Shown here piece by piece: positions 1-37,792 of a stretch of DNA of 37,792 nucleotides. Within the stretch, counting starts at the first letter, position 1, and each line of letters begins with the position of its first letter. The stretch spans positions 1 through 37,792 of the forward strand of contig PARV01000050.1 in assembly GCA_002712055.1 (NCBI GenBank), written 5' to 3'. The position numbers and the translations under genes were made by a program. The notes under the pieces are model-generated. The model made no database searches. It was given only the letters and a program-made list of their open reading frames with translations, and had not been told where the DNA came from. The stretch is from Gammaproteobacteria bacterium. Lineage in GTDB: Bacteria; Pseudomonadota; Gammaproteobacteria; Pseudomonadales; Pseudohongiellaceae.

Positions 1-177
1 GCCAATACCATCTGCAGCACCGGTACAAACACCTTCAAATAGAGCGAGCACAGATTTAACTCTTGGCACTGCATCTAGTGCTTGTACCAAATGCATTTCA
101 GAAGTACCGGGATTTGCTATACAAAACTCAACGCCGCAATCGGCGAGAGTATTTATCAGTGCAGTAGCGCCGTTCAT
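1..177 (-). CDS. Partial CDS (N-terminus only): thiamine-pyrophosphate enzyme, acetolactate-synthase-like
   Basis: Not in ORF track (runs off the window edge). Reverse complement from ATG at 177 reads [59 protein letters not shown], matching the N-terminal TPP-binding domain pattern (ANPGTSE..., [11 protein letters not shown]). Confidence 0.8.
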
Positions 178-264
178 GTTATCGTGCTCAATACTCGCTA
201 TTGGATTCGTTTAACAGTTATCTCGAAAAGCTGAACATCATAGCATTTAAAGTATTAAACACTA

Positions 265-666
265 ATGCCTATTACTAACGAACAAAAAGAATTCGCCGCC
301 TATGTGGTTGATCTCATGCAATCAATAGGGCCTGTGTACTCGAAACGGATGTTTGGTGGGTTTGGGGTTTTCCTGGATGGAATGATGTTCGGATTGATAA
401 TGATTAATACCCTGTATTTGAAAGTGGATGAAGAGAATCTAAAGGAATTTGATGAGCTGGGCCTAAAGCCTTTTACTTACAAGAAAAAGGGTCAGGAAAT
501 GAAACTTTCTTACTATCAAGCTCCAGAAGAAGCGATGGAGAGCATGGAAATCATGCGCGCGTGGGGTAACAGGAGTTTCGGTGCTGCGCTCAGGACGGAG
601 GCGCGCAAATCTCGAATAGGGAATAAGGGTAAAAACCTGGAAAATAGAGATACGCTAACGCTCTAA
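265..666 (+). CDS. TfoX/Sxy N-terminal domain protein
   Basis: MFGGFGVFLDGMMFGLI...LYLKVDEEN...Y..APEE pattern typical of TfoX N-terminal domain; no C-terminal TfoX domain. Confidence 0.8.
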   Translation: MPITNEQKEFAAYVVDLMQSIGPVYSKRMFGGFGVFLDGMMFGLIMINTLYLKVDEENLKEFDELGLKPFTYKKKGQEMKLSYYQAPEEAMESMEIMRAWGNRSFGAALRTEARKSRIGNKGKNLENRDTLTL

Positions 667-823
667 TTTACATGTAGATATCAGTTACTTATTACTGTTG
701 CCAATTTAACGAAGTAACCGGTACCTAACGAACTTTCATACACTTTAATTCTGATAATGCCTATTGAATAGGTTAGAATTCAGCCAGTTTAAAACTCGGA
801 TTTTTAAGAATTTGTTGGGGGAA

Positions 824-1807
824 ATGATGAAATTACGTGTGTTGACGCTTGCGATCGTAACTACTTTGCTTACAGGAATTATTCAAGCCCAGGATGAAGC
901 TTACGTGGTACCTCGCACGGAATGGGGACAGCCCGATCTTCAAGGAGTATGGAATTTCAGTTCATTTATTCCGCTCGAGCGTCCAGCATTTTTCGGTGAC
1001 AAGGAATTTCTTACCGAGGAAGAAATAGTTGCTCTAGCGGCTCAAACAGAAGCTGGATTGGAAGCAATCAATAATATAGGTGTCGGTGGCTACAATACTT
1101 TCTGGGTTGAGATGGGGGGCGATCGTGATAATCGTACCTCATTGATTACTCACCCTGAAAACGGACGCTTACCCGAAACTGTTGAAGGTATTCCTGTCCA
1201 GGTTGGAGGGCTTGGTCCTGACGAGCCGGGCACACGACCAGTGCGTATGGTAGTAGGTGGTATTGCTAAGGATGGTCCGGAAGACCGTGGATTATCGGAG
1301 CGCTGCATTGTTGGCTTTAATGCGGGCCCTCCATTTACACCAAATTTATATAATAACAACGTACAAATAATTCAAAACAACGATACCGTCGTTATCATGA
1401 CTGAAATGGTTCATGATGCACGCATCGTTCCGCTTGATAGTAGAGATCATATTAGCGGTAACATACGCCAATGGAGCGGCGACTCTAGGGGATACTGGGT
1501 TGACGATACACTAGTTGTTGAAACCCGGAACTTCAATGCTCAGACCCAAAGCTTCGGTGTTTATGGCACTGCGGAGCATAAGCTTCTAACCGAACGCTTT
1601 ACTCGAATTGATCCCTACACGGTTGAATATGAGTTTACGGTGGATGATCCGAGCACATTCAAAGATAAGATTACGGTGATGGTCCCCATGGCAAAGGTTG
1701 ACGGCTTAATGTATGAATATGCTTGTCATGAAGGGAATTATGGCATGCTGAATACTTTGCGCGGAGCAAGAATGGAGGAACGCCGCGCGGCTGAAAATAG
1801 TCGATAG
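824..1807 (+). CDS. Exported protein of unknown function (PRTEWGQPDLQGVWNF family)
   Basis: ORF 764-1807; likely start ATG 824 (MMKLRVLTLAIVTTLLTGIIQAQ signal peptide) preceded by GGGGGA. Mature start PRTEWGQPDLQGVWNFSSFIPLERP. Confidence 0.65.
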   Translation: MMKLRVLTLAIVTTLLTGIIQAQDEAYVVPRTEWGQPDLQGVWNFSSFIPLERPAFFGDKEFLTEEEIVALAAQTEAGLEAINNIGVGGYNTFWVEMGGDRDNRTSLITHPENGRLPETVEGIPVQVGGLGPDEPGTRPVRMVVGGIAKDGPEDRGLSERCIVGFNAGPPFTPNLYNNNVQIIQNNDTVVIMTEMVHDARIVPLDSRDHISGNIRQWSGDSRGYWVDDTLVVETRNFNAQTQSFGVYGTAEHKLLTERFTRIDPYTVEYEFTVDDPSTFKDKITVMVPMAKVDGLMYEYACHEGNYGMLNTLRGARMEERRAAENSR

Positions 1808-1824
1808 GCTATTATAGTTCCTAG

Positions 1825-1852
1825 AAAGAGGCCGACGTAGCCGGCCTCTTTT
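1825..1852 (+). terminator. Rho-independent terminator candidate
   Basis: AAAGAGGCCG-ACGTAGC-CGGCCTCTTT, 10-bp GC-rich stem, short T tract, directly after the stop at 1807. Confidence 0.75.
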
Positions 1853-2057
1853 CCTGAAAGGGAGCATTAGAAGGTCCACCTAAGGTGTAATTTTGATTTT
1901 GATTCAGACTTTTATAAATAAAGGCTGTTTATAGGGCCGAACTTTGTTCTCAGCGTGTCGACCTGACATTGATTCTATTCTTACAAGCTTCGGTTGATCG
2001 AGTCTAATTGTTTGATAAGATAAGATTTTTGTTATATAGCCAAGAGTCCCTGGTCGC

Positions 2058-3413
2058 ATGATTAAAAATAGGCATATGACAGCCTTTCGATTAATACGGC
2101 TCTTTGTATTTATGTATTTGCTGCCATTGCCGGCACTGTCCCAACAAGCGCCTGTAGAAACCCTCCAATATCAGGTTCCCGTTGACATGAGTGGTGTCTA
2201 TTTTTACCTAATTACGGTAGATGTAGGTGACATGGTGTGGGATAACTTTGGTCACACGGCGCTGAGGGTCTACGACGAGAATACCAATACCGATACTGTC
2301 TTCAATTGGGGAGTTTTCGACATTAGCGGGGGAGTGGGCGTATTTTCATGGAATTTCTTTAAAGGGATTATGAACTACCGTTTAGCAACTAATACACCTT
2401 CACAGGAATTTGCCATGTACAGGGAGCAACAACGGACTGTGTGGCAGGATAAACTTAACCTGAACAATCCCCAGAAAGAAATACTCTACCGCAGGCTTAT
2501 GTGGAACTTGGAACCGGAAAATGTGGAGTATGCTTACCAATACTTCTTTGATAATTGCACGACCAAGGTGAGGGATTATCTTGATGAGGCTCTGGCGGGC
2601 AAGATCAGTCGGCAATATATGGGGTTTACTGACAAAACTTTTCGGGAACAGGTCCAATCGCACTACCAATCGGTGCCACTTATCGCTCTTTCACTTGATG
2701 TATTGATGAACAGCAACATCGATCGAACTGTGACCGAATGGGAAGGTATGTATCTGCCTCTGCAGCTCAGACAGCGTTTATTGAATGTTCAATCTGACGT
2801 GGCGGAAAATGGTGAACAGTTAATGTTGCTGAGCGAATCCCAGGTCATCATGGAATTTCCAGCGCCTACTATTGAGACAAATGGTTACTACGTTTCATCC
2901 TTAGTATTGTGGACTCCCGTAATATTACTCATGCTAAGTTTGAAGAGAATACGTCAATCGTACTTTGCCAATTATGCTCGCGTCGGATTAAAAATACCTA
3001 GAATAAGTTTCAGGATTCTAGGAATGCTGGGATTGTTAACTGCGGTCTTTAGTGGGGTATACGGTATTATAATGCTGGGGAGTTGGTTTGTGTCTGATCA
3101 CATCGATACGCATCACAATTTGAATCTGTTGCTATTCTGGCCAACAGATCTGTTAGGTATTCTGGTTGCCCTTCGTTGGCTTTTCTTTTGTAAACCATGG
3201 TTAATGACTCATAACAGCCAACCCTTTATCAACTACTACCTGCTTGTGCATGTTGTGGCAATGGTTATCTACGCCGTTATTATGGTTTTTGGTCTCGCCG
3301 CCCAATCAATTTCGGCTATAGCGATCTATTTATTGCCTGGATTTTTTCTATATACCGTGTTGATCTGGTTAGTAGGGTTCGCTCCGGCAAAGCCGAAAGA
3401 TGTGTTCTTTTAA
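2058..3413 (+). CDS. DUF4105 / Lnb N-terminal domain membrane protein
   Basis: N-terminal signal, then GHTALRVYDE...NWGVFD...FNFFKG-like...YQYFFDNCTTKVRDYLDEAL motifs, C-terminal hydrophobic helices. Confidence 0.75.
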   Translation: MIKNRHMTAFRLIRLFVFMYLLPLPALSQQAPVETLQYQVPVDMSGVYFYLITVDVGDMVWDNFGHTALRVYDENTNTDTVFNWGVFDISGGVGVFSWNFFKGIMNYRLATNTPSQEFAMYREQQRTVWQDKLNLNNPQKEILYRRLMWNLEPENVEYAYQYFFDNCTTKVRDYLDEALAGKISRQYMGFTDKTFREQVQSHYQSVPLIALSLDVLMNSNIDRTVTEWEGMYLPLQLRQRLLNVQSDVAENGEQLMLLSESQVIMEFPAPTIETNGYYVSSLVLWTPVILLMLSLKRIRQSYFANYARVGLKIPRISFRILGMLGLLTAVFSGVYGIIMLGSWFVSDHIDTHHNLNLLLFWPTDLLGILVALRWLFFCKPWLMTHNSQPFINYYLLVHVVAMVIYAVIMVFGLAAQSISAIAIYLLPGFFLYTVLIWLVGFAPAKPKDVFF

Positions 3414-4401
3414 AGCGTGCCGAATTGTGACGACTATATTAAAAAGTTCAGAAGCGATTCGAGCAGATGAACTAGATCCTCTTGCACAGAAGGTGGCTGA
3501 TGCAGCGGCTCGCTTACCTCAGTTGGAAGAGGTCAGCGTCGAAGAGGCTCGCGCTTTGCGTGAGGAGCGGGGCAATCCATTTGCACCAGCATCTTGCGAT
3601 CTTGCAGATATTAGCGATCACGAGTTCCAAGTAAACGGGGGGACGATACTGGGTCGCGTCTATACGCCCCACAATAGGAAGGAGGGCTTGCTACCCGGCA
3701 TGGTTTTTTACCATGGTGGTGGGTTTGTACTTGGTAATGTAGAGCAATACGACACCGTCACACAGCGTATAGCCCTTCACAGTGGCTGTATTGTGGTTTC
3801 AATAGATTACCGACTGGCGCCGGATCGCAAGATAAAGGGGATACATCGAGACGGTTTCGACGCTTATCAATGGGTATTCAACAACTCCAACTCTCTGGGT
3901 ATTGACTCTGGCCGCATTGCCGTTGGAGGTGACAGTGCTGGTGGCAATCTTACTATTGGGGTAATCCTACTTTGCAAAAAACACGACTTCTCAATGCCCA
4001 GTTTTCAAGTATTAATTTATCCTAGCGTAGACCTACCAATGAGCTATCCCTCCGTGGAGGAGTTTGCATCAGGTTATTTTCTAACAAAAGAAGGCATGAA
4101 GTGGTTTAGAAGTCACTACTTACAAACTCCAGAACAAGCCTATGAGGCGGAATTACTTTTTTTGGAACAAGATCTGAGCGGTCTGCCACCGGCTTTTATT
4201 ATTACGGCTGGATTTGATCCCTTGAGAGACGAAGGCAAAGCCTTCGCAGATCGACTCTCTGAACACAATGTGCCGGTTAAGCATATTTGCTACACTGACA
4301 TGATCCACGGTTTTCTCTCCTTCTCAGGTGGTATTAGTGCTGGAATGGATTTGATCGAAGAGATTGGGAACGAGTTACAGGAAAACCTTTTTATAGGTTA
4401 A
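3400..4401 (+). CDS. Alpha/beta hydrolase, hormone-sensitive-lipase-like esterase
   Basis: HGGGFVLGN oxyanion motif, GDSAGGN nucleophile elbow, DPLRDEG and HGF catalytic motifs; start overlaps upstream CDS by 14 nt and may lie further downstream. Confidence 0.9.
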   Translation: MCSFKACRIVTTILKSSEAIRADELDPLAQKVADAAARLPQLEEVSVEEARALREERGNPFAPASCDLADISDHEFQVNGGTILGRVYTPHNRKEGLLPGMVFYHGGGFVLGNVEQYDTVTQRIALHSGCIVVSIDYRLAPDRKIKGIHRDGFDAYQWVFNNSNSLGIDSGRIAVGGDSAGGNLTIGVILLCKKHDFSMPSFQVLIYPSVDLPMSYPSVEEFASGYFLTKEGMKWFRSHYLQTPEQAYEAELLFLEQDLSGLPPAFIITAGFDPLRDEGKAFADRLSEHNVPVKHICYTDMIHGFLSFSGGISAGMDLIEEIGNELQENLFIG

Positions 4402-4410
4402 ATTGCGACC

Positions 4411-4439
4411 AAAAAAAAGCCGAACTCGAAAGATCGACT
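4411..4439 (-). terminator. Rho-independent terminator of the pal-like gene
   Basis: Minus strand AGTCGATCT-TTCG-AGTTCGGCT (stem with one internal mismatch and a UUCG tetraloop) followed by TTTTTTT. Confidence 0.75.
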
Positions 4440-4463
4440 TAGTCTTCCTAAACTGGTTAAACG

Positions 4464-5003
4464 TTAATCGATAATTTCGACTCTTCGATTGCGCTGGTAG
4501 GCTGCTTCAGTAGCTCCGCGATCGGCCGGGCGCTCCTCGCCGTAGCTGACAGTTTCAACTTGGTTGCGAGCGGCACCGTTAACAATCATATAATTCATAA
4601 TAGCGTTTGTGCGACGTTCCCCTAGAGCCAGATTATACTCTCGTGTACCACGCTCATCAGCATGGCCTTCTAGACGGATTTGTTTGCTGGGATTAGCGGC
4701 CAAGTCTCGCGCATGATAGGTCAAAACGTCGCGATCTGCCGATCGAAATTCGGCTACGTCAAAATCAAAATAGAACACTTTGGTCGCTAGCGCAGAACGC
4801 ATCATACGTTCCTCGGCAGCAGCTGCCCGTCTCCTCGCCTCGTCTTCTAGTTCCTGGGCACGACGTGCGGTTGCATCTACATCTGATTCATTGGTCTCTA
4901 CGACTTCTTCAGGAATGACTTCTTCGCTGCTGGAACTGCAAGCGACAAATCCACTGAACGCAAAAAGTACCAGTACCAATTTTATTAGGTGAACTATTTT
5001 CAT
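4464..5003 (-). CDS. pal: Peptidoglycan-associated lipoprotein (Pal), OmpA-like domain
   Basis: Lipobox-like FSGFVACSSSS; VFYFDFDVAEF...LEGHADERGTREYNLALGERRTNAIMNYM...VSYGEERP...NRRVEI. Confidence 0.92.
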   Translation of the reverse strand: MKIVHLIKLVLVLFAFSGFVACSSSSEEVIPEEVVETNESDVDATARRAQELEDEARRRAAAAEERMMRSALATKVFYFDFDVAEFRSADRDVLTYHARDLAANPSKQIRLEGHADERGTREYNLALGERRTNAIMNYMIVNGAARNQVETVSYGEERPADRGATEAAYQRNRRVEIID

Positions 5004-5360
5004 GGCTGCTCCTTCAAAATCCCTTTAAAACTCCAATCATTAAACTAAATCGCGGTTGGAAAGGCATGGGAAAATTACGCGTATATACAGTATCCTGAAT
5101 ACAAGCTTCAGCATACCCCATCTAGTCGGGTAAATCCATTGTATAAACTCAGCTTTAGTTACTCTGAAAGGCCCAGATTCACTGGGATTTTCCCTGCAAA
5201 TATTTTCGAGCAATTGTTCTATTACCGGTTATCAAAAACCCGCAGAAATGGTAATCTTCGCTCTTTTTAAAATCCACCAAAAACAGCCAGGGATGTTCCA
5301 TCTCTTCGTGATGGACGGACCGAATTAGCCTAGTTAAGGCCGATATAAGTAATTCTGGCG

Positions 5361-6575
5361 ATGAGGATAGAAATAATGAATGCTGATTTTACCTCTGAAG
5401 AATTGGCGTTCCAGAAAGAAGTAAGAACCTTTCTGGAGAGTGAGTTCCCACTTGAATTCAGGACCAAGATCGACGCGAACAGGCGTTTGAGTAAGGAAGA
5501 AATAATTTGCTGGCAGAAAATTCTTTACAAGAAAGGATGGGCAGCACCTACCTGGCCAGTTGAATTCGGAGGTACTGGGTGGAGCCAGATTCAGCGGCAT
5601 ATATTTGCGACCGAAATGGGTCTGATTGGTGCACCCGAGCCCGTGCCTTTTGGTATGAAGATGGTAGCGCCCATCATAATGGAATATGGAACTAATGAGC
5701 AGCAAAAACGTTTTCTGCCCGACATACTTGAAAGCAACGCGTGGTGGTGCCAAGGGTATTCTGAGCCAAATTCAGGCTCCGATCTTGCTTCTCTAAAAAC
5801 CACCGCGGTCAGAGAAGGGGATGAATACATCGTTAATGGAGCCAAGACTTGGAATACCTATGGTCAGTATGCTGATTGGATCTTCTGTCTAGTTAGAACT
5901 GACAACACCGTGAAGAAGCAAGAGGGGATAAGTTTCTTGCTTATTGAAATGTCATCGCCGGGTATTACTTTAAGGCCGATAGTTCTACTAGATGGTCATC
6001 CTGAAGTTAATGAAGTTTTCTTTGATGACGTGAGGGTGCCAGCAAATAATCTCATTGGGGAGGAAAATAAGGGCTGGACTTATGCCAAGCTACTACTCAC
6101 TCATGAACGAAGCAATATTTCTGGAGTCCCCCGTGGGAAAAGGCGTTTGGGGGCGCTAAAACGCATTGCAGCTGATACCGATGACGGATTCGGCGGCAGC
6201 ATGCTCGAAAATTCGAGTTTCAAGAAGAAAGTTGCAGAAGTTGAGATTGAGTTGCGAGCGTTAGAGTATTCAGAGTTACGAACACTTGCGGCTTTAAGTG
6301 TGGGCAAAGCGCCAGGTCCGGAATCCTCAATACTCAAGATTGTTGGTACTGAACTTTCGCAGGAAATAGATGAGCTCTTTGTGGAATTAGCAGCTTATAG
6401 TTGTCTTCCGTTTGTGCCAGAACAATTCGAGGATGGCTTTCAAGGTGTTCCTCTTGGCCCAGGCAATTCTGCATACGCGGCCTTGAACTATTTTAATAAT
6501 CGTAAAGCATCTATTTATGGCGGTTCTAACGAGATTCAACGCAATATTATTTGCAAGCATGTGCTTGGTCTTTAG
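5361..6575 (+). CDS. Acyl-CoA dehydrogenase
   Basis: GWAAPTWPVEFGGTGW, QGYSEPNSGSDLASLKT, KTWNTYGQYADW, IYGGSNEIQRNIICKHVLGL; start could be ATG 5376. Confidence 0.92.
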   Translation: MRIEIMNADFTSEELAFQKEVRTFLESEFPLEFRTKIDANRRLSKEEIICWQKILYKKGWAAPTWPVEFGGTGWSQIQRHIFATEMGLIGAPEPVPFGMKMVAPIIMEYGTNEQQKRFLPDILESNAWWCQGYSEPNSGSDLASLKTTAVREGDEYIVNGAKTWNTYGQYADWIFCLVRTDNTVKKQEGISFLLIEMSSPGITLRPIVLLDGHPEVNEVFFDDVRVPANNLIGEENKGWTYAKLLLTHERSNISGVPRGKRRLGALKRIAADTDDGFGGSMLENSSFKKKVAEVEIELRALEYSELRTLAALSVGKAPGPESSILKIVGTELSQEIDELFVELAAYSCLPFVPEQFEDGFQGVPLGPGNSAYAALNYFNNRKASIYGGSNEIQRNIICKHVLGL

Positions 6576-6622
6576 AAAAACTAAGCCAAAAACGCTACAC
6601 CAGCGTTAATGAGGTATAAAAG

Positions 6623-7756
6623 TTGGATTTTTCATACACACAAGAACAACAAATGCTCAAGGAAAGTGTGCAGAAGTTTGTACAAAAAAATTACGCATTC
6701 GATGCTCGTAAAAAAATCATTGCCAGTGAAGAGGGGTACAGCAAAGAAAATTGGGAGTTGTTTGCTGAACTTGGTTGGTTAACTGTTCCCTTTAAAGAGG
6801 AGGATGGTGGATTTGGCGGTTCAGCTGTGGATCTTACAGTGATGATGGACGAGTTTGGCAAGTCTAATCTGGTAGAACCCTTTACTCCTACAGTCATTCT
6901 CAGCGGAGGCTTGATTAGCACGCTGGCAGGAAATGACCAAAAATCTGGACTATTGGGTCCACTCATGGAGGGCAAGTTACAACTAGCTTGTGCATACGCT
7001 GAGGCTGACAGTCGGTTTAACCTTTCTAGTGTAAGTACAACAGCGACTGTTGAAGGAGACCAGGTAAATATAGAGGGTGGCAAGATAAATGTTCTGAACG
7101 CTTCTAATGCTGATAAGTTACTTGTAGTAGCGCGCGAATCAGGAGGTCGGACCGACCGAGAGGGTATCTCCATATTCCTTGTCGATAGCGATTCTGAGGG
7201 CCTCTTAATTCAGCCGTACACGAATGTCGACGGTAAGAAAGCGGCTCAGGTTGGCTTTGCATCGGTTAGTATTCCTCTAACCGCTAGGCTAGGGAAGGCT
7301 GGCCAAGCTTTGTCCGCTTTAGAAACTGTAGTTGACCGGGCGACAGTTGCTGTCAGCGCAGAAGCAGTTGGTGCGCTCGAGGTTTTATTACAAAAAACAG
7401 TGGAATATAGTAAGACGCGAAAGCAGTTTGGCTCACCTATTGGGACCTTCCAGGCTCTACAGCATCGCATGGCAGATATGTTTATCGAGTGCCAATTAGC
7501 ACGATCCATTGTGATCATGGCTGCTATGAAGCTCGACGGCAGTGATAGTGACGTAGAGAAAAGTAAGGCCGTGTCTGCTGCAAAGAGCCGTGTAGGTAAG
7601 GCCATAGAGAAAGTTGGACAAGAGGCCATACAGATTCACGGCGGTATCGGTATGACAGAAGAACTCGACGTGGGGCATCTGTTCAAGCGTGTGACAGCTA
7701 TCGACATCCAGTTTGGTAACTCCGACTATCACACCGCAAAATTTGCGTCTCTCTAG
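6623..7756 (+). CDS. Acyl-CoA dehydrogenase (second member of the tandem pair)
   Basis: MDFSYTQEQQMLKESVQKFV, YSKTRKQFGSPIGTFQALQHRMADM, QIHGGIGMTEELDVGHLFKR; TTG start. Confidence 0.9.
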   Translation: MDFSYTQEQQMLKESVQKFVQKNYAFDARKKIIASEEGYSKENWELFAELGWLTVPFKEEDGGFGGSAVDLTVMMDEFGKSNLVEPFTPTVILSGGLISTLAGNDQKSGLLGPLMEGKLQLACAYAEADSRFNLSSVSTTATVEGDQVNIEGGKINVLNASNADKLLVVARESGGRTDREGISIFLVDSDSEGLLIQPYTNVDGKKAAQVGFASVSIPLTARLGKAGQALSALETVVDRATVAVSAEAVGALEVLLQKTVEYSKTRKQFGSPIGTFQALQHRMADMFIECQLARSIVIMAAMKLDGSDSDVEKSKAVSAAKSRVGKAIEKVGQEAIQIHGGIGMTEELDVGHLFKRVTAIDIQFGNSDYHTAKFASL

Positions 7757-7773
7757 TCCAGAGGGATCCTGTA

Positions 7774-8484
7774 ATGAGCGAATTAATTTTTGTTCGTCAT
7801 GGGCAGGCTTCCTTCGGAGAAGATTCCTATGACAAACTCAGTCAGCTGGGTATCGAGCAGGTACGAATACTTGCCCGGCATTGGCAACAAACAGGCGAAC
7901 AATTTGACTTCCTCTATAGCGGCACTCTGCAGCGCCAGAAGGAGACGGCTGCGGAGTTAATGTCCCTTGTCAAAAATAATCAGGTTGAACCAATTGAACA
8001 TTCTTGGCTTAATGAATACAACGCTGATCCCCTTATTCAAATTTACCTGCGTAGTCATTCAGTTAACGAGGGCCTCGATCCGAAATTGAGTTGGCCTATA
8101 AGAGAGGAAAGTCTGTTTCAGCGGATTTTCGAAGCAGCGACATCAAAGTGGATACGCGATGAACTTGAGCCAAGTGATCAGGATCGAGAATTTGAGCAGT
8201 GGTCCAAGTTCCGCGAGCGAGTACACAGTGTCTTGGATGAGCTTATGGCCAAGCATCGCTCGGGTAGCCGAGTGTTAATCTCCACCTCTGGAGGTGTCAT
8301 AGCGATGGCATTGCAAAGGGTATTACAATTTCCCGATGAGCAGGTGATTAGCATTAACTGGATGGTGCATAACAGTTCAGTAACCCGAATCAAATACGGA
8401 AATGGTAAGATCTCGCTCACACAATTTAATAGCCTTCCGCACCTTGAGAGGAAAGGCTTGAACCATCTGGTCACCTACCGGTAA
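7774..8484 (+). CDS. Histidine phosphatase (phosphoglycerate-mutase-like) family protein
   Basis: N-terminal LIFVRHGQASF (RHG motif), later STSGGVIAMAL. Confidence 0.9.
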   Translation: MSELIFVRHGQASFGEDSYDKLSQLGIEQVRILARHWQQTGEQFDFLYSGTLQRQKETAAELMSLVKNNQVEPIEHSWLNEYNADPLIQIYLRSHSVNEGLDPKLSWPIREESLFQRIFEAATSKWIRDELEPSDQDREFEQWSKFRERVHSVLDELMAKHRSGSRVLISTSGGVIAMALQRVLQFPDEQVISINWMVHNSSVTRIKYGNGKISLTQFNSLPHLERKGLNHLVTYR

Positions 8485-8523
8485 ACAAATTGACAGGGTT
8501 AGCTAAATAACCAAGGAATTGTT

Positions 8524-9603
8524 TTGATAGCTAGTGACTTAATCGACAGGACGAGTAGTGTCAGAGAAGGGGAAGAACTGGATCTCTCTGCACTTAAGGA
8601 GCATCTCGAACCTGTATTGGACACCAATATAGGCGCACTGCAAATCAAGCAGTTCCCAGGGGGGCACTCCAATCTTACTTATCTATTAACTAGTGGTAAT
8701 GAGAGCTGGGTACTACGACGACCGCCTTTTGGCAGTACCGTAAAGAGTGCCCATGACATGTCGCGTGAATATAAAATTCTATCGGCACTTAAAGACGTTT
8801 ATCCCTATGGGCCAGTACCTCTGTATTTTTGTACCGATCACAGCGTTATTGGCTGCGATTTTTATTTGATGAATTATATCCGGGGGTTGATCATCCGCCG
8901 CGATTATCCTAAAAATCTAAATCTTTCACCTACTCAGATCAGAGAACAGTTGTTTAACTTCTTTGATGTGCTCGGTGAGTTACATTCTGTTGATCTAGTG
9001 GAGGCCGGCCTTGATAAATTTGGTAGACCTGAAGGCTATGTCAGACGGCAGGTTGAAGGATGGTGCAAGCGTTGGTCGGATGCCGTGACTCCGGACACGG
9101 TTAATTGCGATGTTACCATTCAGTGGCTCAACGACAATATGCCGCCAGAGAGTGGTAAAGCAAGCGTGATCCATAATGACTATAAGATGGATAACGTGAT
9201 TTTTGACGTGGAGAATCCATTAAATATGATTGGTGTTCTTGACTGGGAAATGGCTACAGTTGGAGATCCATTAATGGACCTTGGATGTACCCTGGGTTAC
9301 TGGACTCAGGTAAATGATCCAGACTTCTTCCGCAATTCCCGCACAATGCCTTCAGATTTGGAAGGCGCTCCAACTAGAGCCGAAATTATAGATCGCTTCC
9401 AGCAGCAGACCGGCCTGGCGATGGACAATTTCCCATTCTATTTTTGTTTTGGATTATTTCGCCTGTGTGTTATCGGTCAGCAGATTTATTATCGCTACTA
9501 TCATGGCTTAACCAAGGACGAGCGATTTGCTGGATTTCTTAAAAAAGCCCATGTGCTTCAACGAATGTGTGAACTCATAATCCGGGGTGAAATAAAAACC
9601 TAA
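8524..9603 (+). CDS. Phosphotransferase (APH/ACAD10-11-like kinase domain)
   Basis: FPGGHSNLTYLL, WVLRRPPFG, VIHNDYKMDNVIFD, GVLDWEMATVGDPLMDLG; TTG start. Confidence 0.92.
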   Translation: MIASDLIDRTSSVREGEELDLSALKEHLEPVLDTNIGALQIKQFPGGHSNLTYLLTSGNESWVLRRPPFGSTVKSAHDMSREYKILSALKDVYPYGPVPLYFCTDHSVIGCDFYLMNYIRGLIIRRDYPKNLNLSPTQIREQLFNFFDVLGELHSVDLVEAGLDKFGRPEGYVRRQVEGWCKRWSDAVTPDTVNCDVTIQWLNDNMPPESGKASVIHNDYKMDNVIFDVENPLNMIGVLDWEMATVGDPLMDLGCTLGYWTQVNDPDFFRNSRTMPSDLEGAPTRAEIIDRFQQQTGLAMDNFPFYFCFGLFRLCVIGQQIYYRYYHGLTKDERFAGFLKKAHVLQRMCELIIRGEIKT

Positions 9604-9613
9604 GGACAGAATT

Positions 9614-10417
9614 ATGTCATTTAATATTAACAAACTGTTTTCTATCGAAGGTAAGACGGCAGTAGTTACCGGAGGCTCCCGAGGTATCGGCAAGATGATA
9701 GCGGAAGGATATGTAGAAAATGGTGTGAAAACCTATATCACTGCGCGTAAAGCCGAGGCTTGTCAGCAAACTGCGGAAGAATTGTCAAAGAAAGGTGAAT
9801 GCATAGCATTTCCCGCTGATCTTTCTTCCAAGGAAGGCCGCGATAGCTTTGTACAGGAAATTAAATCTCGTGAAAATAGTCTCGATATTTTGGTAAACAA
9901 TGCCGGAGCGGCTTGGGGCGCAACTTTTGAAGAATACCCCGACGAAGGCTATGACAAGGTCATGGACATTAATGTTAGGGCTATCTTCATGCTGACTCGT
10001 GACTTGATGCCGCTGTTGGTTAAGGATGCTACCTCGGAGAACCCGAGTCGTGTCATCAATATCGGTTCAATCGATGGTCTGCGTGTCTCAAGCACTGACA
10101 ACTTCGCCTACGGCGCCAGTAAAGCAGCTGTGCATTTTCTGACCAAGAATTTGGCGGTTAGGTTCGCTTCGAAAGGGTTGACGGTAAATGCGATTGCACC
10201 AGGACCCTTCGAGAGCCAAATGATGGATTACATGCTAACTAATTTTCGTGACCAGATTGAGTCCCAAAACCCGATGGGTAGGATTGGTTGTCCGGAAGAT
10301 ATGGCTGGTCTTGCCATTTATCTCGCTTCGGAGGCAGCGAAATACATGACAGGCCAAGTCATCGCTCTAGATGGTGGAAGCAACCTGGGGTCGCGCCAGG
10401 AACGATTCGCTGGCTAG
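9614..10417 (+). CDS. SDR family oxidoreductase
   Basis: TGGSRGIG nucleotide-binding motif, NNAGAAWG, YGASKAAV catalytic motif, GQVIALDGG. Confidence 0.93.
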   Translation: MSFNINKLFSIEGKTAVVTGGSRGIGKMIAEGYVENGVKTYITARKAEACQQTAEELSKKGECIAFPADLSSKEGRDSFVQEIKSRENSLDILVNNAGAAWGATFEEYPDEGYDKVMDINVRAIFMLTRDLMPLLVKDATSENPSRVINIGSIDGLRVSSTDNFAYGASKAAVHFLTKNLAVRFASKGLTVNAIAPGPFESQMMDYMLTNFRDQIESQNPMGRIGCPEDMAGLAIYLASEAAKYMTGQVIALDGGSNLGSRQERFAG

Positions 10418-10538
10418 TAGGCTGAACGCCCCAGATTCAGAGCGGATGAGCTTAAACTCGTTTAATTCCCAGCCTCGCAGTGGTACTTTTACCGGTCTTG
10501 AATGAATATGCAACCATATAACCCGCGGGTGATATTGA

Positions 10539-11201
10539 TTGACTAAGTCCAGAACCCAGCTCTTACCAAGGAATGTGGTAGCCTGCATGGCCTTTATCAG
10601 TGGTTTTTCTATCATGACAATTGAAATGCTGGGGGCTCGAATTTTGTCACCTTATTTTGGGGGCAGCATGTCGGTATGGGGCAGTATTATTACTATTTTT
10701 ATGTTGGCGCTGGCGATGGGTTATCTAATCGGTGGCAAATTATCGACAAGAAATCCTAACGCAGTTACGTTTGCGGTATTTTTCATCGGGGCAGCTGTCT
10801 TTTCGCTGCCTGTGATTTTATTCGCAAATGCAATTATGGAGCCAATTTTTCTTGCCATTGAAGACCCTCGTTACGGATCCCTTTTTGCCTCAATTCTCCT
10901 CTTTTTCATTCCTACCGCCATCTTGGGTATGATCTCACCATATTCTGTTCGTTTACTGGTTGAGACACATGAACATAGTGGTCATATGGCAGGTTTTTTA
11001 TACTTCATATCTACCCTAGGTAGCGCTGCCGGGACCTTAGCAACCAGTTTTTATTTTGTACTGTGGTTAGAGGTAAACCAGATCTTATGGGGTGCCGTGG
11101 CAGCCTTGATTACAGCTGGTTGTATAATTCTTCTGGCGCACTATGCACAAACTTCCCAATCTGTAAAACAGACCAGCCGGTATGAAAACAAACAGGCTTA
11201 A
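10539..11201 (+). CDS. Membrane protein, N-terminal (transporter-like) half of the MFS/spermidine-synthase fusion family
   Basis: Multiple TM segments with MTIEMLGARILSPYFGGSMSVWGSII...ALAMGYLIGGKL. TTG start, or ATG 10587. Confidence 0.75.
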   Translation: MTKSRTQLLPRNVVACMAFISGFSIMTIEMLGARILSPYFGGSMSVWGSIITIFMLALAMGYLIGGKLSTRNPNAVTFAVFFIGAAVFSLPVILFANAIMEPIFLAIEDPRYGSLFASILLFFIPTAILGMISPYSVRLLVETHEHSGHMAGFLYFISTLGSAAGTLATSFYFVLWLEVNQILWGAVAALITAGCIILLAHYAQTSQSVKQTSRYENKQA

Positions 11202-12093
11202 CCTAAAACTACTAATTGGACTAGGACTGGCCTGCCTTATGACGCTGAGCGGTTTCCCTGCTGTGGGGGAAACAATTCATGAAGAACGGTCTAAGTATCG
11301 GGACATTACTGTTACCCAAGTCAGAGATAGGCGTTGCCTTTTGTTCAATGTGCATCGAGGTGATCGTAACCAGACATGTATTCTGATCGATGATCCCGAC
11401 CGCTTGGTTTTTGATTACACTCGCATGACCTTTGCGGGCTTACTACTGCAGCCTAAACCGGAACGAATTCTAATTATTGGTCTGGGTGGCGGTTCGATAC
11501 CACTAACTTTTTCTGACCTCTTTCCGAATAGCAGAATTGACATTGTGGAAATAGATGAAGCGGTCGTCGACGTGGCTAAGGAATTTTTCTTCTTTAGAGA
11601 AACAGAGAACATGAAGGTGTTCGTGGATGATGGACGACCTTTTATCAAACGGGCTGGTATTCGTAACGAAACCTACGACTATATCGTGTTGGATGCTTTT
11701 AGCGGTGATTACATCCCGGAACACATGCTGACTCTGGAGTTTTTAGAGGAAGTAAAGCGCATCTTGAGTCAAACTGGTGTCCTGGTAGCAAATACGTTTT
11801 CGACAAGCCGTCTCTATGACCACGAATCGGTGACTTATCAGCGCGCGTTTAATGAATTTTTTAATTTCAAGTTACCGTCGTCTGGAAATCGCATTATCAT
11901 TACACAAGCAGATTCATTGCCTCCAAGAGGCGAACTTGTCGCTGAGGCGCAACGCATTGCAGGAAAAATGGAGAAGTATGGGATTCCGCTTTTGGACTAT
12001 CCTCGACGCCTATCTGCGCGGGTAGACTGGGACATGAGTCGCCGCATTCTGACAGATCAGTATTCTCCGGGAAACTTACTAAGAGACAACTAG
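11182..12093 (+). CDS. Spermidine-synthase-like methyltransferase-fold protein with N-terminal signal-like segment
   Basis: LIIGLGGGSIPLTF, DIVEIDEAVVDVAKEFF, VFVDDGRPFIK, YDYIVLDAFSGDYIPEHMLT; N-terminus LKLLIGLGLACLMTLSGFPAVGE. Confidence 0.85.
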   Translation: MKTNRLNLKLLIGLGLACLMTLSGFPAVGETIHEERSKYRDITVTQVRDRRCLLFNVHRGDRNQTCILIDDPDRLVFDYTRMTFAGLLLQPKPERILIIGLGGGSIPLTFSDLFPNSRIDIVEIDEAVVDVAKEFFFFRETENMKVFVDDGRPFIKRAGIRNETYDYIVLDAFSGDYIPEHMLTLEFLEEVKRILSQTGVLVANTFSTSRLYDHESVTYQRAFNEFFNFKLPSSGNRIIITQADSLPPRGELVAEAQRIAGKMEKYGIPLLDYPRRLSARVDWDMSRRILTDQYSPGNLLRDN

Positions 12094-12108
12094 GAGCTCA
12101 TTCAGATT

Positions 12109-12948
12109 ATGAAAAAATTTACAAATTACCTTGGTATATTTTTCTCGTTGACAATCAGTTTTTATAGCTTTGCCGATGTAACCATTAAATCAGATGTGGT
12201 TTACGGGCACAAAGATGGTTTAGCGTTGATCTACGATGTCATCAAACCAGACAATGCTAATGATGCAGCTATAGTCTTCATGATGAGTGGCGGTTGGTTT
12301 TCACGTTGGACACCAGCGGAGCTTGTATCGCAGCGCTTCGAGGACATGCTTGATGCAGGCTTCACAGTCATCCCCGTTTATCACGGCAGTGCGCCCCGCT
12401 ATCACGTCCCTGATGCCTATTCTGATGTAAGTCGAGCGATCCGCCACATAAAACTGCGTGCTCAACAGCATGGTATCGATCCGGACAGAATTGGTGTTAC
12501 TGGCGGTAGCGCAGGCGGGCATCTGTCATTGATGGTAGGTCTTGATGCTGATGCCGGTGATCCGAATTCAGATGACGAAGTTATGCGGCAAGATAATTCC
12601 GTGGCTGCTGTAGTCGCATATTTTCCTCCGGTAGATCTGCGTCAACTTGCTGGCCCCGGTTCTTGGTCGGAAAGATTTCCGGCGTTAAATTTCGATCCAG
12701 AAAAGGCTGAATCGATTTCTCCAATCCTGCATGCTGATCCCGATGATCCTCCAACACTATTGATTCACGGTGATGCAGATGGCCTTGTCGGCATTGAAAA
12801 TTCAGTAATGATGCAGGAGGAATTTCAGAGCAAAAATGTTGAGTCCCAATTTATCACTATTCCTGGAGGAGGGCATGGGTTCCAAGGTGATGACGCACAG
12901 CTTGCTGACTCGGCTCGTCTCGAGTGGTTCAAGAAGCATCTGCTATAA
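12109..12948 (+). CDS. Exported alpha/beta hydrolase
   Basis: Signal-peptide-like N-terminus; VTGGSAGGHLSLMVG elbow; LLIHGDADGLV; GGGHGF. Confidence 0.88.
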   Translation: MKKFTNYLGIFFSLTISFYSFADVTIKSDVVYGHKDGLALIYDVIKPDNANDAAIVFMMSGGWFSRWTPAELVSQRFEDMLDAGFTVIPVYHGSAPRYHVPDAYSDVSRAIRHIKLRAQQHGIDPDRIGVTGGSAGGHLSLMVGLDADAGDPNSDDEVMRQDNSVAAVVAYFPPVDLRQLAGPGSWSERFPALNFDPEKAESISPILHADPDDPPTLLIHGDADGLVGIENSVMMQEEFQSKNVESQFITIPGGGHGFQGDDAQLADSARLEWFKKHLL

Positions 12949-12965
12949 AAGAGGTTAGGAAATTT

Positions 12966-15023
<2,058 letters not shown>

Positions 15024-15130
15024 TTAATTTCCTAAGGTGTTTAGGAGGAGCGTTTCAATCTCCATCACTTAACCCTCGCGAATTTTAGCTTCAATTAATA
15101 CGTTTCGCTATAAACTGGTGATTTCAAAGA

Positions 15131-16279
15131 TTAGCTAGCCCCTTTTATCATGTTGCGGGCAATTATGATCTGCTGGATCTGGGAGGTACCCTCATAGAGC
15201 CGGAATAGGCGAACATCGCGATAGAAGCGTTCCACAGCATACTCAGACATATAGCCCGCTCCGCCATGAATTTGCACAGCCCGGTCGGCTACCCTTCCCA
15301 CCATTTCAGTTGCGAATAATTTGCAGGCCGATGACTCGGTGCTGACGTTTTCACCGTTATCGCGCTGGCGAGCAGTCTCGAGAGTCATACATTTTGCGGC
15401 GTAGGTTTCGGTTTGAGAATCTGCCAGCATGGCTTGTATAAGTTGCTGTTCTGCAATGGGTTGGCCGAACTGTTTGCGTTGCAACGCGTAATCCAGTGCA
15501 TCAGTAATCAATCGTTCGGCGACCCCAACGCTAACCCCCGAAATGTGCAAGCGGCCACGATCTAGAACTTTCATCGCGGTAACGAATCCCTCGCCCTCTT
15601 CTCCGATCAGGTTTTCTGCAGGTACAGGACAATCCTCGAAGGTTACATCGCAGGTCTTCGAGCCGGCCTGGCCCATTTTTTTATCTACTGGTCCAAGCGT
15701 TATACCGGGGGTACCACGTTCGACGATGAAGGAAGAGATACCATGAGCACCCTGAATGTCAGGGTTAGTCCGAGCCATAACATTGAAAGTGTCAGCGATA
15801 ATGGCGTTTGTAATGTATCTCTTCGTCCCATTCAAAATATAGTGATCGCCTTCGCGTCGAGCAGTGGTTTTGAGTGAAGCGGCATCAGAGCCAGCTTCTG
15901 GCTCGGTTAGGCAGAAACAACTAATCCATTCCCCGCTCGAATAACGAGGCAGATATTTCTGTTTCTGCTCTTCAGAGCCATTGAACACTATCGCCGCCGA
16001 TCCAATTCCATTATTAGTACCCATTACCGAGCGAAAAGCTGGAGAAGTTCGTCCCAGAGCGATAGCTATTAGTATTTCTTCCTCCATGGTAAGTCCGAGT
16101 CCGCCATACTCCTCTGGAATGGTTAGTCCGAACAAGCCCAGAGCTTTCATTTCTTTCAGGATGTCTTCCGGCAGTTCGGCTTCTTCTTCGAGCTTGTTTT
16201 CATTAGGTACTAGGCGCTCGCGTACAAAGCGTTCGACTAATCCTATAAGCTGACTAATGGTTTCTTGATCTCGTATCAT
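15131..16279 (-). CDS. Acyl-CoA dehydrogenase
   Basis: FCLTEPEAGSDAASLKTTA, KRYITNA, YALQRKQFGQPIAEQQLIQ, QIHGGAGYMSEY, YEGTSQIQQIIIARNM. Confidence 0.95.
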   Translation of the reverse strand: MIRDQETISQLIGLVERFVRERLVPNENKLEEEAELPEDILKEMKALGLFGLTIPEEYGGLGLTMEEEILIAIALGRTSPAFRSVMGTNNGIGSAAIVFNGSEEQKQKYLPRYSSGEWISCFCLTEPEAGSDAASLKTTARREGDHYILNGTKRYITNAIIADTFNVMARTNPDIQGAHGISSFIVERGTPGITLGPVDKKMGQAGSKTCDVTFEDCPVPAENLIGEEGEGFVTAMKVLDRGRLHISGVSVGVAERLITDALDYALQRKQFGQPIAEQQLIQAMLADSQTETYAAKCMTLETARQRDNGENVSTESSACKLFATEMVGRVADRAVQIHGGAGYMSEYAVERFYRDVRLFRLYEGTSQIQQIIIARNMIKGAS

Positions 16280-16556
16280 TATCGCCCCCTGAAATCGAGC
16301 GGCTAACCTAGCATAACCACTCTCTTTAATCGACTCTACGGTCCGCTATCCTGCTGCTTACAGCGAAATTACTATGCTAGAATGACCGCCTTTGTGTGAT
16401 CCCTTTCGAGGTTCTCCAGCAGGAGTTGAAACCAACAGACGGGTGGGAAATAGTTCAGTCTTGACATTGAAATTATCCTGCCTCTAAGGGCAGCACAAAT
16501 TCTGGAAAGAGTCGATTAGTATTCTATGTAGATTACCAAATTTGAAAGGAAAAATT

Positions 16557-18668
16557 ATGTCGGAAGTAGTCAGCTACCAACTTAAAGACAACATCGGTGT
16601 TATTAGCGTGAACAATCCGCCGGTAAATGCTCTGGCACAGGCAGTTAGAGAAGGAATTTTGAATGCGATCAATACAGCAAATGAAGACGCTTCCGAGGCT
16701 ATTTTGCTCGTTTGTGAAGGGCGTACATTTGTTGCCGGAGCTGACATTACTGAGTTTGGTAAGCCACCTAAAGATCCTGGGTTTCCCCTGGTACTTGACG
16801 CCATAGAGAATGCTAGCAAGCCAGTAATTGCAGCCATTCATGGGACTGCCCTGGGAGGTGGCTTTGAACTTGCGCTCGCCTGCCATTACCGCTGTGCCTT
16901 ACCCACCGCGAAAGTGGGACTCCCCGAAGTAAAGCTAGGTTTGCTACCTGGAGCAGGGGGTACACAAAGGGTTCCTAGACTTACTGGTGTTAAGGCTGCG
17001 TTAGACATGATTACCAGCGGTAATCCGATTTCGGCCAGTAAAGCTCTGAAAATGACGCTCGTAGATAAAATTATCGAAGGCGATAATCTGGAATTAGGTG
17101 GTATTCAATATGCAAAAGAATTAATAGGGTCAAGTGCTCCACTTAAACGTATTAGCGATATTAAGATCGATCCGGCTACTGTCGAGCCTGGTTTTTTTGA
17201 TAATGCCCGAAAACATTTAGCGAGAAGAGCGCGAGGCCAGATTGCACAGGATAGAATAGTTTCTTGTATCGAGGCAGCAGTCGAATTGCCAATGGGCGAA
17301 GGATTGGAACGGGAAAGGGAATTGTTTCGTGAGCTAGTTGCATCCCCAGAATCCGCTGCGATGCGGCACATATTTTTTTCAGAACGGCAGGCGGCCAAAA
17401 TCCAGGATCTTCCAAAAGGCGCACCGGTGCGAGATATCAAAAAGGTCGCCATCATCGGTGGTGGCACCATGGGCGGTGGTATTGCTATGTGTTTTGCGAA
17501 CGTGGGTATACCAGTAGTTATGCTGGAAATCAACGATGACGCGCTACAGCGCGGAATGGGTATTATTCGTAAGAACTACAACATTACCGTGCAGAAAGGG
17601 AAATTGTCTGAAGATAAAATGGAAGGACGCATCGATACAATTGCCGGGACTACAGACTACCTCGATATCGCTGATGCCGATTTGGTAATTGAGGCCGTCT
17701 TTGAGAATCTCGAACTAAAAAAAGAGGTTTTTGGCAAACTAGATGCAGTCTGTAAGCCGGGGGCAATTCTGGCCACAAATACTTCCTATCAGGATGTAGA
17801 TGCTATCGCTGAAGCTACCCAGCGGCCGCAGGATGTGCTGGGTATGCATTTTTTCAGCCCAGCTAATGTAATGAGGTTGTTGGAAGTGGTGCGTGGGGAA
17901 AAAACTGCCGACGATGTGCTTTCAACCGCGATGAAGATTGGTAAGAAAATAGGTAAGGTATGTGCTCTATCTCGGGTTTGTTATGGTTTTATAGGTAATC
18001 GCATGCTGGGAGGTTACGGTCGGGAAGCTCAGATGCTGTTGCTCGATGGCTGCACGCCAGAACAGGTAGACTCTGTCCTGGAAGGCTTTGGGATGGCCAT
18101 GGGTCCGCTGGCTATGGGAGACCTAGCCGGGCTTGATGTGGGGTACAAAGCTCGAGAGGGGCGCACCGATTTACCAGACGATCCCAGACTCTACCGTATG
18201 GGCACCTTACTTGTCGAAATGGGTCGGCATGGGCAGAAAACTGGTTCAGGATTTTATAAGTACGATCCAGAAACTCGTCGCCGTGAATCTGATTCGGAAG
18301 TGGAAACATTAATAAAGGAAGAAGCTGCTACGCTTGGTGTAGAACAGCGAAAAATTACCGACGATGAGATTCTAGCACGCTGTTTTTACCCTCTTATTAA
18401 TGAAGGAGCATTGATTTTGGAAGAAGGTATTGCTCAGCGTGCGAGTGATATCGATGTGGTTTATGTGTTCGGTTATGCCTTTCCAGTCGCTAAGGGAGGA
18501 CCCATGCATTATGCCGACCAGGTTGGCCTGGAAAATGTGTATAACAAAATTCTTGAATTTCGTGAGCGCTATGGAGAACAGTACTGGAAACCTGCACCTC
18601 TCTTGCAGAGGTTAGCCGAAGAAGGGAAAACATTCGCCGATTGGGATAAAGAAAAAGAGGTAGGCTAA
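16557..18668 (+). CDS. Multifunctional enoyl-CoA hydratase / 3-hydroxyacyl-CoA dehydrogenase
   Basis: Hydratase motif AIHGTALGGGFELALACHYR, LPEVKLGLLPGAGGTQR; HAD motif VAIIGGGTMGGGIAM, LGMHFFSPANVM. Start set at ATG 16557 (GGAAAAATT upstream) rather than the track's 16542. Confidence 0.93.
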   Translation: MSEVVSYQLKDNIGVISVNNPPVNALAQAVREGILNAINTANEDASEAILLVCEGRTFVAGADITEFGKPPKDPGFPLVLDAIENASKPVIAAIHGTALGGGFELALACHYRCALPTAKVGLPEVKLGLLPGAGGTQRVPRLTGVKAALDMITSGNPISASKALKMTLVDKIIEGDNLELGGIQYAKELIGSSAPLKRISDIKIDPATVEPGFFDNARKHLARRARGQIAQDRIVSCIEAAVELPMGEGLERERELFRELVASPESAAMRHIFFSERQAAKIQDLPKGAPVRDIKKVAIIGGGTMGGGIAMCFANVGIPVVMLEINDDALQRGMGIIRKNYNITVQKGKLSEDKMEGRIDTIAGTTDYLDIADADLVIEAVFENLELKKEVFGKLDAVCKPGAILATNTSYQDVDAIAEATQRPQDVLGMHFFSPANVMRLLEVVRGEKTADDVLSTAMKIGKKIGKVCALSRVCYGFIGNRMLGGYGREAQMLLLDGCTPEQVDSVLEGFGMAMGPLAMGDLAGLDVGYKAREGRTDLPDDPRLYRMGTLLVEMGRHGQKTGSGFYKYDPETRRRESDSEVETLIKEEAATLGVEQRKITDDEILARCFYPLINEGALILEEGIAQRASDIDVVYVFGYAFPVAKGGPMHYADQVGLENVYNKILEFRERYGEQYWKPAPLLQRLAEEGKTFADWDKEKEVG

Positions 18669-19705
18669 TGATTTCCTATCAAACAAGCGCTCCCGGAGCT
18701 CCATTGATTGAAGTGGAATCAAAAACGCCTGAGCCAGAGGGATCCGAGGTGTTGATAAAGACAATAGCGTGTGGAGTATGTCACTCAGATATTCACATGC
18801 ATGAAGGTGTATTTGACCTAGGCGGTGGTAAGCAGCTTGAAGTTGGACGTGAAGGAATGGTACTGGGGCATGAAATTTTTGGAGAAGTGATCGCGTTGGG
18901 ACCAGATGCACAAGATGCAGAGATTGGAGATCGACGTGTAGTATTTCCGTGGATCGGATGCGGTGAATGTGCAGCCTGTAAGAGAGGAGATGAACAGTTA
19001 TGCACTCCAGGTTGTGCTCTTGGTATTGCGCATGCCGGAGGGTTTGCTGATCATGTTATGGTACCTCACAGTCGTTATTTGTTTGATAAAGGGGATGTGA
19101 TGGACTCCCTAGCGGCTACTTACGCTTGTTCTGGCCTGACCGCTTATGGAGCTCTGAAAAAAATTGGTAAGCTTCATGAAGGCGATGACATCGTGATTAT
19201 TGGGGCTGGTGGTGTAGGTATGATGGCTATCCAGATTGCCCGTGCTCTCGGAATGGATCCTATAGTTGTTGATATCGATGACGACAAGCTGGAGGCTGCT
19301 CGGGCGCTCGGTGTGAACCGAAGTTACAATTCTTCTGAACTTCAAACTGCTAAAGATATCCGACAGACAACTGGTGGCGCTTATGCTGCTTTAGATTTTG
19401 TAGGTGCAGAGGCTAGTGTCAGTTATGGTCTTGGCTGTCTACGAAAAGGGGGTATGTTAATCATTGTGGGGCTCTATGGAGGATCTCTGACACTACCAAT
19501 TCCCTTCATACCAATGAATGCTCGCATAATCCAAGGCAGTTATGTTGGTGGTCTGGAGGATATGGCTGAACTAATGGCTATGGTGAGAGAAGGCAAGATT
19601 GCCCCAATTCAAATCACTGAACGTCCTCTGAAAGAAGCGAATCAGGCCTTGATTGACCTTAAAGCCGGCAATGTGCGCGGTCGGCAGGTACTGATCAACG
19701 CGTAA
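18668..19705 (+). CDS. Zinc-dependent alcohol dehydrogenase (MDR superfamily)
   Basis: CGVCHSDIHMHEG, GHEIFGEV, structural zinc CGECAACKRGDEQLC, IIGAGGVGMMAIQIAR; TAATG overlap with the upstream gene. Confidence 0.92.
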   Translation: MISYQTSAPGAPLIEVESKTPEPEGSEVLIKTIACGVCHSDIHMHEGVFDLGGGKQLEVGREGMVLGHEIFGEVIALGPDAQDAEIGDRRVVFPWIGCGECAACKRGDEQLCTPGCALGIAHAGGFADHVMVPHSRYLFDKGDVMDSLAATYACSGLTAYGALKKIGKLHEGDDIVIIGAGGVGMMAIQIARALGMDPIVVDIDDDKLEAARALGVNRSYNSSELQTAKDIRQTTGGAYAALDFVGAEASVSYGLGCLRKGGMLIIVGLYGGSLTLPIPFIPMNARIIQGSYVGGLEDMAELMAMVREGKIAPIQITERPLKEANQALIDLKAGNVRGRQVLINA

Positions 19706-19799
19706 ATGTTAGCCGGAGAATCCTACTATGTCAGCACTTGAAGGTTTTAGAATTTCAGCTCGCGAAATTACCCGTAACTGATATGAAAAGGCAGACGCT

Positions 19800-20201
19800 A
19801 TGAAACCTGTAAAGATTGTCACCACTGTTTTTCTATTTTATGTTGGGATTGTTGCTCTGTTCGAATCCTTGCTGGGCTATTTCCAGCCCGAAGCGGGGAC
19901 TAGTATGGTAATTACCACGTTTGACAATGAAAATAATGGTAATGATCGTGTAGTCGCAAGACTTGAGAGTAATGGCATGATTTACGTGGCAGCGAATCAT
20001 TGGCCTCGAGCCTGGTATCGCCAAGCAGCGGCTAACCCAAGAATGACTGTTATTTATGAGGGAGAAACAAGCGAATACAGAGTAATGCAGGTTCAGGGAG
20101 AAGAACATGATCGAGTTGATAGTGAAAATAGCTTGGGGCTCGTTTTCCGAATTCTTACAGGATTTCCGCCCAGATATTTTGTTCGATTAGACCCGAACTA
20201 A
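19800..20201 (+). CDS. Divergent DUF385/deazaflavin-type nitroreductase-family-like membrane-anchored protein
   Basis: N-terminal TM; RVVARLESNGMIYVAANHWPRAWYRQAAANPRMTVIYEGETSEYRVMQV resembles the family core; the TGRKSG motif is not preserved. Confidence 0.55.
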   Translation: MKPVKIVTTVFLFYVGIVALFESLLGYFQPEAGTSMVITTFDNENNGNDRVVARLESNGMIYVAANHWPRAWYRQAAANPRMTVIYEGETSEYRVMQVQGEEHDRVDSENSLGLVFRILTGFPPRYFVRLDPN

Positions 20202-20230
20202 TTGTTCTCCTATTTAGTTCGGAAATAACA

Positions 20231-21160
20231 ATGACACCTAATAAAAACCCAGAAATCAAACATTATTACCGCAGCGCCCTAATAGACAGCCAACGCTGGG
20301 ATAATTTTAAGCCCAGGGAAGACGATATTGTCATCACCACCTCATATAAGACAGGAACAACCTGGATGCAGGGCATCTGTGCATCGTTGGTTTTCCAGGC
20401 ACCTGAACCTCCCGTGCCGCAAGATCAGCTTTCTCCTTGGCTCGACGCTAACTTTGGTCCAATCGAAGATGTTCTAGCACAACTGGAAGTACTCCAAAAC
20501 CGTCGTTATATCAAGACTCACTTGCCTCTCGATGGCCTTCGTTTTTTTAAAGAGGTCAAGTACATATTTGTTGGCAGAGATGGCAAAGATGTCTGGATGT
20601 CACTGTGGAATCACTGGCACAACATGAGATCGGAAGTTATAGATAATTTAAACAATGTCCCGGGCAGAGAAGGACCACCTTTAGTGCACCCTCCAGAAGA
20701 CATAGGGTTAGCGTTTGATGAATGGCTGACTCGTGGTTCGTTTCCTTGGGAAAATAATGGTTATCCGTGGTTTTCGCACCTGCATCATGCCAAGACCTGG
20801 TGGGAATATCGTCATCTACCAAACATCTTGAATGTACATTACGATGATCTGCAAAAGGATACTGACTCAGAGATGCGCCGAATCTCAGCGTTTCTCGATA
20901 TTCCGGTTAACGAAGAGCTTTGGCCAACCCTTTTGGCAGGCGTGTCATTTGACTCAATGAAGTCTAATGCAAGTAAGATGGCTCCTGGTGCTACCGAGGG
21001 AATTTGGAAAGACACAAGCAATTTCTTTCATAAAGGTACCAATAAGCGTTGGCAAGGCGTTTTAATGGATAAACAGATTGCTGCTTACAATTCTTTGGCA
21101 CAAGCTGAACTTGGCTCGGAACTTGCCAACTGGTTAGAATTCGGTGGGCACATAGATTAA
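20231..21160 (+). CDS. Sulfotransferase domain protein
   Basis: PAPS 5'-loop YKTGTTWMQGI, YIKTHLPL, 3'-phosphate motif YIFVGRDGKDVWMSLWNHW, VHYDDLQKD. Confidence 0.9.
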   Translation: MTPNKNPEIKHYYRSALIDSQRWDNFKPREDDIVITTSYKTGTTWMQGICASLVFQAPEPPVPQDQLSPWLDANFGPIEDVLAQLEVLQNRRYIKTHLPLDGLRFFKEVKYIFVGRDGKDVWMSLWNHWHNMRSEVIDNLNNVPGREGPPLVHPPEDIGLAFDEWLTRGSFPWENNGYPWFSHLHHAKTWWEYRHLPNILNVHYDDLQKDTDSEMRRISAFLDIPVNEELWPTLLAGVSFDSMKSNASKMAPGATEGIWKDTSNFFHKGTNKRWQGVLMDKQIAAYNSLAQAELGSELANWLEFGGHID

Positions 21161-21202
21161 ACTCCTAATATTAGGACTGGTCCAATTAAGAAGGTGTAGA
21201 TA

Positions 21203-21910
21203 ATGAATAAATTTATATCACGATCCTCTCAAATTTTACTTTTGTTGCTGGCCTTGTTGGTATTTCCTGTCGCGACCTATGCACAAAATACTGATCCCAC
21301 TCGCTGGGAGGAAACCATGCAACGGTTTGAACAACAAGATCTACTGGACCCACCTCCAGAAGGAGCAATTTTATTGACCGGAAGCTCTAGTATCGCGCGA
21401 TGGAATGATCAAGCGGCGGCGGCGTTGGCACCGCTAACAGTTATTCCGCGCGGATTCGGAGGCAGCGTGATGGGAGATGTGCTATATCACCTCGAGCGAG
21501 TGGCGTTAAAATATAAACCTCGTGCCATCCTTATTTACGAAGGGGATAACGATACGTCTTATGGCATGCCCGAAAATAAAATCCTTGGCCAGCTTAAGCA
21601 AATAATTGCGAAGATTCACGATCAACTTCCAACAGCCCGTATTTATGTAATGTCAGTCAAGCCCAGTGTATTGCGGCAGAACGTGTGGTCAAATGCAGAA
21701 AAAGTAAATCGGGGTTATGAGGCGATTGCTAAGAACGATCCTTTGGTCTACCACATTGATTCAGCATCACCATTTTTGAAAGCTAACGGCTCAGTTATGA
21801 CCGACATCTTTGTAGACGATAATCTGCATCTGAATGATATGGGTAACCTGATCTGGGGCTCTACTATTCGTGCCGCTCTTATGCCACAAGAGATACGTCA
21901 CGAGAAATAG
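21203..21910 (+). CDS. Exported SGNH/GDSL-type hydrolase
   Basis: Signal peptide; ILLTGSSSIARW (block I), GFGGSVMGD, YEGDNDT, DNLHLNDMG. Confidence 0.85.
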   Translation: MNKFISRSSQILLLLLALLVFPVATYAQNTDPTRWEETMQRFEQQDLLDPPPEGAILLTGSSSIARWNDQAAAALAPLTVIPRGFGGSVMGDVLYHLERVALKYKPRAILIYEGDNDTSYGMPENKILGQLKQIIAKIHDQLPTARIYVMSVKPSVLRQNVWSNAEKVNRGYEAIAKNDPLVYHIDSASPFLKANGSVMTDIFVDDNLHLNDMGNLIWGSTIRAALMPQEIRHEK

Positions 21911-21996
21911 TTTTTGGAAGTGCAGAGAGGTAATAACTCACCTTTCGAAGACATTTAGACTTAGGACAGTTTTATCCGTACAGGTTGATAGTAATA

Positions 21997-22998
21997 TCAA
22001 GCAGAAGAAGCCACTAGTTTGTAAGAATTCCGCCGGGCGTCTACGTCGTGCGTGATTGTGACTATCATTAATTCATCTAGATTGAAACACTCCACCAACG
22101 CTGCCAATTTTTCCCAGACCTGATCTGGTGTTCCAACTGCTCGCTTTTGTCTGTTGTCAGCCAACGCGGCAAGTTCGCCGTCAGAATATTCGTAGTCTGA
22201 AGCTTCCTGAATACTCGGGAAAGGACCGGGATTGCCTCTCAAGAGACGGATAAACCATAAATCCCTGCTTCGGGAAAGTTCCAATGCTTCAGCCTCAGTA
22301 TCTGCACAGATGGTGAAGACAGTGAGACAAGTATGGGGCTCCCCAAAATTGGGCCCAGGTTTAAATCGTTCTCTGTAATAGTCAAAAATATCAGGTCTTA
22401 TTAGCGGATTGATGAAGTAAGCAAAGTTGTAAGGCAAACCTGCAGAGGCGGCAAACATAGCGCTATCCTCACTAGAGCCAAGCATCCAAAGTTGAGGGGG
22501 GACTTTTACTACTGGGAATGCGCGGGCATGTTCCATACCATGGGTCTTCGGGTCACTATCGTTCAATAAAGCCTGTAGATCTGCCACCATGTTAGGGAAA
22601 TGTTCTGGACCCAGACGCGAACCATAACGAAGTGCCGCGGCCGTGAAAGGATCTGTACCCGGGGCACGCCCAATCCCTAGGTCGACCCGATCGGGGTACA
22701 TTGTTTCGAGCAATTTGAAATTCTCTGCAACTTTATAAGGACTATAGTGAGGTAGCATAACCCCACCGGAACCTATACGTATCGTCTTTGTTTCAGCCCC
22801 TAACCTGCCTAGAAGTACTTCGGGCGAGCAACCAGCTAAGGCATCAGAAGCATGATGTTCAGCGACCCAGTACCGATAGTAATCCAGCTCATCTGATAAC
22901 TGTGCAAGGTCAATGGTTTCTTGTAATGCTTCTTTTGCTGTACTTCCTGCCTTTATTGGTGATTGGTCAAGTACTGAAAGTCTTAAGTTTTTAGTCAT
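21997..22998 (-). CDS. LLM-class flavin-dependent oxidoreductase (luciferase-like monooxygenase)
   Basis: LSVLDQSPIKAGST, YRYWVAEHHAS, IRIGSGGVMLPHYSPYKVAENFKLLE, DLGIGRAPGTD. Confidence 0.92.
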   Translation of the reverse strand: MTKNLRLSVLDQSPIKAGSTAKEALQETIDLAQLSDELDYYRYWVAEHHASDALAGCSPEVLLGRLGAETKTIRIGSGGVMLPHYSPYKVAENFKLLETMYPDRVDLGIGRAPGTDPFTAAALRYGSRLGPEHFPNMVADLQALLNDSDPKTHGMEHARAFPVVKVPPQLWMLGSSEDSAMFAASAGLPYNFAYFINPLIRPDIFDYYRERFKPGPNFGEPHTCLTVFTICADTEAEALELSRSRDLWFIRLLRGNPGPFPSIQEASDYEYSDGELAALADNRQKRAVGTPDQVWEKLAALVECFNLDELMIVTITHDVDARRNSYKLVASSA

Positions 22999-23100
22999 TG
23001 TTTTGAAGCACTGTCCTTGGGGACAACCTCATCTTCATAACGAAAGCGCTTTTTAGTTTAATAAGATATTTACTGATCGATTTGCACTATTTATATTTGG

Positions 23101-24375
23101 TTAGTCAATAATTGCCTGGTAAACACCGCTGCGGAGTTTCGAATAATCGTCCAGACCCGTAGCAGGAATTATCTGGGTTAGATAGACCACCACTAACTCT
23201 TCCAGTGGGTCGACCCAGTATGTGGAATGGTAAGCGCCTCCCCAGCCATACTCACCCACCGAACCTAGAGTGCCACGTTCACCCAGATCGGTGACAATTG
23301 AGAATCCCAAACCAAATCCTTGTCCGCTGCGAAAGGGAAGGTCACCGAGATGGTTAGTAGTCATTAATTCGATCGTCTTGCGCGATAGGATTCTTTTGCC
23401 ATCCAACTCACCTCCATTGAGGGTCATCTGAAGAAATCTGGCGTAATCATTAGCAGTCGAAAGCAATCCAGCTCCACCAGAATAGCTAATCCGGGGACCG
23501 TCAATGTACAAGCCTTGGCTACGCATGCCATCTGTAGCAGGAATAGCTTGTATTCCACCTCCAGGCTTTGGTTGATAAACCACCGCTAGGCGGTCGCGCT
23601 TGTTTTCCGGCAGGTAGAAGTGAGAATCGCTCATCTCCAGTGGTTCGAAGATTTCCTGTTGCAGGAAATTGTTTAAATCCATTCCGCTAGCTTTTTCTAT
23701 TACGGCCCCGAGAATGTCGGTGTTATAACCGTAAATCCAAGCGGTTCCCGGATGAGCATCTAGTGGTAGGGAAGCCATGCGGGCTATTGATTCGCCAATG
23801 GTTTCGGTTTTATTAGCGAAATACCACCCTTGAAAATCGGCTTCTTCCCATTCCCTAGACGCTGGGCCGGTGCCGTAGCTCATACCTGCTGTATGGGTGA
23901 GCAGGTGACGCAGAGTAATCGGGCGTTCAACTGGCTCCAAGTTATAGCTACCGTTCTCATTAGGTACAGCTACTTGCACATTCTCCCATTCAGGGATATA
24001 TCGGCTAAGGGGATGGCTGATATCAAGCTGTCCCCTTTCGTGAAGAATCATAATGCCCGTGCTGACTAGTGCTTTGGTTTGGGATGCAATTCGAAAAATC
24101 GTATCTTCCTTCATGGGATCAGTGGCCTCAATATCACGCATTCCATTCGCCAAGGAATGGGCAATTCTTCCTTTTCTTAGGACCAGTAATACTTGGCCTG
24201 CGATCAGATTCTCCTCGACGTAAGAATTAAGTACGGTATCGAGCCGGCCTAATCGCTCTGAGGAGATGCCTAGCTCTTCAGGGCGGGAACGAGAAAGATC
24301 TGCAGCGGCTATGGTGCTAGATATCAGCACCGATATTATGAAAATAGCTATCAGGCGAAAATTACTTCTTGGCAT
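23101..24375 (-). CDS. Exported serine hydrolase, beta-lactamase/EstB family
   Basis: SxxK (RIASQTKA), LLTHTAGMSYG, YNTD; ORF opens at 24495 but MPRSNFRLIAIFIISVLISSTIAAA at 24375 gives a signal peptide. Confidence 0.88.
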   Translation of the reverse strand: MPRSNFRLIAIFIISVLISSTIAAADLSRSRPEELGISSERLGRLDTVLNSYVEENLIAGQVLLVLRKGRIAHSLANGMRDIEATDPMKEDTIFRIASQTKALVSTGIMILHERGQLDISHPLSRYIPEWENVQVAVPNENGSYNLEPVERPITLRHLLTHTAGMSYGTGPASREWEEADFQGWYFANKTETIGESIARMASLPLDAHPGTAWIYGYNTDILGAVIEKASGMDLNNFLQQEIFEPLEMSDSHFYLPENKRDRLAVVYQPKPGGGIQAIPATDGMRSQGLYIDGPRISYSGGAGLLSTANDYARFLQMTLNGGELDGKRILSRKTIELMTTNHLGDLPFRSGQGFGLGFSIVTDLGERGTLGSVGEYGWGGAYHSTYWVDPLEELVVVYLTQIIPATGLDDYSKLRSGVYQAIID

Positions 24376-24479
24376 GTGTTTATACTCTTGGTTGTGAAAC
24401 TGGAGAAGATAAGTATAGCGTCTAATTACTAAAGGCAGGTTTGCTATTTTGATCAAGTGAGTTGTCATCATTCTTTTCA

Positions 24480-25175
24480 TTATACCTCCAGCCATTCAGC
24501 CCTAACCTCATCCGCTTGCATTAAGCTTGCAGGGGTACCTTCATATACCATTTGGCCATGACCCATGACATATAACCGATGGGAGATATTTAGCGCAATG
24601 TTAAGTTTTTGTTCCACCAGCAGAATTGCAACGCCACGATTGGCGATCTCTTGCAACAAGTTAGCAACCTGTTCGACGATTTTAGGCGCTAGTCCTTCAG
24701 TCGGTTCATCGATCATTATCATGTCGGGGTCGCCCATCAATGTGCGACACATGCATAGCATCTGTTGCTCACCACCACTCAACACTCCACCATCTATTTC
24801 TGCACGGTCTGCTAGATTTGGAAACATGCTAAAGATTTCCTCAACGCTCCAACGTCCGTTCGCTTTACTCGATTTCATTCCCAGTTGGAGGTTTTGACGG
24901 GCGGTGAGGGTAGGAAAAATATCCCTATTCTCCGGTACATAGCCAAGACCGAGGTTAGCGATTTCAAAACTTTTCTTGCCGCCAATTTCCTGATTTTTAA
25001 ATCTTATTGAACCCTGAGGAAGTACCTCTCCCATAATAGCTTTTACAGTAGTGGAGCGACCCACGCCATTTCTGCCAAGCAGACTGACTATTTCCCCTTC
25101 CTGTACATTGAAGGTAATACCCTGAAGGATATGACTCTTGCCGTAGTATGCGTGTAGGTCAGAAACTTCAAGCAT
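24480..25175 (-). CDS. livF: Branched-chain amino acid-type ABC transporter ATP-binding protein (LivF-like)
   Basis: LLGRNGVGRSTTVKAIMG, LSGGEQQMLCMCRTLM signature, MIMIDEPTEGLAP. Confidence 0.9.
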   Translation of the reverse strand: MLEVSDLHAYYGKSHILQGITFNVQEGEIVSLLGRNGVGRSTTVKAIMGEVLPQGSIRFKNQEIGGKKSFEIANLGLGYVPENRDIFPTLTARQNLQLGMKSSKANGRWSVEEIFSMFPNLADRAEIDGGVLSGGEQQMLCMCRTLMGDPDMIMIDEPTEGLAPKIVEQVANLLQEIANRGVAILLVEQKLNIALNISHRLYVMGHGQMVYEGTPASLMQADEVRAEWLEV

Positions 25176-25920
25176 TTATAGTCACCTCTCCGAGGTAGGC
25201 TTCCTGCACTTTCGAATCGGCCCTTATATTTTCGGGCATGTCGCTGGCAATGATTTCCCCATATACAAGCACAGAAATTTTATCTGCAACATCGAATACG
25301 ATATTCATGTCATGTTCTACCATTATGAGTGTTTTGCCAGCAGTGACACGCCTTATCAACTCAACTGTGTTTTGCGCTTCGCTGCGACTCATTCCAGCAA
25401 CCGGTTCGTCTAGCATAATGATCTCGGCATTGCTGGCAATGGCTATGCCAAGCTCTAAGGCACGTTGTTGGGCGTAGGCTAACTCACCTGCTGGATAATG
25501 CATCTTATCTTCCAGGCCGATCTGTTCAAGCACTTGAATTGCTTTTTCATTTAATTCACTTTGTTTGCCCATAAGATGCCAAAATGAATAATTGTATCCA
25601 TTTGGCCACAGAAGGGCGCAGCGGATATTTTCAAAAACATTCATGCGGGCAAAGATATTCGTGACCTGGAAGCTTCTGGCCAAACCTAGGCGGCTAATTT
25701 CAAAGGGGGGCTTATTTTGTATTTCTTGACCTTTGAACTCAATAGTGCCAGCTGTCACATTATAAAGACCGCTTATGAGATGAAAGAGTGTGGATTTCCC
25801 CGCGCCATTGGGACCGATAATAGCGTGTCGTTCACCTTGTTCTATATCCAGGTTCACACCTCGGACAATTTTAGTTTCTCCGAAGTTCTTACGAACAGCT
25901 TTTAAAGAAAGCACGGTCAT
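25168..25920 (-). CDS. livG: Branched-chain amino acid-type ABC transporter ATP-binding protein (LivG-like)
   Basis: GPNGAGKSTLFHLISG, ELAYAQQRALELGIA, IIMLDEPVAGMS; start at 25920 gives ATGA overlap with livM. Confidence 0.9.
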   Translation of the reverse strand: MTVLSLKAVRKNFGETKIVRGVNLDIEQGERHAIIGPNGAGKSTLFHLISGLYNVTAGTIEFKGQEIQNKPPFEISRLGLARSFQVTNIFARMNVFENIRCALLWPNGYNYSFWHLMGKQSELNEKAIQVLEQIGLEDKMHYPAGELAYAQQRALELGIAIASNAEIIMLDEPVAGMSRSEAQNTVELIRRVTAGKTLIMVEHDMNIVFDVADKISVLVYGEIIASDMPENIRADSKVQEAYLGEVTINA

Positions 25921-27155
25921 TTTCCAAAGCTCTCTTTTTCCGGGATTGTATTTGCCCTCTCCCATGCGTCCTTTAGCTGGGGTAGTAAAAGGCGAACGGC
26001 ATAAAATGAAGAACAAGCTATAAATAGAGTGATTAGCCAGGTTGCAAGGCCAGATGGGTTCAATTCCATCCACAAGTAGTGAAATACCTCTTCTTCGGTA
26101 TGGCTCATTTCAATCATGGCGACGCAAGCCATTAGAAATAGGGAAGACGGGATACTAGTAATCAGGTAAGGCATTACTAATGAAGAGAGTTTGCCCCGAA
26201 CCCAAGCTATCTGGTGCATCATGATAAACCCGGCGAATCCCCTTGGTAGAAATAACACTGTAAGCACGAACATAATACCTAGGTATAGCATCCACAGTTC
26301 ACTGTAATTGCTGAGTAGAGAATTCATTAGAGTAAGGATGACGGCGCCAATTATCGGACCAATGAAGTAACCTAGACCTCCGATATAAGCCATCAGGAGG
26401 ACGCGGCCCGAGGTTACAGCATTGAGATTTTCCTCGGTAATGAACTCGTAGTTGAGAGCGAACAGACCACCAGCAATACCAGCGAAAAATCCGGATGCAC
26501 AAAAAGAGATGTAACGAATTTTTCTAGCACTGTAGCCGATGAATTGCGCCCGTTCGGGATTGTCTCGAACAGCATTAGCCATGCGTCCAGCAGGAGTCTG
26601 GGTAAACAAATACATAAACAGGGTTGCAATAAATACCCAAGCAGCGGCCAGATAGTAAATTTCTACATCCTGAAAGAATTCAATACCGAAAAACGAAGGG
26701 CCAAAGGTTCTATCTCCGCTAACACCCGCCTCTCCACCAAAAAAGCTATCAAATATCAGGGATGATGCAGCTATTAGCTCTCCAATACCGAGAGAGATCA
26801 TGGCAAACACAGTACCAGCCTTATGGGTTGAGAAACTGCCGATGAAAAGTGCAGCTAGTAATCCGCTAAAGGCACCCACAAGAGGAATGTAGATGATGGA
26901 AAAATAAATGGTTTCGAATTCGATCATATTTAGAGCGTGTACTGCCAGAAATCCACCTAATCCGAAATAGACAGCATGGCCAAATGACAGCATGCCTCCC
27001 TGCCCTAGGAGCATGTTGTAACTAAGCGCAAAAACAATGGCGATAGCTATTTGATTAAATATCGAAATCGCCAACACCGAATCGAAAAACTGTGGCAGTG
27101 CAAGAAGCACTACCAAATAAACTATCCAGATTGATGATTTCCTAATGAAAGCCAT
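25917..27155 (-). CDS. livM: Branched-chain amino acid-type ABC transporter permease (LivM-like)
   Basis: Multi-TM; SYNMLLGQGGMLSFGHAVYFGLGGFLA; GGLGYFIGPIIGA. Confidence 0.9.
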   Translation of the reverse strand: MAFIRKSSIWIVYLVVLLALPQFFDSVLAISIFNQIAIAIVFALSYNMLLGQGGMLSFGHAVYFGLGGFLAVHALNMIEFETIYFSIIYIPLVGAFSGLLAALFIGSFSTHKAGTVFAMISLGIGELIAASSLIFDSFFGGEAGVSGDRTFGPSFFGIEFFQDVEIYYLAAAWVFIATLFMYLFTQTPAGRMANAVRDNPERAQFIGYSARKIRYISFCASGFFAGIAGGLFALNYEFITEENLNAVTSGRVLLMAYIGGLGYFIGPIIGAVILTLMNSLLSNYSELWMLYLGIMFVLTVLFLPRGFAGFIMMHQIAWVRGKLSSLVMPYLITSIPSSLFLMACVAMIEMSHTEEEVFHYLWMELNPSGLATWLITLFIACSSFYAVRLLLPQLKDAWERANTIPEKESFGK

Positions 27156-27187
27156 TTTCGTGCTCTAGTGGTTTTTGGTCCTATTAG

Positions 27188-28138
27188 CTATTGCTCTCGT
27201 TTGCCCATTAGCCCTGTTGGTCTAAAAATTAAAACAAGGACTAACAGCAAGAAGGGTAGTATCGGTGCTACCTGGGGTAAAGTCAGAGTCCAGAGATCAG
27301 TCAGGGGATGATTGCGGTCGAATTCTAGTCCTAGCACATTCAATAGATCTTGGACTCCAACATCTGAGGCGATTGCATAGGACTGCAACAGCCCGATCAG
27401 CAGAGAGGCTATAAATGCTCCGACCAAAGAACCGAGCCCGCCAATAACGACTATGACGAAGACAATACTCCCAAGTACGACAGCCATCCCCGGGAAGGTG
27501 GTTAATATCGGTCCGGCAATAACTCCTGCTATACCAGCCAGTGCGGTCCCTACTCCAAAAACGCCCATAAAAATAAATGGTACATTGTGCCCAAGATTAG
27601 CGACTGTATGAGGATGAGTGATAGCGGCTTGGATAATGATACCTACCCGACTGCGTGTAAGGAGGTAATACAGTCCGATAAAAATTGAGATTGAGATTCC
27701 GATCATGAAGCCCCGGTAAGCAGGAAATTCCTGACCAAACAATGTGAAGAGTGGAAAGTCGAGAAGGTCTGGGGATTGGTAGTTCTTGGTGTCAGGCCCC
27801 CAAAAGAACTGCACGGCTTCTTCGATCAGGAATGCCATACCGAAAGTAAACACCAACTCAGCCACGTGGCCAGATTGGTGCACCCGCCGTAATCCGTATC
27901 GTTCCACCAGAGCGCCTAGGACTCCAACGATCAGTGGTGCAAAAATTAATCCAGCCCAGAATCCTAGGTAGAGGCTGATTGAATAGGCGAAGTAAGCGCC
28001 GAGCATATAGAAGCTTGCATGCGCAAAGTTTAAAACACCCATCATGCTAAAGATCAGCGTTAGACCGCTAGCCAACATAAATAATAGAAGTCCAGTTACT
28101 AGGCCATTAAGGGTGGCAAAGATGAAGACTTCCAGCAT
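27188..28138 (-). CDS. livH: Branched-chain amino acid-type ABC transporter permease (LivH-like)
   Basis: LASGLTLIFSMMGVLNFAHASFYMLGAYFAY; VIGGLGSLVGAFIASLLIG. Confidence 0.9.
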   Translation of the reverse strand: MLEVFIFATLNGLVTGLLLFMLASGLTLIFSMMGVLNFAHASFYMLGAYFAYSISLYLGFWAGLIFAPLIVGVLGALVERYGLRRVHQSGHVAELVFTFGMAFLIEEAVQFFWGPDTKNYQSPDLLDFPLFTLFGQEFPAYRGFMIGISISIFIGLYYLLTRSRVGIIIQAAITHPHTVANLGHNVPFIFMGVFGVGTALAGIAGVIAGPILTTFPGMAVVLGSIVFVIVVIGGLGSLVGAFIASLLIGLLQSYAIASDVGVQDLLNVLGLEFDRNHPLTDLWTLTLPQVAPILPFLLLVLVLIFRPTGLMGKREQ

Positions 28139-28179
28139 TATTTAGTTTTCGCCTGCTCTGTTACTTCTTGAAGACTGGT

Positions 28180-29445
28180 TTAACGACTTGGGCGTCTCAT
28201 GCGACAGGATGTAGGTACAATGGTTTCTTCTGTTGGTACGTGGTATTCGCTGAACAATCCAAACCCCGAATTGTCTGCGTCAAATTCAATACCTTCATCC
28301 GTATGCACTGAGATGTGCAGTGACTGGAAAATCTGATGATCTTCCCCGCGCATCCAGATTTCTTCTCCACTTAAGGTGGTGAACCGCATATCTTCTAGCG
28401 CTAAAGCAATGTCGTAAGGATCAGTACTCTGTGTTTCTTCCATGGCTAATACGATCATGGAAAGCGCATTAGTGATGCGTGGTTGTGTTACATCGTTGTT
28501 CGGATTGGCTGCCTTGAAAGCGCGGATAAATTCTTTGCGCTGTTCAGTAGGTATAGGGTTGGATGTTTCATTGTGAATAAGACGAATCATATTTTTACCA
28601 TCGGCTCCCAGTGTTGCAGTAATGCCATCGTAGGCGGCATAGAAAGTAAAAATTGGTATGTCTAAGCCATTATCTATAATAGAGCGAGCCAGAGACACCA
28701 TATCCGCACCCCAGTTACCAGTGATCACTGCGTCGGCTCCAGAAGAGACTATCTTAGTAACATAGGGTGTAAAATCTTTTACCTGCCCAATGGGATGTAA
28801 CTCGTTACCGACGATTTCAATATCCGGACGTTTTTCTTTAAGTAGTGCTATTGAAGTATCTGATAATATCTGTCCAAATGAGTAATTTTGACCAATGATA
28901 TACACGCTTTTGATATCTGGATTACTAGCAATATAGTCAGTCAATACATTTAGTTTCATTACTTCGTGCGCGTCGAATCGAAAATGCCAAAAGCTGCAGT
29001 TTTCTTCAGTAAGAATTGGATCAACCGCGGAATAGTTTATTTGCAAAATTTCCTGCCCAGGATTTCGGCGATTGTGACGAGTGACAGCCGAGTTCAGCGC
29101 ATTGGCGACCGCTGAACCGTTGCCCTGAAAAATGATACGTATTCCTTCGCTCACAGCACGGCGGAACTGAATTTGTGTTTCAGTAGGACTGTTTTGGTTA
29201 TCAAGTGGCACGATTTCAATCGTGCGGCCATCCAAAATTCCACCATGAGAGTTAAATAGATAATCTGCCGCAAATTCGAGTTGTTTTAAGCCGCTGGTTC
29301 CTACTGAAGCAAAAGCTCCAGAGAGAGGATCCATGAAAGCGATACGGATGGGCTCTTGGGTACGAGCGGTACTGCTTAGGCTAATTATACTAATTAGCAG
29401 TAGAGTTCTTAATTTCAGAGCATTTTGAATGAATCTAGTAGGCAT
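28180..29445 (-). CDS. ABC transporter substrate-binding protein (periplasmic binding protein, LivK-type)
   Basis: Signal peptide, PIRIAFMDPLSGAFASVGTSGLKQLEFAADYLF; adjacent to permease/ATPase genes. Start probably ATG 29445. Confidence 0.88.
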   Translation of the reverse strand: MPTRFIQNALKLRTLLLISIISLSSTARTQEPIRIAFMDPLSGAFASVGTSGLKQLEFAADYLFNSHGGILDGRTIEIVPLDNQNSPTETQIQFRRAVSEGIRIIFQGNGSAVANALNSAVTRHNRRNPGQEILQINYSAVDPILTEENCSFWHFRFDAHEVMKLNVLTDYIASNPDIKSVYIIGQNYSFGQILSDTSIALLKEKRPDIEIVGNELHPIGQVKDFTPYVTKIVSSGADAVITGNWGADMVSLARSIIDNGLDIPIFTFYAAYDGITATLGADGKNMIRLIHNETSNPIPTEQRKEFIRAFKAANPNNDVTQPRITNALSMIVLAMEETQSTDPYDIALALEDMRFTTLSGEEIWMRGEDHQIFQSLHISVHTDEGIEFDADNSGFGLFSEYHVPTEETIVPTSCRMRRPSR

Positions 29446-29656
29446 ATTCTGTCTTCTTTTTATGAACAAAATTCTGCAGTTAGTCCCTGTGTTCGGGCAA
29501 CCTCGACATTAACCTAGACTGCTAGCTGAAGCAAGAAGTCCCGAATTAAGCCAGGAGTTAGCTGACTATGATGATTTTATTAACTTTTTATAAATTACAA
29601 TTCTGTTTAGTGAAAGTTGAGATTCAGGTAGGATTGGTATTCAGCTCAAATTTCTT

Positions 29657-30082
29657 ATGAGTTATCAAGTGGGAAAAATAACTGTCTCTGAATCTGAGAT
29701 AAAATTTACCGCAATTCGAGCCAGTGGCCCCGGTGGGCAACACGTAAATAAAGTATCGACTGCAGTTCAGCTGTTTTTTGATGTTGTAAATTCGTCTTTG
29801 CCCGAGGAATTGAAAAAAAAATTACTGAACTACCCGGACAAGCGCATAGCTAAAGACGGAACAATTACTCTTAAGGCTCAACGTTATAGAAGCCAGGAAA
29901 GAAATAAGCAAGAATCCATCAAGCGACTGGAACAGCTATTGACGAAGGTAGCTATACATAGGAAAAAACGGATTGCGACTAAACCAACGACGACAGCAAA
30001 AGAAAAAAGGCTAAAAGAAAAAAAACAAATAGGCGAAAAAAAGAAACGCAGGTCATCAGTTCGGTCATCAAACCCTGAATAA
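29657..30082 (+). CDS. arfB: Alternative ribosome-rescue peptidyl-tRNA hydrolase ArfB
   Basis: RASGPGGQHVNKVSTAVQLFFD (GGQ), basic tail KKRIATKPTTTAKEKRLKEKKQIGEKKKRR; 141 aa. Confidence 0.9.
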   Translation: MSYQVGKITVSESEIKFTAIRASGPGGQHVNKVSTAVQLFFDVVNSSLPEELKKKLLNYPDKRIAKDGTITLKAQRYRSQERNKQESIKRLEQLLTKVAIHRKKRIATKPTTTAKEKRLKEKKQIGEKKKRRSSVRSSNPE

Positions 30083-30104
30083 AGTAACACTTTGGGAATA
30101 GCTT

Positions 30105-30488
30105 ATGGCTATCAATAGAATTACACATGTCACGGTTTTTGTTGAAGATCAGCAAAAAGCCCTTGACTGGTACATTGATAAACTTGGCTTCGAAGTGGTA
30201 ATGGATAACAGCGACGTGGTCCCAAATCTCAGGTGGTTAACAGTTTCGCCCGCTGGCAATCCCGATACGCAAGTTGTTCTTTATAAGGCGCATAGTGCTG
30301 AAGAGAAATCGAGAGTGGGGACTAATTTGATGACTGTACTACGTACAGACGATTGTGAAGCTGAGGCGAAATTGTTGAGAGCAAAAGGTGTAGAAATAGT
30401 TGATCCACCTTCTACTGTTCCCTGGGGTATTTCCTGTATTATTAAAGACCTATACGGTAATCCTTATGATTTGGTTGGTCCTCAATAG
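30105..30488 (+). CDS. VOC/glyoxalase family protein
   Basis: ITHVTVFVEDQQKALDWYIDKLGFEV...SCIIKDLYGNPYDLV. Confidence 0.9.
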   Translation: MAINRITHVTVFVEDQQKALDWYIDKLGFEVVMDNSDVVPNLRWLTVSPAGNPDTQVVLYKAHSAEEKSRVGTNLMTVLRTDDCEAEAKLLRAKGVEIVDPPSTVPWGISCIIKDLYGNPYDLVGPQ

Positions 30489-30555
30489 TGCCAGAATTCA
30501 AGTACGTATTCAGCATAGTTTTGGGACTGTTTACTGTCGAATTTAAAGGCAAGAT

Positions 30556-31086
30556 ATGATTGACTGTAAAGCTATGCTTGGGTTCTTGTTGGTAATTTCG
30601 ACCTTATTGCCTGCTACGGGAAGAACACAATCTGATTTGACCGGAGCAGAAACAAGTTTTCTTTATATCGCAAGTACCTTGCAATCGTTTCGAAATACGG
30701 GGCGGCTTGCCAATAATCCTGGAATAGATGGCGCAGATCTCGAAGCGTTTCTAGATTTATTAGAAACCTACTACCAAGAGTTTACTAATAATTTCGGTAG
30801 CAATAGTGCTATGTGTCAATTTTATATGGATCCAGAAAATGGAAGAATGGAGATCGAAGAAAAAGCTAGATTGAGTTTCAGTTTCCTACCGGAGCTGGAA
30901 GACAGAGTTAATTATTACCTCGTTGTAGACAGAGAGTTTCAAGAGAACCTGGAAACCGAGTTTGGTAGTATTTTGCAAGCAAACGTGAATCAACAAAAGT
31001 TGTCCTCGAGGAGCAACCAACGGCTGCCCTCATCGGAATTCGACGAAGCAGCCGTAATCAACTTTCTCGATTCGGCATGTATATAA
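30556..31086 (+). CDS. Exported hypothetical protein
   Basis: Intact ORF with signal peptide (MLGFLLVISTLLPATGRTQ), no family recognised. Confidence 0.55.
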   Translation: MIDCKAMLGFLLVISTLLPATGRTQSDLTGAETSFLYIASTLQSFRNTGRLANNPGIDGADLEAFLDLLETYYQEFTNNFGSNSAMCQFYMDPENGRMEIEEKARLSFSFLPELEDRVNYYLVVDREFQENLETEFGSILQANVNQQKLSSRSNQRLPSSEFDEAAVINFLDSACI

Positions 31087-31124
31087 ATCAGGCTTGAGTC
31101 AGATATGAAAAAGGTGAAAGGTTT

Positions 31125-32309
31125 TTAGTAGACTTCAAATAACCCGGCCGCTCCCATGCCTCCCCCCACACACATAGTGCAGATAACATATTTGGCACCA
31201 CGACGTTTACCTTCGATAAGCGCATGACCAACCAGACGAGCTCCACTCATGCCGTACGGGTGTCCGATGGAGATAGCGCCGCCATTAACATTGAGTAGTT
31301 CATTGGGAATGTTCAGTTTGTCTCGACAGTAAACCACCTGAACGGCAAATGCTTCGTTTAATTCCCAAAGACCAATATCGTCCATAGAAAGATTGAAGCG
31401 CTCCAGCAACTTAGGGACCGCGTAGATTGGTCCTATCCCCATTTCGTCAGGGTCCAGGCCAGCCACCGATATGCCACGATAGGCCCCAAGTGGTTCCACA
31501 CCTTTCTGTTCTGCAAGTTTGCTATCCATCAAGACCGAAGCAGACGCGCCGTCGGATAGTTGGCTGGCGTTACCAGCAGTAATCACGCCATCATCAAAGA
31601 CTGTTCTTAGGCCCGATAGCCCTTCCAGAGTTGTTGTGGGGCGGTTTCCTTCATCTTTTTCCAAGGTAATATCGTGGGTACTTTGTTGCTTTGTTTCCTT
31701 ATCCATGAATATCATTTTTGTAGCTAGAGGAGCAATTTCGTCATTAAACTTTCCAGCTTCTTGTGCTGCAGCTGTGCGTTGCTGGCTCTGAAGCGCGAAC
31801 TCGTCCTGCAGTTCCCGAGATATGTTGTAGCGATCGGCTACAGTTTCTGCTGTTTCCAGCATTGACATATAAGCATGTTCTGACTTGGCGACGACATTAG
31901 GGTCATGAGCTCGATAACCGTTGCGGTGTTCATTCTGTACTAGGCTTATCGATTCTAGCCCCCCACCTACCACGATAGGTATGTTGTCACACACAATCTG
32001 CTTGGCAGCGGTAGCAATAGCCATCATGCCCGATGAGCATTGACGATCTATACTCATACCTGAAACGGAATTTGGAAGACCGGCGGCTATGGTTGAGGTA
32101 CGGCCAATATTGCTTCCAGACGATCCTTGCTGCATAGCACAGCCCATGATTACATCATCCACCTCGCCCGGCTCGATTCCGGCTCTCTTCACGGCTTGCG
32201 CAATTACATGGCCACCTAGTGTGGGAGCATCCGTGTCGTTAAAGGCTCCGCGATACGCTTTGCCTATTGGTGTTCGGGCGGTGGATACGATTACTGCTTC
32301 TCTAGTCAT
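31125..32309 (-). CDS. Acetyl-CoA C-acyltransferase (thiolase)
   Basis: [73 protein letters not shown]. Confidence 0.95.
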
Positions 32310-32339
32310 TACTATCTCCGATTTATTCTTTAGGCTGCT

Positions 32340-32858
32340 CTATTTCTTAACAATAAGTGCGGTTATTTTCTCGATTGCTTCATGCGCTAATTCTACCATC
32401 TCAACGTCTGTGCGATCTTGGATGGGATGAGGGATAAAAGCTCTAGCGACGTTTATGCCGAGAGATTTACCCTGAGCATTAGCTGCCTCTTCAAACTCAC
32501 AAGAAGCTACGAATCCTGAAGGGGTGCCGCGGCTTTCCAAGTCCATGATGTCATGCAAACTGCACGAGGTACATGAACCTCAGTCGGCTAACCCTTCAAT
32601 AACAGCATCGCACTCTGAGCTGATTTTCTGACTAAGTTGTCTCGGCGCGATGCGGGCAAAGGTCGGTTTCATGTAACGATTTACCCTAGCTCCTTTGCCA
32701 AGCAAAAGGGTTTCAATCTCATCAAGAAACTCCTTCCCCCTGGGTTTGGAAATGTCTAGAAGTCCGATAGTTGCTCCTTCCAAGCTTTGTAGACGGGGAA
32801 CTAATTGTCGCTCGGTGGGTGCTAGCTCCGCAGTTGGGTCCAGCAGGAATTCACTCAT
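32340..32858 (-). CDS. UGSC-type selenoprotein, 172 aa with in-frame UGA (Sec93) at 32580-32582; the track splits it into 32580-32858 and 32340-32558
   Basis: Both ORFs share one frame (519 nt = 173 codons). Minus-strand DNA across the junction: GGG/..TTA GCC GAC TGA GGT TCA TGT ACC TCG TGC AGT TTG CAT GAC = L A D U G S C T S C S L H D. GAGGAG RBS before ATG 32858; final stop TAA. Confidence 0.88.
32551..32567 (-). promoter_or_regulatory. Bacterial SECIS-like stem-loop
   Basis: Minus strand TCGTGCA-GTT-TGCATGA: 7-bp stem (one G-U pair), 3-nt loop with G first, apical loop 19 nt after the UGA. Confidence 0.6.
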
Positions 32859-32870
32859 CTTGATCTCCTC

Positions 32871-34313
32871 TCAGTTAATTTGTTGCGAAACCAGTTGACT
32901 GCCTTTGTCTCCAGAGGCTAGCCAGCCGCTTATTATGGCTGAAAACATACCCGCTTTTCCGCCAGCACCGACTATGTGTAATCCGTCGTCTCTGAACTTG
33001 TTGAGTAGCATGTCTTTGAATTTTTCAGGCATGCCTTCAGCGATACCGCCCTTACCGCGAATGATATCAGCCCCAGGTGTTATTAGTTCGTCATATAGCG
33101 CTTTTTTCAAATCGGCTTTGGTCCAGTTATCCTGCCTCAGGACTCGACGGTGCTCTGGGCTAATTACGATCATAGCATCAGCCATTCCGAATGATCGTGT
33201 ATTAGCTACACTACGCAGGCTATTACCCAAGTTTTTGACTAACGATTCCGGTTGACGTGATAGCTGATCTACGAAGGGTTGTACTCCGCTGCCAGCAAAT
33301 AGATTAATCACTGAATCTTCCCTATTGTAACCACGATCCATGGCTAGCGACGGCCACTCTGTATCTGATTCATCTTCGGAGAAACAAAACGTATATTTGC
33401 CTGGAGTTCCCAGAGTGGCTCGATCAATCCCGCCTGGCAATCCCCCACCTACATTGCGGATGATAAGTTGCAGTGCCCGTCCGATTGTTGCGTTTGCCCG
33501 GTTACCTTGTCCAAGAGCGTTAACTCCTGAATTCATTCCGATTTGTTGGGTAATAGGCCCATTAACGATCATTACGGGAGCAGAGAAATACGTCGTACAC
33601 AGCAGGCCATGCATGCAAAATTCATCTTGTAGAGCTGCCTTTAAGGCGGCGATAACTACTTGCAGATGATCTGGCTTGCATCCTGCCATGACAGCATTTA
33701 TGGCGATTTTCTCTACTGTGCAGGGCTTATTATCCGGTGGCACAGAACCAATTATTTCATCGGCAGATAGGTCTGTGCCGGACAGCATGCGCGTTACTCT
33801 CAGCAGTGTAGGTGGAACTACGGGCAGGCCGTCGCTCCAGCCACGTTCAAAACACGCTTCCATTATGTCTTCAGATTCTGCTAGTTCGATCTTCCTAGCC
33901 CGCAGACGATCTGTATCGAAACGGAGCGTCAGAATTTCATTCATCCCAGGATCTTGAGTCTTTGAGCCACAACCCGGTTTGGAATCCACGAGATTGGCAC
34001 CGAGATTTTCGATGCCGGTCAATTCTTGCCACTCACTTTTGTTCCAACCGAATATGCGCGCTTGGTTATCCAAACCATTATCTGAACGAATGAGTGTAGG
34101 AACTATCTCTATGTTCTGTTTGTAGGAGAATTCGAGGGAGGAGTCATCTATTTTAGTAATGACATTTTCCGGAAACGAAGGATCATCTTGGACGTAAATG
34201 GCCAGAGAATCATTAAAGGTTTCTGAAAGTTGCTTGATGACAGGCTCAATTAACGCGCAGGTCGGGCAGTCTTTTTTCACGACAAGCGAATAGTAATGTT
34301 CTTGTTGTTTCAA
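32871..34313 (-). CDS. Two-domain protein: N-terminal thioredoxin-like (CPTC) + conserved C-terminal domain of unknown function
   Basis: YYSLVVKKDCPTCALIEPVIKQL...VPTLIRSDNG; C-terminal RGWSDGLPVVPPTLLRV...AGCKPDHLQVVIAAL. Ends 12 nt before the UGSC gene. Confidence 0.75.
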   Translation of the reverse strand: MKQQEHYYSLVVKKDCPTCALIEPVIKQLSETFNDSLAIYVQDDPSFPENVITKIDDSSLEFSYKQNIEIVPTLIRSDNGLDNQARIFGWNKSEWQELTGIENLGANLVDSKPGCGSKTQDPGMNEILTLRFDTDRLRARKIELAESEDIMEACFERGWSDGLPVVPPTLLRVTRMLSGTDLSADEIIGSVPPDNKPCTVEKIAINAVMAGCKPDHLQVVIAALKAALQDEFCMHGLLCTTYFSAPVMIVNGPITQQIGMNSGVNALGQGNRANATIGRALQLIIRNVGGGLPGGIDRATLGTPGKYTFCFSEDESDTEWPSLAMDRGYNREDSVINLFAGSGVQPFVDQLSRQPESLVKNLGNSLRSVANTRSFGMADAMIVISPEHRRVLRQDNWTKADLKKALYDELITPGADIIRGKGGIAEGMPEKFKDMLLNKFRDDGLHIVGAGGKAGMFSAIISGWLASGDKGSQLVSQQIN

Positions 34314-34342
34314 AGTTTTAACCTCAATAAATGTGGTTTCGG

Positions 34343-34687
34343 CTAATAAATAAAACTTAGAGTACTAATACCAACTAAGATATTAACTATCATAAACACC
34401 GACGAAGTTCTAGACATCACTTTCCAGAGTTGAGGCCCATTATAGGCGGCCCGGATACCTATGATTAGAGTCACAGTATAAGCTAGCAGCGCGGCTATCA
34501 TTACGAGATAGGCCAGCCATTGGTCATTATCAACGGCTCGGCTGCCCATTACGAAGAACAGGCCACTGCCAAGAAAATAGAGAGCCCAGTAGGTGATAGC
34601 AAGGCCATATTCGCCAGCTAACAGTTTGGCCATAAATGAGCGCTCATCAAACGATTTGTTTTCTGGCGGTTGGTCCAGTTGGTTCAT
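34343..34687 (-). CDS. Small hydrophobic membrane protein of unknown function
   Basis: Three to four TM segments (AITYWALYFLGSGLFFVMG, LAYLVMIAALLAYTVTLIIGI, VFMIVNILVGISTLSFI); probable start ATG 34687 inside ORF 34343-34756. Confidence 0.55.
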   Translation of the reverse strand: MNQLDQPPENKSFDERSFMAKLLAGEYGLAITYWALYFLGSGLFFVMGSRAVDNDQWLAYLVMIAALLAYTVTLIIGIRAAYNGPQLWKVMSRTSSVFMIVNILVGISTLSFIY

Positions 34688-34906
34688 AGATTCAGATCTC
34701 AATAATCCAAGTGTATCGCACACTGGTTGCCGAGAAAACGATCGGCGAACAAGCAATAATTGTTTGCTTTTAGCAAGAGTTACAAAAATATTTTGTATTC
34801 GCTATTTTTATTTGTCTACTTCGAATTTCACGTTGCAGGGTAAATTTACTTACCGATGTAATTGCACTAATCTGGGGTTCAAAGCATAACAAAAGGGGGC
34901 GCTCTC

Positions 34907-35359
34907 ATGTCTGCCGATCTTATCCTGTCACTCTGTAATATTATTGTTTTGCCCGGTTGGTTGTTGCTGGCATTCCTTCCCAGATGGAAATGGACCCTTG
35001 GTATTGTTTGTACTGGAGTAATACCGTTTATCCTAGGTCTTGTTTATGTTGGATTATTTATTTCGCAATTTGGCAGTACGCCGGAAGGAGGCGGATTCGG
35101 TTCCCTCAATGGCATCGCCACTCTGTTCTCAAACCCCTATGTGTTGGCGGCAGGTTGGATTCATTATCTTGCGTTTGATCTTTTTGTCGGGTCATGGGAA
35201 GTTTTTGATTCTCAGAAAGTTGGCGTCTCACACTGGTTAGTCCTTCCTTGTTTGATACTAACCCTAATGCTAGGTCCAACTGGTCTTGCACTGTATCTCA
35301 TAATTCGGGCAATAGTGACTCGTAAACCGGAAATTTTCGAATCACAGACGGCCTATTAA
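34907..35359 (+). CDS. ABA4-like (DUF4281) membrane protein
   Basis: LPGWLLLAFLPRWKWT, AAGWIHYLAFDLFVGSWE, LGPTGLALYLIIR. Confidence 0.8.
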   Translation: MSADLILSLCNIIVLPGWLLLAFLPRWKWTLGIVCTGVIPFILGLVYVGLFISQFGSTPEGGGFGSLNGIATLFSNPYVLAAGWIHYLAFDLFVGSWEVFDSQKVGVSHWLVLPCLILTLMLGPTGLALYLIIRAIVTRKPEIFESQTAY

Positions 35360-35433
35360 CAAGTCTGAGTTATACGGAAAGTTAGCCTATGCTTAAATAG
35401 CCTGAAGGGGAGGCCTGACATTCGGACCAAATA

Positions 35434-36294
35434 CTACATTTTCCCCATCATGCCTTTTAAGGCGCCCGGGATATCTGCTGGGAAGACTACAAACTTAGAA
35501 TTATCTGATGAGGATAGTTCCTGTAGTGAACTGATGTATTTCTCGCCGAGCAGGTAGATGACAGGAAGCTCCTTTTCCCCAATCGCTTCGGTCACCAGGT
35601 TAATTGCTCGTTTACTGGCCTCTGCAAGGATAACCTGTGCTTCAGCTTCACGCTTGGAGGCTTCTAATTCTCCTTCAGCGTTGAGTATGACCGCCTGTTT
35701 GTCACCATCTGCTCGGGTCACGGTAGCTCGGCGGGCACGTTCTGCTGCAGCCTGCTCTTCCATCGCTTGTTGCATGGTTGGTGACGGATTGATGTCCTGA
35801 ATTTCGACTGTCTTCAGAGTAATACCCCAATCGGAAATATCGTCCGAAATAGCGGCCTTTAGCTTCGCCTTGATATGATCGCGGGAGGATAAAGCATCGT
35901 CCAGTGACATTTCTCCAATTATCGAACGCAATGAAGTTTGCACCAGCGTTTGAATTGCAATGACATAGTTCTCTACGCCATACACAGCTTTTTCTGGCGA
36001 GACAATATTTATATAGGCTACAGCATTAGTAACAAGAACAGCATTATCCTTAGTGATAACTTCCTGGGAAGGAATATCGAGAACAATATCCTTGGTAGTA
36101 ACCTTGAAAGAAACATTGTCAATGTAAGGGATGATGAAATTTAGTCCTGGATTCAGAGATGTACTAAATTTTCCCAGACGCTGCACAACCCACTTGTACC
36201 CCTGTGGTACCTGGCGAACTCCTTTTGCTACCGTTACCAAAAGGAATATTAAGACAGCAATAGCGAGTACAAATGAAGGTTCTAAAAATTCCAT
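35434..36294 (-). CDS. SPFH/Band-7 (stomatin/prohibitin-like) protein
   Basis: VPQGYKWVVQRLGKFSTSLNPGLNFIIPYID, MEEQAAAERARRATVTRADGDKQAVILNAEGE. Confidence 0.93.
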   Translation of the reverse strand: MEFLEPSFVLAIAVLIFLLVTVAKGVRQVPQGYKWVVQRLGKFSTSLNPGLNFIIPYIDNVSFKVTTKDIVLDIPSQEVITKDNAVLVTNAVAYINIVSPEKAVYGVENYVIAIQTLVQTSLRSIIGEMSLDDALSSRDHIKAKLKAAISDDISDWGITLKTVEIQDINPSPTMQQAMEEQAAAERARRATVTRADGDKQAVILNAEGELEASKREAEAQVILAEASKRAINLVTEAIGEKELPVIYLLGEKYISSLQELSSSDNSKFVVFPADIPGALKGMMGKM

Positions 36295-36305
36295 GGTTCT
36301 GTTCC

Positions 36306-36758
36306 TTATGCTTTTTTAACTATTAATGAGTTTCCAGATAAATCCACGACGCTGACTCGATCCCCGATATTAAGCTCATCCTGCGAGATAATCAGCCATT
36401 CGTCAGACCCGAGTACAGGAGCAGGGAATCGAACTTTGCCCCTTTTCTCTCCGGTCGGTACTTTTAGGACTTGTCCAATTTCTCCCACTAGTGCTTCTCT
36501 AGATAAACCAGCTTTTGTTTTGTCCACATTTAGGGGTTTGATAATTTTGAACCATGCCAGGGCAAACGCTGTTGAGGTAATAGCCCAAATCATTATTTGA
36601 GTGGTTTCGGATAATTCAGGGAACGGAACCAACAGCAAGCCTACAAATGTTGCAGCTGCACCAAACCAGAATATAAAAAAGGATCCCAAAAATATTTCAG
36701 TAACCATCAAAGCGAGGCCAAATACTATCCAATGCCAATAGAGAAGTACTAAATCCAT
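36306..36758 (-). CDS. NfeD-like membrane protein
   Basis: HWIVFGLALMVTEIFLGSFFIFWFGAAATFVG; OB-fold-like C-terminus LVGEIGQVL...GDRVSVVDLSGNSLIVKK; adjacent to the SPFH gene. Confidence 0.88.
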   Translation of the reverse strand: MDLVLLYWHWIVFGLALMVTEIFLGSFFIFWFGAAATFVGLLLVPFPELSETTQIMIWAITSTAFALAWFKIIKPLNVDKTKAGLSREALVGEIGQVLKVPTGEKRGKVRFPAPVLGSDEWLIISQDELNIGDRVSVVDLSGNSLIVKKA

Positions 36759-36945
36759 AATTTATTTCCTTTCTGGCTGAACTTCATTATTGATCCGTTT
36801 GCACGGTTTGTTCAATGTTAATTTCAAGAAATTCAAATAAATATGAGCTAGTTGATTGTTTTTCTGAAACCTTCCTTTTTAGGCGCTTGCAGTCCGCTCA
36901 TGTAAAATACCCGGTAGGCGAATGAGGCACTATTCAGGCGTATGC

Positions 36946-37770
36946 ATGTCTATTCCGTATGTTAATTTAGGAGGCGAAGGCCCGATATTTCACTTCTCCC
37001 ATGCCAATGGGTATCCGCCGTTAGCTTATCGAGCTTTGCTGCAAGCCTTTCAAGCCGACCACGAAGTAATAGCAAGTTTACATAGACCTATTTGGGATAC
37101 ACCTCCAGAGCCGTCTGAGATGAAATCTTGGAGGCCACTCGGGGAGGATTTGTTGCTTTTACTAAAACAGTTGGGCCGACCAAATATCAGCGTCGGTCAT
37201 TCGATGGGGGCAGCTGCTATCGTAATGGCAGCTGTTAAGCATCCCGAACTATTTAGATCAATTGTTCTAATTGAACCTGTGATAATGTCGAGAAGGTACT
37301 TCTATTTTTTAAAGCTCTTCCGCGGATTAGCCAAGAGGAAAGTTCCGTTGATAAGAAAAACTTTAGATCGTATGGAATCTTGGGCTACCCGAGAAGAAGT
37401 GTATGAACATTTTCGACCGAAGATGGTATTCAAGAAAGTCAGTGATGCTGTGCTCTGGGATTATGTTAATTATGGTACAGCTGCATGTGAAGATGGTACG
37501 GTTCGGCTTGTTTATAGCAAAGAGTGGGAAGCGCATTGTTATTTGGTGGCACAAAGCATCTGGAGCTTGCTCCCAAAAGTTAAGGTTCCTCTGCTTGCTA
37601 TCCGAGGACGCGATTCTAATACTTTGTCAGAAAAGTCTTGGATTAAATGGAAAGCGATGTCGCCACAACACGATTATCGAGAGATAGATAATGCCGGGCA
37701 CTTGGTTCCTATGGAACAGCCTGAACAAATAGTGGTAACTATACGAGAATGGTTTTCCAAGGTTAAGTAA
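36946..37770 (+). CDS. Alpha/beta hydrolase
   Basis: FSHANGYPPLAYRALLQAF, VGHSMGAAAIVMA elbow, LLAIRGRDS, NAGHLVPMEQPE. Start at 36922 or 36946. Confidence 0.88.
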   Translation: MSIPYVNLGGEGPIFHFSHANGYPPLAYRALLQAFQADHEVIASLHRPIWDTPPEPSEMKSWRPLGEDLLLLLKQLGRPNISVGHSMGAAAIVMAAVKHPELFRSIVLIEPVIMSRRYFYFLKLFRGLAKRKVPLIRKTLDRMESWATREEVYEHFRPKMVFKKVSDAVLWDYVNYGTAACEDGTVRLVYSKEWEAHCYLVAQSIWSLLPKVKVPLLAIRGRDSNTLSEKSWIKWKAMSPQHDYREIDNAGHLVPMEQPEQIVVTIREWFSKVK

Positions 37771-37792
37771 CTACGAGAGATCACATTATGAA

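Follow-up and report, generated by a model that had tools for sequence, protein, structure and literature searches.

UGSC proteins form a known but uncharacterised family, described by Zhang and Gladyshev in 2008, who reported a fusion of UGSC to an unknown domain and suggested a thioredoxin-like fold (PMC2398784). In glycine and D-proline reductases a Se-C bond is formed and broken and dithiols are used (PMC10298544), and an operon of the GrdB type has been implicated in C-F bond cleavage of fluoroacetate (PMC10838667). The DNA analysed here, a stretch of 37,792 nucleotides from a gammaproteobacterium (“the window”), carries on its minus strand a 172-codon frame at 32340..32858 that by its sequence is a further member of this already known family. 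We annotate it as a UGSC-family selenoprotein gene with Sec at codon 93 on the basis of the frame reading, the family match, the conservation of the TGA and pN/pS. What merits follow-up is the partner, the fold and the link to reductases, and the mechanism is the interesting part.

In a preliminary description the locus had been read as two open reading frames, 32580-32858 and 32340-32558, joined by a selenocysteine codon. Rechecking of the coordinates confirmed that the two are one frame with a single internal TGA at 32580-32582 (minus strand), which is codon 93, followed by seven sense codons and then the TTG of the second ORF. The positions of U93, C96 and C99, recomputed from the read-through, fall at the break, which reads UGSCTSC, and the ribosome-binding site of the first ORF is AGGAG. 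A scan of the whole window for frames made up of two stretches of 40 codons or more that are joined by one TGA and lie outside other genes gave this one alone. Gene callers that treat TGA solely as a stop split the gene into two.

With Cys entered in place of Sec, the complete read-through protein is matched over residues 5-169 by the Pfam model PF24696 (UGSC; E 8.1e-39, 133.9 bits; cut-off 25) and also by NF041046 of NCBIfam (134.1 bits; cut-off 125), so the family membership claimed earlier holds above both curated cut-offs. The Pfam match spans both sides of the UGA, and homologues align across it with U or C at position 93 in a U/C-G-S-C motif. UGSC genes occur in 24 of the 38 genomes that comprise the host and its relatives, and every full-length one carries one TGA; the identical TGA is present in more than 30 UGSC genes from more than 20 separately assembled genomes. 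The predicted Cys homologues (CGSC) do exist, namely in members from genomes that lack selA. Outside the host genus, the TGA form is found together with selA in six genomes (G027, G128, G351, G369, G528 and G697), and the Cys form is found in four genomes without selA (G374, G532, G664 and G761). One further genome, G172, is 97% complete and has the TGA form without selA. This gives selA in 6/7 Sec-UGSC genomes vs. 0/4 Cys-UGSC genomes, with a Fisher p of 0.015, or 0.048 if two genomes of the same genus are counted once; the p of 3e-8 obtained within the order deserves little weight because one genus dominates it. The Cys-form gene of G664 seems to be split between two frames. The gene of G172 (G172:C55, L128) is a TGA-form UGSC fusion, which may reflect contamination, the loss of a contig from the assembly or decay of the gene.

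Immediately upstream of the UGSC gene is a partner gene (32871..34313, minus strand; 480 aa with the TTG start as listed), whose TGA stop lies 12 nt ahead of the UGSC start codon. It encodes an N-terminal thioredoxin domain with the motif CPTC and an uncatalogued, UGSC-associated domain of ~350 aa (~residues 130-480). Sequence searches with this C-terminal domain in Pfam, NCBIfam and the PDB returned no match, and a comparison with UGSC showed that the two are not homologous. Almost all of the UGSC genes examined have this domain as a neighbour or as a fusion partner, the nine copies in G369 among them; the exceptions are L043 and L044, where it was unseen in the short flank examined. Searched on its own in 399 genomes of the phylum, it was found in the host and in five new genomes, all five with UGSC adjacent. 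In G369 (L127, L131-L138, L143) all nine UGSC genes belong to frames of ~550-650 aa in which the partner domain is also encoded, and two of the nine flank selA. UGSC genes located ~2-40 kb from selA, selB or selC are also seen in G351:C69, G697:C31, G369:C2 and the host genus.

On the other side, 30 nt downstream of the UGSC gene, lies a gene for an acetyl-CoA C-acyltransferase (thiolase; 31125..32309, minus strand), a conserved neighbour in the genus. A LIV/urea-type ABC importer consisting of a binding protein, two permeases and two ATPases (24480..29469, minus strand) is likewise a conserved neighbour of the cluster, as is, upstream, a small protein with hydrophobic segments (34343..34756, minus strand). 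The conservation of partner, UGSC, thiolase and importer as a cluster in the host genus suggests that it may serve the catabolism of an imported compound. Within the importer region, the listed GTG start of the gene at 25168-26073 overlaps the upstream permease gene by ~150 nt, and a later start is likely.

The AlphaFold model of the UGSC protein (pLDDT 89) consists of five alternating strand/helix units, Sec93 falling between the third strand and the third helix, and its best structural matches in the PDB include flavodoxins at TM-scores of 0.4-0.5. The fold is thus predicted to be flavodoxin-like and not thioredoxin-like, and the topology proposed in 2008 is not supported by this model of five strands in alternating α/β order. 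The invariant residues K64, Sec93 and H144 come after strands 2, 3 and 5, respectively, so that they would share one edge of the sheet, plausibly the active site.

A second line of comparison points to the reductases. Of 12 UGSC members, five are hit by the GrdB model (best 6.8e-5) and some by the models for GrdF, GrdH, TIGR01918 and PrdB. The best single reductase-model match (4.3e-6) covers model positions 326-408, a segment that we take to contain the Sec of GrdB. The scores lie far below the cut-offs (25.9 bits vs. 602 for TIGR01917; 20.4 vs. 65 for TIGR01918), and the UGSC protein is therefore not filed in a family of the GrdB/PrdB type. When UGSC was compared directly, by profile, with four PrdB-like proteins from the genus, the match was weak (probability 2%, E 0.024) but in register at Sec. 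None of the three profiles (UGSC, partner, PrdB-like) found a relative among PDB sequences. A pyruvoyl partner of the GrdE/PrdA type was not recognised, the partner domain having no Pfam or NCBIfam match, and neither was GrdA at the UGSC locus. These profile matches make UGSC look distantly related to the Sec subunit of glycine and proline reductases. In four genomes of the genus (G020, G010, G013 and G004; L139-L142), a PrdB-like gene (PF07355) contains an in-frame TGA within LVPL-U-PVCHQT; these UPVC genes are probably a second selenoprotein family.

Could the Sec-containing UGSC and its partner instead act as a peroxidase or disulfide reductase? Such an activity would account for the UxxC motif and for the thioredoxin domain on the partner, and we regard it as possible but rather doubtful, because the five predicted β/α units have flavodoxin-like best matches in the PDB, the resemblance is to GrdB/PrdB rather than to thioredoxins, and the partner is a dedicated one in a neighbourhood that looks catabolic. 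A different role for the Sec-containing protein appears unlikely, be it the binding of selenium or a metal, a sensory function or, for example, a hydro-lyase-like reaction carried out together with the partner. This reading draws on the proximity of UGSC genes to sel genes in several lineages and on a weak structural resemblance of the partner domain to fumarases of class I (E 3.6e-4, TM ~0.2), but TM-scores of this size are too low for a fold assignment, and the existence of Cys versions in selA-less genomes speaks against a role specific to selenium. A fumarase-like fold for the partner was, at TM-scores of ~0.2, not accepted.

Purifying selection is equal on either side of the TGA (pN/pS 0.216 before it and 0.223 after it), compared to ~1.6 in the two remaining frames of the downstream part; together with the homology across the TGA and its conservation in relatives, this excludes a chance frame. 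In addition, a SECIS-like hairpin is found at 32535..32582 (minus strand), with the apical stem UCGUGCA-GUU-UGCAUGA at 32551-32567; the 48 nt that start at the TGA have a folding energy of -18.1 kcal/mol (z -2.98). The UGCA-loop-UGCA core of this hairpin presumably resembles the element of E. coli fdhF. Six apical-stem codons show no synonymous change across 17 window-type orthologues, while elsewhere ~57% of pairs differ. Among 61 degenerate columns with an invariant amino acid in these 17 orthologues, the codon is also invariant in only seven, and six of the seven are hairpin codons (hypergeometric p 1.3e-7, which is no strict probability since the genes are related). Pairing of the stem is 100% in 21 distinct sequences, with one compensatory change. 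More distant UGSC genes of the fusion form have different stems, several with GGUC or GGUU loops, and in C-type genes the folding is less clear. The RF00031 (SECIS_1) model gave no match, a result that is uninformative because the controls were likewise unmatched. The hairpin fits the feature published for bacterial SECIS elements, i.e. a small apical loop containing G in a stem-loop directly after the UGA (PMC1088965).

In the host assembly (2.07 Mb, 77% complete), contig C49 carries selA and selB, and contig C52 carries selD. The preliminary description had pointed to selA, selB, selC and selD as the genes to look for; the first, second and fourth are present, and selC, the gene for tRNA-Sec, was not found in this assembly. 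Of 24 congeners, 19 have selC. In G014, a genome of the same genus, the gene order is selB, two genes, selC, more genes, and then partner, UGSC and thiolase. The host contig C49 ends within the last gene that matches G014 before selC, and C53 holds the opposite side, so selC is likely missing because of a contig break in the corresponding interval. That C49 and C53 flank one gap is something we infer, as C53 continues for ~5 kb past the matching block with no counterpart in G014. The selD gene (G000:C52:6779-7696) sits inside a 760-aa open frame, as expected for an Ndh-SelD fusion of the kind described previously (PMC2398784).

The claim that the UGA is decoded as Sec is thus borne out computationally by the hairpin, the host selA, selB and selD genes, the retention of the TGA in full-length relatives and the Cys codon in members from selA-less genomes, and the two ORFs are, by all computational tests run, one gene whose internal TGA is read as Sec. 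It is very improbable that the UGA is a stop, yielding a 92-aa product and a downstream ORF that is separate or dead. TGA does serve as an ordinary stop in this genome, where it ends, for instance, the partner gene just upstream, 4 of the 28 genes in the window having this stop, and selC is absent from the assembly, but this reading is opposed by the equal selection on both sides, the conserved TGA and hairpin, and the Cys at position 93 in selA-less genomes. A sequencing error or pseudogene, conceivable for a single assembly that is 77% complete, is the least credible reading of all given the same TGA in so many separately assembled genomes. TGA conservation, the frozen hairpin codons and pN/pS were the grounds for rejecting both the stop-codon and the pseudogene reading.

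For UGSC as a true selenoprotein and the catalytic subunit of a two-component Sec-dependent reductase, working like component B of the glycine, sarcosine, betaine and D-proline reductases, we see roughly even chances. According to this proposal, SelB and the hairpin 3' of the UGA would direct Sec insertion at residue 93. Sec93, located at the start of helix 3 after strand 3, would attack a polarised bond, either carbon-heteroatom or otherwise electrophilic, in a small substrate that is held jointly with the partner subunit. Cys96 would then resolve the Se adduct, and the thioredoxin domain of the partner would supply the dithiol electrons that reduce the enzyme, while the neighbouring importer and thiolase would handle substrate and product. 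The parts assigned to Sec93, Cys96 and the thioredoxin domain are, like the chemistry, drawn by analogy with glycine and D-proline reductases; the handling of substrate and product by importer and thiolase is suggested by the conserved cluster. More tentatively, UGSC and the partner domain might constitute a new class of Sec- (or Cys-) dependent reductase. Component B of glycine/proline reductase would be its distant relative, its reaction would be the cleavage of a carbon-heteroatom bond in a small molecule that the cell imports, and its genes often lie near sel genes.

How does the locus compare with the described systems? With GrdB, GrdF and GrdH, the selenoprotein B of glycine, sarcosine and betaine reductase, UGSC shares a remote similarity to the C-terminal part and the Sec-x-x-Cys spacing, i.e. 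two residues between Sec and Cys. In contrast to these proteins, it is much shorter, lacks the N-terminal part, scores far under the equivalog cut-offs and has no recognised GrdE/GrdA/GrdCD partner. With PrdB of D-proline reductase it has the UxxC motif in common, and some members match that profile weakly, but PrdB is a separate family and no PrdA partner is seen with UGSC. The UGSC/Unknown_1 protein (PMC2398784) is similar in that UGSC is fused to an uncharacterised domain, and such fusions were found here too; Unknown_1 is possibly the present partner domain. With a fixed partner, a revised fold and a connection to C-N bond-breaking reductases, UGSC ceases to be an orphan and becomes accessible to assay. 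With the UGSC family itself (PF24696 / NF041046) the protein shares the full-length match, the UGSC motif and the bacterial SECIS-like hairpin; nothing essential differs, and in the present subfamily the partner bears an N-terminal thioredoxin domain.

Follow-up and report, generated by a model that had tools for sequence, protein, structure and literature searches.

A probable bacterial selenocysteine insertion element, conserved and covarying, in a UGSC-family gene from a marine bacterium

The UGSC-family gene and its in-frame UGA codon

We analyzed a stretch of 37,792 nucleotides from a marine gammaproteobacterium (the window, meaning the whole of that stretch), in which a gene of the UGSC family lies on the minus strand, interrupted by an in-frame UGA and preceded by a co-oriented gene. 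The features discussed below are as follows.

32340..32858, minus strand: UGSC-family selenoprotein gene, 172 residues with the UGA read through, containing DUGSCTSCSLHD; TAG stop at 32342-32340
32580..32582, minus strand: in-frame UGA (Sec93), TGA at the aligned position in 78/78 close homologs
32551..32567, minus strand: core hairpin of the putative bSECIS, UCGUGCA-GUU-UGCAUGA, with a 7-bp stem and a G-first loop
32558..32560, minus strand: apical loop GUU, which becomes NGUNN when the optional closing A-U pair is open
32540..32579, minus strand: predicted outer (lower) stem, nucleotides 1-8 after the UGA (32579-32572) with nucleotides 33-40 (32547-32540)
32871..34313, minus strand: probable upstream partner gene, 480 aa, with a thioredoxin-like N-terminus (KKDCPTC, CPTC) and an uncharacterized GWSDGLP domain

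With the UGA taken as a residue, the protein scored 134.1 bits against NF041046 (cut-off 125) and 133.9 bits against PF24696 (cut-off 25). Both alignments exceed the curated cut-offs and span nearly the full length of the model, and the family match is complete only with the UGA read through. Across the family, the codon at the Sec site is TGA in 179 of 185 matches and TGC or TGT in 6/185. UGSC-containing proteins are among the commonest selenoprotein families in Global Ocean Sampling data, with 255 Sec forms versus 21 Cys forms (PMC2398784). The window gene is a member of this same family (PMC2398784; NF041046; PF24696), carries its UGA at the U of UGSC and, apart from the predicted fold, does not differ from it in kind. 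Since this family is already known as a selenoprotein family, the finding adds nothing new in kind.

A hairpin downstream of the UGA

The UGA (32582-32580) is separated from the hairpin (32567-32551) by the 12-nt spacer GGUUCAUGUACC on the minus strand. The 7-bp stem, which includes one G-U pair, closes a 3-nt loop with G in first place at a distance of 19 nt from the UGA, and the hairpin falls on codons 98-103 (TCG TGC AGT TTG CAT GAC). A first-pass annotation, made from the sequence alone, had described UCGUGCA-GUU-UGCAUGA 12 nt after the UGA, with these same stem, loop and distance values; we found it at the same position on the minus strand and confirmed its geometry. The RNAfold check that the annotation proposed bore it out as well: the predicted fold contains the core hairpin together with an outer stem of 8-9 predicted pairs, in which the nucleotides right after the UGA pair with 32547-32540. 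The predicted energy is -16.1 kcal/mol for the 45 nt after the UGA and -6.4 kcal/mol for the 17-nt core alone.

By itself, the window sequence is modest evidence for a SECIS. The RNAfold energy of 66 nt of the window sequence was just 1.1 sd below that of dinucleotide shuffles. We also performed a codon randomization, in which the amino acids were fixed and codons were sampled from the usage of the window; 1.6% of the randomized sequences had a local stem as strong (p ~0.016) and 0.8% had a 45-nt fold of equally low energy (p ~0.008). As a control, we searched downstream of 198 ordinary TGA stops, taken from ORFs of at least 200 aa in the collected DNA, and found a hairpin with bSECIS geometry (≤ -5 kcal/mol) at 17% of them and one with both the geometry and the strength of the window's at 10%. 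Geometry alone is therefore no proof, given that roughly a tenth of ordinary TGA stops match the window in strength. A search of the window against Rfam yielded nothing above cut-off, with just weak chance-level matches near the hairpin. The doubt that a single sequence leaves was removed by comparative evidence.

Conservation and covariation across homologs

A scan of our genome collection yielded 80 homologous loci, and 78 sequences, the window's among them, were aligned. Family searches added distant homologs, down to ~20% protein identity with the window protein. All 78 aligned close homologs, which come from independent assemblies, have TGA at the UGA position. Across these 78 sequences, synonymous codon entropy (normalized by degeneracy) was 0.00, 0.10, 0.00, 0.11, 0.24 and 0.00 at codons 98-103, versus 0.87 (sd 0.12) at 79 conserved codons elsewhere in the gene. 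Among seven-codon windows, the lowest entropy falls on the hairpin, and diversity drops nowhere else.

The first-pass annotation had named the lack of a hairpin at this distance in UGA homologs as grounds for rejecting the element, and this check did not refute it: 137 of the 163 distinct UGA homologs have a hairpin there (≤ -5 kcal/mol). Counts here describe the set and give no probabilities, since the homologs are related and not independent. Most of the UGA homologs with a weaker hairpin have the identical stem minus one pair; weak hairpins were seen in L192, L177, L178 and five UGSCTTGTV sequences. The distance from UGA to loop is 17-19 nt in 156 of the 163. The compensatory changes that the annotation proposed to look for in UGSC homologs are present. 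Nucleotides 18 and 24, both at wobble positions, form a standard pair (C-G, G-C or U-A) in 163/163 distinct UGA sequences. On a tree from which the hairpin columns were left out, this pair underwent a minimum of 4 changes. A second wobble pair, 15-27, underwent at least 23 changes on that tree and is standard in 170 of 178 rows. The loop reads [A/U]GU in 162 of the 178 UGA rows, and the remaining loops contain G.

To measure covariation, we used 53 distinct sequences that align in the same register, with 500 shuffles and with slid controls. Pairing of the core cells was 91.6%, and 12 cells showed a double change; no shuffle (0/500) reached either figure, and core pairing was far above that of the slid controls. 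As RNA, the bSECIS stem thus has evolutionary support. The RNAalifold consensus contains only five inner pairs around a 5-nt loop; the seven pairs drawn in the first-pass annotation include two optional ones, U-A at the base of the stem and A-U next to the loop. In two divergent clades with other peptides the element is rebuilt with a different stem, CCCGC-CGUGUU-GCGGG in the UGSCTPAVLR clade and GUCGGGC-AGUUC-GCUUGAC in the UGSCSSGSS clade, each with G in the loop and with 17-18 nt between UGA and loop. Compared with the codon null, UGA homologs had a mean of -7.6 kcal/mol versus -1.8 kcal/mol expected (p < 0.05 in 95 of 140). Among the five Cys homologs the hairpin was not found, and none of them (0/5) differed from codon randomization in local energy.

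Selenocysteine machinery in the genomes

The MAG that contains the window (2.07 Mb, 77% complete) encodes SelA (579 bits), SelB (397 bits) and SelD (290 bits), all over cut-off. We did not find tRNA-Sec in this 77%-complete MAG, nor around its selA, selB and selD, for which incompleteness is the simplest reason. Those sub-threshold tRNA-Sec matches in the MAG that we inspected proved to be ordinary tRNAs (Leu, Cys, Lys, Ser and others). Each of the seven same-genus genomes that we examined has a tRNA-Sec over cut-off, and ARAGORN predicted tRNA-SeC with anticodon tca in all four same-genus genomes on which it was run.

Genomes with a UGA copy (n = 48) encode SelA in 47/48 cases and SelB in 47/48, with one 77%-complete MAG as the exception, while both proteins are missing from four of the five Cys-only genomes. 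One of these four, G277, has a possibly broken UGSC copy, which the search recovered as two pieces. G863 (L179) has full-strength SelA and SelB, yet its UGSC protein is of the Cys type and is without the hairpin.

The UGSC gene is also found physically close to this machinery. The order UGSC, selA, selB, tRNA-Sec occurs within ~4 kb in G435, G558, G577 and G595, which belong to the window's family, and UGSC is at most ~10 kb from selA/selB in G311, G555, G593, G693, G723 and G750.

The hairpin as a candidate SECIS element

In standard bacterial Sec insertion, SelB carrying Sec-tRNA-Sec is brought to the UGA by a hairpin. The hairpin in the window is very probably such a selenocysteine insertion element of its UGSC-family gene (probability roughly 0.95). 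Our analysis shows the gene family, the hairpin with its conservation and covariation as RNA, its association with the UGA, and genes for SelA, SelB and SelD; we infer that SelB binds the hairpin and that the UGA of the window is in fact read through. The C-terminal winged-helix domain of SelB would bind the mRNA hairpin 12 nt past the UGA, with its GU-containing loop, and SelB would deliver Sec-tRNA-Sec (with GTP) to the ribosomal A site at that codon. The UGA would then be read as Sec93 and not as a stop, giving the 172-residue protein.

The UGA could in principle be a genuine stop, or a Cys codon misread in sequencing, with a hairpin downstream by coincidence, and the 10% of ordinary TGA stops followed by an equally strong hairpin of the same geometry speak for this. 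The TGA, however, recurs in 78/78 close homologs from independent assemblies, the protein family is conserved on both sides of it, and synonymous conservation and covariation are specific to the hairpin; the homologs already refute a stop or an error, the chance of which we regard as negligible. The conserved codons might instead serve another RNA-level role independent of Sec insertion, such as pausing, attenuation, mRNA stability or a regulator site, as synonymous constraint, though strong, does not identify what reads the element. Against this, the distance of the hairpin from the UGA is fixed, the five Cys homologs are without it, and genomes with UGA copies also have SelA and SelB, which makes such a role very unlikely.

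Other structures in the same region were also considered. The first-pass annotation had drawn a stem that overlaps the UGA itself, GAGGU-UCAUGU-ACCUC, and had it compete with the hairpin or stack under it. The window sequence allows this stem, and near relatives allow part of it, but of the 53 distinct sequences 44 break its pair 4-15 and 38 its pair 6-13; the stem is 64.5% paired, scores no better than slid controls and is missing from the predicted minimum-energy fold. Being neither conserved nor covarying, it is extremely improbable as the functional structure, and the annotation's competitor did not hold. A refinement within the SECIS interpretation, and not an exclusive rival to it, is that the 17-nt core is not enough and that, as in E. 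coli fdhF, the full two-stem hairpin of ~42 nt from the UGA on is needed. The 8-9 lower pairs predicted in the window, the 45-nt energy given above and the partial, weak retention of the lower stem in close relatives speak for it. Family-wide, however, pairing of the lower stem is 57.8% and does not exceed that of slid controls, the consensus fold retains only the five core pairs, and a search for covariation of the lower stem across the family found none. We therefore do not claim the lower stem as essential; that it is needed seems unlikely, while its formation in the window is plausible locally.

Comparison with known SECIS elements

The SECIS of E. coli fdhF and fdnG is a downstream hairpin with GU in its loop that is read by SelB, and in fdhF SelB requires a bulged U. 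The window hairpin resembles these elements in its position downstream and in the GU of its loop. It differs from that of fdhF in that the conserved UGSC core is free of bulges, though the internal loop predicted in the window could offer one.

Published constraints for bSECIS elements are a loop of 3-9 nt, an upper stem of 4-16 bp, G in loop position 1 or 2, 16-37 nt from UGA to loop and an MFE of at most -7.5 kcal/mol (PMC13188914, Fig. 2 legend). The window hairpin falls within all of these, with its 3-nt loop with G first, 7-bp stem, 19-nt spacing and, using the 45-nt fold, -16.1 kcal/mol. Agreement with these constraints, together with conservation and covariation across UGA homologs, supports the bSECIS interpretation of the first-pass annotation. 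As in the consensus model (bSECISearch; PMC13188914), the element is a stem-loop within the coding region after the UGA, with a small G-first loop at 19 nt and 7 bp; it departs from the model in its loop, which is as small as the model allows (3 nt; 5 nt with the A-U pair open), and in lacking a lower stem supported by covariation. The window gene and its hairpin are very probably a new example of an ordinary bSECIS within a UGSC-family selenoprotein.

More tentatively, and with the odds somewhat against it, UGSC genes may use a minimal bSECIS without a bulge, of ~17 nt with 5-7 pairs and an NGUNN loop, which re-evolved in divergent clades with different sequences while its distance from the UGA stayed fixed. 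If this is true, SelB in these lineages would need only loop identity and spacing, with no bulge or lower stem. The natural loop and stem variants are a ready panel for measuring the minimal recognition code of SelB.

Protein fold and genomic neighborhood

AlphaFold2 models the UGSC protein (pLDDT 95.5) as a domain in which alpha and beta elements strictly alternate, flavodoxin- or lumazine-synthase-like, with Sec93 between strand 3 and the following helix. The best PDB structure matches to the model reached a TM of only about 0.4-0.5, and when the PDB was searched by sequence, neither the UGSC profile nor the partner gene had a match above chance level. A Trx-like fold was suggested earlier for UGSC proteins (PMC2398784), whereas the fold predicted here is a flavodoxin-like alpha/beta one.

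The Trx-like/GWSDGLP gene lies directly upstream of UGSC and co-oriented with it in 76 of the 80 homologous loci, and it is therefore probably a functional partner of UGSC. This pairing may be the same as the UGSC/Unknown_1 fusion of PMC2398784. Four genomes from another proteobacterial class (G807, G894, G814 and G712) have 5-8 UGSC family matches each; several of them lie in open frames 500-660 residues long, which points to fusions.

Around the UGSC gene are many genes of fatty-acid beta-oxidation (5361-7756, 15131-18668 and 31125-32309), comprising acyl-CoA dehydrogenases, an enoyl-CoA hydratase/3HCDH fusion and a thiolase. The window also contains an ABC transporter of the branched-chain amino-acid type (24480-29469).
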